Positions 1 through 64,000 of a DNA stretch of 64,000 bases are shown one piece after another (the first letter of the stretch is position 1; each line of letters starts with the position of its first letter). Source of the DNA: Sneathiella aquimaris (GTDB lineage: Bacteria > Pseudomonadota > Alphaproteobacteria > Sneathiellales > Sneathiellaceae). The stretch spans positions 3,665,501-3,729,500 of the forward strand of contig NZ_CP112881.1 in NCBI RefSeq assembly GCF_026409565.1, read 5' to 3'. A model generated the notes under the pieces. The model searched no databases and was not told the DNA's origin. It saw nothing but the letters and a program-made list of their open reading frames with translations. The translations under genes were made by a program, and so were the position numbers.

Positions 1-45
1 TTTGAAGAAAGCTGGCAGGAAAATTCGCCGGATACACCAAAATAA
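1..45 (+). CDS. Possible C-terminal tail of an upstream gene
   Basis: The first 14 codons of frame 1 are open and stop at a TAA at 43-45, giving a polar tail FEESWQENSPDTPK. This looks like the end of a gene that enters the window from the left. Fourteen residues are too few to name a family, and an open frame this short can occur by chance, so it is a weak call. Confidence 0.35.
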   Translation, partial: FEESWQENSPDTPK

Positions 46-174
46 ATAATTAATCCTTAAATCAGAAAGCTCTAAGATATGCAAAAACTGCATAGGTGAA
101 GTGCCATAATTCTGAATCTCATTTCGAAAGAACTGTCTTATATGTCGGTCATCGAATTTAGTGAGGATTGAGCG

Positions 175-399
175 ATGACTGTCTTACCATTTAATACATC
201 CTATAATGCCGCTGAAGAAATTCAACGGGCTGTTCTTTTTGTTGTCATTCGTGCTGAAAAGCTGGTTGATGCCTTTCAACAGCAACGTCGTTACAGAAAG
301 ACAGTAAACGCCCTGAATTCACTGGACAGTCGTTGTCTTGCAGATATTGGTCTGGATAAAGCGGATATCGAGCCAGTCGCAAAATCACTGTTCAAATAG
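175..399 (+). CDS. DUF1127 (YjiS-like) small protein
   Basis: A 74-residue protein whose C-terminal half carries the DUF1127 signature: a basic helix (QQRRYRKTVNALNSL) followed by LADIGLDKADIE at about residues 55-66. DUF1127 proteins are small and arginine-rich and are abundant in Alphaproteobacteria. Some members bind RNA or affect phosphate and carbon metabolism, but the role of this one is unknown. The ATG follows TGAGGATTGAGCG, a usable ribosome binding site. The gene stands alone and ends just before a strong terminator, so it is probably monocistronic. The 130 bases upstream are AT-rich, with no promoter I would assign. Confidence 0.8.
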   Translation: MTVLPFNTSYNAAEEIQRAVLFVVIRAEKLVDAFQQQRRYRKTVNALNSLDSRCLADIGLDKADIEPVAKSLFK

Positions 400-453
400 G
401 GAGCACAGGGACAGATTCCCCCCCTTTTGTCTGTCCCCACCCTGTTTGTTTTG

Positions 454-492
454 AAAACACCCTCACGCATTTTTGGCTGGGGGTGTTTTTTT
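454..492. terminator. Rho-independent terminator, probably bidirectional
   Basis: AAAACACCC at 454-462 pairs with GGGTGTTTT at about 481-489, and the plus strand continues into a run of T up to 492. On the minus strand the same stem is followed by TTTTCAAAAC. It sits between the convergent DUF1127 gene (ends 399) and the cyclotransferase gene (ends 511), so it can serve both. Confidence 0.8.
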
Positions 493-510
493 GTCTGCAA
501 ACATGCCGCC

Positions 511-1104
511 CTAGCCTTCAACCAAAGCCAAAATCTTATGCAACGGGCCGTCTGCAATACCGAATTCGTCCAAATGATCTACGGTGCTTTTCAGATAATC
601 CCGATTGGGACCACCGCGGCCTGACGCCGACGCAATAATACGCGCCGCTTCTTCTATCGTTGGGCGGCCACAATATTGTTCATGCTTTGGATCCGCAACA
701 AAAGTCAGCGCTGTCACCCTTTCATCTCGATCCAGCAGTTTTAACTGCACCATCTTGGGGACATATACGCGCGTGACCATTTCCCGCCGGTATAAATAAT
801 CGATCACAGGCTCCCGGATATCGGACGGGCACAGAATTGCTTTTCCTCGGCAGGAACCACCCGAGTCCAGCCCCAAAACCAAACCCGGTTTTTCTCGGGT
901 TCCACGGTGCACAACCGAAGAGACGCAAAAAGACCGATGATATCCATACACCTGTGCATCTGCCGTCCCTTTGTGATCAAATCCCGGCCGCCACATCAAA
1001 GAGCCGTAGCCAAATATCCACAAATCCTCTCCTTCTGGTAAGTCAGGAAGCGGATGATCAACCGGCGGCAGGTCCGGTTCTATTACAAGGTCATATTTAC
1101 GCAT
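511..1104 (-). CDS. ChaC-type gamma-glutamylcyclotransferase
   Basis: A 197-residue protein of the GGCT/ChaC fold. ChaC enzymes cleave the gamma-glutamyl bond of glutathione in the cytosol, releasing 5-oxoproline and Cys-Gly. The family signature YGSL is at about residues 33-36 (FGYGSLMWRPGF), and the catalytic glutamate lies in YLYRREM at about residue 108. The ATG at 1104 overlaps the TGA stop of the upstream permease gene as TGATG, so translation is probably coupled. A TTG one codon earlier is a less likely start. The enzyme fits the glutathione-linked genes elsewhere in the window (gshB, gloA-like, gloB). Substrate preference for glutathione over other gamma-glutamyl peptides is inferred from the family. 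Confidence 0.87.
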   Translation of the reverse strand: MRKYDLVIEPDLPPVDHPLPDLPEGEDLWIFGYGSLMWRPGFDHKGTADAQVYGYHRSFCVSSVVHRGTREKPGLVLGLDSGGSCRGKAILCPSDIREPVIDYLYRREMVTRVYVPKMVQLKLLDRDERVTALTFVADPKHEQYCGRPTIEEAARIIASASGRGGPNRDYLKSTVDHLDEFGIADGPLHKILALVEG

Positions 1105-2006
1105 CAAGAAGCCGTTCTGGGTTTAATATTCACAAGAGCCACCCCAACAATTGTTATTCCCATTCCAAGAAGGGAAACAAATGCCAGGCGTTCGTCAAAT
1201 AATAGGAAAGCAACGACAGCCGTACAAGGTGGCACAAGATAGAAAAGACTTGAGACATTAGCCGCCGCTCCATTTCTGAGGAGAATGTAAAGCAGACTGA
1301 CAGCCCCCAAAGAAAGAACAAAGACCAACCAGGCTAAAGCGAACACCAGCTCCCCGCTCCAGACAATGATACGGTCTTCCAAGAGAAACGACATGCCCAC
1401 AAAATAGGCCGTTGCAACAATGAACTGGATGAAATTACCGCTCTTCAGGCTCATGCCGGAGCAATATTTTTTCTGGTATAGGGTGCCAAAAGATATGGAT
1501 AACAAAGCCAAAAAACTAAGACCAATGGCGAAAACAGACCCCTCCCCCAGTGACAGTTTTTCCGCGACGACCAGAAAGACGCCAAGCAAACCGAATAATA
1601 GCCCCGCCCATTGTATCCGGCTTACTTTTTCAGAAAGTAGAATTCCGGCCATCGCTCCGACAATAAGCGGCTGAATTCCGACAATAAGGGCCGATGTTCC
1701 TGCCGGAACACCCAATCCAATTGACCAGAAGACGAACCCCAGATATCCCCCATGCATCAGCAGGCCGGCAAATCCGATATGCCCCCAATCCTGCCAGCGG
1801 TCCGGCCAACGCGTCCGCGTTAGCGTTACCAGAGGTAAAAACAATAAAACACAAATTCCAAAACGCACCGCAAGAAATGTCATGGGTTCGATATATGGTA
1901 ACCCAAGCTTTGCGCCGATAAAGCCCGTGCTCCACAAGAAGACAAAGACCGCGGGCATCATCGTCAGCATAATCGTGTTTTTACTCGCAGGGTGAGCGTT
2001 CGGCAT
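1104..2006 (-). CDS. DMT-superfamily permease (EamA domains)
   Basis: A 300-residue integral membrane protein with about ten hydrophobic segments arranged as two EamA repeats, the usual size and build of drug/metabolite transporter family permeases. Such proteins usually export amino acids or other small metabolites from the cytoplasm, but substrate cannot be read from sequence. The first segment (AVFVFLWSTGFIGAKLGLPY) is characteristic. It precedes the cyclotransferase gene with a TGATG overlap, so the two form an operon. It diverges from the DUF2125 gene across about 100 bases. Confidence 0.85.
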   Translation of the reverse strand: MPNAHPASKNTIMLTMMPAVFVFLWSTGFIGAKLGLPYIEPMTFLAVRFGICVLLFLPLVTLTRTRWPDRWQDWGHIGFAGLLMHGGYLGFVFWSIGLGVPAGTSALIVGIQPLIVGAMAGILLSEKVSRIQWAGLLFGLLGVFLVVAEKLSLGEGSVFAIGLSFLALLSISFGTLYQKKYCSGMSLKSGNFIQFIVATAYFVGMSFLLEDRIIVWSGELVFALAWLVFVLSLGAVSLLYILLRNGAAANVSSLFYLVPPCTAVVAFLLFDERLAFVSLLGMGITIVGVALVNIKPRTAS

Positions 2007-2108
2007 AATGGGTTAAACTTTTCATTGGAAAGTCAGTGACAGACAGGCTCGTAAACTTATAGAGTGCCTGCACAAAGCTCAAGCGTTAGAAGAATTGGGA
2101 ACTATTTC

Positions 2109-3146
2109 ATGCGTATCATCCTATCCTCGTTGATTGGACTTGCTGTTCTTATTGGGGGATATGCCCTGTGGTGGAAAAGTGTTGCCGACACCGCAGAACA
2201 GGCCTATCACAACTGGAAAAAGGCCAAAACCGAACTGGGATATGTCATTGAAAACAGTCCTATAGAGATATCTGACTTCCCTTACAGAGTACGGCTTTCA
2301 TTTGCCGACTTCTCCATAAAAGAACCCAATCCGGATAGACAGGCCCGAATTGAAGGGAAGGATTTATGGATTGTCATGGAACCCTGGAATGTGACCCATG
2401 TGATCTTTGGCGCCAAGAACACGCTCAAGACAAACTGGCAGGACAAGGGTATAAGCCGGTCCGCAACCCTAAATTCAGACTCGCTTCTTGGTAGCGCAAC
2501 TCTGACCCTCTCCGGACAATTAGAGAAGCTTGCGCTTGATGGCACCAATCTTCGACTTGAGCCTGACTGGCGCGCACCGATAACAGTGAACCGGCTTCAA
2601 ATTCACGAGCGTGAACAGCCAACCACATATTCAGATAAGGATCACAAAGAAACATCCGTATCTGGCCGTCAACTTGTCCTGCGAGCGGATCAGGTCAAGT
2701 TGATTGATGACAAAAATCATTTCTTAGGCGAAACGATTGAAAAGCTGGCTATCTCTGCCGTTCTCGAAGGCTCGTGGCAGGATTTCAGGAACGCGGGCAC
2801 TATCACTGCCTGGCGGGAAAACGGGGGCTCTATCGACATTCAGGAGCTGCTATTCTTAAAAGGGGATACCGAGATCGTGACCAACGGGACTTTGGCGTTA
2901 GACGAGGCCAACCGCCCAATAGGTGCCTTTTCGGCCAATATCAAGGGGTTCAATGATCTGATCGAAGCGTTCGTTGATGCAGGCCGCCTTAACAGAAAGA
3001 ACATTCAAACCGTCGAGTTTGCCGTAAATTTGCTCGCCCGCGAAAACGAAGAAGGTGTCCGTGTTCTTAAGATACCGCTGACATTTCAAACCGGAGGGAT
3101 CTATCTGGGCCCAATTTTCCTTGGCAAAATTGATCCCCTCTTTTAA
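2109..3146 (+). CDS. DUF2125 domain protein, membrane-anchored
   Basis: A 345-residue protein with one N-terminal hydrophobic segment (about residues 5-22, IILSSLIGLAVLIGGYALWW) and a long, mainly beta-rich remainder matching the alphaproteobacterial DUF2125 family. The topology suggests an inner-membrane anchor or uncleaved signal with the body in the periplasm. Its function is unknown. The ATG at 2109 is chosen over an in-frame GTG at 2064 because it follows a GGGA ribosome binding site and directly precedes the hydrophobic segment. Its TAA stop overlaps the stop of the convergent prephenate dehydrogenase gene as TTAA at 3143-3146. Confidence 0.75.
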   Translation: MRIILSSLIGLAVLIGGYALWWKSVADTAEQAYHNWKKAKTELGYVIENSPIEISDFPYRVRLSFADFSIKEPNPDRQARIEGKDLWIVMEPWNVTHVIFGAKNTLKTNWQDKGISRSATLNSDSLLGSATLTLSGQLEKLALDGTNLRLEPDWRAPITVNRLQIHEREQPTTYSDKDHKETSVSGRQLVLRADQVKLIDDKNHFLGETIEKLAISAVLEGSWQDFRNAGTITAWRENGGSIDIQELLFLKGDTEIVTNGTLALDEANRPIGAFSANIKGFNDLIEAFVDAGRLNRKNIQTVEFAVNLLARENEEGVRVLKIPLTFQTGGIYLGPIFLGKIDPLF

Positions 3147-4087
3147 TCGGATTGATCCTCAACATGGGCGGTCCGTCCGAAATCTGCTTCTGCGGTTTCC
3201 TGACCGGCATCAATAATCTGGCGACGAATAGCCCGGGTGCGGGAAAACATCTGAAACAAAGCATCCCCGTCGCCCCAGCGGATTGCCCGCTGCAAAGCTG
3301 TCAGGTCTTCTGAAAACCGACCAAGCATTTCCAGAACGGCGTCTTTGTTATTCAGAAAAACATCCCGCCACATTGTCGGATCAGACGCCGCCAAACGGGT
3401 AAAGTCCCGGAAACCACCTGCAGAATATTTGATCACTTCTGATTGTGTGACCTCCTGCAAATCATCAGCTGTTCCAACAATATTATAGGCTACCAAATGC
3501 GGAATATGCGAGGTAATAGCGAGAACAAGATCGTGATGTTTAGCATCCATATTCTCAACGCTACTGCCCATTCCGCGCCAGAAATCGGAAAGCTTTTCGA
3601 TGCCGGCCTCCGTCGATTTTTCTGACGGCGTAAGAATACACCAGCGTTTCTCGAACAATTCAGCAAATCCAGCGGCCGGTCCGGATTTCTCAGTACCCGC
3701 AATCGGATGCCCGGCCACGAAATCAACACCCTCCGGAATAAACGGCTCAATGGCTTCGACTACCATTTGTTTGACTGACCCCACATCCGTTACCAGTGCC
3801 CCCGGTTCCAGATGCGGCTGTATTTCTTTGGCGAGCGCCCCATAGGTACCAACAGGGGTACATAAAATGATCAGGTCTGCGCCGGCCACAGCGTCCGCTG
3901 CGCGCTCATAAGCATGATCAACAATGCCCAGTTCAAGCGCTACCCTTCGGGTGTCGTGTGTTCTTGCTGAACAGACAATTTCGCTGACCAGATTTTTCTG
4001 ACGCGCGGCGCGGGCAATGGACGATCCGATCAAACCGATACCGATCAGGGCCATCTTCTTAAATTTAACGGTGGTCTCTTTCGACAT
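3143..4087 (-). CDS. tyrC: Prephenate/arogenate dehydrogenase family protein
   Basis: A 314-residue protein of the TyrA family, which oxidatively decarboxylates prephenate or arogenate on the way to tyrosine. The N-terminal Rossmann fingerprint GIGLIGSSIARAAR is at about residues 16-29, followed by the GHPIAGTEKSG segment at about 124-134 that contributes the catalytic histidine. It is the last gene of an operon with chorismate mutase and hisC, 1 base after the hisC stop, which fits a tyrosine/phenylalanine pathway. I cannot tell from sequence whether prephenate or arogenate is preferred. Confidence 0.92.
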   Translation of the reverse strand: MSKETTVKFKKMALIGIGLIGSSIARAARQKNLVSEIVCSARTHDTRRVALELGIVDHAYERAADAVAGADLIILCTPVGTYGALAKEIQPHLEPGALVTDVGSVKQMVVEAIEPFIPEGVDFVAGHPIAGTEKSGPAAGFAELFEKRWCILTPSEKSTEAGIEKLSDFWRGMGSSVENMDAKHHDLVLAITSHIPHLVAYNIVGTADDLQEVTQSEVIKYSAGGFRDFTRLAASDPTMWRDVFLNNKDAVLEMLGRFSEDLTALQRAIRWGDGDALFQMFSRTRAIRRQIIDAGQETAEADFGRTAHVEDQSD

Positions 4088-4088
4088 T

Positions 4089-5183
4089 TTACTGTTCCAG
4101 AAATTCGCGAAGGGCCTCTATGACGGCCCGGTTATCATCATCCAGCCCGATCGACATCCGTAAACTATCTGGCAAACCGTAAGAAGCGACACTGCGCAAA
4201 ACAAGTCCACGCGCACTTAAAAATGCCTCAGCATCAGCGGCTGATTTACCCGTATCCTTGAAATTCATCAGAACAAAATTGCCAACACTATCCGTGACAT
4301 CAAGCCCCAGCCCACGAAGGCTTTGGGTTAAGATCGGCAACCATTTATCATTATGTTCCCGCGCTTTTTGCACGAACTCCTGATCTCGTACGGCTTCCAC
4401 AGCCGCTGCCTGTGCAATCGCGTTTACATTAAAAGGGCCCCGGATCCGGTGCAAAACATCGATCACGGCCTGTGGTCCAAACGCCCATCCAACCCGCAGG
4501 GCAGAAAGACCATAAATCTTGGAAAATGTCCGTGTCATCACGACATTTTCAGACCGTTCTACTAATGAAATACCAGCCTCATAATCGCTTTTTGTCACAT
4601 ATTCTGCATAGGCCGCATCCAGCACCAGCAAAATATCAGATCGCAACCCCGCCTGCAGGCGTTCTACCTCAGAAAACGGGATATAGGTGCCGGTCGGATT
4701 ATTGGGATTCGCCAAAAACACAATTTTCGTTTTATCTGTTACGGCGGCGAGCAATGCATCAACATCTGTAGTCAGGTTTTTCTCAGGCGCCTTTACAGGG
4801 GTTGCCCCATTGGCCAGAGCAGCAAGCTCATAGACAAGAAATCCATGCTCGCAAAACAGGACCTCATCCCCAGGCCCGGCATAGGCGTTAGTCAAAAGGG
4901 ACAACAACTCATCCGAGCCATTCCCGCAAATCAAGGACTGTGGGTCCAGACCATGAATATCGCCAATTGCCGCCAGCAGAGCAGAAGAGCCGCCATCCGG
5001 ATAAAGGTGAAGACTGTCTGCCAGATCTTTCAAAACGTCTTTCGCCTTTGGGCTTGCCCCTAAAGGTGTTTCGTTTGAAGAGAGTTTTACAACTTTTCCT
5101 GTCCCCGTACCGGCTGATTTTCCGCCAACATAGGGAGTTATATCCAAAATACCGGATTTAGGAGTAGGGGTAGCGACAGACAT
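4089..5183 (-). CDS. hisC: Histidinol-phosphate/aromatic aminotransferase (HisC family)
   Basis: A 364-residue fold-type I PLP aminotransferase. The PLP lysine is K222 in TFSKIYGL, the NPNNPTGT motif is at about 159-166, and the DAAYAEY segment is at about 189-195. HisC-family enzymes transaminate histidinol phosphate and often aromatic keto acids as well. Here the gene lies between chorismate mutase and prephenate dehydrogenase rather than in the his operon at 55.6-59.7 kb, which lacks a hisC. The likely reading is that this enzyme serves both histidine and tyrosine/phenylalanine synthesis. Confidence 0.9.
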   Translation of the reverse strand: MSVATPTPKSGILDITPYVGGKSAGTGTGKVVKLSSNETPLGASPKAKDVLKDLADSLHLYPDGGSSALLAAIGDIHGLDPQSLICGNGSDELLSLLTNAYAGPGDEVLFCEHGFLVYELAALANGATPVKAPEKNLTTDVDALLAAVTDKTKIVFLANPNNPTGTYIPFSEVERLQAGLRSDILLVLDAAYAEYVTKSDYEAGISLVERSENVVMTRTFSKIYGLSALRVGWAFGPQAVIDVLHRIRGPFNVNAIAQAAAVEAVRDQEFVQKAREHNDKWLPILTQSLRGLGLDVTDSVGNFVLMNFKDTGKSAADAEAFLSARGLVLRSVASYGLPDSLRMSIGLDDDNRAVIEALREFLEQ

Positions 5184-5219
5184 CGACTTTCTTTCAGATC
5201 AGAGGATAAAGGGTGATAA

Positions 5220-6083
5220 TTATTCCGATTTCATGGGAACCGCAAAGGCTCCCAAAATGACCAGTTTTATGACACCACTGCCGACGAGTTCCTTAAAGTC
5301 GACCAGACGCGGATCATCTTCCGGTACAAATTCGGGGATCTGGAATAGGTGGAGCCAGTCCCCCTCTTCCGCAACGGGAGAGCGAGAGTCAATGCAGTAA
5401 CCGGGGATACCGGTTTTTTCCAGATATTCGTTAAGACGGGCGCGACTGACTTCCTCTTGCGTCACCAACACCATGAGGGTTTCATCATTGCCTGAAGGTT
5501 CCGGCTCGGCCTGCCCGATCACCAAGGCAGTCAGATCCTCAAAGCTGCCCGATCTGTTCGGTGTAAAAGGAAGGCATGCCAGCACTTTAGGAACGGTTTC
5601 GCCTCCTTGTGCCAAATGGACCCACCAGGTATCCCGCTCCAGATTTAGCCACGGCATAACACCCAGGGTCGAGGGATCGCTGGAGACTTCACGCAAAACA
5701 ACCATCGGTGACTTATGCAGCGTCATCGGGGTCGCAGACCCAAAATGACAGCGCGCCAAGTCCCAAAACCCTACAGATTTTTCAGGGGCTGTGATCGCCA
5801 CAGAATGTGGTTTTTGCATTCGGCACACCGCCGAAATCATCTCACGCCAGATACGGGCAACAACTTCATCCGCCAAATCGCTGGAATGCTTTTCAAGAAT
5901 CCGGCGCATCACGTTAGCTTCGCGGCCCGGCCGAAAAATCGGCCCGTCCACTTTTTCTTCCCGTTTGGCCGCAGCAATATCCTTGACGATACTAACGCGG
6001 CGTTCAAGAACCTCTAAAAGCTCATCATCCAATCGATCAATTTCGGTTCGGAGTGCTTCCAGTTTTTTATTTGTTTGTGTCAC
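5220..6083 (-). CDS. Chorismate mutase (AroQ) fused to a degenerate prephenate dehydratase-like region
   Basis: A 287-residue protein. Residues 1-90 are an AroQ chorismate mutase domain with the active-site set recognisable (R12, R28/R29, K40, R54-E55). It converts chorismate to prephenate. The remainder aligns by eye with prephenate dehydratase plus ACT but is shortened and eroded. The catalytic TRF motif of PheA reads TAL at 185-187, followed by the familiar EPSGND stretch, and the ACT-domain ESRP motif reads DSRS at 232-235. It is first in the operon ahead of hisC and tyrC, 36 bases before hisC. Dehydratase activity is doubtful, so a separate pheA would be expected outside this window. The mutase call is firm; the tail call is inference. 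Confidence 0.85.
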   Translation of the reverse strand: MTQTNKKLEALRTEIDRLDDELLEVLERRVSIVKDIAAAKREEKVDGPIFRPGREANVMRRILEKHSSDLADEVVARIWREMISAVCRMQKPHSVAITAPEKSVGFWDLARCHFGSATPMTLHKSPMVVLREVSSDPSTLGVMPWLNLERDTWWVHLAQGGETVPKVLACLPFTPNRSGSFEDLTALVIGQAEPEPSGNDETLMVLVTQEEVSRARLNEYLEKTGIPGYCIDSRSPVAEEGDWLHLFQIPEFVPEDDPRLVDFKELVGSGVIKLVILGAFAVPMKSE

Positions 6084-6245
6084 ATTCTATACCTGAAATT
6101 ATCAAGCCCAGTGGCATATCTTGTACTATTCGATGGACAAATGATAAGTAATTATTGACATATATTGCCCGACAGCCCTAGCTATCAGCAATATAACCCA
6201 AAACAAAGATTTTTCTATCAAACCAGTGCGAAAAGAGTTCTGATC

Positions 6246-7391
6246 GTGTCAAATACCTCATCTGAAGCAAACCATCATTCCGTGATATTGGGAACAGATC
6301 AACCCATGCCACTGGATTGCGGAACAATGATGCGGGATATTTCGGTCTCTTACAACACTTATGGTACGTTAAATGCAGATAAATCAAATGCGGTGTTGGT
6401 CTGCCATGCTCTTACGGGTGACCAATATGCAGCAAGTCAGCAACCTTTAACTGGTAAGGATGGTTGGTGGACCATCATGATCGGACCGGGAAAAGTGCTG
6501 GATACCGACAAATATTTTATTGTCTGCAGCAACGTTCTAGGCGGCTGCATGGGAACAACCGGCCCCAAGGATATCAATCCCGAAACCGGAAAACCCTATG
6601 CCCTTGATTTTCCGATTATTACGATCGGTGACATGGTCCGTCTGCAAGCCTTGTTGCAGGATTACCTTGAAATTCCTGACTGGTTCTCCGTCATAGGTGG
6701 TTCCATGGGTGGCATGCAGGTGCTGGAATGGGCAAGTTCTTATTCTGAACGATGCTTCAGCGTCATTCCGATTGCAACTGCGGCCAAACATTCCGCACAG
6801 AATATTGCCTTTCATGAAGTCGGGCGGCAGGCAGTGATGGCAGACCCGAACTGGCATGGCGGACACTATCAGGAACAAAATTCCAAACCACGGGCAGGCT
6901 TGGCGGTTGCCCGGATGGCGGCCCATGTCACCTATTTGTCCGAGTCTGCCCTTCACCGCAAATTCGGCCGTAATCTTCAGGACCGGGACAAACTCGCCTA
7001 TGGGTTTGACGCTGATTTTCAGGTTGAAAGTTACCTGCGGTACCAAGGGATCAATTTTGTCGATCGATTTGATCCCAATTCGTATCTCTATATTACTCGA
7101 GCAATGGATTATTTTGATTTGGCAAGAGACAATGGCGGTTCACTTGCAAAAGCATTTGAAGGGGCTGACACCCGCTTTTGTGTCGTCTCTTTTTCCAGTG
7201 ACTGGCTTTTTCCGACCACTGAAAGCAAGGAAATTGTCCGCGCTTTAAATGCGGTTGCAGCGAATGTCAGCTTTGTTGAAATTGAAACTGACAAGGGACA
7301 TGATGCCTTTCTACTGGACACACCTCATATGCTGGAAACCATCGGTGGCTTCCTGCAATCGACAGCGCAACGCAGGGGGATTGCCGCGTGA
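6246..7391 (+). CDS. metX: Homoserine O-acetyltransferase
   Basis: A 381-residue alpha/beta-hydrolase-fold enzyme that activates homoserine as O-acetyl- or O-succinyl-homoserine for methionine synthesis. The nucleophile elbow GGSMGGM is at about residues 151-157, and DKGHDAF near the C-terminus carries the catalytic His. I chose the GTG at 6246 because the family normally begins shortly before [13 protein letters not shown], and AAAAGAG precedes it. An in-frame TTG at 6165 would add 27 residues with no family match. Its TGA overlaps the metW start as GTGA, the classic metXW arrangement. A TTGACA at 6155-6160 could be the -35 of its promoter, but the -10 is poor. Confidence 0.92.
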
Positions 7392-8020
7392 TTGAAAAAA
7401 CAAGTCCCGTCCGTCCCCAGGATATTCGCGTTGATTTTCAACTGATTGCAGAAATGGTCGCACCGGGTAGCCGGGTACTTGATGTCGGCTGTGCGGAAGG
7501 CACACTGCTTGCCCATCTGATCGCCACAAAAAATGTCGATGGACGGGGCGTGGAATTAAGCCAGGAAGGGGTGAATGCCTGCGTTGCCAAAGGTCTTTCT
7601 GTTGTTCAGGGCGATGCCGACCTTGATCTGGTGGATTATCCGAATAAAGCGTTTGATTACGTCATTTTGAGCCAGACCCTGCAAGCGACCCACAATCCAA
7701 AAGCAGTGATGGAGCAATTGCTTCGGGTTGGAAAAAAAGCGGTTGTCTCTTTTCCGAATTTCGCTTTTTGGCGGTGCCGGGCGTATCTTGCCTTTAAAGG
7801 AAGGATGCCAATGACAAGCGAACTGGATTACGCTTGGCATGAAACGCCGAATATCCACTTTTGCACGCTCCTTGATTTCACCGCCTTGTGCCGTGAACTG
7901 GATATAACGATCGAGCAATCGGTCATCGTGAAGGAAAACGGGTCAATTATGAAAGATGGACCCTTAGGGTTTGCTGCCAATTTTTTTGGTGCTCAATGTG
8001 TTTTTCTATTATCCCGTTAA
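7388..8020 (+). CDS. metW: Methionine biosynthesis protein MetW
   Basis: A 210-residue class I SAM-dependent methyltransferase-like protein. The SAM-binding motif [11 protein letters not shown] lies at about residues 29-39. MetW is almost always encoded directly after metX and is needed for full MetX function in several bacteria. Here the GTG start overlaps the metX stop by 4 bases, so expression is translationally coupled. Whether it methylates anything is unclear in the family. The gene ends in a 4-bp overlap (TTAA) with the convergent methyltransferase gene. Confidence 0.92.
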
Positions 8021-8784
8021 TCTGACTCCGACGCATCGCGCCCCATAGAGCGTCCCGCACCTATGGGGCGGGCCGCGGGCGCAATGACCGGACGGAAACG
8101 ACGCTCTTTCTTCGTTCCCTCTGACAACGCAAAGATCTGTTTTTCGGCTTCGATAATCCGCACGCCGCTGAAGCCCGGCCACCACCGTTCGCCCAGATTT
8201 TCAACAAATCGCGCAGCCCGCAAATTCATCCGCGCCCCACTTGGCGGGAAATACAAGGCCCCGGCGACATCACTTGTTGTAAAATGGTTCTGCCGCAGGA
8301 TCCGCTTCAACTGCTTGTCACTGTAAGGATAACCATAGCCGAAAGGTGTTTTTTCCAACCGTGCCCAGACGCCCCGGCGTCCCGGAACAATGACCATCAA
8401 CTTACCGCTGGAGGTCAATACACGCCAGATTTCCTGCAATGTTGCATCGGTAAACCGACAATTCTCAAGACCGTGGACCCATAAAATCCGATCAACAGAG
8501 CTGTCACCAAGTGGCAAGGACCCTTCATCGGCCAGACCGACTAGACCGGGGCCTTCATGCGGCCATTGGATGACCCCTTGTTCTGCAGGCATAAAGGCGA
8601 TGGTTCTTTCTGTTTCTGAACGAAAGGGAAACAGGTAAGGCGTTGCATATCCCAGACCCAGAAGACGAAAGTTGGAGATATCCGGCCACAACTGGCGGAT
8701 TTTCCGCACTAGCGCCCGCCTGACCACGCCCCCCAAATGGCTGTGATAAAATTTCCGTAATTCGATGACATCAGGCCGCATCAT
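8017..8784 (-). CDS. Class I SAM-dependent methyltransferase domain protein
   Basis: A 255-residue protein with a class I methyltransferase-type Rossmann region (LLGLGYATPYL at about 41-51, then LPLGDSSVDRILWVHGLE further on), resembling the Methyltransf_11 family. Homologues are common next to gloB in Alphaproteobacteria. The substrate is unknown. The protein starts with two consecutive ATG codons (8784 and 8781) and either may be used. It diverges from gloB across 50 bases, so the two may share a promoter region. Confidence 0.75.
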   Translation of the reverse strand: MMRPDVIELRKFYHSHLGGVVRRALVRKIRQLWPDISNFRLLGLGYATPYLFPFRSETERTIAFMPAEQGVIQWPHEGPGLVGLADEGSLPLGDSSVDRILWVHGLENCRFTDATLQEIWRVLTSSGKLMVIVPGRRGVWARLEKTPFGYGYPYSDKQLKRILRQNHFTTSDVAGALYFPPSGARMNLRAARFVENLGERWWPGFSGVRIIEAEKQIFALSEGTKKERRFRPVIAPAARPIGAGRSMGRDASESD

Positions 8785-8834
8785 GATGTTATACTCCCCA
8801 CCAGAGCCAGAAATTAGAATAAAGTCAGAAATCC

Positions 8835-9605
8835 ATGAGTAAACTGGAAATACATCAGATACCCGTTCTAAATGATAATTATCTGTATCTTTTTAAAGAT
8901 CCAGACAGCGACGCCGTTGGGATTGTCGATCCTGCGGAAGCAGAACCGGTTCTGGAAAAACTGAATGAACTGGGTTGGACCCTGACCCATATCATAAATA
9001 CCCACCATCACTGGGACCATACCGGGGCCAATCTTGAACTGAAAGAAAAAACCGGCTGCATCATCGTTGGTAACAAACATGATTCGGAACGGATCCCTGG
9101 TATCGATATTCAGGTTGAAGACGGGGATCTTTTTGAGTTTGGGACGCAAACCGCCAAGATTATGGCCGTGTCCGGGCATACCATCGGACACATCGCCTAC
9201 TGGTTTAAAAACTCCGAAGCGCTGTTTTGCGGCGACACACTGTTCGCCCTTGGATGCGGGCGTTTGTTTGAAGGAACCCCGGCTCAGATGTGGGAAAGCC
9301 TGTCGAAAATCAGAACGCTTCCGGATGAGACCCGGATTTATTGCGCCCATGAATATACCGAAGCAAATGCTGATTTCGCGGTAACGATTGAGCCAGACAA
9401 CAAGGCCTTGCTTTCACGCGTAAAAGAAATCAAACAAAAACGGGCTCAAAATATTCCAACGGTCCCTTCTACCTTGGCAATTGAAAAAGAAACCAACCCT
9501 TTTCTAAGACCCGATAGTGACCATATCAAAGAAACGCTTTCCATGGTCGGTGCTGACTCAGTCAGCGTTTTCGCAGAAATTAGACACCGCAAAGACACCT
9601 TTTGA
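8835..9605 (+). CDS. gloB: Hydroxyacylglutathione hydrolase (glyoxalase II)
   Basis: A 256-residue metallo-beta-lactamase-fold enzyme that hydrolyses S-lactoylglutathione to lactate and glutathione in the cytosol, the second step of methylglyoxal detoxification. The dinuclear metal motif THHHWDH is at residues 56-62 (H57, H59, D61, H62). A further metal ligand lies in SGHTIGH, and the C-terminal glutathione-binding domain ends in EIRHRKDTF as in GloB. Its stop overlaps the next ATG as TGATG. A glyoxalase I-like gene follows two genes on. Confidence 0.93.
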   Translation: MSKLEIHQIPVLNDNYLYLFKDPDSDAVGIVDPAEAEPVLEKLNELGWTLTHIINTHHHWDHTGANLELKEKTGCIIVGNKHDSERIPGIDIQVEDGDLFEFGTQTAKIMAVSGHTIGHIAYWFKNSEALFCGDTLFALGCGRLFEGTPAQMWESLSKIRTLPDETRIYCAHEYTEANADFAVTIEPDNKALLSRVKEIKQKRAQNIPTVPSTLAIEKETNPFLRPDSDHIKETLSMVGADSVSVFAEIRHRKDTF

Positions 9606-10030
9606 TGCAGGCAGAAGACATTATCAAAACGTTGGGGCTGACACCGCATCCCGAAGGCGGGTATTATGCCGAAACCTTTCGTGATCTTTCGGGCGACGAT
9701 GAAGGCGGCCGTGGGGCGTCAACCGCCATTTACTACCTTCTTCGCAACGGCGAGAAATCACATTGGCATCGCGTTGATGCTGCCGAGGTCTGGCATTTTT
9801 ATGCCGGTGCCCCTTTGGAATTAAGCCTTGCGGATGCGGGTGGCACCCGGACGGAACGTCTGGGGCCTGATCTTTTATCAGGAGAGCGCCCCCAAATCAT
9901 TGTCCCAAAGGATGTCTGGCAAGCCGCCCGTTCAACAGGGGACTGGACATTTGTCGGGTGCACTGTCGCACCGGCATTTGACTTTGCCGGTTTCGAAATG
10001 GCGCCGGACGACTGGTCGCCTAACCGTTAA
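9605..10030 (+). CDS. DUF985 cupin protein
   Basis: A 141-residue protein of the DUF985/cupin_5 family. It has the family start [19 protein letters not shown] and the metal-site-like stretch [18 protein letters not shown], then a second cupin motif. Its biochemical role is unknown; related structures are beta-barrels. The ATG at 9605 overlaps the gloB stop (TGATG), which indicates translational coupling. A TTG one codon earlier is less likely. Confidence 0.82.
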
Positions 10031-10056
10031 TCACTAGCCACAAGCAGGAACAAAGA

Positions 10057-10476
10057 ATGAAATATCTTCACACAATGGTGCGCGTTAAAGATCTGGATGC
10101 CAGTCTGGACTTTTACTGCAACAAACTTGGCCTTAAAGAGGTCAAACGCAAGGATATCGAAGCCGGGCGTTTTTCTTTGATCTTTCTCGCCCCTGAAGGT
10201 CAGGAAGACGCGCAGGTTGAACTAACCTATAATTGGGATCCGGAAGAATATGGAGAAGGTCGGAATTTTGGGCACCTCGCCTATGAAGTCGACGACATAT
10301 ATGAAGCCTGCCAGAAACTGATGGATGGTGGCGTCACCATCAATCGCCCGCCCCGTGACGGACGCATGGCCTTTGTCCGGTCCCCCGACAATATCTCTAT
10401 TGAATTGTTGCAAAAAGGCGACGCCCTTAAACCAGCTGAACCGTGGTCCTCAATGGAAAATACCGGTCACTGGTAA
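10057..10476 (+). CDS. gloA: Lactoylglutathione lyase-like VOC protein (glyoxalase I)
   Basis: A 139-residue vicinal-oxygen-chelate protein. Glyoxalase I isomerises the methylglyoxal-glutathione hemithioacetal to S-lactoylglutathione. The expected metal ligands are all visible: H5 (YLHTMVRV), E55 (QVELTYNW), H73 (FGHLAYEV) and E116 (SIELLQKG). It lies 26 bases after the cupin gene in the gloB-cupin-gloA operon, which supports a glyoxalase role. Its TAA abuts the stop of the convergent permease gene. Confidence 0.88.
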
Positions 10477-11370
10477 TCAGGCTTGTTGTCTGAATACCGC
10501 CTTCAAAAGGTGAAGCGAACCGATAACGGCGCCGGATGTAATCAACAGACATCCGGCGACCAATGACCAGGAAAACACAGCCGCGCCTAAAGCAACAAGG
10601 ATCAATGTTGACAGCAGTGGGGCCAAATAGGACAGAACACCGAGCCCCTGAATATCTCCGTGTTTGACACCCATATCCCATAAAAAGAAGGCACCGCCCA
10701 CAGGTCCAACCCCCAGCGCCAGAACGGCCAGCCATTCTCCGATCGTGGCGGGAAACTGGGTTTGCTCGAAAGCAAAATGGCAAAGGGCTGCAAGAATAGC
10801 CGTCACCCCGCAAAATGTTCCAATGACATCTGTCGAAACGCTCGCAAAATAACGACTGAGAACCGAATAGCCGGACCAGATGAAAGCACAGGAAAAGGCC
10901 GCGAGATAACCTGTCATATAGGCCGGATCCAGATCCAGGCTTTTCCCTTTTGTAATCAGCAAAGACGCCCCGAACAAACTCAACAAGGCCCCTGCAATAT
11001 GGAACCAGCGTAGTTTTTCTCCCGGCAGGAGAGCTGAAAAAATTACTATCAGCAATGGCCATAAATAAGCGATTAGACCCGCTTCAGCTGCTGGAGCAGA
11101 CTTCAAAGCCATAAAATAAAAGAAGTGATACCCAAACAGTCCCCCGACACCAAGGACCCATAAAGCCGGCGGCAAAATCAAAAACGGAATGATATTTTCT
11201 CTATGAATGATCCATTTCGCAAGGGCCAGACAAAACGCCACCGCAAAAGTCATGGCGGTCAGCTGGAATGGGGGTATTTTCCCCGTATAGACGGTGAATA
11301 ATGCCAATAAAGACCACAGTAATATCGCCGCAAGACCACAAAGGGTACCTGCATTCCGTGATATTGGCAT
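10477..11370 (-). CDS. DMT-superfamily permease (EamA/YddG-like)
   Basis: A 297-residue membrane protein with about ten transmembrane segments and two EamA repeats. The opening (GTLCGLAAILLWSLLALFTV) resembles YddG-type aromatic amino acid exporters, but the substrate is not established. The ATG at 11370 follows GGAAGGA and is preferred over the in-frame ATG at 11466, which would add 32 polar residues. The gene lies downstream of the phaAB terminator, so it is probably transcribed separately. Confidence 0.8.
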   Translation of the reverse strand: MPISRNAGTLCGLAAILLWSLLALFTVYTGKIPPFQLTAMTFAVAFCLALAKWIIHRENIIPFLILPPALWVLGVGGLFGYHFFYFMALKSAPAAEAGLIAYLWPLLIVIFSALLPGEKLRWFHIAGALLSLFGASLLITKGKSLDLDPAYMTGYLAAFSCAFIWSGYSVLSRYFASVSTDVIGTFCGVTAILAALCHFAFEQTQFPATIGEWLAVLALGVGPVGGAFFLWDMGVKHGDIQGLGVLSYLAPLLSTLILVALGAAVFSWSLVAGCLLITSGAVIGSLHLLKAVFRQQA

Positions 11371-11429
11371 TTGTGTTTTTTCCTTCCGCTGAGCTGAAGC
11401 TGCATCATGCCTCGCGCTCCTGAAAAACA

Positions 11430-11469
11430 CAAAAGAAAAGGCATGTCCCAAGGGAGCCAGGGACATACC
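11430..11469 (-). terminator. Rho-independent terminator after phaB
   Basis: Read on the minus strand, GGTATGTCCC (from 11469) pairs with GGGACATGCC (to 11440), with one G:U pair and a 10-base loop, and is followed by TTTTCTTTTG (11439-11430). It lies 44 bases past the phaB stop and separates the pha operon from the permease gene. Confidence 0.8.
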
Positions 11470-11512
11470 TCTTCAAAGCCGGCAGGAAGTTCCGACTTAT
11501 AATACTGATCAA

Positions 11513-12235
11513 TCAGTACATATGCTGACCACCGTTGATGGACAGAGTTGAACCCGTCACAAAACCGGCTTCATCAGCAACAAGGAAACAAACGCCCCGC
11601 GCGATTTCACTGGCTTTACCCAGTCGGCCAACCGGGATCTTCGCAACAATTTTTTCCAGAACCTGTTCAGGAACCGCTGCGACCATATCGGTATCGATAT
11701 AACCCGGTGCAATCGCGTTCACCGTAATGCCCTGACCCGCACCTTCCTGGGCCATGGCTTTTGTAAATCCGTGAATACCGGACTTCGCTGCGGCGTAATT
11801 CACCTGTCCATATTGGCCCGCCTGGCCATTAATGGAACCGATATTAACGACCCGGCCGAACTTGTTTGCCCGCATGTCATCTATGGTCGCCCGGCACATG
11901 TTGAAGCAGGATCCCAAATTGGTATCGATCACCGCCTGCCACGCATTTTGATCCATGCGGTGCAACGTGCCGTCCCGGGTGATGCCTGCATTATTCACAA
12001 CGATATCGACGGTTCCCAAATCTTCTTTGACTTTGGCAACCCCGGCAACACACGCGTCAAAATCCGATACATCCCACTTGTAGGACGGGATACCAGTTCG
12101 TTCTGTAAATTCACGTGCACGCTCGTCATTACCGCCGTAATTGGCGGCTACTTTGTACCCTTTTTCCTTCAGCATTATGGAAATGGCCTCACCAATTCCA
12201 CGTGTACCGCCGGTTACAATCGCTACTCTGCTCAT
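11513..12235 (-). CDS. phaB: Acetoacetyl-CoA reductase
   Basis: A 240-residue short-chain dehydrogenase that reduces acetoacetyl-CoA to (R)-3-hydroxybutyryl-CoA with NADPH. The nucleotide motif TGGTRGIG is at 8-15, and the catalytic set is S134, Y147 and K151 (YAAAKSG). Length and sequence match PhaB closely, including RMDQNAWQAVIDTNL. It lies 35 bases after phaA on the same strand and ends the pha operon. A 7-bp inverted repeat with a 2-base centre (TACTGATCAATCAGTA, 11503-11518) overlaps the stop codon. Confidence 0.94.
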   Translation of the reverse strand: MSRVAIVTGGTRGIGEAISIMLKEKGYKVAANYGGNDERAREFTERTGIPSYKWDVSDFDACVAGVAKVKEDLGTVDIVVNNAGITRDGTLHRMDQNAWQAVIDTNLGSCFNMCRATIDDMRANKFGRVVNIGSINGQAGQYGQVNYAAAKSGIHGFTKAMAQEGAGQGITVNAIAPGYIDTDMVAAVPEQVLEKIVAKIPVGRLGKASEIARGVCFLVADEAGFVTGSTLSINGGQHMY

Positions 12236-12270
12236 ATCCCTGTTCCCTCAAGACTAAATGTCGTTTTCTG

Positions 12271-13443
12271 TTACCGCTCCACACACATCGCAATACCCAT
12301 ACCACCACCAATACACAAAGTGGCCAATCCGCGGTGAACATCGCGTTTCTCCATTTCATGAAGCAACGTTACAAGAACCCTTGCACCGGAAGCCCCAATT
12401 GGATGGCCAATCGCGATGGCTCCACCATTGACATTCACTTTGTCCGTATCCCATCCAAGATCTTTATTCACGGCACACGCCTGTGCTGCGAAAGCTTCGT
12501 TCGCCTCGATAAGATCCAGATCATCTTTCGTCCAGCCAGCCCGTTCCAACGCCATACGGCTTGCTGGAATAGGACCCGTTCCCATGATCGCTGGATCGAC
12601 ACCGCTCTGTGCCCATGAAACGATCTTGGCGAGCGGCTTTAATCCTCTTTCTGCCGCTTCCTCGTCACTCATCAGGACAACGGCGGCCGCACCATCATTA
12701 ATTCCCGACGCGTTCCCTGCCGTAACCGTTCCGTTTTCTTTCAGAAAGGCCGGGCGAAGGTTTGACAATGTTTCTACAGTTGTCTCAGCACGAATATATT
12801 CGTCTTCTGAAACCGTCATCTCGCCTTTCCGGGTTTTAATTGTTACAGGGACAATTTCCTGTTCAAACCGGCCTTCTTTTTGTGCTTTTGCTGCTTTTGC
12901 CTGAGATGCTGCGGCAAAGCTGTCCTGCTGATCCCGGGTAATCTGCCACTGAGACGCCACATTTTCTGCTGTATTTCCCATGTGATATCCATGGAAGGCA
13001 TCCATTAAACCGTCTGTCAGCATTGTATCTGTAAATTCAAGCGCGCCCATTTTCTGGCCATTGCGCAGATGCGCGCAATGAGGTGCCTGACTCATGCTTT
13101 CCTGACCACCCGCAACAACAACCTTGCTATCGCCGTTGGCAATCGCCTGAAACCCAAGCGCCACGGCCCGGAGGCCCGACCCGCAAAGCTGATTCACACC
13201 CCAAGCAGGCACTTCTGCGGGGAGGCCTGCAGCAATGGAGGCTTGGCGGGCCGGATTCTGTCCCTCACCAGCGGCCAATATCTGTCCCAGAATAACTTCC
13301 GACACATCCTTGGCTTCTGTCTGAGATCTTTTCAGTGCTTCCCGAATAACGACTTCCCCCAGTTTATGGGCTGGAAGAGAAGAAAGACCGCCGTTGAAAG
13401 AGCCAACTGGCGTGCGCACTGCACTGGTAATCACCACACTCAT
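12271..13443 (-). CDS. phaA: Acetyl-CoA acetyltransferase (beta-ketothiolase)
   Basis: A 390-residue thiolase that condenses two acetyl-CoA molecules to acetoacetyl-CoA, the first step of polyhydroxybutyrate synthesis. The nucleophilic cysteine is C87 (LCGSGLRAV), with H347 (GHPIGASG) and C377 (LCIGGGMG) completing the active site. The ATG at 13443 follows AAAGGAC. It is downstream of the phaC-like gene across 150 bases that contain TTGCA-type repeats, so it probably has its own promoter as well as read-through. Confidence 0.94.
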
Positions 13444-13550
13444 TTTTATGTCCTTTCATTCGACAACACACAACATAAATACAAAAATCGATTTCTGCAT
13501 GTAATTATCGAAACAAAAACCTGTTAAATACGAAATAACGTTATAAATTC

Positions 13551-13579
13551 GCAAGTGCAACAATAATATTGCAAATGCG
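13551..13579. promoter_or_regulatory. TTGCA/TTGCG-rich candidate operator upstream of phaA
   Basis: In the 150-base phaC-phaA gap the stretch GCAAGTGCAA (13551-13560) is followed by an inverted pair TGCAA...TTGCA and then AAATGCG. The minus-strand reading contains CGCATTTGCA and TTGCACTTGCG. Similar words recur upstream of phaR, so this may be a PhaR binding site. It is a candidate only; the PhaR consensus for this group was not available to me. Confidence 0.4.
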
Positions 13580-13593
13580 TAAAAAAAGCCAGC

Positions 13594-14817
13594 TCAACCC
13601 GTAACCCAGTCAATAACATCTTGCCAGAGTCCACGCGCTGCCTGACGCCCGACAACCATTCCAATATGGCCCGAAGGCGGTGTAACAACCGTCGGTTTGC
13701 TAAGTTGCTCGGCCAGCCCCAATGCAGAAGCGGCCGGAACAATTCTATCTGATTTCGGAACCGCGATCATAACAGGAATGTTCAATTTTTCGGGATTAAT
13801 CGTCTGCCCGCCAACTGTCCACTTCCCCCGGTACGGGCGATTGTCGGTATACCAGTCTGTAAAGCAATCCATGGCGGCCCGCCGGGCAAGTGGAACACCA
13901 TCGTTAAGCCAGTCTTCAATGGCGACAAACTCGCGGGCTTTTTGGCTGTCCATGTCCATGCGGTTAAAAAGGCCAAACTTTTTGAGACACAGATTTGGAT
14001 CCAGACTGGCAAAGAAAGATTGCAAAATATCAACCGGCATACTGCCCTGCTGCTCCACCACAGCAGACCACAGCATTTTTTGCGATAAAAACATTTTCGC
14101 CGCCGCCCCTAAATCCGCATGGAAATTCCACGGCGAGGCCAATGTTATAAGAGAGCTTAGTGCGGATTGGCGTAACTGGGCTGCGGCGACGGCCAATGTC
14201 CCCCCCATGCAATATCCAAGCATATGAATTGTTTGACCCTGATTTGCCTCGCAAACCACATCAAACGCCGGCAAAAGCTGTTTTAAAAGGTAATCTTCGA
14301 TATTGTAAGACTGCTCTGCGTCCCCCGGCGCGCCCCAGCTGACGAGAATCGGTCGAAGACCAGCCGCCGCCAATGCCCGCACAAAACTACGCCCTTCCAT
14401 TAAATCAAGAATATAATCGCGATTGACCAACGACGGCACAATAAAGACGATCGGTGATCCGGAGGGTGCGTCTGGTGCGTAATCCAATAGACGCATTGCC
14501 CCCACCTGATGCAATAAAGCAGGCTCTTCCATCGCCCGTTGATAGGGATGCGCGTGATATTTTTTAATACCGCTTAACATTTCGGAGACATGGAAATGCG
14601 CCCGTTCACCCACGACCTGCATCAGATGTGCAAGATCATGGCTTTTCAGATCCTCTGCCAGAGCGTCGGCCTCTTCCTGCAGTCCGTCAAGCCAGGGGAT
14701 TTTGTTTTCCCGTGCCAGTGGCAGGGCCGCAAGCGCGCTGCTTAGTGTTGAAGAAGATAAGCCCAGATGGAGCCCTAAAGGTCGTGGACCAATCCGTTTG
14801 AAAGGTGGTCCAGACAT
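13594..14817 (-). CDS. phaC: PHA synthase-like alpha/beta hydrolase (PhaC family, short form)
   Basis: A 407-residue protein of the PhaC/alpha-beta hydrolase family, which polymerises 3-hydroxyacyl-CoA into polyhydroxyalkanoate on granule surfaces. The cysteine lipase-like box GYCMGG places the nucleophile at C203, and D357 (VPKSDRIVP) and H384 (SGHIGMVVG) complete the triad. PhaC landmarks YHAHPY, VPSLVNRDYILDL and SPWNFH are present. It is much shorter than class I PhaC (about 560-600 residues), chiefly at the N-terminus. GGAGG precedes the ATG. The gene starts 1 base after a 64-residue gene, with phaA and phaB downstream. Confidence 0.85.
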   Translation of the reverse strand: MSGPPFKRIGPRPLGLHLGLSSSTLSSALAALPLARENKIPWLDGLQEEADALAEDLKSHDLAHLMQVVGERAHFHVSEMLSGIKKYHAHPYQRAMEEPALLHQVGAMRLLDYAPDAPSGSPIVFIVPSLVNRDYILDLMEGRSFVRALAAAGLRPILVSWGAPGDAEQSYNIEDYLLKQLLPAFDVVCEANQGQTIHMLGYCMGGTLAVAAAQLRQSALSSLITLASPWNFHADLGAAAKMFLSQKMLWSAVVEQQGSMPVDILQSFFASLDPNLCLKKFGLFNRMDMDSQKAREFVAIEDWLNDGVPLARRAAMDCFTDWYTDNRPYRGKWTVGGQTINPEKLNIPVMIAVPKSDRIVPAASALGLAEQLSKPTVVTPPSGHIGMVVGRQAARGLWQDVIDWVTG

Positions 14818-14818
14818 T

Positions 14819-15013
14819 TTATGTTTCCTCCGACGGCGGTTTGTGGACGTCCTGAAACGGGTATTCCTGCCCCAAGGCTTCTGCCAGTTTTCGTCCCTTT
14901 ACCATCAATTCGTCAAATCCCGAATCCGGGGATTGCGCCAACATGGAAACCTGTTGTTGCCACAAATGAAAGTACCTGTCCGCGACGGCCTGAATAGAGG
15001 TGTTTTTTGACAT
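14819..15013 (-). CDS. Small protein translationally coupled to phaC
   Basis: A 64-residue protein of unknown family. Its central part (YFHLWQQQVSML) is amphipathic and recalls the N-terminal region of PHA synthases or PhaE-type partners, which I infer only by eye. The stop is 1 base before the phaC start, so the two are tightly coupled. No Shine-Dalgarno precedes the ATG, but TATACT lies 7 bases before it, so transcription could start at or near the ATG and give a leaderless message. The upstream gap is shared with divergent phaR. Confidence 0.65.
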   Translation of the reverse strand: MSKNTSIQAVADRYFHLWQQQVSMLAQSPDSGFDELMVKGRKLAEALGQEYPFQDVHKPPSEET

Positions 15014-15098
15014 ACAGGCAGTATAGACCGACAGGGCTTGTGATACCAGCCGACCATTTTATTGATCCCAACAGAAATAAGATTGCCAAAACCCCAAC

Positions 15099-15129
15099 CG
15101 CATTGCACAATAAAAAACTTGCGGCGCAA
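15099..15129. promoter_or_regulatory. Candidate PhaR operator in the phaC/phaR divergent gap
   Basis: CGCATTGCAC at 15099-15108 and the odd palindrome TTGCGGCGCAA at 15119-15129 lie between the divergent 64-residue gene and phaR. The same CGCATT(T)GCA and TTGC words occur upstream of phaA. PhaR proteins bind TGC-rich repeats upstream of pha genes and of their own gene, so autoregulation is plausible, but this is inference. Confidence 0.4.
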
Positions 15130-15153
15130 CATTACGTGGGAGTGAGCGTTACC

Positions 15154-15753
15154 TTGGCAGACAAAAATACGGAGACAACAGACGCGATTGTTATCAAGAA
15201 ATATGCAAATCGCCGTTTATACAACACAGCAACATCTTCTTATGTCACGCTGGACCACTTAAGCCAGATGGTCAAAGAGGGCAATGATTTTGTCGTTTAC
15301 GACGCCAAATCAAACGAAGACATCACTCGATCCGTTCTAACTCAGATCATTTTTGAGGAAGAAGCAAAGGGGCAAAACCTTCTTCCGATCAACTTCTTGC
15401 GCCAACTCATTCGATTTTACGGGGACAGCCTTCAGTCCGTCGTCCCCGATTATCTGGACATGTCCATGAGTTCTTTTTCCAGCAATCAGGAAAAAATGCG
15501 CGAAGTGCTGCCGGAAAACGTTTTAGACAACCCGCTGTATCGCCAGTTCGAGGAAATGGGCCGTCAGAATATGGCAATGTTCACTAACGCCATGAAGATT
15601 TTCTCTCCAAATGGGCTGACAACCCCCACGGAACCGGCCAAATCAAAAACGCCTGAATCTCAGGAAGATGCGACCGAGATGATGAAGGAACTAAAAGATC
15701 AGCTGGCCAGTATGCAGCAGCGCATCAATGATCTTGATAAGAAAGACGGGTAA
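15154..15753 (+). CDS. phaR: Polyhydroxyalkanoate synthesis repressor PhaR
   Basis: A 199-residue PhaR. The N-terminal DNA-binding domain holds the family hallmark KKYANRRLYNT at about residues 16-26, followed by the PHB accumulation domain and a Gln/Lys-rich coiled-coil tail. PhaR represses pha genes and is displaced when it binds nascent polymer granules. I chose the TTG at 15154 (reading MADKNTETTD) because GGAG lies upstream and family members begin about 12-18 residues before the KKYANRR motif. GTG codons at 15136 and 15142 are alternatives. It is divergent from the phaC operon. Confidence 0.9.
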   Translation: MADKNTETTDAIVIKKYANRRLYNTATSSYVTLDHLSQMVKEGNDFVVYDAKSNEDITRSVLTQIIFEEEAKGQNLLPINFLRQLIRFYGDSLQSVVPDYLDMSMSSFSSNQEKMREVLPENVLDNPLYRQFEEMGRQNMAMFTNAMKIFSPNGLTTPTEPAKSKTPESQEDATEMMKELKDQLASMQQRINDLDKKDG

Positions 15754-16033
15754 CCATTAACGACCAGTCCAGCAAGTGATCAATCAAGCCTGATAACAGA
15801 TATGTTATCGTCCTTGAATATAATAATATTTTGATTATTTATTCTTGATATGGTTAACGTAACCGAAATTTTTCGTTTACTTTTCGTTAATATTTGTCCA
15901 GCAGAATATGGATCACCATTCTGATCGTCGACGGAGAACCCGAAGGACAAGATTATCGATTAACCGCACAAGAATTGTGTTGTTACTTTTTTTGTGTTTC
16001 TGAATAGTCACGTCGTCAGGTTAATTGGAAGTA
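15754..16033. other. Intergenic region between phaR and the next gene
   Basis: About 280 bases without a convincing gene. A hairpin GATAACA-GATA-TGTTATC (15792-15809) follows phaR but has no immediate T-run, so it is at best a weak terminator. An AT-rich stretch at 15816-15900 includes the inverted repeat GGTTAACGTAACC (15852-15864). A 32-codon frame starting at ATG 15907 is too arginine-rich and short to support. Confidence 0.5.
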
Positions 16034-16486
16034 ATGGAAGTCGTCCGCTCTGTTTCATATCCGGTAAAAACACTCAATCCGTCTGCACATCCGCAGAGGG
16101 AAGAGCGCGCCTATGTCGAGGCGCGCCTTGAAGAGCAACGCGTTCAGCGCCTCAACCGGGAAATAGAGCAGGAAAGTCAGCAAAATATTTCGGGCCGCAG
16201 ACATCACGCTGTTGTTGTCGCGCCAGATGATCGCCGGGCAAATGTCACATCGATCTTTCTTCAGCAAAATTCCACTCCGCTGCGCAAGCTGGAAGGGCTC
16301 TCTCATCCCCCTCTGGGTCAGTCATCCAGTGCTTTTGTTGCCCAGCAATTGTCACAGGCGTCAGCCCAAGAAACGGACATATCAGCGCATAACCCTCACC
16401 ATGAGGCTGTAAATGCCTATGTTGATACCAAAAATCTGACAGCCACCATTATGGGTTTTCAGGGATTTAGAGAACGGCTGGCCTAA
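16034..16486 (+). CDS. Unrecognised 150-residue protein
   Basis: I do not recognise this protein. It has no signal peptide or membrane segment. Residues about 20-50 are highly charged and probably helical (RAYVEARLEEQRVQRLNR), the middle is Ser/Gln-rich, and the end (AYVDTKNLTATIMGFQGF) looks more ordered. ATG 16034 is preferred; a TTG three codons upstream follows CAGG and is possible. It stands alone between phaR and msrA after a 280-base gap, so it has its own promoter. Codon use is like the neighbours, which supports a real gene. Confidence 0.6.
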   Translation: MEVVRSVSYPVKTLNPSAHPQREERAYVEARLEEQRVQRLNREIEQESQQNISGRRHHAVVVAPDDRRANVTSIFLQQNSTPLRKLEGLSHPPLGQSSSAFVAQQLSQASAQETDISAHNPHHEAVNAYVDTKNLTATIMGFQGFRERLA

Positions 16487-16510
16487 TCCAGCCCTTCTCT
16501 CTTGTCATAA

Positions 16511-16993
16511 TCACAGACTGCAAGTCGCCAATCCACGTTTTTCAAGATACTGCTGATGATAATCTTCAGCCATAAAGAAATCCGGCGCTTTCAGAATTTC
16601 GGTAACAATCGGCTTTGAGAAAACCTTGGCCTGTTCCAGCTGACTTTTTGACTGCTCAGCCAGTTCTTTTTGCGCATCATTCACGTAAAAAATCGCAGAA
16701 CGATACTGAGTTCCGATGTCTGGGCCCTGACGGTTAAGCGTGGTCGGATTGTGATTGTCCCAAAAGACCGACAGCAGCTTTTGATAGTCAACGCGGGCAG
16801 GATCAAAGATAACGCGCACGACTTCTGCATGATTGGTATCTCCGCGGCAAACGTCCTGATAGGTTGGGTTCAAACTGTCTCCCCCCTGATATCCAACCGC
16901 AGTTGAAATAACACCGGATACATTTCTAAAGGCGGCTTCCACACCCCAGAAGCAACCGGCGGCAAAATAGGCAATTTCGGATTCTGCTGGCAT
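16511..16993 (-). CDS. msrA: Peptide methionine sulfoxide reductase A
   Basis: A 160-residue MsrA, which reduces methionine-S-sulfoxide in proteins and free methionine. The catalytic cysteine is C14 in GCFWGVEAAF, and a C-terminal cysteine in TCSL (residue 158) is suited to be the resolving thiol. VGYQGGDSLNPTYQDVCRG and EDYHQQYLEK match the family. It diverges from the MocR regulator gene across 135 bases that contain an inverted repeat, so the regulator may control it, but this is inference. Confidence 0.94.
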   Translation of the reverse strand: MPAESEIAYFAAGCFWGVEAAFRNVSGVISTAVGYQGGDSLNPTYQDVCRGDTNHAEVVRVIFDPARVDYQKLLSVFWDNHNPTTLNRQGPDIGTQYRSAIFYVNDAQKELAEQSKSQLEQAKVFSKPIVTEILKAPDFFMAEDYHQQYLEKRGLATCSL

Positions 16994-17072
16994 TGTTTTC
17001 TCCTTTTCATCCTGCTCAAGAGATAGTTAGTTTTGCCCGCGTGAACAAGAAAGGAATGATAACATTGTTGTA

Positions 17073-17084
17073 ATTGGCTCCAAT
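17073..17084. promoter_or_regulatory. Inverted repeat ATTGG-CT-CCAAT in the msrA/mocR gap
   Basis: A 5-bp inverted repeat with a 2-base centre lies 45 bases before the MocR-type start, and a third CCAATT copy occurs at about 17114-17119. GntR/MocR regulators bind such short repeats near their own genes. It is a candidate operator with no independent support. Confidence 0.35.
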
Positions 17085-17128
17085 AGGTAGATAATAAAAT
17101 CGAAACAACAGTACCAATTGATGCCGCC

Positions 17129-18616
17129 ATGACCTATCGCCGAAACAATGCCTATCTGGCCAGTTTATCGCTGGATCCACAAAGCGGATCTCCGCTTCAT
17201 AAGCAGCTTTTTCTCGCCTTGCGTGAAGCCATCCTGGATGGACGGATCAGGGCTGGCATTCGACTGCCCTCCACCCGGTCTTTAGCAAGCGATTTGCAGA
17301 TTTCCCGGAATACGGTCCTGTCGGCCTTTGATCAGCTTCTTGCAGAAGGATATATCGTCAGCAAGGTGGGGGCCGGGTCTTTCGTATCGGATCAATTGCC
17401 TGAGGACTTTTTAAAAAGCCAAAGCCTGAAAACCAAGCCCGGTGAGCCCCTCCGCAAAATAAATGTATCCGCACGGGCCCAGCGCATCGCCGGGGCCCAA
17501 CTTGAAAAACCTAATCATGGGAAGAGTTTCTCTCCTGGAATGCCTGAGCTACAACAATTTCCCTTTGAAGACTGGGCCCGACTGCTGGGACGGCACTGGC
17601 GGCACCCTAAACGGGAATTCCTGGTCGGCAATCCGATTGGCGGCTCTGTCGTTCTTCGAAAAGCCCTAGCGGATCATTTGGGACAGACCCGATCGGTCAA
17701 ATGTGACGCAGACCAGATCCTTGTTCTTTCAGGATCACAGCAGGCAATCCATCTTGTTATCAAGGCGTTTGCTGATATCAACGATCCCATCTGGATGGAG
17801 GAACCAGGATATCCGGGAATACGGGATTCCATTATATCGGCCGGGGCAAAACCCATTTCTGTCCCCGTGGACGAAGAAGGGTTTCAACTGGATCGCGCAT
17901 TGGAGCTTGCACCGCAAGCCCCGCTTGCCTGCATTTCGCCGTCTCATCAGTACCCGCTAGGGCATACGATGTCATTGGCCCGGCGCATTGATTTACTGGG
18001 ATGGGCCAAAGAAAATGATCGCTTCATTCTGGAAGACGACTATGACAGCGAATATCGGTATACTGGAAGGCCGTTATCGTCGTTGCAGGGTCTGGATAAC
18101 GACAACCGGGTTTTATATATTGGAACAATGAGCAAGGTCATGTTCCCCGGCCTGCGCATCGGATATCTGGTGGTTCCGCCCGACCTTGTCGATCTTTTTT
18201 TATCGCTTCGTAAGGGCGAGGACGGCCATTCCCCCGCCGTCGCAGAAGCGGCACTTGCAGAATTTATTTCAGAAGGCTACCTCGCCTCCCATATTCGTCG
18301 CATGCGCCTGCTTTATCAAAAGCGTCAGCAAACACTGGTAACCCTTCTTCAGAGGGAGGCAGCGCCGTGGCTTACTGTGGTACCACAGGAGTCTGGAATG
18401 CATCTCATCGCCCACCTGACGCCGCGAATGTCTGATAAAAATGTGGAACAAAAAACCCGAACTGCGGGAATGTTGCTCCGATCACTATCCAGTTTTTATC
18501 AGAAAGAGACAGCCGCAAACGGCCTTATTATCGGGTTTGCCGGAACGGATGAAAAAGAAATGCCACAATTGGTTCATAAGCTTGTTAGAATCCTCCAGGA
18601 ACTGGATAACCCATAG
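17129..18616 (+). CDS. MocR-type GntR/aminotransferase transcriptional regulator
   Basis: A 495-residue MocR/PdxR-like regulator. Residues about 15-90 are a GntR winged helix (LREAILDGRIRAGIRLPSTR then NTVLSAFDQLLAEGYI). The rest is a fold-type I aminotransferase domain with PLP lysine K336 (GTMSKVMFPGLR) and DDYDSEYRY at about 303-311. MocR proteins sense PLP adducts with amino compounds and control local metabolic or transport genes. The next gene, a solute-binding protein, starts 14 bases after the stop and is likely co-transcribed. The effector is unknown. Confidence 0.9.
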   Translation: MTYRRNNAYLASLSLDPQSGSPLHKQLFLALREAILDGRIRAGIRLPSTRSLASDLQISRNTVLSAFDQLLAEGYIVSKVGAGSFVSDQLPEDFLKSQSLKTKPGEPLRKINVSARAQRIAGAQLEKPNHGKSFSPGMPELQQFPFEDWARLLGRHWRHPKREFLVGNPIGGSVVLRKALADHLGQTRSVKCDADQILVLSGSQQAIHLVIKAFADINDPIWMEEPGYPGIRDSIISAGAKPISVPVDEEGFQLDRALELAPQAPLACISPSHQYPLGHTMSLARRIDLLGWAKENDRFILEDDYDSEYRYTGRPLSSLQGLDNDNRVLYIGTMSKVMFPGLRIGYLVVPPDLVDLFLSLRKGEDGHSPAVAEAALAEFISEGYLASHIRRMRLLYQKRQQTLVTLLQREAAPWLTVVPQESGMHLIAHLTPRMSDKNVEQKTRTAGMLLRSLSSFYQKETAANGLIIGFAGTDEKEMPQLVHKLVRILQELDNP

Positions 18617-18630
18617 GAAATAGTCTCTTG

Positions 18631-20430
18631 ATGCTCACCCCCTCCCAGCCGGTTAAGGCGCTTGCCATTTTGGTCCTTGCGGCCAGCTTTTTACTTTTCA
18701 CCGGTATTGCCGCCCGGGCAGACACAGCCCTTGCCATGCATGGTGCTCCAAAATATGCACAGGATTTTCAGCATTTTGATTATGTTAATCCAAAGGCGCC
18801 AAAAGGCGGGACGCTCAACCTTGGTGTGATCGGCAGTTTTAATAGCCTCAATCCCTTTTTGATCAAAGGGGTTCCAGCGAAAGGACTGCGGCTTGTGTAT
18901 CAATCTTTGCTTAGCCGATCCCGCGATGAGCCTTTCACTTTATATGCCAATCTGGCACGGACATTCGAGATCGCCCCTGACAGACGCTGGATCACCTTCA
19001 CCATCGACGAACGTGCTCGTTTTTCCAACGGAAAGCCGGTCACCATAGACGATGTATATTTTTCATTTGAAACCCTGCGGACCAAGGGACGGCCTAACCA
19101 TCGAAACTATTATAATCAGGTGGCAAAGGCTGAAAAACTGAACGGCAACCAAATCCGGTTCACCTTTAAAGGGGAACAAATCTGGGAATTGCCCCTGATC
19201 ATTGGATTGATGCCGATCGTTTCAGAAGACTTCTTTGACAAAATTCCATTTTCAGAAACCAGCCTTGTTCCGCCGATTGGTTCCGGCCCCTATTTGGTGG
19301 AGGCGATTGATCCCGGACGGCAAATCCAATACCGGCGCAATCCTGAATTCTGGGGTGCCGATCTTCCCCATAATCGCGGCCGGTATAACGTTGACCTGAT
19401 CAGCTATGACTATTTCAGGGATCGGGATATTGCGTTGGAAGCCTTTAAGTCAGGGCAACTGGACGTCTGGTTCGAAACGGATCCCGGTCAATGGAAAGAA
19501 CTGCAAGAACTGGCAACAGAAAACGCAAACCTGAGCAGCCATATTGTGCCCATGAAGATCCCGGCGCCCATGCTAAGCGTTGCTTTCAACACCCGCAGAT
19601 CCTTGTTTAGTGATCCAAAAATACGGGAAGCCTTGATCACCGCATTTGATTTTAACTGGATCAATAAATCCCTGTTCCACGGCCTGTATCAGCGGACCAG
19701 CAGCTATTTTCAAAGTTCAGAACTCGCGGCAACAGGGTTGCCCAGCCCTCAGGAAATTGCTCTTTTAAAACCTTTTTCCAAAGATCTGGACCCCCGCCTG
19801 TTTACGCAGGCCTACCAATTGCCGCAAAGCGATGGAAGTGGGCGGGATCGTACGTTGCTGCGCCTGGCCAAGCAAAAATTCAAAGAAGCCGGTTTTCGGT
19901 ATAAAGATGGCCTGATGATCAATCCGGATACGAAACAACCTGTAGAAATTGAAATTCTGGTGAAGGCTGCTGAGGAAATTCGGCTTCTATCATCCTACCA
20001 GAAATCCTTGAAACGATTGGGAATTGATCTGCGGTTACGCCTCATGGATAGCGCCGGGTACCAAAACAGATTGAACCGGTATGATTACGATATGGTAGTG
20101 ACAGATTGGGGGCAAAGCCTTTCCCCCGGCAACGAGCAGGAATTTTACTGGAGCAAAAACGCCGCAAAAACAGAAGGGACGAGAAACTATCCGGGCATTG
20201 AAAGCGATGCAGTCGACCACCTGATCAACATCATACGGGATGCCCGGGACAGAGAGACCCTGGTTCAGGCAACACGCGCGCTGGATCGGGTACTTTTGTG
20301 GGGCCAGTACGGGATACCCCTTTATCATGTCAACGAACAGTGGCTGGTAACATCACCGACTGTGAGGCTGCCCACACAACCTTCCTTTTGGGGCACCCGG
20401 CGGGACCTGTGGTGGCAGGCCGCCTATTGA
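18631..20430 (+). CDS. Family 5 extracellular solute-binding protein (YejA-like)
   Basis: A 599-residue periplasmic binding protein of the oligopeptide/microcin C (YejA) type. A Sec signal peptide covers about residues 1-30 and ends ARA|DTAL. It is followed by the SBP_bac_5 landmarks NPKAPKGGTLNLGVIGSFNSLNP and FTLYANLARTFEIAPD (each quoted in part). No permease or ATPase gene lies beside it, so its ABC partners must be elsewhere. It follows the MocR gene by 14 bases. The ATG at 18631 was chosen, though a TTG one codon upstream has a better-spaced AGGA. Confidence 0.9.
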   Translation: MLTPSQPVKALAILVLAASFLLFTGIAARADTALAMHGAPKYAQDFQHFDYVNPKAPKGGTLNLGVIGSFNSLNPFLIKGVPAKGLRLVYQSLLSRSRDEPFTLYANLARTFEIAPDRRWITFTIDERARFSNGKPVTIDDVYFSFETLRTKGRPNHRNYYNQVAKAEKLNGNQIRFTFKGEQIWELPLIIGLMPIVSEDFFDKIPFSETSLVPPIGSGPYLVEAIDPGRQIQYRRNPEFWGADLPHNRGRYNVDLISYDYFRDRDIALEAFKSGQLDVWFETDPGQWKELQELATENANLSSHIVPMKIPAPMLSVAFNTRRSLFSDPKIREALITAFDFNWINKSLFHGLYQRTSSYFQSSELAATGLPSPQEIALLKPFSKDLDPRLFTQAYQLPQSDGSGRDRTLLRLAKQKFKEAGFRYKDGLMINPDTKQPVEIEILVKAAEEIRLLSSYQKSLKRLGIDLRLRLMDSAGYQNRLNRYDYDMVVTDWGQSLSPGNEQEFYWSKNAAKTEGTRNYPGIESDAVDHLINIIRDARDRETLVQATRALDRVLLWGQYGIPLYHVNEQWLVTSPTVRLPTQPSFWGTRRDLWWQAAY

Positions 20431-20494
20431 CGGCATGCTTGGAAAACGCGATAAAGGAAGCGCTCATTTGATTAATTTTAGTTGGATTTAGTTC

Positions 20495-21268
20495 ATGCTC
20501 GCTGTTATTTCACCTGCAAAAAAGATGGACTTTGACCGGTCCAACCTGCCTGATCTTCATACAGAACTTTCCTTGCAGCCGGACACGGCGGAACTTCTGG
20601 AAACAGCGCGAAAATTAACAGCCGCCGACCTTCAGTCCCTTATGAAAATCAGCGAAGATCTGGGGGAATTGAATTACCAGCGTTTTCAAGCAATGAAATT
20701 CCCGTTCACACCTGACAATGCAAAACAGGCGGCTTTCGCATTTAATGGTGATACCTATGCAGGTTTTGAGGCAGCGACGCTATCCGACGACGATCTGGCC
20801 TATGCACAAGACCATGTACGCATTTTATCCGGCCTATATGGGTTGGTGCGCCCGTTAGACCTAATTCAGCCTTATCGGTTGGAGATGGGAACACGATTGC
20901 GGAACAGTCGCGGGAACACTCTGTATGAGTTTTGGGGAGATACCCTCACAGATCAGTTGAACGCTGAACTGGAAAAGCAGAAAAACCCTATATTGGTCAA
21001 TGTGGCATCCAACGAATATTTTAAAGCCGTCAAACCGAAAAACCTTAAATTCCCGGTGATCACACCCGTATTTAAGGAAGTAAAAGGCGATGTGGCTAAA
21101 GTCATCGGTTTTCCGGCTAAAAGAGCCCGCGGAATGATGGCCCGCTATATCAGTCAGAATCGGGTCGAGACAGCAGAGGGGCTCAAAGATTTTTCAGAAG
21201 CCGGATATGTGTTCCAGCCCGACCTGTCCAGCGAAACTGAATACCAGTTTCATCGTCGCGTCGACTAA
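20495..21268 (+). CDS. yaaA: Peroxide stress protein YaaA (DUF328)
   Basis: A 257-residue YaaA/DUF328 protein. The family start MLAVISPAKKMDF is intact, as are LSGLYGLVRPLD and YRLEMGTRL in the middle. In E. coli YaaA lowers free iron damage during peroxide stress and its fold binds DNA. It follows the solute-binding protein gene by 64 bases. The TAA shares bases with the TAG of the convergent trpD2 gene (CTAA at 21265-21268). Confidence 0.93.
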   Translation: MLAVISPAKKMDFDRSNLPDLHTELSLQPDTAELLETARKLTAADLQSLMKISEDLGELNYQRFQAMKFPFTPDNAKQAAFAFNGDTYAGFEAATLSDDDLAYAQDHVRILSGLYGLVRPLDLIQPYRLEMGTRLRNSRGNTLYEFWGDTLTDQLNAELEKQKNPILVNVASNEYFKAVKPKNLKFPVITPVFKEVKGDVAKVIGFPAKRARGMMARYISQNRVETAEGLKDFSEAGYVFQPDLSSETEYQFHRRVD

Positions 21269-22266
21269 TCAAACCGCATTTTATCTCTTGTCTGCCAGAT
21301 ATCCGTTGCCCGGGCATCCAGCTCAGTAGGGGACAGATCCGGCAGCGCCATTTTTAACGCAACGGCAAGCGTTCCAATGATCCCAAGTTCAGGGACCGGC
21401 AATGAAAGCGATCCGTTCCACATTTTTTTCAACTGCGTCGGTGACAAATCTTCTTCGCGCCATTTATAGGTTGTAACAGTGGTAAGGGCTGGCCAGACAA
21501 TTTCGTGACTAACCTCCCCCACCAGCATGTCAACACGCGATGGCTTCATCGGGTTGCGCATCACCTCGCCGCCGCCGCCTTTAAAAACCATGGCTTTGGG
21601 CTGGCCCAGAAACCGGGCTGTGTCCACATGCATGGCTTTATAGGGGGGATGAAAAACACCCTGCATTTGATACGGCGCATTTGCCGGGTTTAAGTCCCGT
21701 CCAAAGGTATTAACAGCCGTTCGAACCCCCAGCAACGGCCGCAACTCAAACAAATCCTGTACAGCGGGGCAGAATTTCTCAAGACCGATATAAACAAGAT
21801 TATTCGTTTCAAACGCTTTCGCTGCCTTCCCAAAGTCTGAGACCATGGGAACATTCAGCATATCCAAACCGGGCCGGGTGGGGGCTAAACCATCTGAATA
21901 TCCCTCAATGCCATGCATCAGTATTTTATAGCCCTGATCCGCTAACAGAAGGGCCGCAAGAATAAACCATGGTTGCTGACGGTGTCGGTCCGCATAAGAC
22001 GGCCAGTCATAATCAACATCAGGCAATAACGACGGCTGCCCGATAAACGCCTCACGGGCGGCAGCTGTCATCCCAGCAAGCTCTTCCCCTGTCTCGCCTT
22101 TCCGGCGCAGCAATAAAAGAAAAGCCCCCAGTTGCAGCCGATCAACAGATCCCTGCAAAATCAGGGACATGGCATCTTTTGCTTCATCGAAGCTTAGATT
22201 TCGCCACATGTTCGGACCCTTTCCCAGAGCCCGTACATATTGCGCAAATGGATGATCTGTTGTCAT
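21265..22266 (-). CDS. TrpD2/YbiB family protein (anthranilate phosphoribosyltransferase-like)
   Basis: A 333-residue member of the TrpD2 (YbiB) branch of the anthranilate phosphoribosyltransferase family, usually annotated as glycosyl transferase family protein. The N-terminal helical domain (DEAKDAMSLILQGSVDRLQLGAFLLLLRRKGE region) and the following phosphoribosyltransferase-like body are recognisable. The tryptophan enzyme PRPP motif is not conserved. E. coli YbiB binds nucleic acid and is SOS-linked, so an enzymatic role in tryptophan synthesis is unlikely. No trp genes are nearby. Confidence 0.85.
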   Translation of the reverse strand: MTTDHPFAQYVRALGKGPNMWRNLSFDEAKDAMSLILQGSVDRLQLGAFLLLLRRKGETGEELAGMTAAAREAFIGQPSLLPDVDYDWPSYADRHRQQPWFILAALLLADQGYKILMHGIEGYSDGLAPTRPGLDMLNVPMVSDFGKAAKAFETNNLVYIGLEKFCPAVQDLFELRPLLGVRTAVNTFGRDLNPANAPYQMQGVFHPPYKAMHVDTARFLGQPKAMVFKGGGGEVMRNPMKPSRVDMLVGEVSHEIVWPALTTVTTYKWREEDLSPTQLKKMWNGSLSLPVPELGIIGTLAVALKMALPDLSPTELDARATDIWQTRDKMRFD

Positions 22267-22344
22267 AACTGCCTGTACTAATAAGTGATGGGAAATAATT
22301 AGAAGAAACAGCCAAGCCGCGCAACCAAGAGATCCGCTATCTGG

Positions 22345-24810
22345 TTAAAACTGCTCAATAAGTCGCTTTAAATATTCGGTTTCCAGCAGGTTCCTGCGCG
22401 GATCAGACAGTCGTTTTTGCAACTCTCTTTGAATAATCTTGGCGCGCATCAGGGCGTTTCCATCGATGTTGGCACGCCCAGAAAGATTCTCCAGGAGTGA
22501 ATTCCCCGGGTCACCAAAAGGATCGCTTTGACCCGTTGTAGGACCCCGACGCACGAGCTGCCCGCCGCGGCCCTGCTCTTGCATCTGTTGCGCCAATCCT
22601 TCGCCGGCTTCCTTCAACATCTGTAACGCATCACTTTGGGATTGCATGGCCCCTTTGCCCGCCCCCTGTTCCAAAGATTGCCTCGCTGAATTCATTGCCC
22701 GCTCTGCTTTTCCAAGCGGGGCTGGAATTTCGGCATTAAGCCCTAACTTGCCCATGATATCACCCAGCATCTGACGCAGGGCTTCCTGACTTCGCGCCAA
22801 TCCGTCATAACTTCTGGGCTCGCCTTGCTGTTGGCCTTTCCCCTGCCCCGGTTTATTTCCTTCTCCCGGTTGAGAGCGAGAAGGCGCCTGTCCTTGCTGC
22901 GCGGCATTACCTTCTCTGGACTTTCGAAATGTTTCATCCAGCAATTCCTGCTGCCGTCGCATCATTTCACTCAGCTGGTCAAGCATTTCCTGACCCTGTT
23001 TTTGCGCTTCAGAAGCCACGTTTTGTCGGGCCGATTTCAGATTTTCAAACAAATCCTGCAATTCACTCAACAATTCACGCGCCGCATCCCGGGCACCGGA
23101 GCGTGCAAATTGATCGACTTTATCCAGCAGCTCTTCAAGATTTTGCTGGCTCATTGTCGGCTCACTCGGATCCTGAGCCATTTGCGGGTCAGATTGATTT
23201 TGCTGCGCAAGGGCCTCAAGAAACGCCGCCATGGCTTTCTTCAGGTCTTCCACCAATCGTTTGATTTCATCGTTATCCGCATCGCTGTTCAGGGCTTCCA
23301 TCAAGGCACGTTCAGCTTCCCGCAGGGCAATTTCGGCTGCGCTCAAATCACCATTTTCAAGACGGAGGGCCGTGTCCCAAAGAATATCAATTACTTCGTC
23401 GACTGCACCCTGATCCGCCCCATATGCCAGTGTCCCACGGGCGATCGACAGCAAAAGCATAACGGTTATGTCATTGTTCAGGCTTTCCGGTAACTGGCTT
23501 ATCGCCGACAGGGCAATCACGACGGTGCGTTTATTACCATCCGGATCCTCAACCAGTTTTTTTCGTTGCTCGATCAATGCCCGGGCGATGGGGTGCGTGA
23601 ATATTCTCTCCGGCAAAACAAAAGACAGTGTATCGGAAAAGCCGACCTGCCCTGCGGCATCCTCTGCGATTAATTGCAAATCCACTTCCAGTCCAGCCCA
23701 TGGATGTGCCGTCAGATCATGATAGCTCTTGCCCTCTACTTCTTTGTTGCCAGCAACCAGTGTCAGCTTTAGTGGTACCTTTTTTTCAAATCCCGCCCGG
23801 CTTAACTGACCTTCCAGACCCATCAGTCCATAATCGTCAAAAGCAGAATATTGTAACCGGAAAGCAAGTCGCTCTGTGACTTGAGGAAGCGCAAGAATTT
23901 TCACCGTTGGTTCTTGGTCATACACAATATCCAGCTGCCATTGGCCCAAGGGCTCCCCGTTTTTTTCAACGGTCAGAAAGTCGCTTTCCGTCAAGGTGGT
24001 TTCCAGCGTGAAGTTATTACCTTCAACATTCGTAAAATCCTGCCGCTCCCCTTGATAGCCGACCGATGGTACGCCGTCGCTACCTCCGGACACCCGGGCA
24101 ATCAACCGACTATTCTCGGGCACGACAATAACCGGGATCTGCGTTCCGATCTCGGTTGTCTTTTGACGTGCCAGCAAAATAGGGGCTTTACCCGTATAAT
24201 CAGGAGGCGTCACCCACATATCAAGGTCTACAAGATCATTTTCGCTGACAAATTGGGGGGTGAAGGCGCCAATGATGCGTTCTGACTTCTGCGACCCGGC
24301 CATAAAAAAGCCCGCGCTCAATATCAGAATTGACGCCACACGGAACGCCATCCGATCCCCCTCGGCGAGCCCGAGCCTTGCAAATCCCGGTTTTAAGGCC
24401 TTGCTTAGAACACGCTGGCGCTTGAGATGCGCAAGCCACAAAGCGTTGCTTTTCTTATCCCGAAGCGTGTCCGTTCTTTTTGGTTGTGCCAACGTTCGGA
24501 GCGGGCGGTGGCGCACGGCGTTGCGCTCCTCCAGACAGCGTAAAACTTCCTCTTTCGTCGGCCAGTGGAAGTCTCGCCAGATCCGATAGTAGCCGTATAT
24601 TGCCGCGACCAGAAAACAACCCAGGCCAGCGGCGTGATAAATCCCGGTCACCAGCGTCCAAAGTCCGGCGTAACTGACCCCTAAAAAACAGAGGATCGTG
24701 CAGACGAAAAAAAGCGACGCAACCCAAAGCCGCTCCAGCACGAGGTTTAACGTGACCAGAAACAGCTTTCTTTTCAACTGTGTTTCGAACTCGTTGGGCG
24801 GCGTCCGCAT
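22345..24810 (-). CDS. TIGR02302/DUF4175 family membrane protein
   Basis: An 821-residue alphaproteobacterial protein of the TIGR02302 (DUF4175) family, of unknown function. Two hydrophobic segments near residues 30-75 and a third near 155-175 anchor it. The middle third is beta-rich and probably periplasmic. From about residue 500 it becomes helical and Gln/Glu-rich with coiled-coil character, passing through a low-complexity Gly/Gln stretch (about 660-690) to a conserved end (RAKIIQRELQKRLSDPRR). The ATG follows GAGGATGA. It lies 40 bases after lysA, the usual neighbour, and is probably co-transcribed with it. Confidence 0.85.
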   Translation of the reverse strand: MRTPPNEFETQLKRKLFLVTLNLVLERLWVASLFFVCTILCFLGVSYAGLWTLVTGIYHAAGLGCFLVAAIYGYYRIWRDFHWPTKEEVLRCLEERNAVRHRPLRTLAQPKRTDTLRDKKSNALWLAHLKRQRVLSKALKPGFARLGLAEGDRMAFRVASILILSAGFFMAGSQKSERIIGAFTPQFVSENDLVDLDMWVTPPDYTGKAPILLARQKTTEIGTQIPVIVVPENSRLIARVSGGSDGVPSVGYQGERQDFTNVEGNNFTLETTLTESDFLTVEKNGEPLGQWQLDIVYDQEPTVKILALPQVTERLAFRLQYSAFDDYGLMGLEGQLSRAGFEKKVPLKLTLVAGNKEVEGKSYHDLTAHPWAGLEVDLQLIAEDAAGQVGFSDTLSFVLPERIFTHPIARALIEQRKKLVEDPDGNKRTVVIALSAISQLPESLNNDITVMLLLSIARGTLAYGADQGAVDEVIDILWDTALRLENGDLSAAEIALREAERALMEALNSDADNDEIKRLVEDLKKAMAAFLEALAQQNQSDPQMAQDPSEPTMSQQNLEELLDKVDQFARSGARDAARELLSELQDLFENLKSARQNVASEAQKQGQEMLDQLSEMMRRQQELLDETFRKSREGNAAQQGQAPSRSQPGEGNKPGQGKGQQQGEPRSYDGLARSQEALRQMLGDIMGKLGLNAEIPAPLGKAERAMNSARQSLEQGAGKGAMQSQSDALQMLKEAGEGLAQQMQEQGRGGQLVRRGPTTGQSDPFGDPGNSLLENLSGRANIDGNALMRAKIIQRELQKRLSDPRRNLLETEYLKRLIEQF

Positions 24811-24850
24811 TCATCCTCTTTTCAAGAGAAGGAGAAGGCAACAGTCTCGT

Positions 24851-26119
24851 TTATTTCTTCTCCAACCACGGTGGCATCTTATCAAGGTCCAGCAGGGCTT
24901 CCAAGGAGGGTCGTTCACGGATCACTGCAAATTGATCACCGCGAACCAGAACCTCTGGTACAAGGGGCCGTGTATTATAGGTCGACGCCATCACCGCGCC
25001 GTAGGCACCTGCACTTCTGAAAGCAACCAGATCGTCCGCCTGTACTTCCGGTATATCGCGCTCCCGCGCGAAGGTATCGCCAGTTTCACAAACCGGTCCA
25101 ACAACATCCGCCGGGCTTATCACGGTCGAGGCATCAGGCTGCTTGATCGTATCAATCTGATGATACCCTTCGTACATTGCAGGACGAATCAAGTCGTTCA
25201 TGGCGGCATCCAGAATAACAAACTTACGTTCGGCTCCCTGTTTCACATAAATCACCTTAGAAACAAGAATACCCGCATTCCCTACAATTAGGCGTCCAGG
25301 CTCAAAGATCAACTGGCAACCCAGATTTCCAATGCTGTTTAGCGCAACCGTAGCGTAGGAACTCGGGCTTGGCGGAATATTGCCGTCATACGGAATACCC
25401 AGACCGCCCCCCAGATCAACCCGGGTTATGTCATGCCCTTCGCTCCGCAATTTCTGAACAAGTTCCCGAACCCGGTCAAAAGCATTTCCAAAAGGCTCTA
25501 GATCAGTAAGCTGGGATCCAATATGAACATCCACACCTTTAATCTCGATGCCCGGAAGCTTGGCAGCCTGCCCATAAATCCGGGATACATCCTGCCAGGG
25601 CACACCAAATTTGTTCTCTGCTTTACCTGTTGAAATCTTGGCATGGGTTTTCGCATCCACATCCGGATTAACCCGAAAAGCAATCTGTGCGGTTTTACCA
25701 AGCTCGCTGGCAACTCTGGACAGAACCTGAACCTCCGGCTCGGATTCCACATTAAACTGGTGAATCCCGACTTCCAGAGCCAACGCCATTTCATGGGGCT
25801 GTTTTCCAACACCTGAAAAAACGATTTTTGACGCCGGAACACCCGCTTCCAATGCCCGGCGCAATTCGCCTTCGGAAACCACATCCGCACCGGCACCAAG
25901 ATCAGCCAATGTCTTGATAACAGCCAAATTTGAATTCGCCTTTACCGCAAAGCAAACAAGGTGATTGACCCCATCAAACGCGCCTGAAAATACGTTATAA
26001 TGGCGTTCCAGTGTCGCTGTGGAATAACAATAGAACGGTGTGCCGACTTTCTCTGCGATTTCTGATACTTTCAGATCTTCAGCATAAAGCTCGCCAGCTC
26101 GATATTCGAAATGGTCCAT
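24851..26119 (-). CDS. lysA: Diaminopimelate decarboxylase
   Basis: A 422-residue fold-type III PLP enzyme that decarboxylates meso-diaminopimelate to lysine. The PLP lysine is K60 (CFAVKANSN), GGGLGIPY is the phosphate-binding glycine loop, and GPVCETGDTFA carries the active-site cysteine. It follows the small LptM-like lipoprotein gene by 20 bases in the conserved argH-lptM-lysA-TIGR02302 order. AAGGGA precedes the ATG. Confidence 0.95.
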   Translation of the reverse strand: MDHFEYRAGELYAEDLKVSEIAEKVGTPFYCYSTATLERHYNVFSGAFDGVNHLVCFAVKANSNLAVIKTLADLGAGADVVSEGELRRALEAGVPASKIVFSGVGKQPHEMALALEVGIHQFNVESEPEVQVLSRVASELGKTAQIAFRVNPDVDAKTHAKISTGKAENKFGVPWQDVSRIYGQAAKLPGIEIKGVDVHIGSQLTDLEPFGNAFDRVRELVQKLRSEGHDITRVDLGGGLGIPYDGNIPPSPSSYATVALNSIGNLGCQLIFEPGRLIVGNAGILVSKVIYVKQGAERKFVILDAAMNDLIRPAMYEGYHQIDTIKQPDASTVISPADVVGPVCETGDTFARERDIPEVQADDLVAFRSAGAYGAVMASTYNTRPLVPEVLVRGDQFAVIRERPSLEALLDLDKMPPWLEKK

Positions 26120-26139
26120 ATCTGTCCCTTAACTTTGCG

Positions 26140-26271
26140 TCAGACGCTTTGAACGATAACCACATCATTCGAAAAAGATGATTGATATTTAGGGGCGCCT
26201 TTTTTACCGCAGGCGGACAAGGTCGCAGCCATTATCAACGCGACGGAGATATAAAGAATTCGCTGTTTCAT
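26140..26271 (-). CDS. lptM: LptM (YifL)-like small lipoprotein
   Basis: A 43-residue lipoprotein easily missed because of its size. A basic start (MKQR), a hydrophobic stretch and a lipobox LSAC put the lipidated cysteine at residue 21. It continues [10 protein letters not shown], matching the CG(Q/K)KGPL-type start of LptM proteins, which help the LPS translocon LptD assemble in the outer membrane. The ATG overlaps the argH TGA as ATGA, so translation is coupled, and the gene ends 20 bases before lysA. This position between argH and lysA is typical for the family. Confidence 0.85.
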
Positions 26272-27662
26272 TCAGCTTCTCCCGCCAATTGATTTTTCCA
26301 TTTTTTGACCTGCTCAATAACATTGGACGGCGCCGTCCCACCATAACTCACCCGGCTGGCAACAGACTTATCAACGCCCAAAACATCAAAGACCCCGTCA
26401 TTGATGGTCGGCTCGACGGTTTGCATCTGGGCCAGAGATAAATCCTCAAGGCCACAGTTATTGTCTTCGGCAAGTTTAACAAGGGCGCCCGTCACATGAT
26501 GGGCATTTCTAAACGGCATATCCAGCTTCTGAACCAACCAGTCCGCCAGATCAGTTGCCGTTGTGAATCCCGCGCCCGACGCTGCCGTCATGACATCCCC
26601 GTTCACTTTAATGTCGCGGATCATGCCGGACATTGCAGCAATGCAGAGCTGTAGATTATCTGCTGCATCAAAGACGGGCTCTTTGTCTTCCTGCATGTCC
26701 TTGCCATAGGTCATCGGCAAACCCTTCATCATCATAAGAAGGGTATGAAAGGCCCCTGAGCTACGGCCTGCTTTACCGCGGATCAATTCGGCAGCATCCG
26801 GATTTTTCTTCTGCGGCATAATTGAAGAGCCGGTCGAAAAGCTATCAGAGCATTCAACAAAGCGGAACTGCGCACTGGACCAGATCACAATCTCTTCGGC
26901 AAGCCGGGATAAATGCATGGAGCAAATGGAAGCAAAACTTAAAAATTCCAACGCAAAGTCCCGATCGGAGACACCATCCAGCGAGTTGGCTGTCGGCCGA
27001 TCAAACCCAAGGGCGGCAGCTGTCATGTCCCGGTCAATCGGGAACGAGGTTCCAGCCAGCGCGGCAGAACCCAGCGGGCATTCGTTCAGTCTTTGCCGGG
27101 CGTCTTTCAATCGAGATCTGTCGCGGCCAACCATTTCGACATATGCCAGCATATGGTGGCCGAAGGTAACGGGCTGCGCGGCCTGTAGGTGAGTGAAGCC
27201 GGGCATGACTGTCGCCGCTTCGGCTTCGGCTTGTGACAACAGGGCTTCCTGCAAGTCTTTCAGTTCGCCGTCCAGAAGGTCCATTGTGTCCCGAACCCAA
27301 AGGCGCATATCCGTTGCCACCTGATCGTTTCTGGAACGCGCGGTGTGCAAGCGGCCGGCCGGCTCACCGATAATTTCGCGCAACCGAGCCTCAATATGCA
27401 TATGAATATCTTCAAGGGCAGGATCAGTTTTAAAATTACCCGCTTCAATCTCACGAAGAATTGTCTGCAATCCGTCCTGTATTTTTTCGCAATCAGCCTT
27501 ATTTATAATACCTTGTTCGAGTAACATACTCGAATGAGCCATGGATCCGGCGATATCCTGTGCATAAAGGCGGCGATCGAAATCAATGGAGGCATTGATA
27601 CGTTCCATAATTTCGGCGGGACCTTTGGCAAATCTGCCACCCCAAAGCTCATTGGCGCTCAT
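26268..27662 (-). CDS. argH: Argininosuccinate lyase
   Basis: A 464-residue fumarase/aspartase superfamily enzyme that splits argininosuccinate into arginine and fumarate. It has the start [10 protein letters not shown], the [13 protein letters not shown] motif, and the superfamily signature [12 protein letters not shown] containing the catalytic serine. It is first in the argH-lptM-lysA operon. It diverges from a TlpA-like gene with only 39 bases between the start codons, so the two promoters must overlap or lie inside the genes. Confidence 0.96.
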
Positions 27663-27701
27663 GTGTCGGGCTCTCTTTTAACTATTGGACCTAATTATAA
27701 T

Positions 27702-28283
27702 ATGACCACAAGAAAGTTCTTCTCTATTTCCCTTCTCGTGTTGCTTACATTTACAAGCCTTGGGATGGTAACATCAACCGCTTTCTCCCAAAATGTTGAG
27801 AGCCTGAAGGTCGGTGAAGTTAAAAACTTTATTATTTCCTCCAAAAACCCTGAAATAAAAGACTTCTCTTTCATTGATGGTGACGGCAAGACCCACCAGC
27901 TTTCTGACTATCGCGGCAAAACCCTGTTGCTGAATTTCTGGGCGACATGGTGTGCTCCTTGCCGCAAGGAAATGCCTGCAATCGACCGTCTGCAAGGAGA
28001 AATGGGCTCTGATGACTTTACCGTTCTCGCCATTGGTCAAGACCTTCAGGGTATTGAAAAGGTGAAAAAATTCCTCAAAGCGCTGAATATAAAGCATCTG
28101 GGCGCATATAACGATAAAACTGTCACCTCCGGCCGCTCCACTGGTGTTTTTGGACTACCTGCAACCCTGATACTGGACAAAAACGGTCGGGAATTTGGTC
28201 GATTGATCGGTCCAGCGGAATGGGATTCGGAAGAAGCTAAAAATCTGATCCGCTATGTAATGGAAAATCCCAGTTCGCAATAA
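27702..28283 (+). CDS. TlpA-like periplasmic thioredoxin
   Basis: A 193-residue secreted thioredoxin-fold protein. A signal peptide or anchor covers about residues 1-28 (STAFSQN end). The redox motif WCAPC has cysteines at 84 and 87, and the cis-proline loop is in FGLPATLILD. TlpA/ResA proteins keep periplasmic thiols reduced, for example for cytochrome oxidase or cytochrome c maturation. I chose the ATG at 27702 because the hydrophobic segment begins there. A longer frame from 27534 overlaps argH and lacks signal features. It diverges from argH, the usual arrangement in this group. Confidence 0.9.
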   Translation: MTTRKFFSISLLVLLTFTSLGMVTSTAFSQNVESLKVGEVKNFIISSKNPEIKDFSFIDGDGKTHQLSDYRGKTLLLNFWATWCAPCRKEMPAIDRLQGEMGSDDFTVLAIGQDLQGIEKVKKFLKALNIKHLGAYNDKTVTSGRSTGVFGLPATLILDKNGREFGRLIGPAEWDSEEAKNLIRYVMENPSSQ

Positions 28284-28286
28284 GAC

Positions 28287-28679
28287 TTATTTTTTGGTGT
28301 CATCGAGATTTTTCAGACCCCTGAAATTTCGGTCATACCGCGTGGCCATTTCCTCGTCACGCCATTCTTTGTGGGTGTTTTTTTCCTTGGAACGCTGAAA
28401 AAAGGTCCGAAATATTTTTTCGGCTGCATAGCTGATCAAAAAGAAGAAGACACCCTTTAAAACAGTCAACAGCATAAGGTCGGATGCCAGATCATAATCG
28501 TTCGCGTTGACACCTACATAGAAATCGAAACCCAGCAGCACCACCAGCCCGCCAACACCGATCAGCATCACGACAGGCTTGAATTTGCCCACTGACCACG
28601 GAATTGCGATCAGGCTCAGGAAAATAGCCGCATTTAAGAGTGAGGACCAGAAAGCAAGCGTTGTTTGAGAGAAATCCAC
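28287..28679 (-). CDS. Unrecognised small membrane protein
   Basis: A 130-residue protein with three or four hydrophobic segments (around residues 10-30, 33-52, 65-85) and a charged cytoplasmic-type tail (RSKEKNTHKEWRDEEM). I do not recognise the family. The start is a GTG at 28679. It lies 5 bases after the TetR gene stop on the same strand, so the two form an operon and the regulator may control it. A pore or transport role is not supported by any motif I can see. Confidence 0.65.
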   Translation of the reverse strand: MDFSQTTLAFWSSLLNAAIFLSLIAIPWSVGKFKPVVMLIGVGGLVVLLGFDFYVGVNANDYDLASDLMLLTVLKGVFFFLISYAAEKIFRTFFQRSKEKNTHKEWRDEEMATRYDRNFRGLKNLDDTKK

Positions 28680-28684
28680 TGCCG

Positions 28685-29266
28685 TTACCCGTCGATCGAT
28701 GCTAAGGCAACGTCAACCAGCGGCCGTAAATATTCTTCCGTGGGGTTCACTTTGGCCACAACCCGAATACCCTGCATCACGCCAATAAAAAACGCCGCCA
28801 GCGTCGCGGAATCGCGGGAAGTTTTAATTTCGCCTGCCGCCTGTCCGCGCGCGATCAATTGCTCCAGATCTTTTTCAACACTGGAAAAATAATTACGGAT
28901 GCGGGTCGCACAGTCCTCGTCATGAGAGGATCTTTCAATGGCCGTATTTGTTATAAAGCAGCCGCGCCGATCCTTATCTTCAATATTACGCAGCATAAAA
29001 GCCTGCAGGAATTCTGTCAGGATTTGTTTGGCGTTTCCGTCTCGCTGCAGCGCCGAGCTTCGCGTGACCGATGTTTCTGTATACTGATCCAAAGCCGCGA
29101 GAAACAAAGAGTGTTTGTCACCAAAAGTATCGTAAAGACTGCCGCGGTTAATCCCCATACAATCCACGAGATCCTGTATTGAAGTCGCTTCATACCCCTG
29201 AGACCAGAAAGCGGTCATCGCTTTTTGTAACGCGTCTTCACGGTTAAAACACTTGTTTCTTGCCAT
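28685..29266 (-). CDS. TetR family transcriptional regulator
   Basis: A 193-residue regulator. The N-terminal helix-turn-helix (EDALQKAMTAFWSQGYEATSI, quoted in part, then GINRGSLYDTFGDKHSLF) is typical of the AcrR/TetR family. The C-terminal domain resembles the TetR_C group seen in YxaF/LmrA-type regulators. The ATG at 29266 follows one codon after an in-frame GTG. It heads an operon with the small membrane protein. The ligand is unknown. Confidence 0.87.
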   Translation of the reverse strand: MARNKCFNREDALQKAMTAFWSQGYEATSIQDLVDCMGINRGSLYDTFGDKHSLFLAALDQYTETSVTRSSALQRDGNAKQILTEFLQAFMLRNIEDKDRRGCFITNTAIERSSHDEDCATRIRNYFSSVEKDLEQLIARGQAAGEIKTSRDSATLAAFFIGVMQGIRVVAKVNPTEEYLRPLVDVALASIDG

Positions 29267-29313
29267 CACTATTCCTAATCAAAACCCTCTTGGGCAATCT
29301 TTTACTTATACAC

Positions 29314-30174
29314 TCATGCCTCCCCTGACAAGGACTTTAGACCTTCCTTATATGTGGGATATTTAAATGAAATCCCAAGCTCTTCCTTTATTTTTTTGTT
29401 CACAATGGTTTTGCTGTCGGAATAAAAACTGCGCGCCATCGCCGACATTTCAGCGGTGTCAAAATCCTGATACGGAGGTGGATCAATCCCTAACAATTCC
29501 GCGGCATAAGTAACAACATCCTGCGGCGGAGCGGCCCGTTCGTCGGCAACGTTATAAACGGCTCCCGGATGCGGTTTCTCCATCGACGCAATCAGAATTC
29601 TCGCCAGATCATGGACATGGATACGGGAAAAAACATGGCCTTCCTTGACAATTCTATGCGCTTTTCCTGACTTTAAGGAAACCAGCTGGTTGCGACCCGG
29701 ACCGTAAATGCCCGGCAATCTGAAAATATGAACGGGCAAACCCTGTTCTTGATAAAGACTGGTCCAGGCCCGCTCTGCGTCCAACCGTCGCTGTCCTCGA
29801 ATTCCAGACGGATTACAAGGCGTCTCTTCAGTCGCTGCGCCGCCGCCCAGATCGCCGTACACGCCCGTCGTCGACAGATACCCCACCCATTTCAGATTGG
29901 GCAGGCGACACAGCAATTCACCCATGACCCGATAAACCGGATCACCGCCTTCACCGGGTGGCACGGAGACTAAAATGTGGCTGATATCCTGTGCAATTTT
30001 CAGAAAATCCGTGATGGGTGCCTGCCCATCGAACTGCAGAAGTGGCACTCCCTCTTTTTCATTTGGCGGGGCGGTCAATGACCGTTTTGTACCCCGAATA
30101 CGCCAATCTGGTTGAAGACGGGCTATTTCCCCGGCGGTATAGCCAAAACCGAAACAAAAAAGAGAGGTCACCAT
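29314..30174 (-). CDS. SDR family NAD-dependent epimerase-like protein (YeeZ-like)
   Basis: A 286-residue atypical short-chain dehydrogenase resembling YeeZ. The dinucleotide motif is FGFGYTAGEIA near the N-terminus, and YLSTTGVYGD at about residues 97-106 holds the Ser/Tyr active-site region. PGIYGPGRNQL and FSRIHVHDLARI are typical extended-SDR landmarks. The substrate is unknown. The gene starts 9 bases after the SIMPL protein gene and is probably co-transcribed with it. Confidence 0.82.
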   Translation of the reverse strand: MVTSLFCFGFGYTAGEIARLQPDWRIRGTKRSLTAPPNEKEGVPLLQFDGQAPITDFLKIAQDISHILVSVPPGEGGDPVYRVMGELLCRLPNLKWVGYLSTTGVYGDLGGGAATEETPCNPSGIRGQRRLDAERAWTSLYQEQGLPVHIFRLPGIYGPGRNQLVSLKSGKAHRIVKEGHVFSRIHVHDLARILIASMEKPHPGAVYNVADERAAPPQDVVTYAAELLGIDPPPYQDFDTAEMSAMARSFYSDSKTIVNKKIKEELGISFKYPTYKEGLKSLSGEA

Positions 30175-30183
30175 AAATCCTAA

Positions 30184-30918
30184 TTACTTGTCTGTGTTTT
30201 TATCAGACGTCAAAATGATTGTTGCCGACATGCTATGACGTCTGGAAACAGCAAGTTCCGCGGCACCATTGCCACCCCCTGCGTTGGCTGACGAGGCATC
30301 CATTTCCATCCGTGGAGCAGCAGGTCGCGCCATCATTTTCATCATCTGCGGTGGTTGGTAGCCAATATTCTGGAAGTCCACCATCTGAATCCGATAAGAA
30401 CGATTTGGTATAACTTTGGTCAAACGGTTCGCTTCGTCAACCGCCGCGGCATAAATTTTCGCCCGCAAATCACTTTTAAGCTTTTCAGTCTCTGCAAGGG
30501 ATGGGGAATAATCGACCTGTCGAACGGTCATTTTGAAACCGGGGCGGCCCGCTGCTTCTGCACGGTCAGCAAGACCCGCAATTGCATTTTCTGCCACTCT
30601 CGCCTCAGCTGCAACAGACCAGCGCGTCAGACCGGTTCGATCCTTGTTTTCCCGAGAAGAAGTAATATGCCAGTCCGTTTCGGCAGAAAGCTTTTTCAGC
30701 GAACTCATAATCTGTTCTTTGAGTTCAGAAGCCGTTTCTTTCTGTTGCGTGATTTCAAAGCCGACGAATACCCGTGCTGAATTTGTGGTCACCCAACCGT
30801 CTTTGGTCACGCTCAAGATAATCTGGTCGCTCAGCGCAGCCTTGCTATCATCCGCCAGTGCAATACTCGTTGGTGCCAGCATCATAACAGCCGCTGTTGC
30901 AAGAACGATTTTCTTCAT
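30184..30918 (-). CDS. SIMPL-domain (DUF541-like) periplasmic protein
   Basis: A 244-residue exported protein. A signal peptide (MKKIVLATAAVMMLAPTSIA, quoted in full, then LA|DD) is followed by a body resembling the SIMPL/DUF541 family, with the typical LRAKIYAAAVDEANRL helix. The role of the family is unclear; some members affect oxidative stress or outer-membrane functions. The ATG at 30918 follows GGAAGGATATCCA, and an upstream GTG/ATG would add only five residues. The C-terminal region has a Met/Pro/Ala-rich patch around residues 190-215. It diverges from the TPR gene. Confidence 0.7.
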   Translation of the reverse strand: MKKIVLATAAVMMLAPTSIALADDSKAALSDQIILSVTKDGWVTTNSARVFVGFEITQQKETASELKEQIMSSLKKLSAETDWHITSSRENKDRTGLTRWSVAAEARVAENAIAGLADRAEAAGRPGFKMTVRQVDYSPSLAETEKLKSDLRAKIYAAAVDEANRLTKVIPNRSYRIQMVDFQNIGYQPPQMMKMMARPAAPRMEMDASSANAGGGNGAAELAVSRRHSMSATIILTSDKNTDK

Positions 30919-31087
30919 TGGATATCCTTCCATTAAATGTCCTGTCTTCGCATTTAGGAACGAATTGAGACCCTTTTATGGCAATTGCACTCCTGTAAGA
31001 CAAATGAATTCCCAGACAGAGGGTGAATTCTTTTCTTCCTTCCTATATAGAAATTGATATTCCGGAATTGTCGTCAGGTAGGCCTCT

Positions 31088-31876
31088 ATGAAATCTCGAT
31101 TTCTTTGTTTCAATCAAAGCGAAGCAATCCAAAAACAGCTCCTCGGTTTGGGGGTTGTTCTGTTTCTGTCAACGACCGGTAGCGTCACTGTCATGGCAAA
31201 CGACGCAGCAGAATACGAGTCCTGTATCAAGCTTACCAAACGAGAGCCAGAGATGGCGTTTGAATCTGCATTAAGCTGGCGCGACCAAGGGGGTGGCTTT
31301 CCAGCCCGTCATTGCGCGGCCCTCGCACTGGTCGGCATGAAAAAGTACCATCTGGCGGCGCCTCGGCTGGAGAAACTCGCTCACGAAATGCAACAGGCAG
31401 GCTCTGATTTCGTCATTCCCATCCTTAGTCAGGCTGCCAATGCGTGGCTATTGGCAGAGGATTATCCGCGGGCCAACGCCGTTGCCTCAGCCGCCCTGGA
31501 ATTGGAACCGGGAAATATTGAACTCTTGATAGATCGAAGCCACATTCTGGCGAAGGCAAAAAACTATCAGGAAGCCTATGACGATTTGGACCTTGCCCTC
31601 CGACTTGATCCAACCCGGCCCGACGCTCTGGCGTATCGGGGAGCCACCCTGCGTCAGCTGGGAGACAACAAAAGGGCTCTGGAAGATATCGAACTGGCTC
31701 TTTCATTGCAGCCCGACTTGACCGACGCCCTGATTGAACGGGGAATTCTACGTCGGTTGACAGGGGATAACGATGGGGCCCGTCAGGATTGGCTGAAGGT
31801 TCTGTCTCTTTCGCCCCATAGTCCTGCAGGAGATACAGCGCGAAAGAATATTGAAAAACTGGATGTTCAGCAATAA
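31088..31876 (+). CDS. Secreted tetratricopeptide-repeat protein
   Basis: A 262-residue protein with an N-terminal hydrophobic signal (about residues 18-38, ending VMAND) and then three or four TPR units. The clearest are NYQEAYDDLDLALRLDP and NKRALEDIELALSLQP at about 160-210. It probably acts in the periplasm as a protein-binding scaffold; the partner is unknown. A 10-bp palindrome ATTCCGGAAT (31059-31068) lies 20 bases before the ATG and may be regulatory. It converges on the solute-binding protein gene with a 6-base gap. Confidence 0.78.
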   Translation: MKSRFLCFNQSEAIQKQLLGLGVVLFLSTTGSVTVMANDAAEYESCIKLTKREPEMAFESALSWRDQGGGFPARHCAALALVGMKKYHLAAPRLEKLAHEMQQAGSDFVIPILSQAANAWLLAEDYPRANAVASAALELEPGNIELLIDRSHILAKAKNYQEAYDDLDLALRLDPTRPDALAYRGATLRQLGDNKRALEDIELALSLQPDLTDALIERGILRRLTGDNDGARQDWLKVLSLSPHSPAGDTARKNIEKLDVQQ

Positions 31877-31882
31877 TCGCGC

Positions 31883-32665
31883 CTATCGCTCGCGCTCGCG
31901 ATACCGCCCTTTGATCTTTTCAAGAAGGCGGAGGTTCGCAGGGTCTGCAAAAGCCTTGTTCAGAAACACAACGAAATCTGCACTCCAGCTGAGTTTGGGG
32001 TTCACCGCCAAATAGAAAGGCTGGGGATCAACGCACCCCACAATTTGAAGATCGGGATTTTTAACGCTGTTTCTTTTCAGATACCATTGATAAACATTTC
32101 GTTCTTCCATCAACAACGCCAATCGCCCGCGCGATAGCATCTCGATCAATCGCCCCGTCCCATTAATATTGTTCACTTTTTGGGTTTTCAATGACCCGGT
32201 ATCATCGGCGATTAATTCATCGACTGGATGACCATAGGAATACCCCTTGATGACACCCAGCCTTTCTGGCATTGATGCAAGAGATCGAACCCCTTCGTAT
32301 CGCCACAGCTGGTCTTTTTTCCCATAAAAACAATTTTGATAATATGCCGTTGGCGTATTTGTCAGCAATAAATCAGGGGCCTCCGCAAAAACGGCCGTCA
32401 ACAATCCGTGGACGTCCTTTCCGGTTGTTGCCAATTGTACGGCACGCGCCCATGGATAGGTCGTTACAGTGACCTCAATGCCCATCGGTTTCAAAATGGC
32501 TTCAAGATACTCATGAATAATTCCGGGACGATCCGGATCGTTCTGGCATGAGAACGGACACCAGTCTGCTTTGGCAAGGCTTACATTAGAGGGCATGCTT
32601 GCTTGTGCCGACGACAAACCAAACAAAATCAAGAAAACCGCAGCGACAGGATAAAAATATCTCAT
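31883..32665 (-). CDS. Family 3-like periplasmic solute-binding protein
   Basis: A 260-residue protein with a signal peptide (about residues 1-22, SSAQA|S) and a type II periplasmic-binding fold (YLEAILKPMGIEVTVTTYPWARA, quoted in part, is the usual early segment). No transporter genes flank it, so it may be a sensor or a non-transport binding protein. Two cysteines in WCPFSCQND near residue 36 may form a disulfide. A perfect 8-bp inverted repeat sits 15 bases before the start codon. Confidence 0.75.
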   Translation of the reverse strand: MRYFYPVAAVFLILFGLSSAQASMPSNVSLAKADWCPFSCQNDPDRPGIIHEYLEAILKPMGIEVTVTTYPWARAVQLATTGKDVHGLLTAVFAEAPDLLLTNTPTAYYQNCFYGKKDQLWRYEGVRSLASMPERLGVIKGYSYGHPVDELIADDTGSLKTQKVNNINGTGRLIEMLSRGRLALLMEERNVYQWYLKRNSVKNPDLQIVGCVDPQPFYLAVNPKLSWSADFVVFLNKAFADPANLRLLEKIKGRYRERER

Positions 32666-32679
32666 TTAACGAATATATA

Positions 32680-32698
32680 GATGAATGCCGCATTCATC
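32680..32698. promoter_or_regulatory. Perfect 8+8 inverted repeat upstream of the solute-binding protein gene
   Basis: GATGAATG-CCG-CATTCATC at 32680-32698 is a perfect 19-base inverted repeat that ends 15 bases before the ATG of the minus-strand gene. It could be an operator or a 5'-UTR hairpin that affects initiation. No second copy was noticed nearby. Confidence 0.5.
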
Positions 32699-32767
32699 AC
32701 GTAATTTTTTAGTGTTCTAATGCAATGAAACGCCTAAAAATCAGGCACTTCAACCTACAGTAAGCTG

Positions 32768-32797
32768 CCCACCCTCCGGTGGGACAAGCCTTCGGGC
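32768..32797. other. Two adjacent small hairpins downstream of yifB
   Basis: CCCACC-CTCC-GGTGGG (32768-32783) is directly followed by GCC-TTCG-GGC (32788-32797). They lie in the 151-base gap after yifB and before the solute-binding protein gene (both minus strand). No T-run follows on either strand, so factor-independent termination is uncertain; they could stabilise the yifB message 3' end. Confidence 0.45.
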
Positions 32798-32816
32798 CTC
32801 CAGATTCTCCAGCCTG

Positions 32817-34343
32817 TTAGTTTGTTTTTTGGAATAGTGCCCGGCGATACCCCAAGGCTTCTGCGATGTGATTATGATGAAGGGTTTCCGCCTGTTCCAA
32901 ATCCGCAAGCGTGCGGGCCACCTTTAACACACGGTGATACCCTCTTGCTGAAAGCTTTAAAACCCCGATGGCTTCTTTGAGCAGTTTCTGCCCTTCTCCG
33001 TCGGGAATTGCTATTTTCTCCAGCAGGATCCCTTCGGCCTCCGCATTGGTTCGAACATGGTCCGGAGCACCCAATGATTTAAAGCGGGATTTCTGGATGG
33101 CGCGGGCGTCAGAAACCCGTTTCGCTATTATCATTGTTGTCTCCTTTGGCGTGGACAGGGTGAGATCCAACGCAGAGACTGGCGGAACATCCACAAATAA
33201 ATCGATTCTGTCCAACATCGGTCCAGAAATTTTTGACCGATAATCAACCGCACATTTCGGTGCTCTGGCGCAGGCTTGCTCAGCATCATCCAAGTGACCG
33301 CACCGACAGGGGTTCATCGCTGCGACCAGTTGCACTCTTGCAGGATAAGTCACATGGGCATTTGCACGCGCGACAACGGCTTTTCCTGTCTCCAGTGGCT
33401 GACGCAGGGACTCCAGAACCTGCCTTCCAAACTCTGGTAGTTCATCCAGAAAAAGGACCCCCAAATGGCATAAGGAAATCTCGCCGGGTTTGGCCTTTCG
33501 CCCACCACCAACCATTGCCGCCACAGAAGAAGAATGATGGGGGTCCCGAAATGGACGGTTGCGGGAAAGGGCGCCATTTTTCAGCATTCCTGACAGACTT
33601 GAAATCATGCTGACCTCCAAAGCCTCCGAAGCATCAAGCGGGGGTAAAATACCGGGCAAGCGGGCTGCAAGCATTGATTTTCCAGATCCAGGCGGGCCGC
33701 TCATTAAAAGATTGTGACCCCCTGCGGCGGCGACTTCCAGTGCCCTTTTTGCCGTCTCCTGACCTTTAATATCCTCCATTTTCAGGAAGTCTGAAGAACT
33801 CTCAATCGCTCCCTGCTCCGGCGGCGAGAGAACCTGACTTCCCTTAAAGTGATTTATCAGCGCCAACAGGGTCCCCGGTGCAAGTATTTCAAGATCCCCC
33901 GCCCAGGTTGCCTCGCTTCCGCAGGATTGCGGACAAATCAGATCAAGCCCCCTTGATACGGCCTCAACAGCAGCCGGTAGAATACCCGCAACAGGCTGAC
34001 AACTTCCATCAAGCGACAATTCACCGAGAACAAGGAACCGCTCCAACTCATCTGCCGGTAAAATCCCCATCGCCGTGAGTAAACCAAGCGCAATAGGCAA
34101 ATCATAATGTGCGCCTTCTTTTGGAAGGTCAGCAGGGGCCAGATTAACCGTAATTCTTTTAGGCGGCAGCCCCACCCCAAGGGATGTCAGGGCCGCCCGC
34201 ACTCTTTCCCGGCTTTCAGCAACGGATTTATCCGGTAGTCCGACAAGCGTAAAAGCGGGTAGCCCCTGCGCCATCAACACCTGAACGGAAACTGTTTTAA
34301 CTTCCAGTCCTTGAAACGCGACTGTCGTGATCCGTGCCTGCAT
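32817..34343 (-). CDS. yifB: YifB family Mg-chelatase-like AAA ATPase (ComM)
   Basis: A 508-residue protein of the YifB/ComM family: an N-terminal ChlI-like domain (LVGLPDKSVAESRERVRAAL), a central AAA core with Walker A GPPGSGKSM, and the C-terminal Mg-chelatase domain (SARGYHRVLKVARTLADLE). ComM helicases promote branch migration during natural transformation; a general recombination role is inferred here. The ATG at 34343 follows GGGGGGAAGA, and four codons upstream are not needed. Confidence 0.93.
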   Translation of the reverse strand: MQARITTVAFQGLEVKTVSVQVLMAQGLPAFTLVGLPDKSVAESRERVRAALTSLGVGLPPKRITVNLAPADLPKEGAHYDLPIALGLLTAMGILPADELERFLVLGELSLDGSCQPVAGILPAAVEAVSRGLDLICPQSCGSEATWAGDLEILAPGTLLALINHFKGSQVLSPPEQGAIESSSDFLKMEDIKGQETAKRALEVAAAGGHNLLMSGPPGSGKSMLAARLPGILPPLDASEALEVSMISSLSGMLKNGALSRNRPFRDPHHSSSVAAMVGGGRKAKPGEISLCHLGVLFLDELPEFGRQVLESLRQPLETGKAVVARANAHVTYPARVQLVAAMNPCRCGHLDDAEQACARAPKCAVDYRSKISGPMLDRIDLFVDVPPVSALDLTLSTPKETTMIIAKRVSDARAIQKSRFKSLGAPDHVRTNAEAEGILLEKIAIPDGEGQKLLKEAIGVLKLSARGYHRVLKVARTLADLEQAETLHHNHIAEALGYRRALFQKTN

Positions 34344-34427
34344 TCTTCCCCCCAAGAAGAATTGATTTCATTTTTCAATCCTAGCACGAATATTGTGAAA
34401 AATAATTCACTTTTTTAGAAAAATCTT

Positions 34428-34853
34428 TTAAACGGGTGATGGAGCGGGTCTTGGAAAAACCTGATCATAAATCAAATTATAAACGAAGGCATAAACCAAG
34501 AAGAATATGGCAAAGCCAGCATCCAGAAGGATCGCTTCTATAACGCCGATCTGCAGCCACCATATTATAATCAATAACCCAGCGGCAAACATTCCCGCTT
34601 CAAACAAAACAGCATGTATAACGCGCAACAAAACGGTTCTCGGAGCCAAGTTCCGAAATTTCTGATCCCACAAATCAAAGAGATAATTAAAGAGCATATT
34701 CCAGACCATTGCCAGCGCGCTCATCATAATGCCCAAGGTACCGATCTCTGCTACTGGACGGCCAAGGACCCACCCGCCGATCACCGCAACAACACTGATG
34801 GCGATCAGTTCAAACAACACTGTATGTCGCACACGGTCCCAAAATGTTCGCAT
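34428..34853 (-). CDS. PACE family efflux transporter
   Basis: A 141-residue protein with four transmembrane segments and two repeats of the bacterial transmembrane-pair domain. The motifs are RVRHTVLFE near the N-terminus, WNMLFNYLFD near residue 51 and YNLIYDQVFP near residue 126. PACE proteins (AceI type) export biguanide and other cationic antiseptics and short diamines across the inner membrane. It diverges from a MarR regulator gene across 94 bases carrying inverted repeats, a typical local repressor-efflux pair. Confidence 0.9.
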   Translation of the reverse strand: MRTFWDRVRHTVLFELIAISVVAVIGGWVLGRPVAEIGTLGIMMSALAMVWNMLFNYLFDLWDQKFRNLAPRTVLLRVIHAVLFEAGMFAAGLLIIIWWLQIGVIEAILLDAGFAIFFLVYAFVYNLIYDQVFPRPAPSPV

Positions 34854-34860
34854 TAATTTG

Positions 34861-34910
34861 TCTTTCTAAAAAGCTTTCTAGAAAGACATATAGAGAAATC
34901 TATCTTTCTG
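34861..34910. promoter_or_regulatory. Repeated TCTTTCT/AGAAAGA elements: candidate MarR operator
   Basis: The divergent gap between the PACE and MarR genes holds a perfect 12-bp palindrome CTTTCTAGAAAG (34874-34885), flanked by TCTTTCTA at 34861-34868 and ATCTTTCT at 34902-34909. MarR dimers bind such palindromes over promoters, so repression of both genes is likely. The regulator-site pairing is inferred from position. Confidence 0.6.
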
Positions 34911-34947
34911 TCAAGATACCTGTATTGTGATTGCAAGGAGGACTTTT

Positions 34948-35451
34948 GTGACACATCAGATTGCTAAAATCCCGTTGGCGGACCTTATTCACCGGATGAA
35001 AGAAAACTGGCCGGAGGCAGTGACACCCGAGACGGAAGCCGTCCTTGGTATCATTCGGCTAAATGATGTTGTGCGGGAAAAATCTGACAAAATCATGGCT
35101 TCATTTGATCTGACACCCGGCGCGTTTGAGGTATTGACCACGTTGCGGGCCATGCCAGCGCCGCATCAGCTTACACCAACCGAATTATACCGATCTATTC
35201 TGATTTCTTCTGGCGGGATGACAAAAATCCTCAAAACCTTGGAAGAAAATGGTCATATCGAGAGACCTGACACTAGTGAAGACGGCAGGAGCAAGCCCGT
35301 TCGCCTGACCCCTTCAGGCGCCCACCTTGCTGAACGATCAATGGCCGCGGTTATCCAAGGGGATCAAGCCATATTGACCAAATCGCTGTCGTCTAAAGAC
35401 ACGGATCAACTTCGCTTGATTTTGCTGCAAACTCTGGCCAAGCTGGAATAG
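34948..35451 (+). CDS. MarR family transcriptional regulator
   Basis: A 167-residue winged-helix regulator. The recognition region LTPTELYRSILISSGGMTKI and the wing RPDTSEDGRSKPVRLTPSG are typical of MarR. The GTG at 34948 is chosen because a full AAGGAGG lies 6 bases before it. An in-frame GTG at 34927 would put that site inside the gene. It faces the PACE efflux gene and probably represses it until a ligand binds. The stop is 20 bases from the convergent gshB stop. Confidence 0.9.
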   Translation: MTHQIAKIPLADLIHRMKENWPEAVTPETEAVLGIIRLNDVVREKSDKIMASFDLTPGAFEVLTTLRAMPAPHQLTPTELYRSILISSGGMTKILKTLEENGHIERPDTSEDGRSKPVRLTPSGAHLAERSMAAVIQGDQAILTKSLSSKDTDQLRLILLQTLAKLE

Positions 35452-35471
35452 CGGACAGATCCCCAGTCCGT

Positions 35472-36410
35472 TTACAACTTGCTTTCAATACAGTCCCAGA
35501 TCGTTGCTTCCAGCTTCACATCATCATATCGATTGATTTCCTGCAAACCGGTGGGCGAGGTGACATTAATTTCGGTCAAATAGTTCCCGATCACATCAAT
35601 CCCGACAAAAATCTGTCCCTGCTCCTTGAGGGACGGCCCGATAATCTCGCACAATTCCTGCTCCCGTGGCGTTAATGTGGACGCAAAAGCCTGACCACCA
35701 ACATGCATATTTGACCGGCTTTCCCCTGCTTCCGGTACTCGGTTAATAGCGCCGACCGGCTTGCCATCTACCAGAATAATCCGTTTATCTCCCTGCCGTA
35801 CTTCCGGCAAATAACGCTGAACGATCATTGGTTCGCGGTAAAATTCGGTGAACATTTCATGGACCACTGTCAAATTTTCATCGTCCGGCTTCAGGTGAAA
35901 GACGCCTGCCCCGCCATTGCCATACAGGGGTTTTACAATGATATCCTTGTGTTCTTTCCGAAATGCCTTGATTTCCCGCAGATCAGACGAGATCAGCGTC
36001 GGGGGCAGAACCCCTTCAAATTGAGTCACGAAAATCTTCTCAGGCGCATTGCGCACACTGGCAGGGTCATTCACAACCAATGTTTGCGGGTGGATCTTTT
36101 CCAGCAAATGTGTGGCGGTAATATAGGACATATCAAACGGTGGATCCTGACGCATTAACACCACGTCCGTGTCGGCAAGGTCGATACGCTCCACATCACC
36201 GAGGGTGAAGTGATCCCCCAGTTGTTGCCGAACTTTCAAGGGGCGGGCATTCGCAATCACTCTGCCATCCAATAATGACAGATCCTGAGGCCCATAGTGG
36301 TACAGGTCGTAGCCACGCGCCTGCGCTTCCAGCGCCAGAACAAAGGTACTGTCTCCGCGGATGTCAACATCTTCAATCGGATCCATCTGGATGGCAACTG
36401 TAAGGCTCAT
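35472..36410 (-). CDS. gshB: Glutathione synthetase
   Basis: A 312-residue ATP-grasp enzyme that joins gamma-glutamylcysteine and glycine. The family start [40 protein letters not shown] (quoted in part) and [12 protein letters not shown] are present, with the ATP-grasp end [15 protein letters not shown] near the C-terminus. The ATG at 36410 follows AGGAA, and 14 upstream codons do not match the family. It is downstream of the BON lipoprotein and yraN genes on the same strand, a frequent alphaproteobacterial order. Confidence 0.95.
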
Positions 36411-36476
36411 TACTCTATTCCTATTATTATCTGCGTTGGCCCCGGTAGGCATATATTCAAGAATGTTATACAGGCT

Positions 36477-37073
36477 CTATTTTGTTTTTCTGCTGTCCTT
36501 CATCACAACATGATTGATAATTTTCCGAACACCGGAAATATCACGGGCATGAAGGTAAACCCGGTCCAGCTCTTTTTGATCCTGTGCAATGCCAAACAAA
36601 TATACAACCCGGTTAACCGTATCAATGGCATAATTTACATGCTTAACATCCAGATCCTGAATAAGTCGCCCCTTCAGTTTTGTCGTGATCCAGCTATCAC
36701 CGGCCGTTGACGAAACCGTTTCTTTATTGCTCACCTGAAGCTCGTTCAAAACCTGTTGAACACCATCCACTTGCCAGATCAGGCGCGTCGCAGTAATGCG
36801 ATCCTCCTCTGTCGGAACTTCTCCCGTCACAAGAACGCGGCCTTCGATTACCGTCGTTGAAACATCAACAAACAGGCTTTCACTTTTCTGGAAAAGGGCA
36901 TCAATGATCGCGACTTTTATACCTGCGTCTTTCACCGCATCTTCAACGGACCGTTCCTCCACAGCGACAAGCCCCGCTGCTGCGGCGCCCCCCACAACCA
37001 CACCAAGTGGCGTGCACCCCGTCAATTGAACAAGTGCCAGGATGGCCATTCCGACAAACACAATACTCTTCAT
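36477..37073 (-). CDS. BON-domain lipoprotein (OsmY/DolP-like)
   Basis: A 198-residue lipoprotein. The lipobox LTGC places the lipidated cysteine at C20, followed by an Ala/Gly-rich linker. Two BON domains follow (around residues 50-115 and 125-190, with WQVDGVQQVLNELQV and ARDISGVRKIINHV as their second halves). Such proteins bind phospholipid and support outer-membrane integrity. It lies between yraN and gshB on the same strand. The double-BON layout and lipoprotein signal match DolP. Confidence 0.85.
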   Translation of the reverse strand: MKSIVFVGMAILALVQLTGCTPLGVVVGGAAAAGLVAVEERSVEDAVKDAGIKVAIIDALFQKSESLFVDVSTTVIEGRVLVTGEVPTEEDRITATRLIWQVDGVQQVLNELQVSNKETVSSTAGDSWITTKLKGRLIQDLDVKHVNYAIDTVNRVVYLFGIAQDQKELDRVYLHARDISGVRKIINHVVMKDSRKTK

Positions 37074-37144
37074 ACAAACACGCCTCTATTTCTTTGAGAC
37101 AAACTATATCGCCAAACAGAAAAAGATAAAGCCAGAACCTTTTC

Positions 37145-37525
37145 CTACCAGGCATTCTCCAGATGAACGGGGAATTTTACAAAGGATGTCACTAACAGAA
37201 CGTCAAAACGGATATCCAGACGATCCATATCAGGGTGGCCGGCGATAAAGGCTTCCATCGCACGGGATATACGGCGCCTTTGTTTCGTATGAATAGAATG
37301 CAGGGCCTCTTCAACAGTGGCGCGGCTTTTAACTTCGGCGGCAACAAGCGTCTTGCCTTTACACGCTATGATATCAATTTCCCCGACCGGCCGTTTAAAC
37401 CGGCGCGCCAGAATTCTATATCCCTTTAACCGAAGATAAAAAACCGCAAGACTCTCGGCAATTGCTCCTTTCAAAACGGCGAGCTGCCGTCTTCGTTTAA
37501 GCTTATTTTTAGAGACTTTCGTCAT
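37145..37525 (-). CDS. yraN: YraN family nuclease-fold protein (UPF0102)
   Basis: A 126-residue UPF0102 protein of the restriction-endonuclease-like fold. The family motif GEIDIIACKGKTLVAAEVKSR (quoted in part) holds the D/E-x-K active-site pattern. The role is unknown and it is widely conserved. The ATG at 37525 follows GGGGCG; an ATG six codons upstream has no ribosome binding site. It usually follows rsmI, but here it faces the LppC-type gene directly and no rsmI lies between. Confidence 0.9.
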   Translation of the reverse strand: MTKVSKNKLKRRRQLAVLKGAIAESLAVFYLRLKGYRILARRFKRPVGEIDIIACKGKTLVAAEVKSRATVEEALHSIHTKQRRRISRAMEAFIAGHPDMDRLDIRFDVLLVTSFVKFPVHLENAW

Positions 37526-37642
37526 ATAATCGCCCCAGTTCATTGTTTCGATAGGGTTGGACCTTAACTATTTGCTTGCCGCGTTGTACGCTGGGCCCCT
37601 ATTTTAAAGACTATCAGAGTGAAGTTGTCAGGAGCAAACCCC

Positions 37643-39124
37643 GTGAAAGCGAGTTTACCATTACAGTGCCGTACAGGTTTAAGGCAATTGATCAACCCCC
37701 TTCTGATCGGTGCGCTTATGGCCGGAATACTCAGCGCCTGTCAGACGCTCGGTCAGGATCCTGCGACCAGTACAGAAAAAACAGAAACAACGGCTGAAAC
37801 AAAGGCTACCACAGACGCGGCACAAAAAGCATCTCCTTCTGAAGCCGATATGCTCGCCGAGAAAAAACGGGCCGAAGCATTGCTCGCGGAACAACTGGCA
37901 GAAGAAATTCAACAAAACGCCCTCAACAATCAGCCCGCCTTCTCGTTGCGCCCTCCAGGCTTTTCTGACGAGGCTGGAACAATTCGGATGGCGATCCTGC
38001 TGCCCCTGACCGGCCAATACGAGAAAATCGGTAATGACCTTCTGAAAGCGGCCTATATGGCGTTGTTTGATCATGGCAATAAAAAACTTCACCTGTTGCC
38101 TTATGACACAAAAGGAACGCCTGAAGGCGCCCGCGATGCTGCCCTCAATGCTACCGGTGAAGGAGCAGAAATTATTCTGGGTCCCTTATTTTCAGGCTCT
38201 GTCCAGGCGGTCCGTCCGATTGCCGCTGCCAACAACATTAACGTTCTCGCCTTTTCAACAGATACTGCCGTTGCAGGAGACGGTGTTTACCTGATGGGCC
38301 TGACAGCCGGGCAACAAATCAACCGGATTATGGATTATTCTTACCGACAGGGCCTCGCAAGATTCGCGATCCTCGCTCCTGAATCCCCGTATGGCGATAC
38401 AGTCGTTGCCTCAGTTCAGCAGGAAAGTGCGCGGCTTGGCCTTACCCTTGATCGGGTATTAAGATATCCGGCAAATCTGCAGCCGGGATCGGAAGAACTT
38501 CAGGCTATCGCAAAGGATATTGCTAACTACGACGCACGCGCCTGGCAGTTACGTCAGGAAATAAACAAACTGAAAGGAAAAACGGACGCGGCATCAAAGG
38601 CCAAGCTGAAGGAATTGTCCAAACTGGATACTATTGGCGATGTTTCCTTTGATGCATTAATCATCCCTGAAGGCGGACAACGTTTGAGAGAATTAGCCCC
38701 GCTTCTGTCTTATTATGACGTGGACCCGACGCAAGTCCAGTTCATCGGCACGGGCCTGTGGGCTGACCGGCGCCTGACAACTGAACCGGCATTGGTAGGC
38801 GGGTGGTTTGCGGCACCAGACCCGGTCAAAACTGATCAATTCCAGCAACGTTTTGCCGGTTTGTATGGCTACACACCACCGCGTATTTCCAGTTTGGCAT
38901 ATGACGTAACGGCGTTGTCCGGTTTGTTGGCGCTAGAAGAAAATGCTGCAAAATTCAGCCGCGAGGTTCTGGAAAACAAGGATGGTTTTTCGGGCTATAA
39001 TGGCGTGTTCAGATTTTTACCTACCGGCGTCGCTGAGCGCGGGCTGGCGGTAATGATTGTCGGCCAGCAGGATCTGGAACTTCTTGAAGCCGCTCCCGCG
39101 TCTTTCGAAGCCTTGATCAACTAA
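37643..39124 (+). CDS. Penicillin-binding protein activator (LppC/LpoA-like lipoprotein)
   Basis: A 493-residue lipoprotein with lipobox LSAC (C33), an Ala/Lys/Glu-rich linker and a C-terminal periplasmic-binding-type domain (ILLPLTGQYEKIGNDLLKAA, then FSGYNGVFRF) of the LppC/LpoA family. LpoA activates PBP1A in gammaproteobacteria; alphaproteobacterial members are named after it. The GTG at 37643 follows AGGAG with suitable spacing. The divergent partner is yraN. The end overlaps hemW by 8 bases. Confidence 0.87.
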   Translation: MKASLPLQCRTGLRQLINPLLIGALMAGILSACQTLGQDPATSTEKTETTAETKATTDAAQKASPSEADMLAEKKRAEALLAEQLAEEIQQNALNNQPAFSLRPPGFSDEAGTIRMAILLPLTGQYEKIGNDLLKAAYMALFDHGNKKLHLLPYDTKGTPEGARDAALNATGEGAEIILGPLFSGSVQAVRPIAAANNINVLAFSTDTAVAGDGVYLMGLTAGQQINRIMDYSYRQGLARFAILAPESPYGDTVVASVQQESARLGLTLDRVLRYPANLQPGSEELQAIAKDIANYDARAWQLRQEINKLKGKTDAASKAKLKELSKLDTIGDVSFDALIIPEGGQRLRELAPLLSYYDVDPTQVQFIGTGLWADRRLTTEPALVGGWFAAPDPVKTDQFQQRFAGLYGYTPPRISSLAYDVTALSGLLALEENAAKFSREVLENKDGFSGYNGVFRFLPTGVAERGLAVMIVGQQDLELLEAAPASFEALIN

Positions 39125-40298
39125 GAAGATCGGCCAACACCGCGTTTAGAACGAAACGGCCTTCGTCTGTTGCTTTCAGGGCTTTTTCGTCGGCGGCCAA
39201 GAACCCGGCTTTTACAAGCTTTTCCAGGCGGTCTTTTTTGACCAGATCATAAAAGGGCTGCCCGGTAGCCGCTTCAAAATTTTCGAACCAGACCCCTTCA
39301 GACAACCGAAGGCCCATTAACAACAACTCTTCTGCTTTTTCTTCTGGCGTTTCAACCAAAAAGCTCGCCTTGGTTCCATGACGTTGTTTCTGAACAGATT
39401 GAAGCCATTTTTCAGGTTTTTTCTCCTGCTCAAACGCTGTTCGGTCTCCGCCGTGCAAAACCCGTCCATGGGCGCCGGGTCCAATACCGAGATAGGGGCC
39501 ATAGCGCCAATAAGTCAGGTTATGACGGCATTCAAAACCCGGCCGTGCGTGATTGGAAATCTCATAGGCAGGTAAGCCTGCATCCGCACAAATGTCCTGC
39601 GTCCTTTCAAACATCGCTTCCGCAAGCTCGTCCTTGGGCAGGGAAAATTCACCGCGCCGAACGGAACCGGCAAAGCCTGTATTGGGCTCGATTGTCAGTT
39701 GATACAAAGACAGATGATCACCAGCCAGTTTCAACGCTTCGCGCAAATCAGCTTCCCACGCGTTCAGGGTCTGACCCGGCAGCGCATATATCAAATCAAA
39801 CGAGATATTTGGAAAGACAGAGCGGGCAAGTTCAATAGTTTTCAGGGCCTCCTGAACTGAATGTTCCCGACCAAGAAACAGCAACGCGTCATCCGACAGG
39901 GACTGCACCCCCATAGACAGACGGGTTACTCCGGCTGCCCTGTACCCATGAAAGAAAGACGCTTCTGCCGATGTCGGGTTGGCTTCCAGACTAATTTCAA
40001 GATCATTGGCCACCGAAAAACGCTGTTTAACCCCCTCAATCAAGCGTGAAACGGTTTCCGGCACCATCAGGGAGGGCGTTCCACCACCAAAAAAAATGCT
40101 GGTAACCGTTTGGCGATCCGAACGGTCCGTAAACCAGTCCAGTTCCGTGAGAAGCGCATCGGCCCAAACCGCCTGATCGACAGTGTCCCTGACATGACTG
40201 TTGAAATCACAGTAAGGGCACTTCTTTCGGCAAAACGGCCAATGGAAATAAATGCCAAAGCCGGGATCTGGTCGGTTATGCCTTTGCAAAGCAGGCAT
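39117..40298 (-). CDS. hemW: Radical SAM heme chaperone HemW
   Basis: A 393-residue radical SAM protein. The cluster motif CRKKCPYC has cysteines 23, 27 and 30, preceded by YFHWPF as in HemW, and [11 protein letters not shown] follows. HemW binds and transfers heme; it was formerly confused with coproporphyrinogen oxidase HemN. The start lies 23 bases inside the end of rdgB, so the rph-rdgB-hemW genes are tightly coupled. Confidence 0.93.
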
Positions 40299-40896
40299 CG
40301 ATCAACTGCCGAAAAGCATCCGCCCGGTGATTTATCGCTAATTTGTCTTCGGGCTGCATTTCTGCAAATGTAAGGTCATGGCCTGTTGGCGTGAAAACAG
40401 GATCATAACCGAAACCATTGTCACCGCGAGGCGGCCAGTTAAAACGGCCATCGATTCGCCCTTCGAACGTTTCAGTATGGCCATCCGGCCAGGCAAGGGA
40501 CAAGGCACAGAAGAACGAAGCCTTTAAATCACCAGCAGCAAATGCCCCTGTTTCATCCAGCTTTTCCTTTACCAGCGCCATCGCAACCGAGAAGTCTTTG
40601 GTCGGCCCGGCCCATCTGGCAGAATAAATACCCGGGTCACCCTTTAACGCTTCAACCGCAAAGCCGCTATCGTCACTCAGCGCAATTTCGCCAGACGCCC
40701 TTGCCGCGGCTAACGATTTTATCTCGGCATTGGCAATAAAGGTCGCCCCGTCTTCAATGGGTTCAGGCAGACCCAGTTCTCCGGCTGAAATCGGCTCAAC
40801 ACCATACTCCAGAAGCAAGTCCCGGATCTCCCGGACTTTCCCCATATTGTGGCTGGCAACAACCAGCTTTTTACCGGAAAACTGACGATGGCTCAT
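40276..40896 (-). CDS. rdgB: dITP/XTP pyrophosphatase
   Basis: A 206-residue Ham1/RdgB pyrophosphatase that removes non-canonical purine triphosphates such as dITP and XTP. The family start [14 protein letters not shown], the active-site [18 protein letters not shown] (quoted in part) and GFGYDPVF are intact. Its ATG overlaps the rph stop by 4 bases (ATGA). Confidence 0.95.
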
Positions 40897-41612
40897 TTGA
40901 TACCCAAAACTTCACGTTGCATAGAACAGAGTTCTGTTACGCCACTTTTAGCCAGCGAAAACAAGGACATGAACTGAGCTTCAGAGAACGGATCTTCTTC
41001 CGCTGTACCCTGAATTTCAATAATGCGGCCATCTGAAGCCAAAACAAAATTTGCATCGGCCTGCGCATTACTATCCTCAGGATAATCCAGATCAAGGACA
41101 GGTTTACCTTTGTAAATACCGCAAGATACGGCAGCAACCTGCGCCTTCATCGGCACTTCAAGAATCTTACCGGCTTCAACCAGGCCTTCAAACGCTTGAT
41201 ACAAAGCAACATAAGCGCCGGTGATGGAGGCGGTTCTTGTTCCGCCGTCAGCCTGAATGACGTCACAATCCACAACAATCTGGCGCTCGCCAAAACCTTC
41301 CATGTCAACAACGGCCCGCAGGGAGCGGCCGATCAGACGTTGAATTTCAACGGTCCGGCCCTGCTGTTTTCCGCGGGCGGCCTCGCGACCCATGCGCGAC
41401 CCTGTTGAACGGGGCAGCATACCATATTCAGCGGTCACCCAGCCTTTACCGGTGTTGCGCAGAAAAGGAGGCACTCGTTCTTCGATACTGGCTGTACACA
41501 GAACGTGCGTATCGCCAGCTTTGATGAAGCACGAGCCTTCGGCATTTTTGGAATATCCGGGCTCTAAAGTAATGGATCTAAGCTGGTCAGCCTGTCTACC
41601 TGATGGACGCAT
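40893..41612 (-). CDS. rph: Ribonuclease PH
   Basis: A 239-residue RNase PH, a phosphorolytic 3' exoribonuclease that trims tRNA precursors. The start [12 protein letters not shown], the [16 protein letters not shown] motif and [20 protein letters not shown] (quoted in part) match the family. It heads the rph-rdgB-hemW operon, divergent from hrcA, an order conserved across Alphaproteobacteria. GAGGATAG precedes the ATG. Confidence 0.96.
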
Positions 41613-41643
41613 GTTCTATCCTCGGAAATAATAGCGGGTCAAT

Positions 41644-41673
41644 TTGACTTTCTTGTACTCTGTCGGCCCAATT
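41644..41673 (+). promoter_or_regulatory. Possible sigma-32-type promoter for hrcA-grpE
   Basis: TTGACT (41644-41649) is followed after 17 bases by CCCAATT (41667-41673), roughly the alphaproteobacterial heat-shock pattern (CTTG...C-T-rich -10). It lies about 95 bases before the hrcA ATG. No CIRCE element (TTAGCACTC with its inverted copy) is visible here. This is a weak candidate. Confidence 0.3.
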
Positions 41674-41767
41674 GACGCAAGGCTCTGCCATCACTACATT
41701 TCATTCAACAATCATTGATCGTGACGTGAACCCACAATCAGCATTTTTGTTCATGGAAAAGGCGAAG

Positions 41768-42793
41768 ATGATACAGGAACTTAACGAACGTAGCAGAGAG
41801 ATTTTCCGCATCATTGTGGAAACCTATGTCCAAACCGGAGAACCGGTTGGCTCGCGGACGCTCTCGCGTCTGGGAACCCTTGACCTGTCCCCGGCATCCA
41901 TCCGCAATGTAATGGCGGATCTTGTGGATGCGGGCCTTCTGTATTCTCCGCATGTCTCCGCAGGGCGTCTGCCCACGCAGGCCGGAATGCAGCTTTTCGT
42001 GGATGGGTTGCTTGAAGTCGGAAACCTAACCGAATCAGAACGGGCCGATATTAAGGCCCGATGTGCCGTCGAGGGCAAAAATCTGGAAGAAGTCCTGACC
42101 GATGCGACTACAATGTTATCAGGCCTGTCCAACTGTGCCGGTCTGGTGATGGCTCCCAAAAGTGACAGCCCTGTAAAACAGATCGAATTTGTCCGTTTGG
42201 GAGTGAACAAGGCTCTGGTCATTATTGTTACGGCTGATGGCCTGGTGGAAAACCGGACCATTGAAATCCCTCCTGGACTTTCAGTGTCTGCCCTGCAGGA
42301 AGCCTCCAACTATATGAACGCCCGCTTGATGGGCCGAACACTCAGTGAGGTAAAGAGAGAAATTGCCTCGGAACTGACCAATCACCAGGCTCAACTTGAT
42401 GCGCTCACGCAAAAAGTGGTTGAGTCCGGGATTGCAAGCTGGGGAGGCAAGGAAACTCTCATTGTTCGAGGACATTCGAACTTATTACAGGATGTTCATG
42501 CACTGGAAGAGTTGGAAAAAATAAAACAACTGTTTGACACCCTTGAAGCTGGCCGAGAACGGATTAAGTTGTTGGAATTGGCAGAGGGTGGCGATGGTGT
42601 GCGAATTTTTATTGGGTCCGAGAACAATCTTTTCTCGCTTTCCGGCACATCAATGATTATTTCTCCCTATCAGAACAGTCGTAACCAGGTCGTTGGCGTG
42701 GTTGGTGTGATCGGACCTACGCGGTTGAATTATGCCCGGATCATTCCAATGGTGGATTATACGGCAAAAGTTATTGGACGACTGCTGGACTAA
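41768..42793 (+). CDS. hrcA: Heat-inducible transcriptional repressor HrcA
   Basis: A 341-residue repressor that binds CIRCE operators, typically upstream of groESL. The N-terminal winged helix (PVGSRTLSRLGTLDLSPASIRN, quoted in part, and SPHVSAGRLPTQAG) and the GAF-like C-terminal domain ending VGVIGPTRLNYARIIPMVDY (quoted in part) are standard. I chose the ATG at 41768 because AAGG precedes it and the family starts near LNERSREIF; other in-frame starts lie at 41753 and 41672. grpE follows 27 bases later. No CIRCE site is visible before hrcA or dnaK. Confidence 0.94.
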   Translation: MIQELNERSREIFRIIVETYVQTGEPVGSRTLSRLGTLDLSPASIRNVMADLVDAGLLYSPHVSAGRLPTQAGMQLFVDGLLEVGNLTESERADIKARCAVEGKNLEEVLTDATTMLSGLSNCAGLVMAPKSDSPVKQIEFVRLGVNKALVIIVTADGLVENRTIEIPPGLSVSALQEASNYMNARLMGRTLSEVKREIASELTNHQAQLDALTQKVVESGIASWGGKETLIVRGHSNLLQDVHALEELEKIKQLFDTLEAGRERIKLLELAEGGDGVRIFIGSENNLFSLSGTSMIISPYQNSRNQVVGVVGVIGPTRLNYARIIPMVDYTAKVIGRLLD

Positions 42794-42820
42794 AAAGAAG
42801 TGTAGACAGGATTGAAGCAG

Positions 42821-43480
42821 ATGAGTGATAAAAACCCGAATTCTCAGGACAAGGATGCCCGTCCCGAAGACCAGATTGATACAGCAAATGCATCAGGTCT
42901 GGAAGAGGATCAATCAACCCTCGAGGATGCTGCTGTGGAAGCCCTAAATCAGGCCGAAGAGGCATCAGCGGAAAAAGAACTGTCCGTGGAAGAAACCCAG
43001 GCCGCAGAAATTGCGGATCTGAAGGAAAAATTGCTCCGGGCAATGGCGGAAACCGAGAATATCAGACGCCGTTCGGAAAAAGAAAAAGAAGACGCGCACA
43101 ATTATGCGATCACGAAATTCGCCCGTGATATGCTGAGCGTCTCTGATAATTTAAGACGTGCGCTTGAAAGTGTGCCCGCCGAAAGCCGTGAAGACGAAGC
43201 CGTAAAGACACTGCTTACAGGCGTTGAAATGACGGACGCGGAACTGATCAGTACCTTTGGAAAGCACAAAATCGAACCTGTCGAAGCCGAAGGTCAAAAA
43301 TTTGATCCAAACTTCCATCAGGCAATGTTCGAAATTGAAAATCCGGAAGTTGAACCGGGCACTGTTCTTCAGGTTGTTCAATCTGGCTACGTCATTTCCG
43401 GTCGCTTATTGCGCCCCGCTCTCGTTGGTGTCGCAAAAGGCGGTCAGAAAAAGGCCGTTAAAGTCGATCAATCTGCATAA
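42821..43480 (+). CDS. grpE: Nucleotide exchange factor GrpE
   Basis: A 219-residue GrpE, the ADP/ATP exchange factor of DnaK. The acidic, disordered N-terminus leads into a long coiled coil (LLRAMAETENIRRRSEKEKEDA region). The C-terminal beta domain includes GQKFDPNFHQAM and LQVVQSGYVISGRLLRPALV (quoted in part). The ATG at 42821 is preferred over a TTG three codons upstream. It forms an operon with hrcA and ends 22 bases before a strong terminator. Confidence 0.95.
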   Translation: MSDKNPNSQDKDARPEDQIDTANASGLEEDQSTLEDAAVEALNQAEEASAEKELSVEETQAAEIADLKEKLLRAMAETENIRRRSEKEKEDAHNYAITKFARDMLSVSDNLRRALESVPAESREDEAVKTLLTGVEMTDAELISTFGKHKIEPVEAEGQKFDPNFHQAMFEIENPEVEPGTVLQVVQSGYVISGRLLRPALVGVAKGGQKKAVKVDQSA

Positions 43481-43501
43481 AGTGGCGACCATTACAGACC
43501 A

Positions 43502-43530
43502 AGAGGCGTTGCTTTGCAGCGCCTCTTTTT
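43502..43530. terminator. Rho-independent terminator after grpE
   Basis: AGAGGCGTTGC pairs with GCAGCGCCTCT (11-bp stem with one T:G pair, 3-base loop), followed by TTTTT to 43530. It directly precedes and touches the stop codon of the convergent rarD gene. Confidence 0.85.
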
Positions 43531-44449
43531 ATGTCTTTTTTCGGTTTCGTATACCGTCCCAGCTATAAATAATCAGTCCGATCCAAATAAAGATGAAAGC
43601 CCCGATTTGCGCGTCTGAAACCGGTTCTTTAAACACGAGAACGGCGAGAACAACATGCATGGAAGGGGCAATATACTGCATCAGCCCGACCGTCCCCAAA
43701 CGCAGACGCTGGGCACCCATTGAAAACAGGATTAACGGCATCGCCGTAACGATCCCGGTGCCAAAAAACAAAAGGAAGTTGGGCAAGTCATAACTATGCG
43801 TATTGCCGTCCCCGCCCATCACCGTACCACTCATCATCAGATACACGATATATGCGGCAGAAATCGGGGCAAGCAGAGCTGTTTCCACAGCCAGACCAAC
43901 CGCTGATTCAGTTGTCAGCATCTTACGCAGCAGCCCATAAAAACCAAAAGAGAATGCCAGAACCAGTGACACCCAGGGTAAAGCCCCCGCCTGCACGGTC
44001 AACCAGATCACAGCACAGGTCGCAAAAGCAACGGCCACGATCTGCCACCTGTTAAGCCGTTCTTTCAAAAACAGCATCCCCAGCACAACGCTAACCAGGG
44101 GATTGATATAATATCCCAGACTTGCCTCTAACAATCTGTCGACTGAAATCGCCCAGACGAAGGTCAGCCAGTTTATCCCGATCAGCAAGGTCGTCGCCGC
44201 AAAGACCATCAGGGTCTTTTTGTTGGTAACAGCCTCTTTCAATTGGGAAATCCGCTTCCCGACAAGAACAATCAGTCCAACGAACACCAAGGACCAGACA
44301 ATTCGGTGGGCCATGATTTCTAGGGCGGGAACGTCACCGAAGCTTTTAAAATATAACGGGAAAATTCCCCAGCTGAAGAAAGCGCCAAAGGCGGCCAGCA
44401 ATCCATGGGTGGTTCTTCTTTTATCGGCTGAAGACACAGCGATATCCAT
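43529..44449 (-). CDS. rarD: EamA family transporter RarD
   Basis: A 306-residue membrane protein of the RarD branch of the DMT superfamily, with about ten transmembrane segments. The opening GLLAAFGAFFSWGIFPLYFK and EIMAHRIVWSLVFV are characteristic of RarD; WAISVDRLLEASLGYYINPL and FKEPVSDAQIGAFIFIW (quoted within limits) follow. The substrate is unknown; the name comes from chloramphenicol sensitivity in other bacteria. ATG 44449 is preferred; a TTG at 44491 would extend it by 14 residues. Confidence 0.88.
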   Translation of the reverse strand: MDIAVSSADKRRTTHGLLAAFGAFFSWGIFPLYFKSFGDVPALEIMAHRIVWSLVFVGLIVLVGKRISQLKEAVTNKKTLMVFAATTLLIGINWLTFVWAISVDRLLEASLGYYINPLVSVVLGMLFLKERLNRWQIVAVAFATCAVIWLTVQAGALPWVSLVLAFSFGFYGLLRKMLTTESAVGLAVETALLAPISAAYIVYLMMSGTVMGGDGNTHSYDLPNFLLFFGTGIVTAMPLILFSMGAQRLRLGTVGLMQYIAPSMHVVLAVLVFKEPVSDAQIGAFIFIWIGLIIYSWDGIRNRKKT

Positions 44450-44624
44450 ATTTTCAGACGATTGTTTTGACACAGAAAATCCAGTTTGCAAAAGCGAGGG
44501 ATCTTTCGATTATCAAACCCCCGCATTCGCGTAAAGAAAATACGTAAAAGACTGTGAAGCCGCAAGATTATGAAGTATGCGCAAAAATTGTTCGATAAAT
44601 ACAGCTTGCAGGTCTAAACCACAT

Positions 44625-44653
44625 CTTGCACTGAGCATTCAACACACCTATAT
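44625..44653 (+). promoter_or_regulatory. Candidate heat-shock (sigma-32) promoter of dnaK
   Basis: CTTGCA (44625-44630), a 17-base spacer and CTATAT (44648-44653) resemble the alphaproteobacterial sigma-32 consensus (CTTGAC, 17-18 bases, CYTATYT). It lies 90 bases before the dnaK ATG and leaves a long leader. It is the best promoter match I see in the window, but unproven. Confidence 0.5.
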
Positions 44654-44742
44654 ACTCCATGAAAAGTAATTGTGATTAGTCCCGGGGATCATTGCGGTGC
44701 ATGAATTGGTCGTAATGGTCTGCCAATTGAAAAGAGGATAAA

Positions 44743-46665
44743 ATGGCTAAAGTAATCGGTATTGACTTAGGTACCACAAACTCCTGCATCTCTGTCATGG
44801 ACGGCAAAGATGCCAAGGTGATCGAAAACTCAGAAGGCGCCCGCACCACCCCGTCTATGGTGGCGTTCACAGCTGACGGTGAAAAGCTCGTTGGTCAGGC
44901 GGCCAAACGTCAAGCGGTCACAAACCCTGAAAACACCCTGTTTGCAATCAAGCGTCTGATCGGACGTCAGTTCGATGACAAGACCACCCAAAAAGATAAG
45001 GAAATGGTTCCTTACAACATTATCAAAGCCGATAATGGGGATGCGTGGGTAGAAGCTCAGGGAGAAAAATATTCTCCAAGCCAGATCTCGGCTTTCATTC
45101 TTGGTAAAATGAAAGAAACTGCCGAAGATTATCTGGGTGAGCCCGTTAATCAGGCCGTTATTACGGTCCCTGCCTACTTTAACGATGCGCAGCGTCAGGC
45201 AACGAAAGACGCCGGTAAGATTGCCGGTCTGGAAGTGCTTCGTATTATCAACGAGCCAACAGCCGCTGCATTGGCCTATGGTATGGATAAAGCCAATCAG
45301 GTCATTGCTGTTTTTGACTTGGGCGGTGGTACGTTTGACGTCTCAATCCTTGAAATCGGCGATGGCGTTTTTGAAGTTCGCTCCACCAATGGTGATACTT
45401 TCCTCGGCGGTGAAGACTTCGACCTGAAACTTGTTGATTATCTCGCTGACGAATTCCAAAAAGAAAACGGTATTGACCTGCGGGGCGACAAGATGGCGTT
45501 GCAGCGCCTGAAAGAAGCCGCAGAAAAAGCGAAAGTTGAACTGTCCTCAAGTCAGGCAACCGATATCAACCTGCCGTTTATCACTGCGGATGCTTCAGGC
45601 CCGAAACATATGCAGCTTAAGCTGACGCGGGCCCAGTTCGAAAAACTGGTCGCGGATCTCATCAAACGGACATTGGCCCCTTGTGAAAAAGCGTTGAAAG
45701 ATGCTGGCTTGCAGAAAGGCGAAATCGACGAAGTCATTCTTGTCGGTGGTATGAGCCGCATGCCGAAGGTTCAAGAAACTGTTCAGCAGTTCTTTGGTCG
45801 CGAACCTCATAAAGGTGTGAATCCGGACGAAGTTGTTGCCATGGGTGCCGCCATTCAGGCTGGTGTTCTGCAGGGTGACGTGAAAGACGTTCTTCTGCTC
45901 GACGTAACACCATTGTCCTTGGGCATCGAAACTCTTGGCGGCGTGTTTACACGCTTGATTGATCGGAATACAACAATTCCGACCAAGAAAAGCCAGACAT
46001 TTTCGACTGCAGAAGACAATCAGTCAGCGGTTACCATCCGGGTTTTCCAGGGTGAACGTGAAATGGCCGCAGACAACAAAATCCTTGGCAATTTTGACCT
46101 GACTGAAATTCCATCTGCACCGCGCGGTGTGCCACAGATTGAAGTGACATTCGACATCGATGCTAATGGTATCGTGAATGTTTCTGCAAAAGATAAAGGC
46201 ACCGGCAAGGAACAGAAAATTCAGATCCAGGCATCCAGTGGCCTAAGCGATGACGACATCGAACGGATGGTCAAGGAAGCAGAGGAACATGCCGCTGAAG
46301 ATAAGCTTCGCAAAGAAAAAGTTGAAGTTTTGAATCAGGCTGACAGTCTCGTTCACACAACAGAAAAAACCCTTGAAGAAGTCGGCGAGTCAATCGGCGA
46401 CGATGTAAAAGGTCCTGTAACTGAAGCCCTTGACGCCCTTAAGGAAGTCAAGGACGGTGACGATCTGGAAGCTACCAAAGCGAAAATGGAAGCTTTGCAG
46501 CAGGCATCCATGAAACTTGGTGAAGCAGTTTATGCACAGGCTCAGGCCGAAGGTGCTGACGCTGCTGACGCGGGCGGCGAAGGGCAGGCAACCTCCTCTT
46601 CTGCAGATGATGACGTCGTTGATGCCGACTTCGAAGAAGTCGAAGACGACAAGAAAGACAAGTAA
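44743..46665 (+). CDS. dnaK: Chaperone DnaK (Hsp70)
   Basis: A 640-residue Hsp70. The nucleotide-binding domain begins [10 protein letters not shown], with [16 protein letters not shown] and [11 protein letters not shown]-like ([14 protein letters not shown]) phosphate motifs. The substrate-binding domain follows the [14 protein letters not shown] linker region, and the tail ends in the acidic [15 protein letters not shown]. It refolds and protects proteins with DnaJ and GrpE. AGAGGA precedes the ATG. dnaJ follows 106 bases later beyond a strong hairpin. Confidence 0.98.
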
Positions 46666-46720
46666 GGTCTTGCCAGCTTGGGGATTTATCCCTGAAACTG
46701 CAGCCTTGTTCTTTAACAAA

Positions 46721-46750
46721 CCGCCCCGGACCAGAAACGGTCCGGGGCGG
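46721..46750. other. Strong intergenic hairpin between dnaK and dnaJ
   Basis: CCGCCCCGGACC (46721-46732) and GGTCCGGGGCGG (46739-46750) form a perfect 12-bp GC-rich stem with a 6-base loop. No T-run follows, so full termination is unlikely. Such a structure could attenuate read-through or protect the dnaK 3' end, making more DnaK than DnaJ; this is inference. Confidence 0.85.
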
Positions 46751-46771
46751 CACTCAGTTAAGTAGGACCTT

Positions 46772-47905
46772 ATGGCGAAACCCGACTATTACGAAACACT
46801 CGGTGCAGACAAAAGCGCTGACGCGGCGGCTTTAAAATCAGCCTATCGTAAAATGGCGATGAAATATCACCCGGATAAAAATCCCGGAGATGCAGAAGCC
46901 GAAGCAAAATTTAAAGAAATCAATGAAGCCTACGAAGTGCTGAAAGATGATCAAAAGCGTGCCGCTTATGATCAATATGGCCATGCCGCCTTTGAACAAG
47001 GCGGAATGGGCGGCGGCGGCTTTGGTGGCATGGGCGGCGGCGCAGGTGGTTTCTCAGATATCTTCGAAGATCTTTTCGGTGATTTCATGGGTGGCCGTCG
47101 CGGCGGCGGTGGTCAGAACCGGGGTTCCGATCTGCGCTACAATATGGAAATCTCGCTGGAAGAGGCCTATCACGGCAAACAGACAGAAATCCAGATCCCA
47201 ACCTCAGTCGAATGTGATGAATGTGATGGCAGTGGAGCCGCTGAAGGGTCCTCACCCGTCAGTTGCGGTACTTGTCAGGGGCATGGCAAAGTCCGCGCCC
47301 AGCAGGGCTTCTTTACAATCGAACGAACCTGCCCAAGTTGCCATGGCCAAGGTCGCGTGATCGAAAAACCATGCGGAAAATGCCGCGGTGAAGGCGCGAT
47401 CGAGAAAGAAAAAACATTATCGATCAATATTCCAGCCGGTGTTGATGATGGTAATCGCATCCGCTTGTCGGGTGAAGGCGAAGCCGGCCGTCATGGCGGT
47501 ATGCCGGGCGACCTGTATATCTTCCTATCCGTGGCCGATCACAGAATTTTTCAACGCGACGGACAGAACCTGCATTGCCGCGTTCCAATTCCGATGACAA
47601 CTGCGGCATTGGGTGGTGATATCGAGGTTCCGACACTGGATGGTGCGCGCGCTAAAGTAAGCATCACTGAAGGGTCGCAGTCCGGGCGCAAATACCGGTT
47701 GCGCGGCAAAGGTATGCCGATCATGAATTCCTCTGAAAGCGGGGACATGTACATCCACATCACTGTGGAGACGCCGGTTAAATTGAACAAACGTCAAAAA
47801 GAACTCCTGAAAGAGTTTGAAGCCGAAGGCGGCGGCAAACATAACCCTGAATCAGAAGGTTTCTTTTCAAGGGTTAAAGATTTTCTTGCTGATCTAAAAG
47901 ACTGA
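46772..47905 (+). CDS. dnaJ: Chaperone DnaJ (Hsp40)
   Basis: A 377-residue type I DnaJ. The J-domain holds HPD in [10 protein letters not shown] (about residues 32-35), followed by a Gly/Phe-rich linker ([14 protein letters not shown]) and a zinc domain with four CxxCxGxG motifs ([32 protein letters not shown]). The C-terminal substrate domain is intact. It stimulates DnaK ATPase and delivers substrates. AGGA precedes the ATG. Confidence 0.98.
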
Positions 47906-47923
47906 CGAATGACCGGCACAATA

Positions 47924-47953
47924 AAAACCCCTCTCGTCAGAGAGGGGTTTTTT
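47924..47953 (+). terminator. Rho-independent terminator after dnaJ
   Basis: AAAACCCCTCTC (47924-47935), loop GTCA, then GAGAGGGGTTTT running into TTTTTT to 47953: a perfect 12-bp stem with a U-tract 19 bases past the dnaJ stop. It separates the chaperone operon from dapB. Confidence 0.93.
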
Positions 47954-47992
47954 GTGTTAGACCGCAATAATCAATGAATTTTGGGTGGTGAA

Positions 47993-48805
47993 ATGGGCGA
48001 TATGAAAATCGGAATTGTTGGATGTGCGGGGCGTATGGGCCGAATGTTGGTCAAACAGATCAGTGAAACCAGTGGCTGCACTGTCGCTGGGGGCACGGAA
48101 CCAGAGACATCTCCTTTTATTGGTCAGGATATTGGTGAGCTTGCAAATATCGGTGCTTTAGGGATCTCGATTTCAACGGATACGGAACATCTGTTCGAAC
48201 AGATGGATGCGGTTATCGACTTCACTGCCCCTGTTGCCACCGTCGCCCATGCAAAACTGGCTGAAAAATATGGAAAAATCCACGTCATTGGTACAACTGG
48301 GTTGACCAATGAAGAACAGGCCGAGATCACCCAGTGTGGGAATTCAGGCACCATCATACAAGGCGCGAATATGAGCCTTGGCGTTAATCTGCTCGCCCAG
48401 CTTACCAAAAAGGTTGCCGCCATTCTCGATGATGATTTCGACATAGAAATTCTTGAAATGCATCACCACCATAAAGTTGATGCCCCTTCTGGCACAGCGC
48501 TTCTTCTGGGAAAATCAGCAGCAGCCGGGCGCGGTGTCGACCATGATGCTGTTGCTGATCGTGGACGGGACGGCATTACAGGCGCGCGAAAAAAAGGGGA
48601 TATCGGTTATGCTGTCTTGCGGGGCGGCAACGTGGTTGGTGATCACACGGTTTTATTTGCAGCAGAAAACGAAATAATTGAAGTGACCCACAAGGCTGGC
48701 GATCGGTCGATATTCGCCCGTGGAGCCGTCAGGGCCGCCCTTTGGGCCAAAGACAAACCAGCCGGCAATTATGACATGATGGACGTTTTGGGTCTGTCAG
48801 ACTAA
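47993..48805 (+). CDS. dapB: 4-hydroxy-tetrahydrodipicolinate reductase
   Basis: A 270-residue NAD(P)H-dependent reductase of the lysine/diaminopimelate pathway. The Rossmann motif GIVGCAGRMGRMLVK is near the N-terminus, and HHHHKVDAPSGTALLLG holds the catalytic histidine and lysine, as in E. coli DapB. ATG codons at 47993 and 48002 are both possible; the first follows GGTGG. It is separated from dnaJ by a terminator. The TAA overlaps the convergent DUF2244 stop as CTAA. Confidence 0.95.
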   Translation: MGDMKIGIVGCAGRMGRMLVKQISETSGCTVAGGTEPETSPFIGQDIGELANIGALGISISTDTEHLFEQMDAVIDFTAPVATVAHAKLAEKYGKIHVIGTTGLTNEEQAEITQCGNSGTIIQGANMSLGVNLLAQLTKKVAAILDDDFDIEILEMHHHHKVDAPSGTALLLGKSAAAGRGVDHDAVADRGRDGITGARKKGDIGYAVLRGGNVVGDHTVLFAAENEIIEVTHKAGDRSIFARGAVRAALWAKDKPAGNYDMMDVLGLSD

Positions 48806-49296
48806 GGAAAGACGGCGCCATTTCGATATCGGTAGAGGGCCGCATCCAGCTCGCCCTTTACCGCATTCTTTTCGTCTTCAATCAGAAATTCCCCGATTTC
48901 AACGCGATCCTGCCGGCATAAAATATACAGTTTCTCTTTTTCAATTTCGGCACGGGCCCAATAGGCTTCAAACGATTGCCGGGTTTCTTTTCCATCCGGC
49001 GTGATGTGACGAACGCGCAAATTACCCTCTGTCAGATCAACAATCTGACATTGCCGCCCGGCCTTGTAGTTATATTTAAAGGCAAGGTAAATCAGTAAGA
49101 CATCCAATCCAAAAAACCCGACGACCGGCCAGGCTCCCATGAGCAGAAACACAAATCCGGTGACAAAGCTGACACCTGCAATAAACAGCATCAAGATCAG
49201 AAACGCTTTAGGCGACAGACTGCGATGTGGATGCAGGATAACCGAAAAGTCGGCTCTCACTCCCTCTGTTCGTGCATCATTTGAGGCTGTTGTCAT
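48802..49296 (-). CDS. DUF2244 membrane protein
   Basis: A 164-residue DUF2244 protein with two adjacent transmembrane segments (about residues 31-70, separated by a short turn), followed by a soluble beta-rich domain (VRHITPDGKETRQSFEAYWA, quoted in part). The family is alpha/betaproteobacterial and its function is unknown; it is often encoded near nth, as here. It diverges from nth across 69 bases. Confidence 0.87.
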   Translation of the reverse strand: MTTASNDARTEGVRADFSVILHPHRSLSPKAFLILMLFIAGVSFVTGFVFLLMGAWPVVGFFGLDVLLIYLAFKYNYKAGRQCQIVDLTEGNLRVRHITPDGKETRQSFEAYWARAEIEKEKLYILCRQDRVEIGEFLIEDEKNAVKGELDAALYRYRNGAVFP

Positions 49297-49365
49297 GGCT
49301 CACATCTTTCCGGCTACTGGATTACACCATTGCAGAGAAGGCAGGACTATGCCAATAACAATACT

Positions 49366-50004
49366 ATGAAAAAGGCAGATATAAACGAATTTTTTCGCCG
49401 TATGAGCGAAGCCAATCCAGAACCGAAAGGTGAGTTGGATTACGTAAACCCGTTTACCCTGCTGGTTGCAGTTGTTCTTTCTGCACAGGCAACGGATGTT
49501 GGGGTCAATAAAGCAACCGGGCCGCTTTTCGCGGTTGCGGATACGCCTGAAAAAATGCTGGCTCTGGGCGAGGATACGGTCCGGGATTACATCAAATCAA
49601 TCGGACTTTTTAAAACCAAGGCTAAAAATGTCATCAAACTGTGCGAAGCCCTGATCCGCGATCACCAAAGCCAAGTCCCGCAAACCCGCGAAGAACTTGA
49701 AGCCCTTGCAGGTGTTGGCCGAAAGACAGCCAATGTCGTCCTTAATATCGCGTTCGGCCAGCCCACGATAGCGGTTGATACCCATCTTTTCAGACTGGGA
49801 AACCGAACTGGTATGGCCAAAGGAAAAACCCCGTTAGAGGTTGAAAAAAAACTCGCTAAAGTCATCCCAAAAGAATATCTGCGGCACTCTCATCACTGGA
49901 TGATTTTACACGGCCGATATGTCTGCAAAGCCAGAAAACCTGATTGCCCGAATTGTCTGGTTGAAGACCTGTGTTCCTTTAAAGGGAAAACCACTATCGC
50001 GTGA
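49366..50004 (+). CDS. nth: Endonuclease III
   Basis: A 212-residue bifunctional DNA glycosylase/AP lyase that removes oxidised pyrimidines. The helix-hairpin-helix LEALAGVGRKTANVV carries catalytic K120, D138 lies in AVDTHLFRLGNR, and C187, C194, C197 and C203 bind the 4Fe-4S cluster (CKARKPDCPNCLVEDLC). The ATG at 49366 fits the family length; an upstream TTG frame adds 12 unsupported residues. Confidence 0.96.
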   Translation: MKKADINEFFRRMSEANPEPKGELDYVNPFTLLVAVVLSAQATDVGVNKATGPLFAVADTPEKMLALGEDTVRDYIKSIGLFKTKAKNVIKLCEALIRDHQSQVPQTREELEALAGVGRKTANVVLNIAFGQPTIAVDTHLFRLGNRTGMAKGKTPLEVEKKLAKVIPKEYLRHSHHWMILHGRYVCKARKPDCPNCLVEDLCSFKGKTTIA

Positions 50005-50007
50005 TGT

Positions 50008-50529
50008 CTAGCTCAGAATTTCGGCATGCTCGCCGACTTTTTTCAGCTGACTGCCAAAACAGGCCCGAGCATCCGACAGATAGGCTTTCTTCCGATCATT
50101 CATGGCAATATGCTGTACCGTAAGTTTCCCTGTTTTCTTGTCCATTTCCGGATAGAAGATCAGATGCAGGGCACATTCACTGGTTAAATATTGCCAAACC
50201 TCTGCTGGCTTATCTTTTCGCCGAAGAGCCGGATCCCCGAAAACGGCTTTGATCTCGGAAATGCTTTTGCCCATTAAAACACTGACTTTCGGGATCTCCG
50301 GCTCAGGCTCTTCCCTGATTTGTGGGTCAGTCGCTGGTGGCGTGGCAGCCATCACTTCGGGCGTTGCGTCTCCTTTGGCTGCCGCTTCCTCTTTAGCTTT
50401 ACTGACTTCTTTCGCTATTATTTGCATTTCCTTCTGCTCTTCCGTCTGCACCGCCTGCTGCGGTGTTCCGCAAGCAGTCAGCGCAAGAAAAGCAAGAGGC
50501 AAAACCCATTTTAAAAGAGACAGGATCAT
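50008..50529 (-). CDS. Lipoprotein with a SmpA/BamE-like C-terminal region
   Basis: A 173-residue lipoprotein with lipobox LTAC (C20). The middle is Glu/Ala/Pro-rich and probably disordered (about residues 25-82). The C-terminal domain (LMGKSISEIKAVFGDPALRR then EVWQYLTSECALHLIFY) resembles the short two-helix/three-strand fold of BamE/SmpA, which I infer by eye from the spacing of the FGDPA and WQY motifs. It overlaps the upstream EI24-like gene by 4 bases, so the pair is co-expressed. The role is unknown. Confidence 0.7.
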   Translation of the reverse strand: MILSLLKWVLPLAFLALTACGTPQQAVQTEEQKEMQIIAKEVSKAKEEAAAKGDATPEVMAATPPATDPQIREEPEPEIPKVSVLMGKSISEIKAVFGDPALRRKDKPAEVWQYLTSECALHLIFYPEMDKKTGKLTVQHIAMNDRKKAYLSDARACFGSQLKKVGEHAEILS

Positions 50530-51227
50530 ACCACATCAACCGCCGTTGCCGTTTTCTTGGCGGCCCGGTTTTTATAAAGATGGACCATCGCAGCCGTTGC
50601 AATGATGGGCACAATCAGATTGACGATCGGAATGGTAAGCGAAAAGGTAATCGCGACACCGATCAGGAAAAGTTCAAACCCGTCAATCTTCCGCAGTTTG
50701 TTCACTTCTGACATCTCATGATGCCGTATGGCCACTTGTTGAAAAAACTCCCGGCTTAAAAGATAGCCGTTCAACAGGTAATAAACGAACAGATTGACCA
50801 CAGGAATAAGGTACAGTGGTAAGGCGACAAGATTGCATAACACAATCACCCCAAGAAATTTCACACTATCCCAGATCGAAGACCAAAGCGGAACATCCCG
50901 TGCTTTTGAATCGGACGGATAGTGTTTGGCTTCCACAGCATCGGCAATATCATCCAGGAAAATGCCTATAACCGCACTCATCACAATAGGAAAACCAAAG
51001 CCCGCAATAATAAAAGCGGCCCCCCCAGTCAGAACGGCAATCAAACCGTTCACAAAATCTGTAAAGAACCCGTCCCCTTCCATGCGCGGAATAAAATCCC
51101 CCAGTTCCATCACAGCGATCACTGTAACCGCAAATGCCAGTATGGAAACAAGAATGGATTTTATGAGAACCGACCGAAATTTCGGATCGCTCATCTGTGC
51201 AATAGCTTTACCAATAGCGTCAATCAC
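50526..51227 (-). CDS. EI24/CysZ-like membrane protein
   Basis: A 233-residue membrane protein of the EI24 (Pfam) family, with about four to five hydrophobic segments and the family patch LPLYLIPVVNLFVYYLLNGYLLSREFFQ (quoted in part). CysZ members transport sulfate, but most alphaproteobacterial relatives are uncharacterised and no cys genes lie nearby. It is followed, with a 4-base overlap, by a lipoprotein gene. Confidence 0.82.
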   Translation of the reverse strand: MIDAIGKAIAQMSDPKFRSVLIKSILVSILAFAVTVIAVMELGDFIPRMEGDGFFTDFVNGLIAVLTGGAAFIIAGFGFPIVMSAVIGIFLDDIADAVEAKHYPSDSKARDVPLWSSIWDSVKFLGVIVLCNLVALPLYLIPVVNLFVYYLLNGYLLSREFFQQVAIRHHEMSEVNKLRKIDGFELFLIGVAITFSLTIPIVNLIVPIIATAAMVHLYKNRAAKKTATAVDVV

Positions 51228-51314
51228 GCGACTGCTCCCCTCCGGAATGTAAAATCATGCTGCATCATGTAGGCGTATCCGACACTCAGTGCAACGTCTT
51301 TCCTAACGATCCTG

Positions 51315-52733
51315 CTATTTTAAAACAGGATCAATCGGTACCAATTTAGAATATTCGTGATCAGCCTCAAAAAGCGCGGCCGCCTGCAAAACCAGATCTT
51401 CCCGGTGTGCTGGCGCCATAATCTGCAAACCAACAGGCAAACCGGACCGGGTCATTCCGCACGGCACCGAAATCACGGGACAACTTGTGTTGGTCAGCAG
51501 ATATGTCATGGCGAGCCACGCGACGTAATTGTCAAACTTGACCCCTTCCACTTCCGACAAGGATCGTATTTCGTGATTGAACGGCGGCACCATTACAGTC
51601 GGCGCAATAAGCAGATCATAGGTTCCGAAAAATTCTGCTACTGCCGCATATAAAGCCCCCTGCTGACGCTGGGCCAGGCCAATATCATTGGCCGTGAGTG
51701 CAAGGCCAGCTTCAATATTCCAGATCACGTCCGGCTTCAACAGCGACCGGTTTTCTTTTAATTTTGGCGCGTGAGCGGCCGCAAATTGTGCCGCCCGCAA
51801 CGTCTGAAAAATGTTATCGCCGTCTGATAGATCAAAACAGTCTTCCTCAACAGCGGTCGCATAATCTTTAAACGCCTCGGCAGCCTTTGCGCAGATCACT
51901 GCGACTTCACCATCAATCGGGCATTGCCCCAAATTTGGGCTATAGGCAACCTTGCCAAATTTCCGGGGCGCCTTGACCTTATCGAGGTAGGAGTAATCAG
52001 GTCTGGGCAGACTGATGGGATCAGCGATATGTTCACCGACCATCATATCCAGCATCAACGCTACATCCGCAACTGTACGCCCCATCGGTCCCTCAACAGA
52101 CCCGACACCGAACGGCAAGGTTGAGGGGCCGTGTGCGACCCGGCCGGGAGAGGGCCGCAATCCAACGACCCCGGTAAAACTGGCAGGAATGCGCAGACTA
52201 CCGCCCAGATCACTGCCTTGCGCCAACCAGACCTGACCCGCGGCTAATGCCGCAGCGGAACCACCGGATGACCCACCAGGTGTTTTTGACACATCAAACG
52301 GATTGGTCGTTGTTCCCAAAACTTCATTAAATGTTTGCGCGCCGGCTCCAAATTCCGGGGTATTTGCCTTGGCAACCACAATACCACCCCGTTCTTCCAG
52401 TCGTTTCACCATAATGTCGGAATGCGCGGCAATCTGATCAGCAAAGATCGGCGATCCCAGGGTAAATCGAACCCCTTCAACTGGCGTCAGGTCCTTGATG
52501 GCAATCGGCAACCCATGAAGCGAGGGCCCATCATCGCTGTGCCTTGCTTTTTTCTTCAAGGATTTCGCATGGTCCCGTGCCCGGTCAAAGCATTGAATGG
52601 GCAGCGCATTTACAGCGCCCTCTGTTTCACGAATACGCTGTTCACTGGCGTCAATAAGTTCCAGCGGGGTCACGTCCCCCGCTTGCAACTTCTCTACTGC
52701 TTCAACCGCAGTCATTTTTATCAGTTCATTCAT
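51315..52733 (-). CDS. Amidase (amidase signature family)
   Basis: A 472-residue amidase-signature enzyme. The Ser-cisSer-Lys triad is visible: K80 (PIAIKDL), S155 (GGSSGGS) and S179 (GSDLGGSLRIPA). These enzymes hydrolyse amides; GatA is a member, but no gatC or gatB is adjacent and the C-terminal region differs, so this is an amide hydrolase of unknown substrate. It is divergent from the PfkB kinase gene. Confidence 0.87.
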   Translation of the reverse strand: MNELIKMTAVEAVEKLQAGDVTPLELIDASEQRIRETEGAVNALPIQCFDRARDHAKSLKKKARHSDDGPSLHGLPIAIKDLTPVEGVRFTLGSPIFADQIAAHSDIMVKRLEERGGIVVAKANTPEFGAGAQTFNEVLGTTTNPFDVSKTPGGSSGGSAAALAAGQVWLAQGSDLGGSLRIPASFTGVVGLRPSPGRVAHGPSTLPFGVGSVEGPMGRTVADVALMLDMMVGEHIADPISLPRPDYSYLDKVKAPRKFGKVAYSPNLGQCPIDGEVAVICAKAAEAFKDYATAVEEDCFDLSDGDNIFQTLRAAQFAAAHAPKLKENRSLLKPDVIWNIEAGLALTANDIGLAQRQQGALYAAVAEFFGTYDLLIAPTVMVPPFNHEIRSLSEVEGVKFDNYVAWLAMTYLLTNTSCPVISVPCGMTRSGLPVGLQIMAPAHREDLVLQAAALFEADHEYSKLVPIDPVLK

Positions 52734-52838
52734 GTTCTAATTGATGACAAAAATCTTGACAAAAGTACAGCCCTACCTTGCAACTGATCTTTGAAACACT
52801 ATACTCCGCGCGGGCTTTACTCAAACAAGAGAGACTTC

Positions 52839-53831
52839 ATGGCTGATTATAAATTTGATACCACCTGCATCGGAAATGCCATCGTGGACGTACTGGCGCG
52901 GATTGACGATGATTTTCTGACACAGGAGACCCTGGTCAAAAACTCTATGAATCTCATTGATGAAGCCCGGGCGGAAGACCTGTATGCTAAAATGGGAAGC
53001 GCGATTGAAATTTCAGGCGGCTCTGCAGGTAATACCGCCGCAGGTGTTGCCTCCCTCGGCGGAAAAAGCAACTATATCGGAAAAGTAAGAAATGATCAGT
53101 TAGGTGCCATTTTCGCCCATGACATTCAGGCAATGGGCGTCACATTTGAAACCGAACGCAGCACTGACGGCGCAGCAACAGCCAGAAGTTTTATTCTGGT
53201 TACACCGGACGCACACCGAACAATGAACACCTATTTAGGGGCCTGTGTCGAACTGGGTCCGGACGATATTAATCCTGCCATGATTGCGGCCTCTGAAGTG
53301 ACTTACATGGAAGGGTATCTTTGGGATCCGGACGGCGGTAAAGCCGCCTTCAGAAAAGCCGCCGAGATCGCCCATGAAGCCGACAAACGGGTTTCCCTGA
53401 CCTTGTCCGACAGCTTCTGCGTTGATCGGTTTCGCGGTGAATTCCAGACCTTTATCAAAGGGGGCGTCGATATCCTGTTTGCCAATGAGGATGAAATTAA
53501 ATCCTTGTATCAAACAGAAGACCTGTCCGATGCAATCGCCGCTGTGCGCGACACTGTTGAAATTGCCTGCATTACCCGAAGCAACAAAGGGTCCGTTATC
53601 ATTCAGGGCGACAACACATTAACCGTCGAAGCCGATACCAGTGTGGATGTGGTGGATACAACCGGGGCTGGCGACCTCTATGCCTCTGGTTTCCTTTATG
53701 GCTTTACGAACGGTTATAGCCTTGCCGACAGTGGCCGCATTGCGTCGCTTGCAGCCGCTGAAATCATCAGTCACATTGGTGCCCGCCCGGAAACCTCTTT
53801 GAAAGATCTGATTGCTCAGAAACTCTCGTAA
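52839..53831 (+). CDS. PfkB family kinase, probable adenosine kinase
   Basis: A 330-residue ribokinase-type sugar/nucleoside kinase. The N-terminal substrate-binding GGSAGNTAAGVASLGG and the C-terminal catalytic DTTGAGDLYASGF (Asp as base) are typical of PfkB; alphaproteobacterial orthologues are usually annotated as adenosine kinase. The ATG at 52839 follows AGAGAG; an upstream ATG adds 16 unsupported residues. The assignment to adenosine is by family resemblance only. The cyclase gene starts 81 bases downstream. Confidence 0.87.
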   Translation: MADYKFDTTCIGNAIVDVLARIDDDFLTQETLVKNSMNLIDEARAEDLYAKMGSAIEISGGSAGNTAAGVASLGGKSNYIGKVRNDQLGAIFAHDIQAMGVTFETERSTDGAATARSFILVTPDAHRTMNTYLGACVELGPDDINPAMIAASEVTYMEGYLWDPDGGKAAFRKAAEIAHEADKRVSLTLSDSFCVDRFRGEFQTFIKGGVDILFANEDEIKSLYQTEDLSDAIAAVRDTVEIACITRSNKGSVIIQGDNTLTVEADTSVDVVDTTGAGDLYASGFLYGFTNGYSLADSGRIASLAAAEIISHIGARPETSLKDLIAQKLS

Positions 53832-53912
53832 CGCCAGACGGATCAACAGAGAATTACTTGACACTCCAGACGGGACGCCTCACTCTTTTCTGCAGACCAT
53901 ACAGGCGGACTT

Positions 53913-55628
53913 ATGACAGCAGAAAACGACCCGTCCATTGATATTGTTGACAAACACCGCTGGGTAAGGGCCAGTTCACTCCGATTATACAGTGGACTGG
54001 TGCTTATGGTGTTTTTATGCATGCACCTTATCAATCACTCATTGGGGCTTATCTCACTGGACGCTATGGAGGCCGGGCGTACCATCTTTGTCGCGGTCTG
54101 GCGCAATCCCTTTGGAACAGCCATTCTTTTGCTGGCAATGATGGTTCACGTGGTTCTGGTATTTGCAAAACTCCTCGCTCACCGTTCCTATAAACGCATT
54201 CCGGCAAAAGAGGTTCTGCAAATCACAATGGGGCTTGCCATTCCCCCACTCTTGGCCGGACATTTGATCGGCACCCGGATTTCTCACGAATTGATCGGCA
54301 TACATGACAGCTATGCCTATGTGTTGTTCAACCTTTGGATTGCCGCCCCGGAACAAGCCGCTATGCAAACCGCGGGCACCTTGGTCGCCTGGCTCCATGG
54401 ATGTCTGGGCCTGCATTTCTGGCTTCGCCTGAAACCCTGGTATGAAGACGCCTTTCCGTATCTCTATACGATTGCGATTATTCTACCGCTTCTGGCTTTG
54501 ACGGGTTTTGTAAACGGGGCAAACGAAGTTGAAACGCTTCTTAGGGATCCCATCTGGAAACAGAATTTCTTTGATGCCCTTGGCATAACCGATGCGAAAT
54601 ACCAATGGTATCTGCAAGTCCGGGAAGTGACCTATATTGTCATCGTTGTTCTTTTGATGACGTTGCTGCTCAGCCGTATTTTCTGGTTTATTTATTTCAG
54701 GCGGGAAACCCTGGTTTCGATTACCTATCCTGATGGACGCATCGTATCCGGAGCGCCGGGGTCAACAATTTTGGAAATCAGCCAGCTTGGCAATATTCCG
54801 CATGCGTCTGTTTGCGGCGGCCGTGGTCGCTGTTCGACCTGCCGGGTCCGGGTGATTTCGGGTGAAGATACCCTGCCGCCCCCCTCTGACAAAGAACTTG
54901 CTGTTCTGAAACGTGTTGGTGCAGCAGAGGGAACCCGCCTTGCCTGCCAGATTCAAGCGGTTTCCAATCTATCGGTCGCCCCCTTGCTACCAGCCAAGGC
55001 AACTGCCCGTCATTCTTTTTCTAGGCCGCGATATTTACAAGGGGAGGAGAAGGAAATCGCGATCCTGTTCGCAGACCTTCGATCCTTTACGAAATTTTCT
55101 GAACATAAACTCCCCTATGACGTGGTCTTTGTGATCAATCAGTATTTCCGTCATATGGGCGAAGCCATCGAACGATCCGGCGGACATCTGGATAAGTTTA
55201 TCGGCGACGGCGTGATGGCGTTATTTGGGTTGGAAGACAAACCGGATATCGCCGCCCGAAAAGCCCTAAGCGCGGCGAAAGAAATGGCCGTCGAACTTGA
55301 TCTGATGAACAAAAGCCTGAAATCTGATCTAAACGAACCTTTGCAGATTGGCATTGGCGTCCATATTGGATCTGTGATTGTTGGAGAAATGGGATATGGA
55401 AAAGCCACATCCATCACCGCTATCGGTGATGCGGTGAATACGGCCAGCCGCCTTGAAAACATGAATAAAGAATATGGCAGTCAGTTGATATTCTCAGAAA
55501 AAACGGCGCTCACAGCGGGTTTTGAGGGCAATTCGTCGCGCGAAAAAGTAATGATCCGGGGCCGAAACGAACCGCTGGGCATTCACATCATTAAAGACGC
55601 TATGACCCTGCAAATCGACAAAGGCTAA
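53913..55628 (+). CDS. cyaC: Adenylate cyclase with SDH-like membrane anchor and 2Fe-2S domain (CyaC-like)
   Basis: A 571-residue protein with three modules. Residues 25-260 hold six transmembrane segments with well-placed histidines (H38, H42, H79, H90, H117, H125, H131, H162, H168), resembling a succinate-dehydrogenase-type diheme anchor. Residues about 265-355 are a plant-type 2Fe-2S ferredoxin domain (CGGRGRCSTC gives C301, C307, C310, plus C345). Residues 378-560 are a class III cyclase with metal Asp388 and Asp432, adenine-type Lys428 and catalytic N509/R513 (AVNTASR). The layout matches CyaC of Sinorhizobium meliloti, which as I recall is redox- and quinone-responsive. Synthesis of cAMP tuned by the quinone pool is the likely role; heme binding is inferred. 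Confidence 0.9.
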   Translation: MTAENDPSIDIVDKHRWVRASSLRLYSGLVLMVFLCMHLINHSLGLISLDAMEAGRTIFVAVWRNPFGTAILLLAMMVHVVLVFAKLLAHRSYKRIPAKEVLQITMGLAIPPLLAGHLIGTRISHELIGIHDSYAYVLFNLWIAAPEQAAMQTAGTLVAWLHGCLGLHFWLRLKPWYEDAFPYLYTIAIILPLLALTGFVNGANEVETLLRDPIWKQNFFDALGITDAKYQWYLQVREVTYIVIVVLLMTLLLSRIFWFIYFRRETLVSITYPDGRIVSGAPGSTILEISQLGNIPHASVCGGRGRCSTCRVRVISGEDTLPPPSDKELAVLKRVGAAEGTRLACQIQAVSNLSVAPLLPAKATARHSFSRPRYLQGEEKEIAILFADLRSFTKFSEHKLPYDVVFVINQYFRHMGEAIERSGGHLDKFIGDGVMALFGLEDKPDIAARKALSAAKEMAVELDLMNKSLKSDLNEPLQIGIGVHIGSVIVGEMGYGKATSITAIGDAVNTASRLENMNKEYGSQLIFSEKTALTAGFEGNSSREKVMIRGRNEPLGIHIIKDAMTLQIDKG

Positions 55629-55655
55629 CGCGAGAACACCCTGAATAACAACCGA

Positions 55656-55985
55656 TCAGTCGTCGGTGCGCATTGCCTTTTCATCCAGTCCGGACAAGCC
55701 TTCCCGCGCGACCAGTTTTGCATATATTTCTGATGGCGCAACGCCGGCATCCGCCCACAAGACACACATGTGATAAAACAAATCAGCACTTTCCGAAATA
55801 ATCTCGTCACGGTTCTTCTGCACCGCGGCAAGAGCAAGCTCCACACCTTCTTCACCAACCTTTTGAGCGATTTTTGCGGTCCCTTTCGCATACAGCCGGG
55901 CCGTATACGAACTGGTGGGATCCGCATCTTTTCGCTCGGCCACTGTCTCAAACAGCCGATCCAGTATATCTGCCTTATATGTCAT
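55656..55985 (-). CDS. hisE: Phosphoribosyl-ATP diphosphatase
   Basis: A 109-residue HisE, which hydrolyses phosphoribosyl-ATP to phosphoribosyl-AMP in step two of histidine synthesis. The nucleotide-metal motif GEEGVELALAA and the SADLFYHMCVLW stretch match the family. The ATG at 55985 follows GAGGGGCG; a GTG four codons upstream overlaps the hisF stop as GTGA and is an alternative. It is the last gene of the his operon here; hisI is not in the window. Confidence 0.95.
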   Translation of the reverse strand: MTYKADILDRLFETVAERKDADPTSSYTARLYAKGTAKIAQKVGEEGVELALAAVQKNRDEIISESADLFYHMCVLWADAGVAPSEIYAKLVAREGLSGLDEKAMRTDD

Positions 55986-55993
55986 AACGCCCC

Positions 55994-56752
55994 TCACAGC
56001 CTGACGGCAACGCCTGCCTTTTGCATCGCTTCTTTAGCTTCTTGAATAGAATATTCGCCGAAGTGAAAAATCGAAGCGGCCAGCACCGCTGTTGCGTGCC
56101 CTTCCAAAATCCCTTCCGCAAGGTGATCAAGTGTTCCAACGCCGCCCGACGCAATCACAGGAATTGTGACAGCATCAGCTACCGCACGGGTCAATGGGAT
56201 ATTAAAGCCTTCGCGGGTACCATCCCGATCCATTGAGGTCAGCAAAATTTCACCCGCACCATACTCGGCCATTTGTTGCGCCCACTTAACCGCATCGATG
56301 CCTGTTGGTTCCCGCCCGCCATGGGTGAAAATTTCAAATTTACCCGGGGCCGTCTGCTTGGCATCCACGGCAACAACGATACATTGATTACCGAATTTTT
56401 GCGCGGCTTCACGAACAAATTCAGGATTATGAACGGCCGCCGTATTGATGGAAACCTTGTCTGCCCCCGCAAGCAATAGCTTGCGAACATCGTCAACGGT
56501 TCGTACGCCCCCGCCCACAGTCAGCGGCATAAAACACTGCTCGGCCGTGCGACTTACGACATCATAAATGGTTTCGCGGTTATCAGAACTGGCTGTAATA
56601 TCCAGAAAACAGAGCTCATCTGCCCCTTGTTCATCATACACTCGGGCTTGTTCAACAGGATCACCAGCGTCAATCAGGTCAACAAAATTGACCCCCTTAA
56701 CTACCCGCCCGTCCTTTACATCCAAGCAGGGTATAACCCGGGATTTAAGCAT
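55994..56752 (-). CDS. hisF: Imidazole glycerol phosphate synthase subunit HisF
   Basis: A 252-residue TIM-barrel cyclase subunit that joins with HisH to form imidazole glycerol phosphate and AICAR. The N-terminal [14 protein letters not shown] has the catalytic Asp11, and SMDRDGT carries the second catalytic Asp. The ATG at 56752 follows GGAG and lies 8 bases inside the end of hisA. The longer frame upstream would overlap hisA by 70 bases and has no family match. Confidence 0.96.
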
Positions 56753-57479
56753 TTGACAGCTCCACCATTTTGAGGGCTTCAGCCGGATCAATCCGACCGT
56801 CATACAGCGCCCGACCAATAATCACCCCTTCGATACCACTGGACTGCACTGCCAGCAGATTTCGAATATCGTCAATAGAGGCCACGCCGCCTGAGGCGAT
56901 CACTGGAATGGAGATCGCCTCGGCCAACGCGGCTGTTGCCTCCACATTGACACCCTGCAAGGCACCGTCCCGGTCAATATCCGTATAAATAATGGCTTCA
57001 ACACCCGCATCTTCAAACTTCCGCGCCAAATCCAACGCGGATGTTTCGCTTGTTTCAGCCCACCCTTCAACGGCGACCATACTATCACGGGCGTCGATCC
57101 CCACTGCAATATGCCCCGGAAAGGCCTTACAGGCATCTTTCACGATCTGTGGATCACGTAACGCAATTGTCCCTAAAATCACGCGACTAATGCCTTTGTC
57201 CAACCACATTTCGATTGTTGCCAGATCCCGAATTCCGCCGCCCAGCTGGGCAGGGACATCTGTTGCTTTCAGGATATTTTCAACCGCCAACGCATTGACC
57301 GGTTTGCCTTCGAAGGCACCGTTCAGATCGACAAGATGGATGCGCTTGAAACCCGCCTGCCGAAAGGCTGCTGCCTGATCTGCCGGGTTTTCATTAAACA
57401 CTGTCGCCGCCGCCATTTCACCGCGCAACAAACGCACACAATTACCATCCTTCAGATCAATCGCCGGATATAAGTTCAT
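56745..57479 (-). CDS. hisA: ProFAR isomerase HisA
   Basis: A 244-residue TIM-barrel isomerase of histidine synthesis. [16 protein letters not shown] has the catalytic Asp8, and [12 protein letters not shown] carries the second Asp. The ATG at 57479 follows AGGAGG and overlaps the stop of the GNAT gene as ATGA. The next gene hisF starts within its last codons, so hisA and hisF are coupled. Confidence 0.96.
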
Positions 57480-58033
57480 GTTGACGCCTCCTCCTGAAGG
57501 TCTTTCATATAGTAAAAGCCATCCACGAACTTCTCTCCGTTCCAGGCATATTTTTCTTTTGTCGCCCACCGCTTGAAGCCACTGCTTTCAATCAGGGAAA
57601 TAGCCGCTTTCTGTGTTTCACGCACATCAACTTCAAGGATCTTGAAGCCCTGCTTGGCGGCGGACTGCTCTATCACGGCCAACAGTCCGATGGCCAGACC
57701 ATGCCCCCGCGCGTAAGGCGCTATAAAAAAGGTAGAAATCTGCGCAATATGCGCACTGGCTTCATTGTTGGGAAACGGCTTAACAAGCTGGCCTGAGCCA
57801 ACGATGCAGCCCTCCAGACGTGCGCAATACACTTCACGGACCGGAATAGTGACAACACCTTTCCAGAAGGCTTCCTGAACGGACCGTTGAGGCGGGGTTA
57901 GCCAACCAAACCCATTACCATCCACAATCGCCTGGTTGGAAGCATCACACAGGTCATCCATGTCTGCAGCATTCAGTTCCGTCATCAGTTCGATAACCGG
58001 CTGTTGGATAATTCTGTTATTGCTGTCGGGCAT
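57476..58033 (-). CDS. GNAT family N-acetyltransferase inside the his operon
   Basis: A 185-residue GNAT acetyltransferase. Its acetyl-CoA-binding region is [19 protein letters not shown], followed by [19 protein letters not shown]. It lies between hisH (11-base gap) and hisA (4-base overlap), so it is co-transcribed with histidine genes. Substrate unknown; no histidine pathway step needs an acetyltransferase. AAAGGA precedes the ATG. Confidence 0.82.
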
Positions 58034-58044
58034 CCAAATATCCT

Positions 58045-58683
58045 TTACGGTTTCCAGGTCAGGAAATTACCGATTAGGCGCAATCCCGCTTCCTGACTTT
58101 TTTCCGGATGGAACTGGGTTCCAACCATATTGTCTTTTCCAATAATCGCTGTCACTGTGCCCCCATAATCAACGGTTGCCAGAACATCCTTTTGATCGTG
58201 GGCAGCAACATGATAGCTATGCACGAAATAAATATGATCCCCGTTTTTCAGGCCGTCCAAAAGAATATGATCTGACTGCAGGTTAAGTTCATTCCAGCCC
58301 ATATGCGGTATCTTCAGCGACGGATCGTTTGGTTTTAAAGCCGTCACTTCCCCCGGGATCCAGCCAAACCCATCGGTTTCCCCATATTCAAGGCTGCGAC
58401 TGGCCATCAATTGCATGCCAACGCAGATCCCCATAAAGGGCATCGCACGCGTTACAACAGCTTCCTGCAACGCATCCCACATACCATCCAGGTTATTCAG
58501 TCCAACCTGACAATCCCGAAAGGCCCCGACACCGGGCAGTACAATCCGGTCCGCGCGCGCGACAACATCAGGATCGCTGGTCACAACCACAGTATGTTCA
58601 AGACCTCTTTCGCGAACGGCCCGTTCAAATGCCTTTGCAGCAGAACGCAGATTTCCAGAACCATAATCAATTATTGTAATCAT
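58045..58683 (-). CDS. hisH: Imidazole glycerol phosphate synthase subunit HisH
   Basis: A 212-residue class I glutamine amidotransferase that feeds ammonia to HisF. The nucleophile is C87 (GICVGMQLM) and the catalytic His/Glu are in QFHPEKSQ. The N-terminal [11 protein letters not shown] is typical. The ATG at 58683 follows GGAAAAG and lies 17 bases inside the end of the DUF2628 gene; an in-frame start at 58719 has no support. Confidence 0.96.
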
Positions 58684-59116
58684 TTTCTTTTCCACTCGTC
58701 CCGGCAAGATCCGGGGCAACAGGTGTAACAGATGCCTTGTATAATTGGTCTTTGAGCGCCTGTATTGCTAATCTTTCCGCCCCGTCGCGTGTATTTGCCA
58801 TCACCGGGGCGGCTTCCTGATACCCGGCTTTGCGCCTCTGTTCGGCTTTTAACAGGGGTACGGCCCAGGCGAAAATCAAGTTTGTTCCCAAGGACAGTGA
58901 AAACGCAGTCGTTTGCGGAACGGATAACATGTTCAACAGGATCGTTGTCAGGAAAATAACCGCGACATACAGAATAAGGGGAAGCCACAGCCGGTTCATC
59001 AACGCGTAGAGTGCAGGCAGCATAAAGGCTAACCAGTGAAAGCTGTCGCGGTCAACAATCAACCCCGCACCATCCAACGGTCTGTCCATATGATAAAAGA
59101 CAGAATAAGTTTTCAT
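58667..59116 (-). CDS. DUF2628 membrane protein
   Basis: A 149-residue DUF2628 protein. [10 protein letters not shown] starts the domain, and about three transmembrane segments follow (residues 28-90). Its function is unknown, but it is often found between hisB and hisH in Alphaproteobacteria, as here. It starts 24 bases after hisB and overlaps hisH by 17 bases. Its C-terminal tail is polar. Confidence 0.85.
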
Positions 59117-59140
59117 CCCATCACTGCCGGGACTGAACCC

Positions 59141-59740
59141 TTACAGGCTTCCGCCCAGCACTCCCTTTGTCGACGGAACAGCATCCGCCCGCCGTGGATC
59201 AATCTCTACTGCATCCCGCAAAGACCGGGCCAGCGCTTTAAAACAGCTCTCGATGATATGATGGTTATTTTCGCCATACAGATTTTCGACATGCAAAGTA
59301 ATGCCCGCTCCATGAGCAAAGGCCTGGAACCATTCTTTAAACAATTCCGTGTCCATTTCACCCAGTTTGTCGCGGGTAAAAGCAACTTTCCAGATCAGGT
59401 AAGGTCGGTTGGAGATATCCAGGGCAACCCTTGTCAGCGTTTCATCCATTGGAATAAGGGCATTGGCATAGCGGCGAATCCCTTTCAGGTCGCCTAACGC
59501 CTCTGCAAAGGCGAGGCCCACTGCAATTCCCACATCCTCGGTTGTGTGGTGGAAGTCAATATGCAGGTCGCCTTCAGCACGGATATGAAGGTCAATCAGA
59601 CTATGTCGGGACAGTTGTTCCATCATGTGATCCAGAAACCCAATTCCGGTTTTCACATCATATTTACCTGTACCGTCCAGATTGAGGCTTACTTCAATCT
59701 TGGTTTCGTTCGTAATCCGTTCTTGACGACCTTCACGCAT
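59141..59740 (-). CDS. hisB: Imidazoleglycerol-phosphate dehydratase
   Basis: A 199-residue HisB dehydratase (single-function form, without the phosphatase domain). The metal-binding motifs [10 protein letters not shown] and [12 protein letters not shown] are intact, and [15 protein letters not shown] opens the first repeat. The ATG at 59740 follows AAAGGAA; earlier in-frame starts at 59761 and 59779 lack a ribosome binding site. It heads the his operon seen here; hisG, hisD, hisC and hisI are not in the operon. Confidence 0.96.
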
Positions 59741-59863
59741 GAAAATTCCTTTCCGGCGCATAAATTGAGACGCAGTCACGCGAGGATATAGCAGGAAGTC
59801 CCTATAAATCCAAGCATTGACAGAAAGAGAATGGGTATTCGGTCGTAAAAAATGAAATATTTT

Positions 59864-60091
59864 TTATAAGTTTGCAGGGATACCTGTGTTCACAGGCGGG
59901 ATGGTTTGCGCCCGGGAAACGGTTGCAAGCTGCTCTTCGGCGCAGTTCATTGCGAAATCCAGACGAGCGGCCAACTCCTTTTCACCGTCCCGTATGGCAT
60001 CCACCTTTAAATAGGCAAGGATTTCAAAGATTGCCTTTAAATTCGCCTGTTTTTCTGGGGAAGGCGGGGTATGCTGCAGTGTCGCGTTCAT
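59864..60091 (-). CDS. Unrecognised 75-residue protein
   Basis: I do not recognise this small acidic helical protein. Most of it is probably two helices (KQANLKAIFEILAYLKVDAI and EKELAARLDFAMNCAEEQL), with a Pro-rich tail. The ATG at 60091 follows GGAG with a 6-base spacer; a TTG four codons upstream is possible. It diverges from hslV, 123 bases from hisB. The good ribosome binding site and helical periodicity support a real gene. Confidence 0.6.
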   Translation of the reverse strand: MNATLQHTPPSPEKQANLKAIFEILAYLKVDAIRDGEKELAARLDFAMNCAEEQLATVSRAQTIPPVNTGIPANL

Positions 60092-60186
60092 TGTCGTCTC
60101 CAATTTTATGCCCCTCCGGGCCGTTTACATACAAACGCCTGACTGTTTCATCTGTGACAGGATTTCTGGTCAAATGGAGGTTCAAC

Positions 60187-60215
60187 CTTGACCGACGAAT
60201 TAAAATGGTTACATC
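60187..60215 (+). promoter_or_regulatory. Possible heat-shock promoter of hslVU
   Basis: CTTGAC (60187-60192) is followed after 17 bases by TACATC (60210-60215), 40 bases before the hslV ATG. The -35 matches the sigma-32 type well; the -10 is poor. hslVU is heat-induced in many bacteria, which makes it plausible. Confidence 0.35.
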
Positions 60216-60254
60216 GTCTTTCATAAAGACACGTTACTGGAAGAATGAAATTAA

Positions 60255-60803
60255 ATGTCTGAACAACTGGAAAGCTGGCACGGGACGACAATCCTGTCCG
60301 TCAGAAAAAACGGCAAGGTCGTTGTTGCAGGGGATGGTCAAGTATCCCTTGGTCAAACCGTCATTAAGGGAAATGCGCGCAAAGTGCGCAGAATTGGTGC
60401 GGGCGGCCATGTTATCGTTGGATTTGCTGGCGCAACAGCCGATGCCTTTACGCTCTTCGAACGTCTGGAAGGCAAGTTGGAACAACATCCCGGAAATCTG
60501 ACACGGGCCTGTGTTGAACTCGCAAAAGACTGGCGCACAGACAAATATCTGAGACGTCTGGAAGCGATGATGGCGGTTGCGGATAAAGATGTTTCGTTGA
60601 CCCTGACCGGGAACGGGGATGTGCTTGAGCCCGATGACGGCATTATCGCCATTGGTTCTGGCGGTAATTTCGCCCTGTCTGCCGCCCGTGCCCTGATTGA
60701 TATCGACGGACTGGAAGCCGAAGATATTGTGCGCAAGTCCATGGAAGTTGCCGCCGATATCTGTGTCTATACAAACCGGAATTTTACTATCGAGAGTATC
60801 TGA
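60255..60803 (+). CDS. hslV: ATP-dependent protease subunit HslV
   Basis: A 182-residue proteasome-like peptidase of the HslUV protease. The catalytic Thr follows a short leader: [10 protein letters not shown] puts Thr11 after Gly10, so a 10-residue N-terminal leader must be removed for activity, unlike E. coli HslV which starts TTI after its Met. [10 protein letters not shown] and [14 protein letters not shown] are standard. hslU follows 4 bases later. Confidence 0.95.
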
Positions 60804-60807
60804 GATT

Positions 60808-62118
60808 ATGACCAACCTAAGCCCCCGTGAAATCGTCTATGAACTGGACCGGCATATTGTAGGTCAGGCAGACGCGAAGCGATCTGTGGCCATTGCTTTA
60901 CGGAACCGTTGGCGCCGCCAGCAACTGTCTGAGGACATGCGCGAAGAAGTGCTTCCAAAAAATATTCTAATGATTGGCCCAACAGGCATTGGTAAAACAG
61001 AAATTTCACGCCGTCTGGCCAAACTGGCAAATGCCCCTTTTCTAAAGGTTGAAGCAACAAAATTCACAGAAGTGGGATATGTCGGCCGGGACGTCGAGCA
61101 GATCATCCGCGACCTGATGGAAATCGCGATCAACATGGTGCGTGAGGATCAGCGGGTTATGGTCAAGGCAAAAGCCGAACTTGCCGCAGAAGAAAGAGTT
61201 CTGGATGCGCTGGTTGGTGAGGACGCCTCTTCAGACACCCGCCAGAAATTCAGAAAAATGCTGCGAGAAGGAGCACTGGACGATAAAGAAATCGAACTGC
61301 ATGTCGCGGATAACAGCAATGCCGGAATGCCCACTTTTGAAATCCCGGGAATGCCCGGCGCGCAAATGGGCATGATGAACCTGAACGATATCTTCGGCAA
61401 ACTCGGCCCGCAAAAAACCAAACCGCGCAAAATGAACGTCTCTGAAAGCTATGGTGTTTTAATCGACGAAGAAGGCGACAAACTGCTTGATGAGGACGCG
61501 ATTATTCTGGAAGCTAAAGAGCTTGTTGAAAATGGCTCGATTGTTGTTCTGGATGAAATTGACAAAATCTGCGCCCGAAGTGATCGGCAGGGTGCTGATG
61601 TCAGTCGCGAGGGTGTGCAGCGGGATCTTTTACCGCTCATCGAAGGGACAATCGTAAACACCAAATATGGAACGATCAAAACCGACCATATTCTGTTTAT
61701 CGCGTCAGGTGCCTTTCACATTGCCAAACCTTCTGATTTATTGCCGGAGCTGCAAGGACGCCTGCCAATCCGGGTGGAATTGCAGGCCTTAACAGAAGAA
61801 GATCTGAAGCGCATCCTGACAGAGCCCGAAGCCAGTCTCATCAAACAGTATATCGCCTTGATGAATACCGAAAATGTCACCTTGACCTTCACCGACGATG
61901 CCATTGAAAAAATTGCGGCCATTTCGGCGAACGTCAATGCCAGTGTTGAAAATATCGGAGCACGGCGACTTCACACCATTTTGGAAAAAGTGCTGGAGGA
62001 TATAAGCTTTACAGCAACCGATAGTCCGGACACCGAAGTGATTATCGATGCAAAATATGTTGAAAAACATGTTGGGCAATTGACCACCGATTCCGACTTG
62101 TCGAAGTTCATTTTGTAA
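60808..62118 (+). CDS. hslU: ATP-dependent protease ATPase subunit HslU
   Basis: A 436-residue AAA+ unfoldase of HslUV. Walker [10 protein letters not shown] is at 57-65, Walker B is in [11 protein letters not shown], and the pore motif GYVGRDVE and C-terminal SKFIL tail that docks into HslV are intact. The I-domain lies between about 110 and 240. The ATG at 60808 is chosen; the frame extends upstream into hslV but has no match there. Confidence 0.97.
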
Positions 62119-62134
62119 TCCGAAACCGCGCAAT

Positions 62135-62157
62135 GAGGCCTGCCGCAGGTGGGCCTC
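62135..62157. other. Hairpin after hslU
   Basis: GAGGCC (62135-62140) pairs with GGCCTC (62152-62157), 17 bases past the hslU stop. No T-run follows, so it is a weak terminator candidate at most. Confidence 0.4.
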
Positions 62158-62261
62158 CTGCCAAACTTTTCTGATCGTCTTCCATCCTAAGGCTTAGGGA
62201 TTGCTTAATAAAAACATCGTAGATTGAACAACTATCATTTCAATTCCAACGGTGTGCTAAA

Positions 62262-63032
62262 ATGAAAATTCTAACAGAAGCAGAACTGGAAAAGCAGTAT
62301 GAGATCGAAGCCCTGGATGAGGCCAGAGATGTCGTGGCGGGCTTGGAAGTTCGGATGCAGCAAATAAGGGGCGGAACACTTGACCCCAAGGAAGCTGCGA
62401 TGCTTCTGGCGCAGGACGCTTCAAACCTGCGCCTGAAAGCCAAGGCCGTTAATCTTCCGGGTCTGACCCCGCTTAGCCATCGTTTGGATGAATATCTGGC
62501 CCAGGCTGATCAAATTACCGATAAAAATCTCATGGATCTTCAGCGGTTCAGCGACAGAATCAGTGCGGTTCTGGATGGTGATGTTATTCCGCCAGAAGAG
62601 ATTGCGACTGTTATTCGGGATCTTCCTCATAAAAGCACCTTTGAAGTCACCGATATTACAGTAACTGACACCGAAGTAACCCTGATTTTACCACAAAAAA
62701 CAGCGGCCCGTGTTGTCGAACGTGAACTTGCCGCCTGTGGTTATCGTGTTTCAACCGTTCTCGACCCGATTGAAGCGTTTGAAATTGTTCTGGAAACTAA
62801 GCCGGATCTGGTAATCACAACCGCGGTTATGCCGCGTCTTTCAGGAATTGATCTGGCCTGTGCCCTCTCAGCAATGCCGACAACCAAAGATATTCCAGTT
62901 GCCGTTTTGACCAGTCTGGAACCCAATCATCCAGATTTACGAGCCCTTCCGATGAACGTCGGGATTATCCGCAGGGGTCCAAATTTCGGAAATGACCTTG
63001 CTGATACGCTCCAACGATTTGCGATCACCTGA
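62262..63032 (+). CDS. Receiver-like protein lacking the phospho-acceptor Asp
   Basis: A 256-residue protein in two parts. Residues about 45-105 are helical and resemble an HPt-like bundle (LKAKAVNLPGLTPLSHRLDEYL) but lack the acceptor His. Residues about 138-256 look like a receiver domain (PDLVITTAVMPRLSGIDLA), but the acceptor Asp position is T187, four residues before the conserved MP. It may therefore act as a non-phosphorylated adaptor or be regulated otherwise. It follows hslU by 143 bases, so it has its own promoter. The fold call is by eye. Confidence 0.7.
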   Translation: MKILTEAELEKQYEIEALDEARDVVAGLEVRMQQIRGGTLDPKEAAMLLAQDASNLRLKAKAVNLPGLTPLSHRLDEYLAQADQITDKNLMDLQRFSDRISAVLDGDVIPPEEIATVIRDLPHKSTFEVTDITVTDTEVTLILPQKTAARVVERELAACGYRVSTVLDPIEAFEIVLETKPDLVITTAVMPRLSGIDLACALSAMPTTKDIPVAVLTSLEPNHPDLRALPMNVGIIRRGPNFGNDLADTLQRFAIT

Positions 63033-63042
63033 TCCTCACAAT

Positions 63043-63061
63043 AAGGGGGTCATACCCCCTT
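63043..63061. other. Perfect hairpin at the convergent gene ends
   Basis: AAGGGGGT (63043-63050), CAT, then ACCCCCTT (63054-63061) form a perfect 8-bp stem. It overlaps the stop codon of the crotonase gene and lies 11 bases past the receiver-like gene. No T-run follows; it may weakly terminate both transcripts. Confidence 0.6.
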
Positions 63062-63808
63062 GAACTGTGCCGCCCGTTTTTCGGCGAGCGCCGCCCGGCC
63101 TTCCGCAAAATCATCGGATTCCAAACATTTGATTTGGCGCTGGACCGCCGCATCTGCATCGAAGGCGGATCGGGCGATGTCGTTGAACGTGGCTTTCATT
63201 CCCCGAAGGCTGAGCGGTGCCAACGCCAACAGATCCGCCGCCAAGGCTTGTGTCTTTTGCTCCAGTTGGTCGGCATCCTGGGCCAGATAATCAAGAAATC
63301 CGATCTCTTTCAATTCACTTCCGCGCATTGTCTCCAAGGCTAAAAACAAGCGTTTCGCCGGTCCCAGACCAAGCCTTGAAACGGCCCGCGCCATTCCTGA
63401 TGCATGATAATGAATACCGATTTTAGCCGGTGGAATAAAACATTTCATGGCCGTTGTACCGACGCGAAAATCACAGGCGAGCGCAAGATCTGTTCCACCG
63501 CCATAAACCCCTCCATTTAATTTGCATATGACGGGGAAAGGCAGGCTTTCAATCCGATTGGACAAAATTTCCAAAGGGTTAGCACTAAAATTATAGTCTT
63601 TTAATTCACCGAGATCAGCGCCCGCACAGAAACTTTTCCCCGTTGCCGTCAGAACTCCAACCCGGATGTCATCGTTGTTTGCCTGCACCTCAAGATGGTC
63701 CGACAACGCCGCCATCTCTTTTGGGTTCAAAACATTATGCTGTTCCGGTTTGTTGAGTGTGACTGTCAGCACATGATCCTTCTGATCGGATGAAAAGAAA
63801 GTGCCCAT
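63050..63808 (-). CDS. Crotonase-fold (enoyl-CoA hydratase/isomerase-like) protein
   Basis: A 252-residue crotonase. The oxyanion hole segments SFCAGADLGEL and GGVYGGGTDLALACDF are present. However, both glutamates used by enoyl-CoA hydratase are replaced: the GGGCEL position reads GGGTDL (D107) and the following PE position reads PP (P127). It is therefore not a standard hydratase and may be an isomerase or another crotonase. The ATG at 63808 follows AAGGGG at long spacing; an upstream frame to 63871 lacks support. Confidence 0.82.
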   Translation of the reverse strand: MGTFFSSDQKDHVLTVTLNKPEQHNVLNPKEMAALSDHLEVQANNDDIRVGVLTATGKSFCAGADLGELKDYNFSANPLEILSNRIESLPFPVICKLNGGVYGGGTDLALACDFRVGTTAMKCFIPPAKIGIHYHASGMARAVSRLGLGPAKRLFLALETMRGSELKEIGFLDYLAQDADQLEQKTQALAADLLALAPLSLRGMKATFNDIARSAFDADAAVQRQIKCLESDDFAEGRAALAEKRAAQFKGV

Positions 63809-63864
63809 AACTTGATTACCCCTTGTTCTTGGTTTTAATGACTTGTAACACAGGGTTTGATTAT

Positions 63865-64000
63865 TTGACAAAATCTCTGTTCATTCGCGATTTCAACAGC
63901 CGGTACCAGATGACTATGCGACGCCTCAAAATGGGATTATCAACGATCCTGGGACTCAAAAAACAGGGTTTCTTTATTCCCTACCGGTATGCGGACACGG
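63865..64000 (+). CDS. Start of an unidentified gene, cut by the window end
   Basis: An open frame runs to the window end, encoding MTKSLFIRDFNSRYQMTMRR and on to GFFIPYRYADT. I cannot name it from 45 residues, although GFFIPYRYA recalls the start of some alphaproteobacterial methyltransferase-type proteins. The start is uncertain: ATG at 63838, TTG at 63865 (AGGG nearby) and ATG at 63910 are in frame. It diverges from the crotonase gene. Confidence 0.5.
   Translation, partial: MTKSLFIRDFNSRYQMTMRRLKMGLSTILGLKKQGFFIPYRYADT

Follow-up and report, generated by a model that had tools for sequence, protein, structure and literature searches.

A cyaC-type adenylate cyclase gene of Sneathiella aquimaris with a predicted diheme cytochrome b-like anchor and a 2Fe-2S ferredoxin domain

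The best described counterpart of the protein discussed here is CyaC of Sinorhizobium meliloti, an adenylate cyclase with six transmembrane helices (6TM) that, according to the accessible part of PMC10463352, contains two heme B groups and a [2Fe-2S] cluster and is activated after oxidation by quinones. The same text credits the biochemistry of CyaC to Wissig et al. 2019 (Mol Microbiol) and names the CRP-like protein Clr and the TetR-like protein CycR as its partners. A family of such enzymes appears as cluster 1 of the 6TM cyclases in the accessible part of PMC4821796, where 30 sequences (e.g. R. palustris Q132R4) are described as having a cytochrome b-like 6TM anchor with four histidines, two predicted hemes, a ferredoxin domain and a cyclase domain that is assigned to class IIIb.

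We encountered a gene with this arrangement in a 64,000-nucleotide stretch of the Sneathiella aquimaris genome (contig NZ_CP112881.1, positions 3,665,501 to 3,729,500), hereafter termed the window (Table 1). The reading frame opens with ATG at 53913 and runs for 571 residues free of internal stops, as judged from the ORF listing and the translation. Six long helices precede residue 265 in the full-length model (pLDDT 81.0, pTM 0.54), in agreement with the six membrane segments of the original prediction. The Fer2 and Guanylate_cyc matches both exceed the curated Pfam cut-offs and bear out two further features that had been read from the letters alone, namely a four-cysteine ferredoxin motif, whose residues are invariant in 80 aligned rows, and a class III cyclase in which the metal Asp pair (D388, D432) and Lys428 are present. 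CyaC itself, which the original prediction had named as a similar protein, does share all three modules: the protein annotated as CyaC in S. meliloti Ak57 (CP090106.1, L119) is identical to the window protein at 227 of 552 aligned positions (41%), and S. meliloti CyaC (SMc01818) has the same module order, the four histidines, the four cysteines, both metal Asp residues and the Lys and Thr of the presumed adenine site. When S. meliloti CyaC was searched against the S. aquimaris genome, the window ORF was the sole full-length match (CyaC residues 11-551, 442 bits) and the runner-up was confined to the cyclase domain (88 bits); the reverse search led to one place in the one S. meliloti record covered. 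The window gene is a member of the already published CyaC family. What is new here is a correction to the heme ligands, an adenosine kinase-cyaC gene pair in near relatives, flanks that lack a CycR-like gene, and a subgroup of relatives with a K428Q replacement. In a literature search with Sneathiella as a term, the genus was absent among the matches listed.

Table 1. Coordinates of the cyaC-type gene, its parts and the upstream kinase gene in the window
Feature	Position	Strand	Evidence or remark
PfkB-family kinase, probable adenosine kinase	52791..53831	+	81 bp upstream of cyaC; Pfam PfkB
cyaC-type gene, 571 aa	53913..55628	+	ORF; 41% identity over 552 positions to S. meliloti CyaC
Membrane anchor of six helices (residues 20-264), the first five resembling the diheme cytochrome b fold	53970..54704	+	Model and fold search
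H38 in helix 1, proposed ligand of the outer heme	54024..54026	+	H in 81/81 rows
H79 in helix 2, proposed ligand of the inner heme	54147..54149	+	H in 81/81 rows
H117 in helix 3, proposed ligand of the outer heme in place of H125	54261..54263	+	H in 81/81 rows
H162 in helix 4, proposed ligand of the inner heme	54396..54398	+	H in 81/81 rows; inside scan pattern
2Fe-2S ferredoxin domain, residues 275-349, C301/C307/C310/C345	54735..54959	+	Pfam Fer2, E 1.7e-8; profile matches
Class III cyclase domain, residues 379-553, D388/K428/D432/T502/N509/R513	55047..55571	+	Pfam Guanylate_cyc, E 1.3e-19; 1wc1_B

A search of 60 genomes, that of S. aquimaris included, gave matches in 46 at E 1e-20, and a reading of the listed matches revealed copies with anchor, ferredoxin and cyclase in 31 of them: S. 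aquimaris itself, 20 of the 23 genomes from the same genus (one with a broken copy) and 10 of the remaining 36. The original prediction had proposed to look for this three-module layout in close relatives; the three same-genus genomes in which it is missing (G002, G010 and G016) are 91, 65 and 56% complete, respectively. The Sneathiella glossodoripedis copy is broken (L082:4944-6651, L033), appearing as a 200-residue ORF in L082 and as two pieces in G009, either through decay or through sequencing error. A contig scan built on a 29-row alignment (A1) returned at least 595 stretches, at least 566 of which encode a relative, and the best 80 were kept. Conservation is counted below over 81 rows, comprising the window protein and these best 80 of at least 566, or over 80 rows after removal of the frameshifted L082. 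Since the scan patterns (CGGRGRCST and WxHGC[LMI]G[LIV]H) include W160, H162, C301, C307 and C310, conservation at these positions is partly preselected, whereas H38, H79, H117 and C345 are free of this effect; the 60-genome and contig-scan sets overlap in some genes and so are not independent. Cluster 1 is described from alpha- and betaproteobacteria in the accessible part of PMC4821796, whereas the loci collected here also include some titled Rokubacteriota, Nitrospinota and Binatia.

The four proposed heme ligands are distributed one per helix over helices 1-4 of the model, and neither they nor the four cluster cysteines vary across the 80 aligned rows. The original prediction had put forward H79/H162 and H38/H125, or others, as the heme-ligating pairs. 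H38, H79 and H162 are invariant, but H125 is a histidine in just 35 of the 81 rows, as against all 81 for H117, and the H38/H125 pair is rejected on this ground. H42 and H168 fall outside the strict ligand set (H in 79/81 and 59/81 rows), and H42 may have some role. Within residues 1-266 only eight positions are invariant in 80 rows, namely G28, H38, H79, H117, W160, H162, G166 and G198, and because four of the eight are these histidines their conservation goes beyond chance. With the corresponding ligand pairs of fumarate reductase as a guide, H38/H117 would form an outer pair and H79/H162 an inner pair, given an N-terminus on the inside. The corrected set shows experimenters which residues to mutate.

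Because structure searches with the entire protein were taken up by hits to cyclase domains, the anchor was modelled and searched separately. A model from 41 anchor sequences (alignment A2, drawn from 64 non-redundant rows) reached pLDDT 94.0 and pTM 0.89. Foldseek placed two fumarate reductase cytochrome subunits on top (E 0.85 and 1.5, probability 0.99 and 0.85), and VIA-align 2 aligned the anchor with the diheme cytochrome b of quinol:fumarate reductase (1qlb_C, Z 13.8, rmsd 3.4, 196 aligned; 5xmj_C, Z 13.6, rmsd 2.9, 177 aligned) and of succinate dehydrogenase (SDH; 9lay_C, Z 11.6, rmsd 3.5, 185 aligned), the next other fold following at Z 6.1. The fold in common comprises five helices: the alignments stop at or before model residue 209, covering helices 1-5 and leaving helix 6 outside. 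A Z near 13 is possible by chance for helical bundles, as the tool itself cautions, but the histidine pattern and the distance in Z from the following fold disfavour a chance match. A close FrdC relative (L148) also has one histidine per heme-binding helix (H46, H97, H147 and H185, by our own assignment). The SDH-like diheme type of anchor that had been predicted from the letters is thus supported by the modelled fold, and weakly by sequence. In contrast to the complex II cytochromes, the window protein possesses an extra sixth helix that leads into the Fer2 and cyclase domains, and genes for the flavoprotein and iron-sulfur subunits of complex II do not adjoin it (neighbouring ORFs, Pfam). 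The ordinary SDH cytochrome subunits of this genome are encoded elsewhere.

At the sequence level the ties between the anchor and complex II are weak. The 41-anchor profile had no match among PDB sequences up to E 10, and hhalign of the anchor with a FrdC that matches the W. succinogenes subunit gave a probability of 11 with 62 columns out of register. The Sdh_cyt family was recognised in 6 of the 41 anchors (best E 0.011; E 0.86 and 10.1 bits for the window's anchor, against a cut-off of 25.8) and sdhC_b558_fam in 12 of the 41 (best E 0.0011), with no match to the window's anchor at E 0.1. An orphan cytochrome b558-like membrane protein encoded in the same genome (G000:C1:982397-982846, L146:1492-2136) resembles the anchor profile (hhalign probability 94.7, E 6e-8) and also matches sdhC_b558_fam (E 2e-8, below the cut-off). 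When aligned to the anchor it has a glutamine where helix 2 would bear its histidine. This protein provides an indirect link in sequence between the anchor and diheme cytochrome b.

The cysteines of the ferredoxin domain are spaced C301-x5-C307-x2-C310-x34-C345, which we take to be adrenodoxin-like, and the best PDB matches of the Fer2 profile are ferredoxins of the adrenodoxin, ISC and putidaredoxin types, with NqrF listed too; in the full-length model the cluster loop (residues 299-306) has a pLDDT below 50. The best NCBIfam match of helix 6 together with Fer2 is NqrF, whose score rises from 42.6 to 47.9 bits when the helix is included, against an equivalog cut-off of 295, and the other four listed families drop slightly on the same change. 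Among PDB sequences NqrF gains as well, from 39.0 to 44.1 bits, and several ferredoxins go up by 2-3 bits or are little changed. The N-terminus of NqrF likewise consists of a membrane helix that runs directly into a similar Fer2 domain, although NqrF differs from the window protein, which is without an FAD/NADH domain (Pfam). Helix 6 and Fer2 may accordingly be a module that resembles the start of NqrF, the gain of about 5 bits being a weak one.

The nearest structures to the cyclase domain are 1wc1 and its relatives (1wc1_B, Z 26.5, rmsd 1.9, 185 aligned). We take D388 and D432 to be the metal ligands, K428 and T502 to contact adenine, N509 and R513 to act on the transition state, and T502 to be in addition a mark of class IIIb. 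Of these six, D388, D432, T502 and R513 are the same in all 80 rows.

The explanation that we prefer, with a probability of about 0.85, is that the window gene is a cyaC orthologue encoding a quinone-set diheme/2Fe-2S adenylate cyclase. By analogy with the published homologue, the protein would contain two hemes and a [2Fe-2S] cluster and would be activated on oxidation by quinones. Two b hemes would be held between helices 1 and 3 (H38/H117, outer) and between helices 2 and 4 (H79/H162, inner), where they would exchange electrons with the ubiquinone pool, and their redox state would be relayed via helix 6, the 2Fe-2S domain and the linker to the cyclase, which would act as a homodimeric class III adenylate cyclase. 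An oxidised quinone pool would then raise cAMP, which would be read by a CRP-like protein. As originally proposed, the cell would adjust its cAMP synthesis to the quinone pool; family membership makes this the best inference, and S. aquimaris would on that basis behave as S. meliloti does. A quinone-responsive cAMP enzyme that has been characterised in one plant symbiont would thereby be extended to Alphaproteobacteria of the Sneathiella type, and the existence of at least 566 relatives suggests that enzymes of this kind, which would read the redox state of respiration, are common.

Other readings of the same architecture have to be weighed. The anchor and the ferredoxin could be mainly structural, a cytosolic signal such as bicarbonate setting the cyclase as in other class IIIb cyclases; the invariant T502, presumably diagnostic of that class, and the presence of the bicarbonate-studied cyclases 1wc5 and 1wc6 among the nearest structures would be compatible with this, but the histidines are the most conserved residues of the anchor and there would be no need for them in a passive anchor, and we regard such a role as very improbable. 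Heme-based gas sensors are common among signalling proteins, and it is conceivable that the hemes respond to O2, NO or CO instead of quinone, with ligand binding gating the cyclase. Four invariant histidines in four helices suggest, however, that both hemes are bis-His ligated and leave no site free, and the published homologue answers to quinones according to the accessible part of PMC10463352, which makes gas sensing quite unlikely here.

A further alternative assigns the ferredoxin a part in electron transfer, as the point where electrons enter or leave the protein on their way between the quinone pool and a donor in the cytosol, the cyclase reading the flow. The resemblance of helix 6 and Fer2 to NqrF, and its increase once the helix is added, point in this direction, but so small an increase may reflect hydrophobic composition, an FAD/NAD domain is absent (Pfam), and electron flow through a CyaC-type protein goes unmentioned in the accessible parts of PMC10463352 and PMC4821796; we consider this alternative doubtful. 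Equally speculative is a two-ended redox integrator, in which the five-helix diheme cytochrome b would read the quinone pool, helix 6 and Fer2 would form a separate NqrF-like module trading electrons with a donor in the cytosol, the cyclase would report the redox difference between cytosol and membrane, and the adenosine kinase would tie cAMP to adenylate recycling.

This kinase is encoded by the gene that precedes cyaC, and its best PDB matches are a sugar kinase (4e3a, 368 bits) and an adenosine kinase (3ubo, 365 bits), the next match scoring 70 bits. Searches with tblastn located it directly upstream on the same strand in 17 of 80 loci, separated from cyaC by 2-126 bp (the best 80 of at least 566, 75 of them reaching more than 1.2 kb upstream), and within the flanking DNA at each of the 20 loci from the same genus. 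The kinase-cyaC pair is kept near home and mostly missing further out, and a functional link between kinase and cyclase is only a guess. The neighbours that could be assigned are, besides the PfkB kinase, an amidase, a phosphoribosyl-ATP pyrophosphohydrolase, a CysZ-like protein and one protein without a Pfam family. Promoter-like sites are at the level of shuffled sequence (3 against a shuffle mean of 4.1), and terminator-like sites are no more than shuffles give (5 against a mean of 3.7).

The neighbourhood differs from that in S. meliloti, where the TetR gene for CycR accompanies cyaC according to the accessible part of PMC10463352, whereas in the window an adenosine kinase gene lies upstream and hisE downstream. 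In S. meliloti Ak57 (L119:6719-9470) two IS4 transposase genes are located between cyaC and a gene encoding a RutR-like TetR regulator. This regulator, which is taken to be CycR, was detected in the flanks of none of 80 relatives at E 1e-6 (best 80 of at least 566), and its best match in the S. aquimaris genome (44% identity) is far off at C1:1995229. The S. aquimaris genome encodes eight cNMP-binding domains. A phosphate-cassette-like R-[ST]-A motif is found in the cNMP region of two of these loci, L121 (FGELSAIDGKPRSA) and L122, with the R-S-A form in one CRP-like gene, and a cAMP receiver is plausible because of this CRP-like motif in the two loci.

A variation in the cyclase domain is observed at the position of K428, which is lysine in 71 of the 80 rows and glutamine in 9. 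The nine K428Q relatives (L086, L092, L093, L101, L106, L107, L112, L116 and L117), whose substrate preference may differ, all lie outside the Alphaproteobacteria by title (Betaproteobacteria, Rokubacteriota, Nitrospinota and Binatia), and five of them (L086, L092, L101, L107 and L112) combine K428Q with a histidine at the N509 position. L063 and L096 also have non-alphaproteobacterial titles, yet keep the lysine. The S. aquimaris genome (3.94 Mb in a single contig) contains 12 class III cyclase domains, of which one besides that of the cyaC-type gene lies about 10 kb downstream of this gene, outside the window (G000:C1:3731078-3731512).
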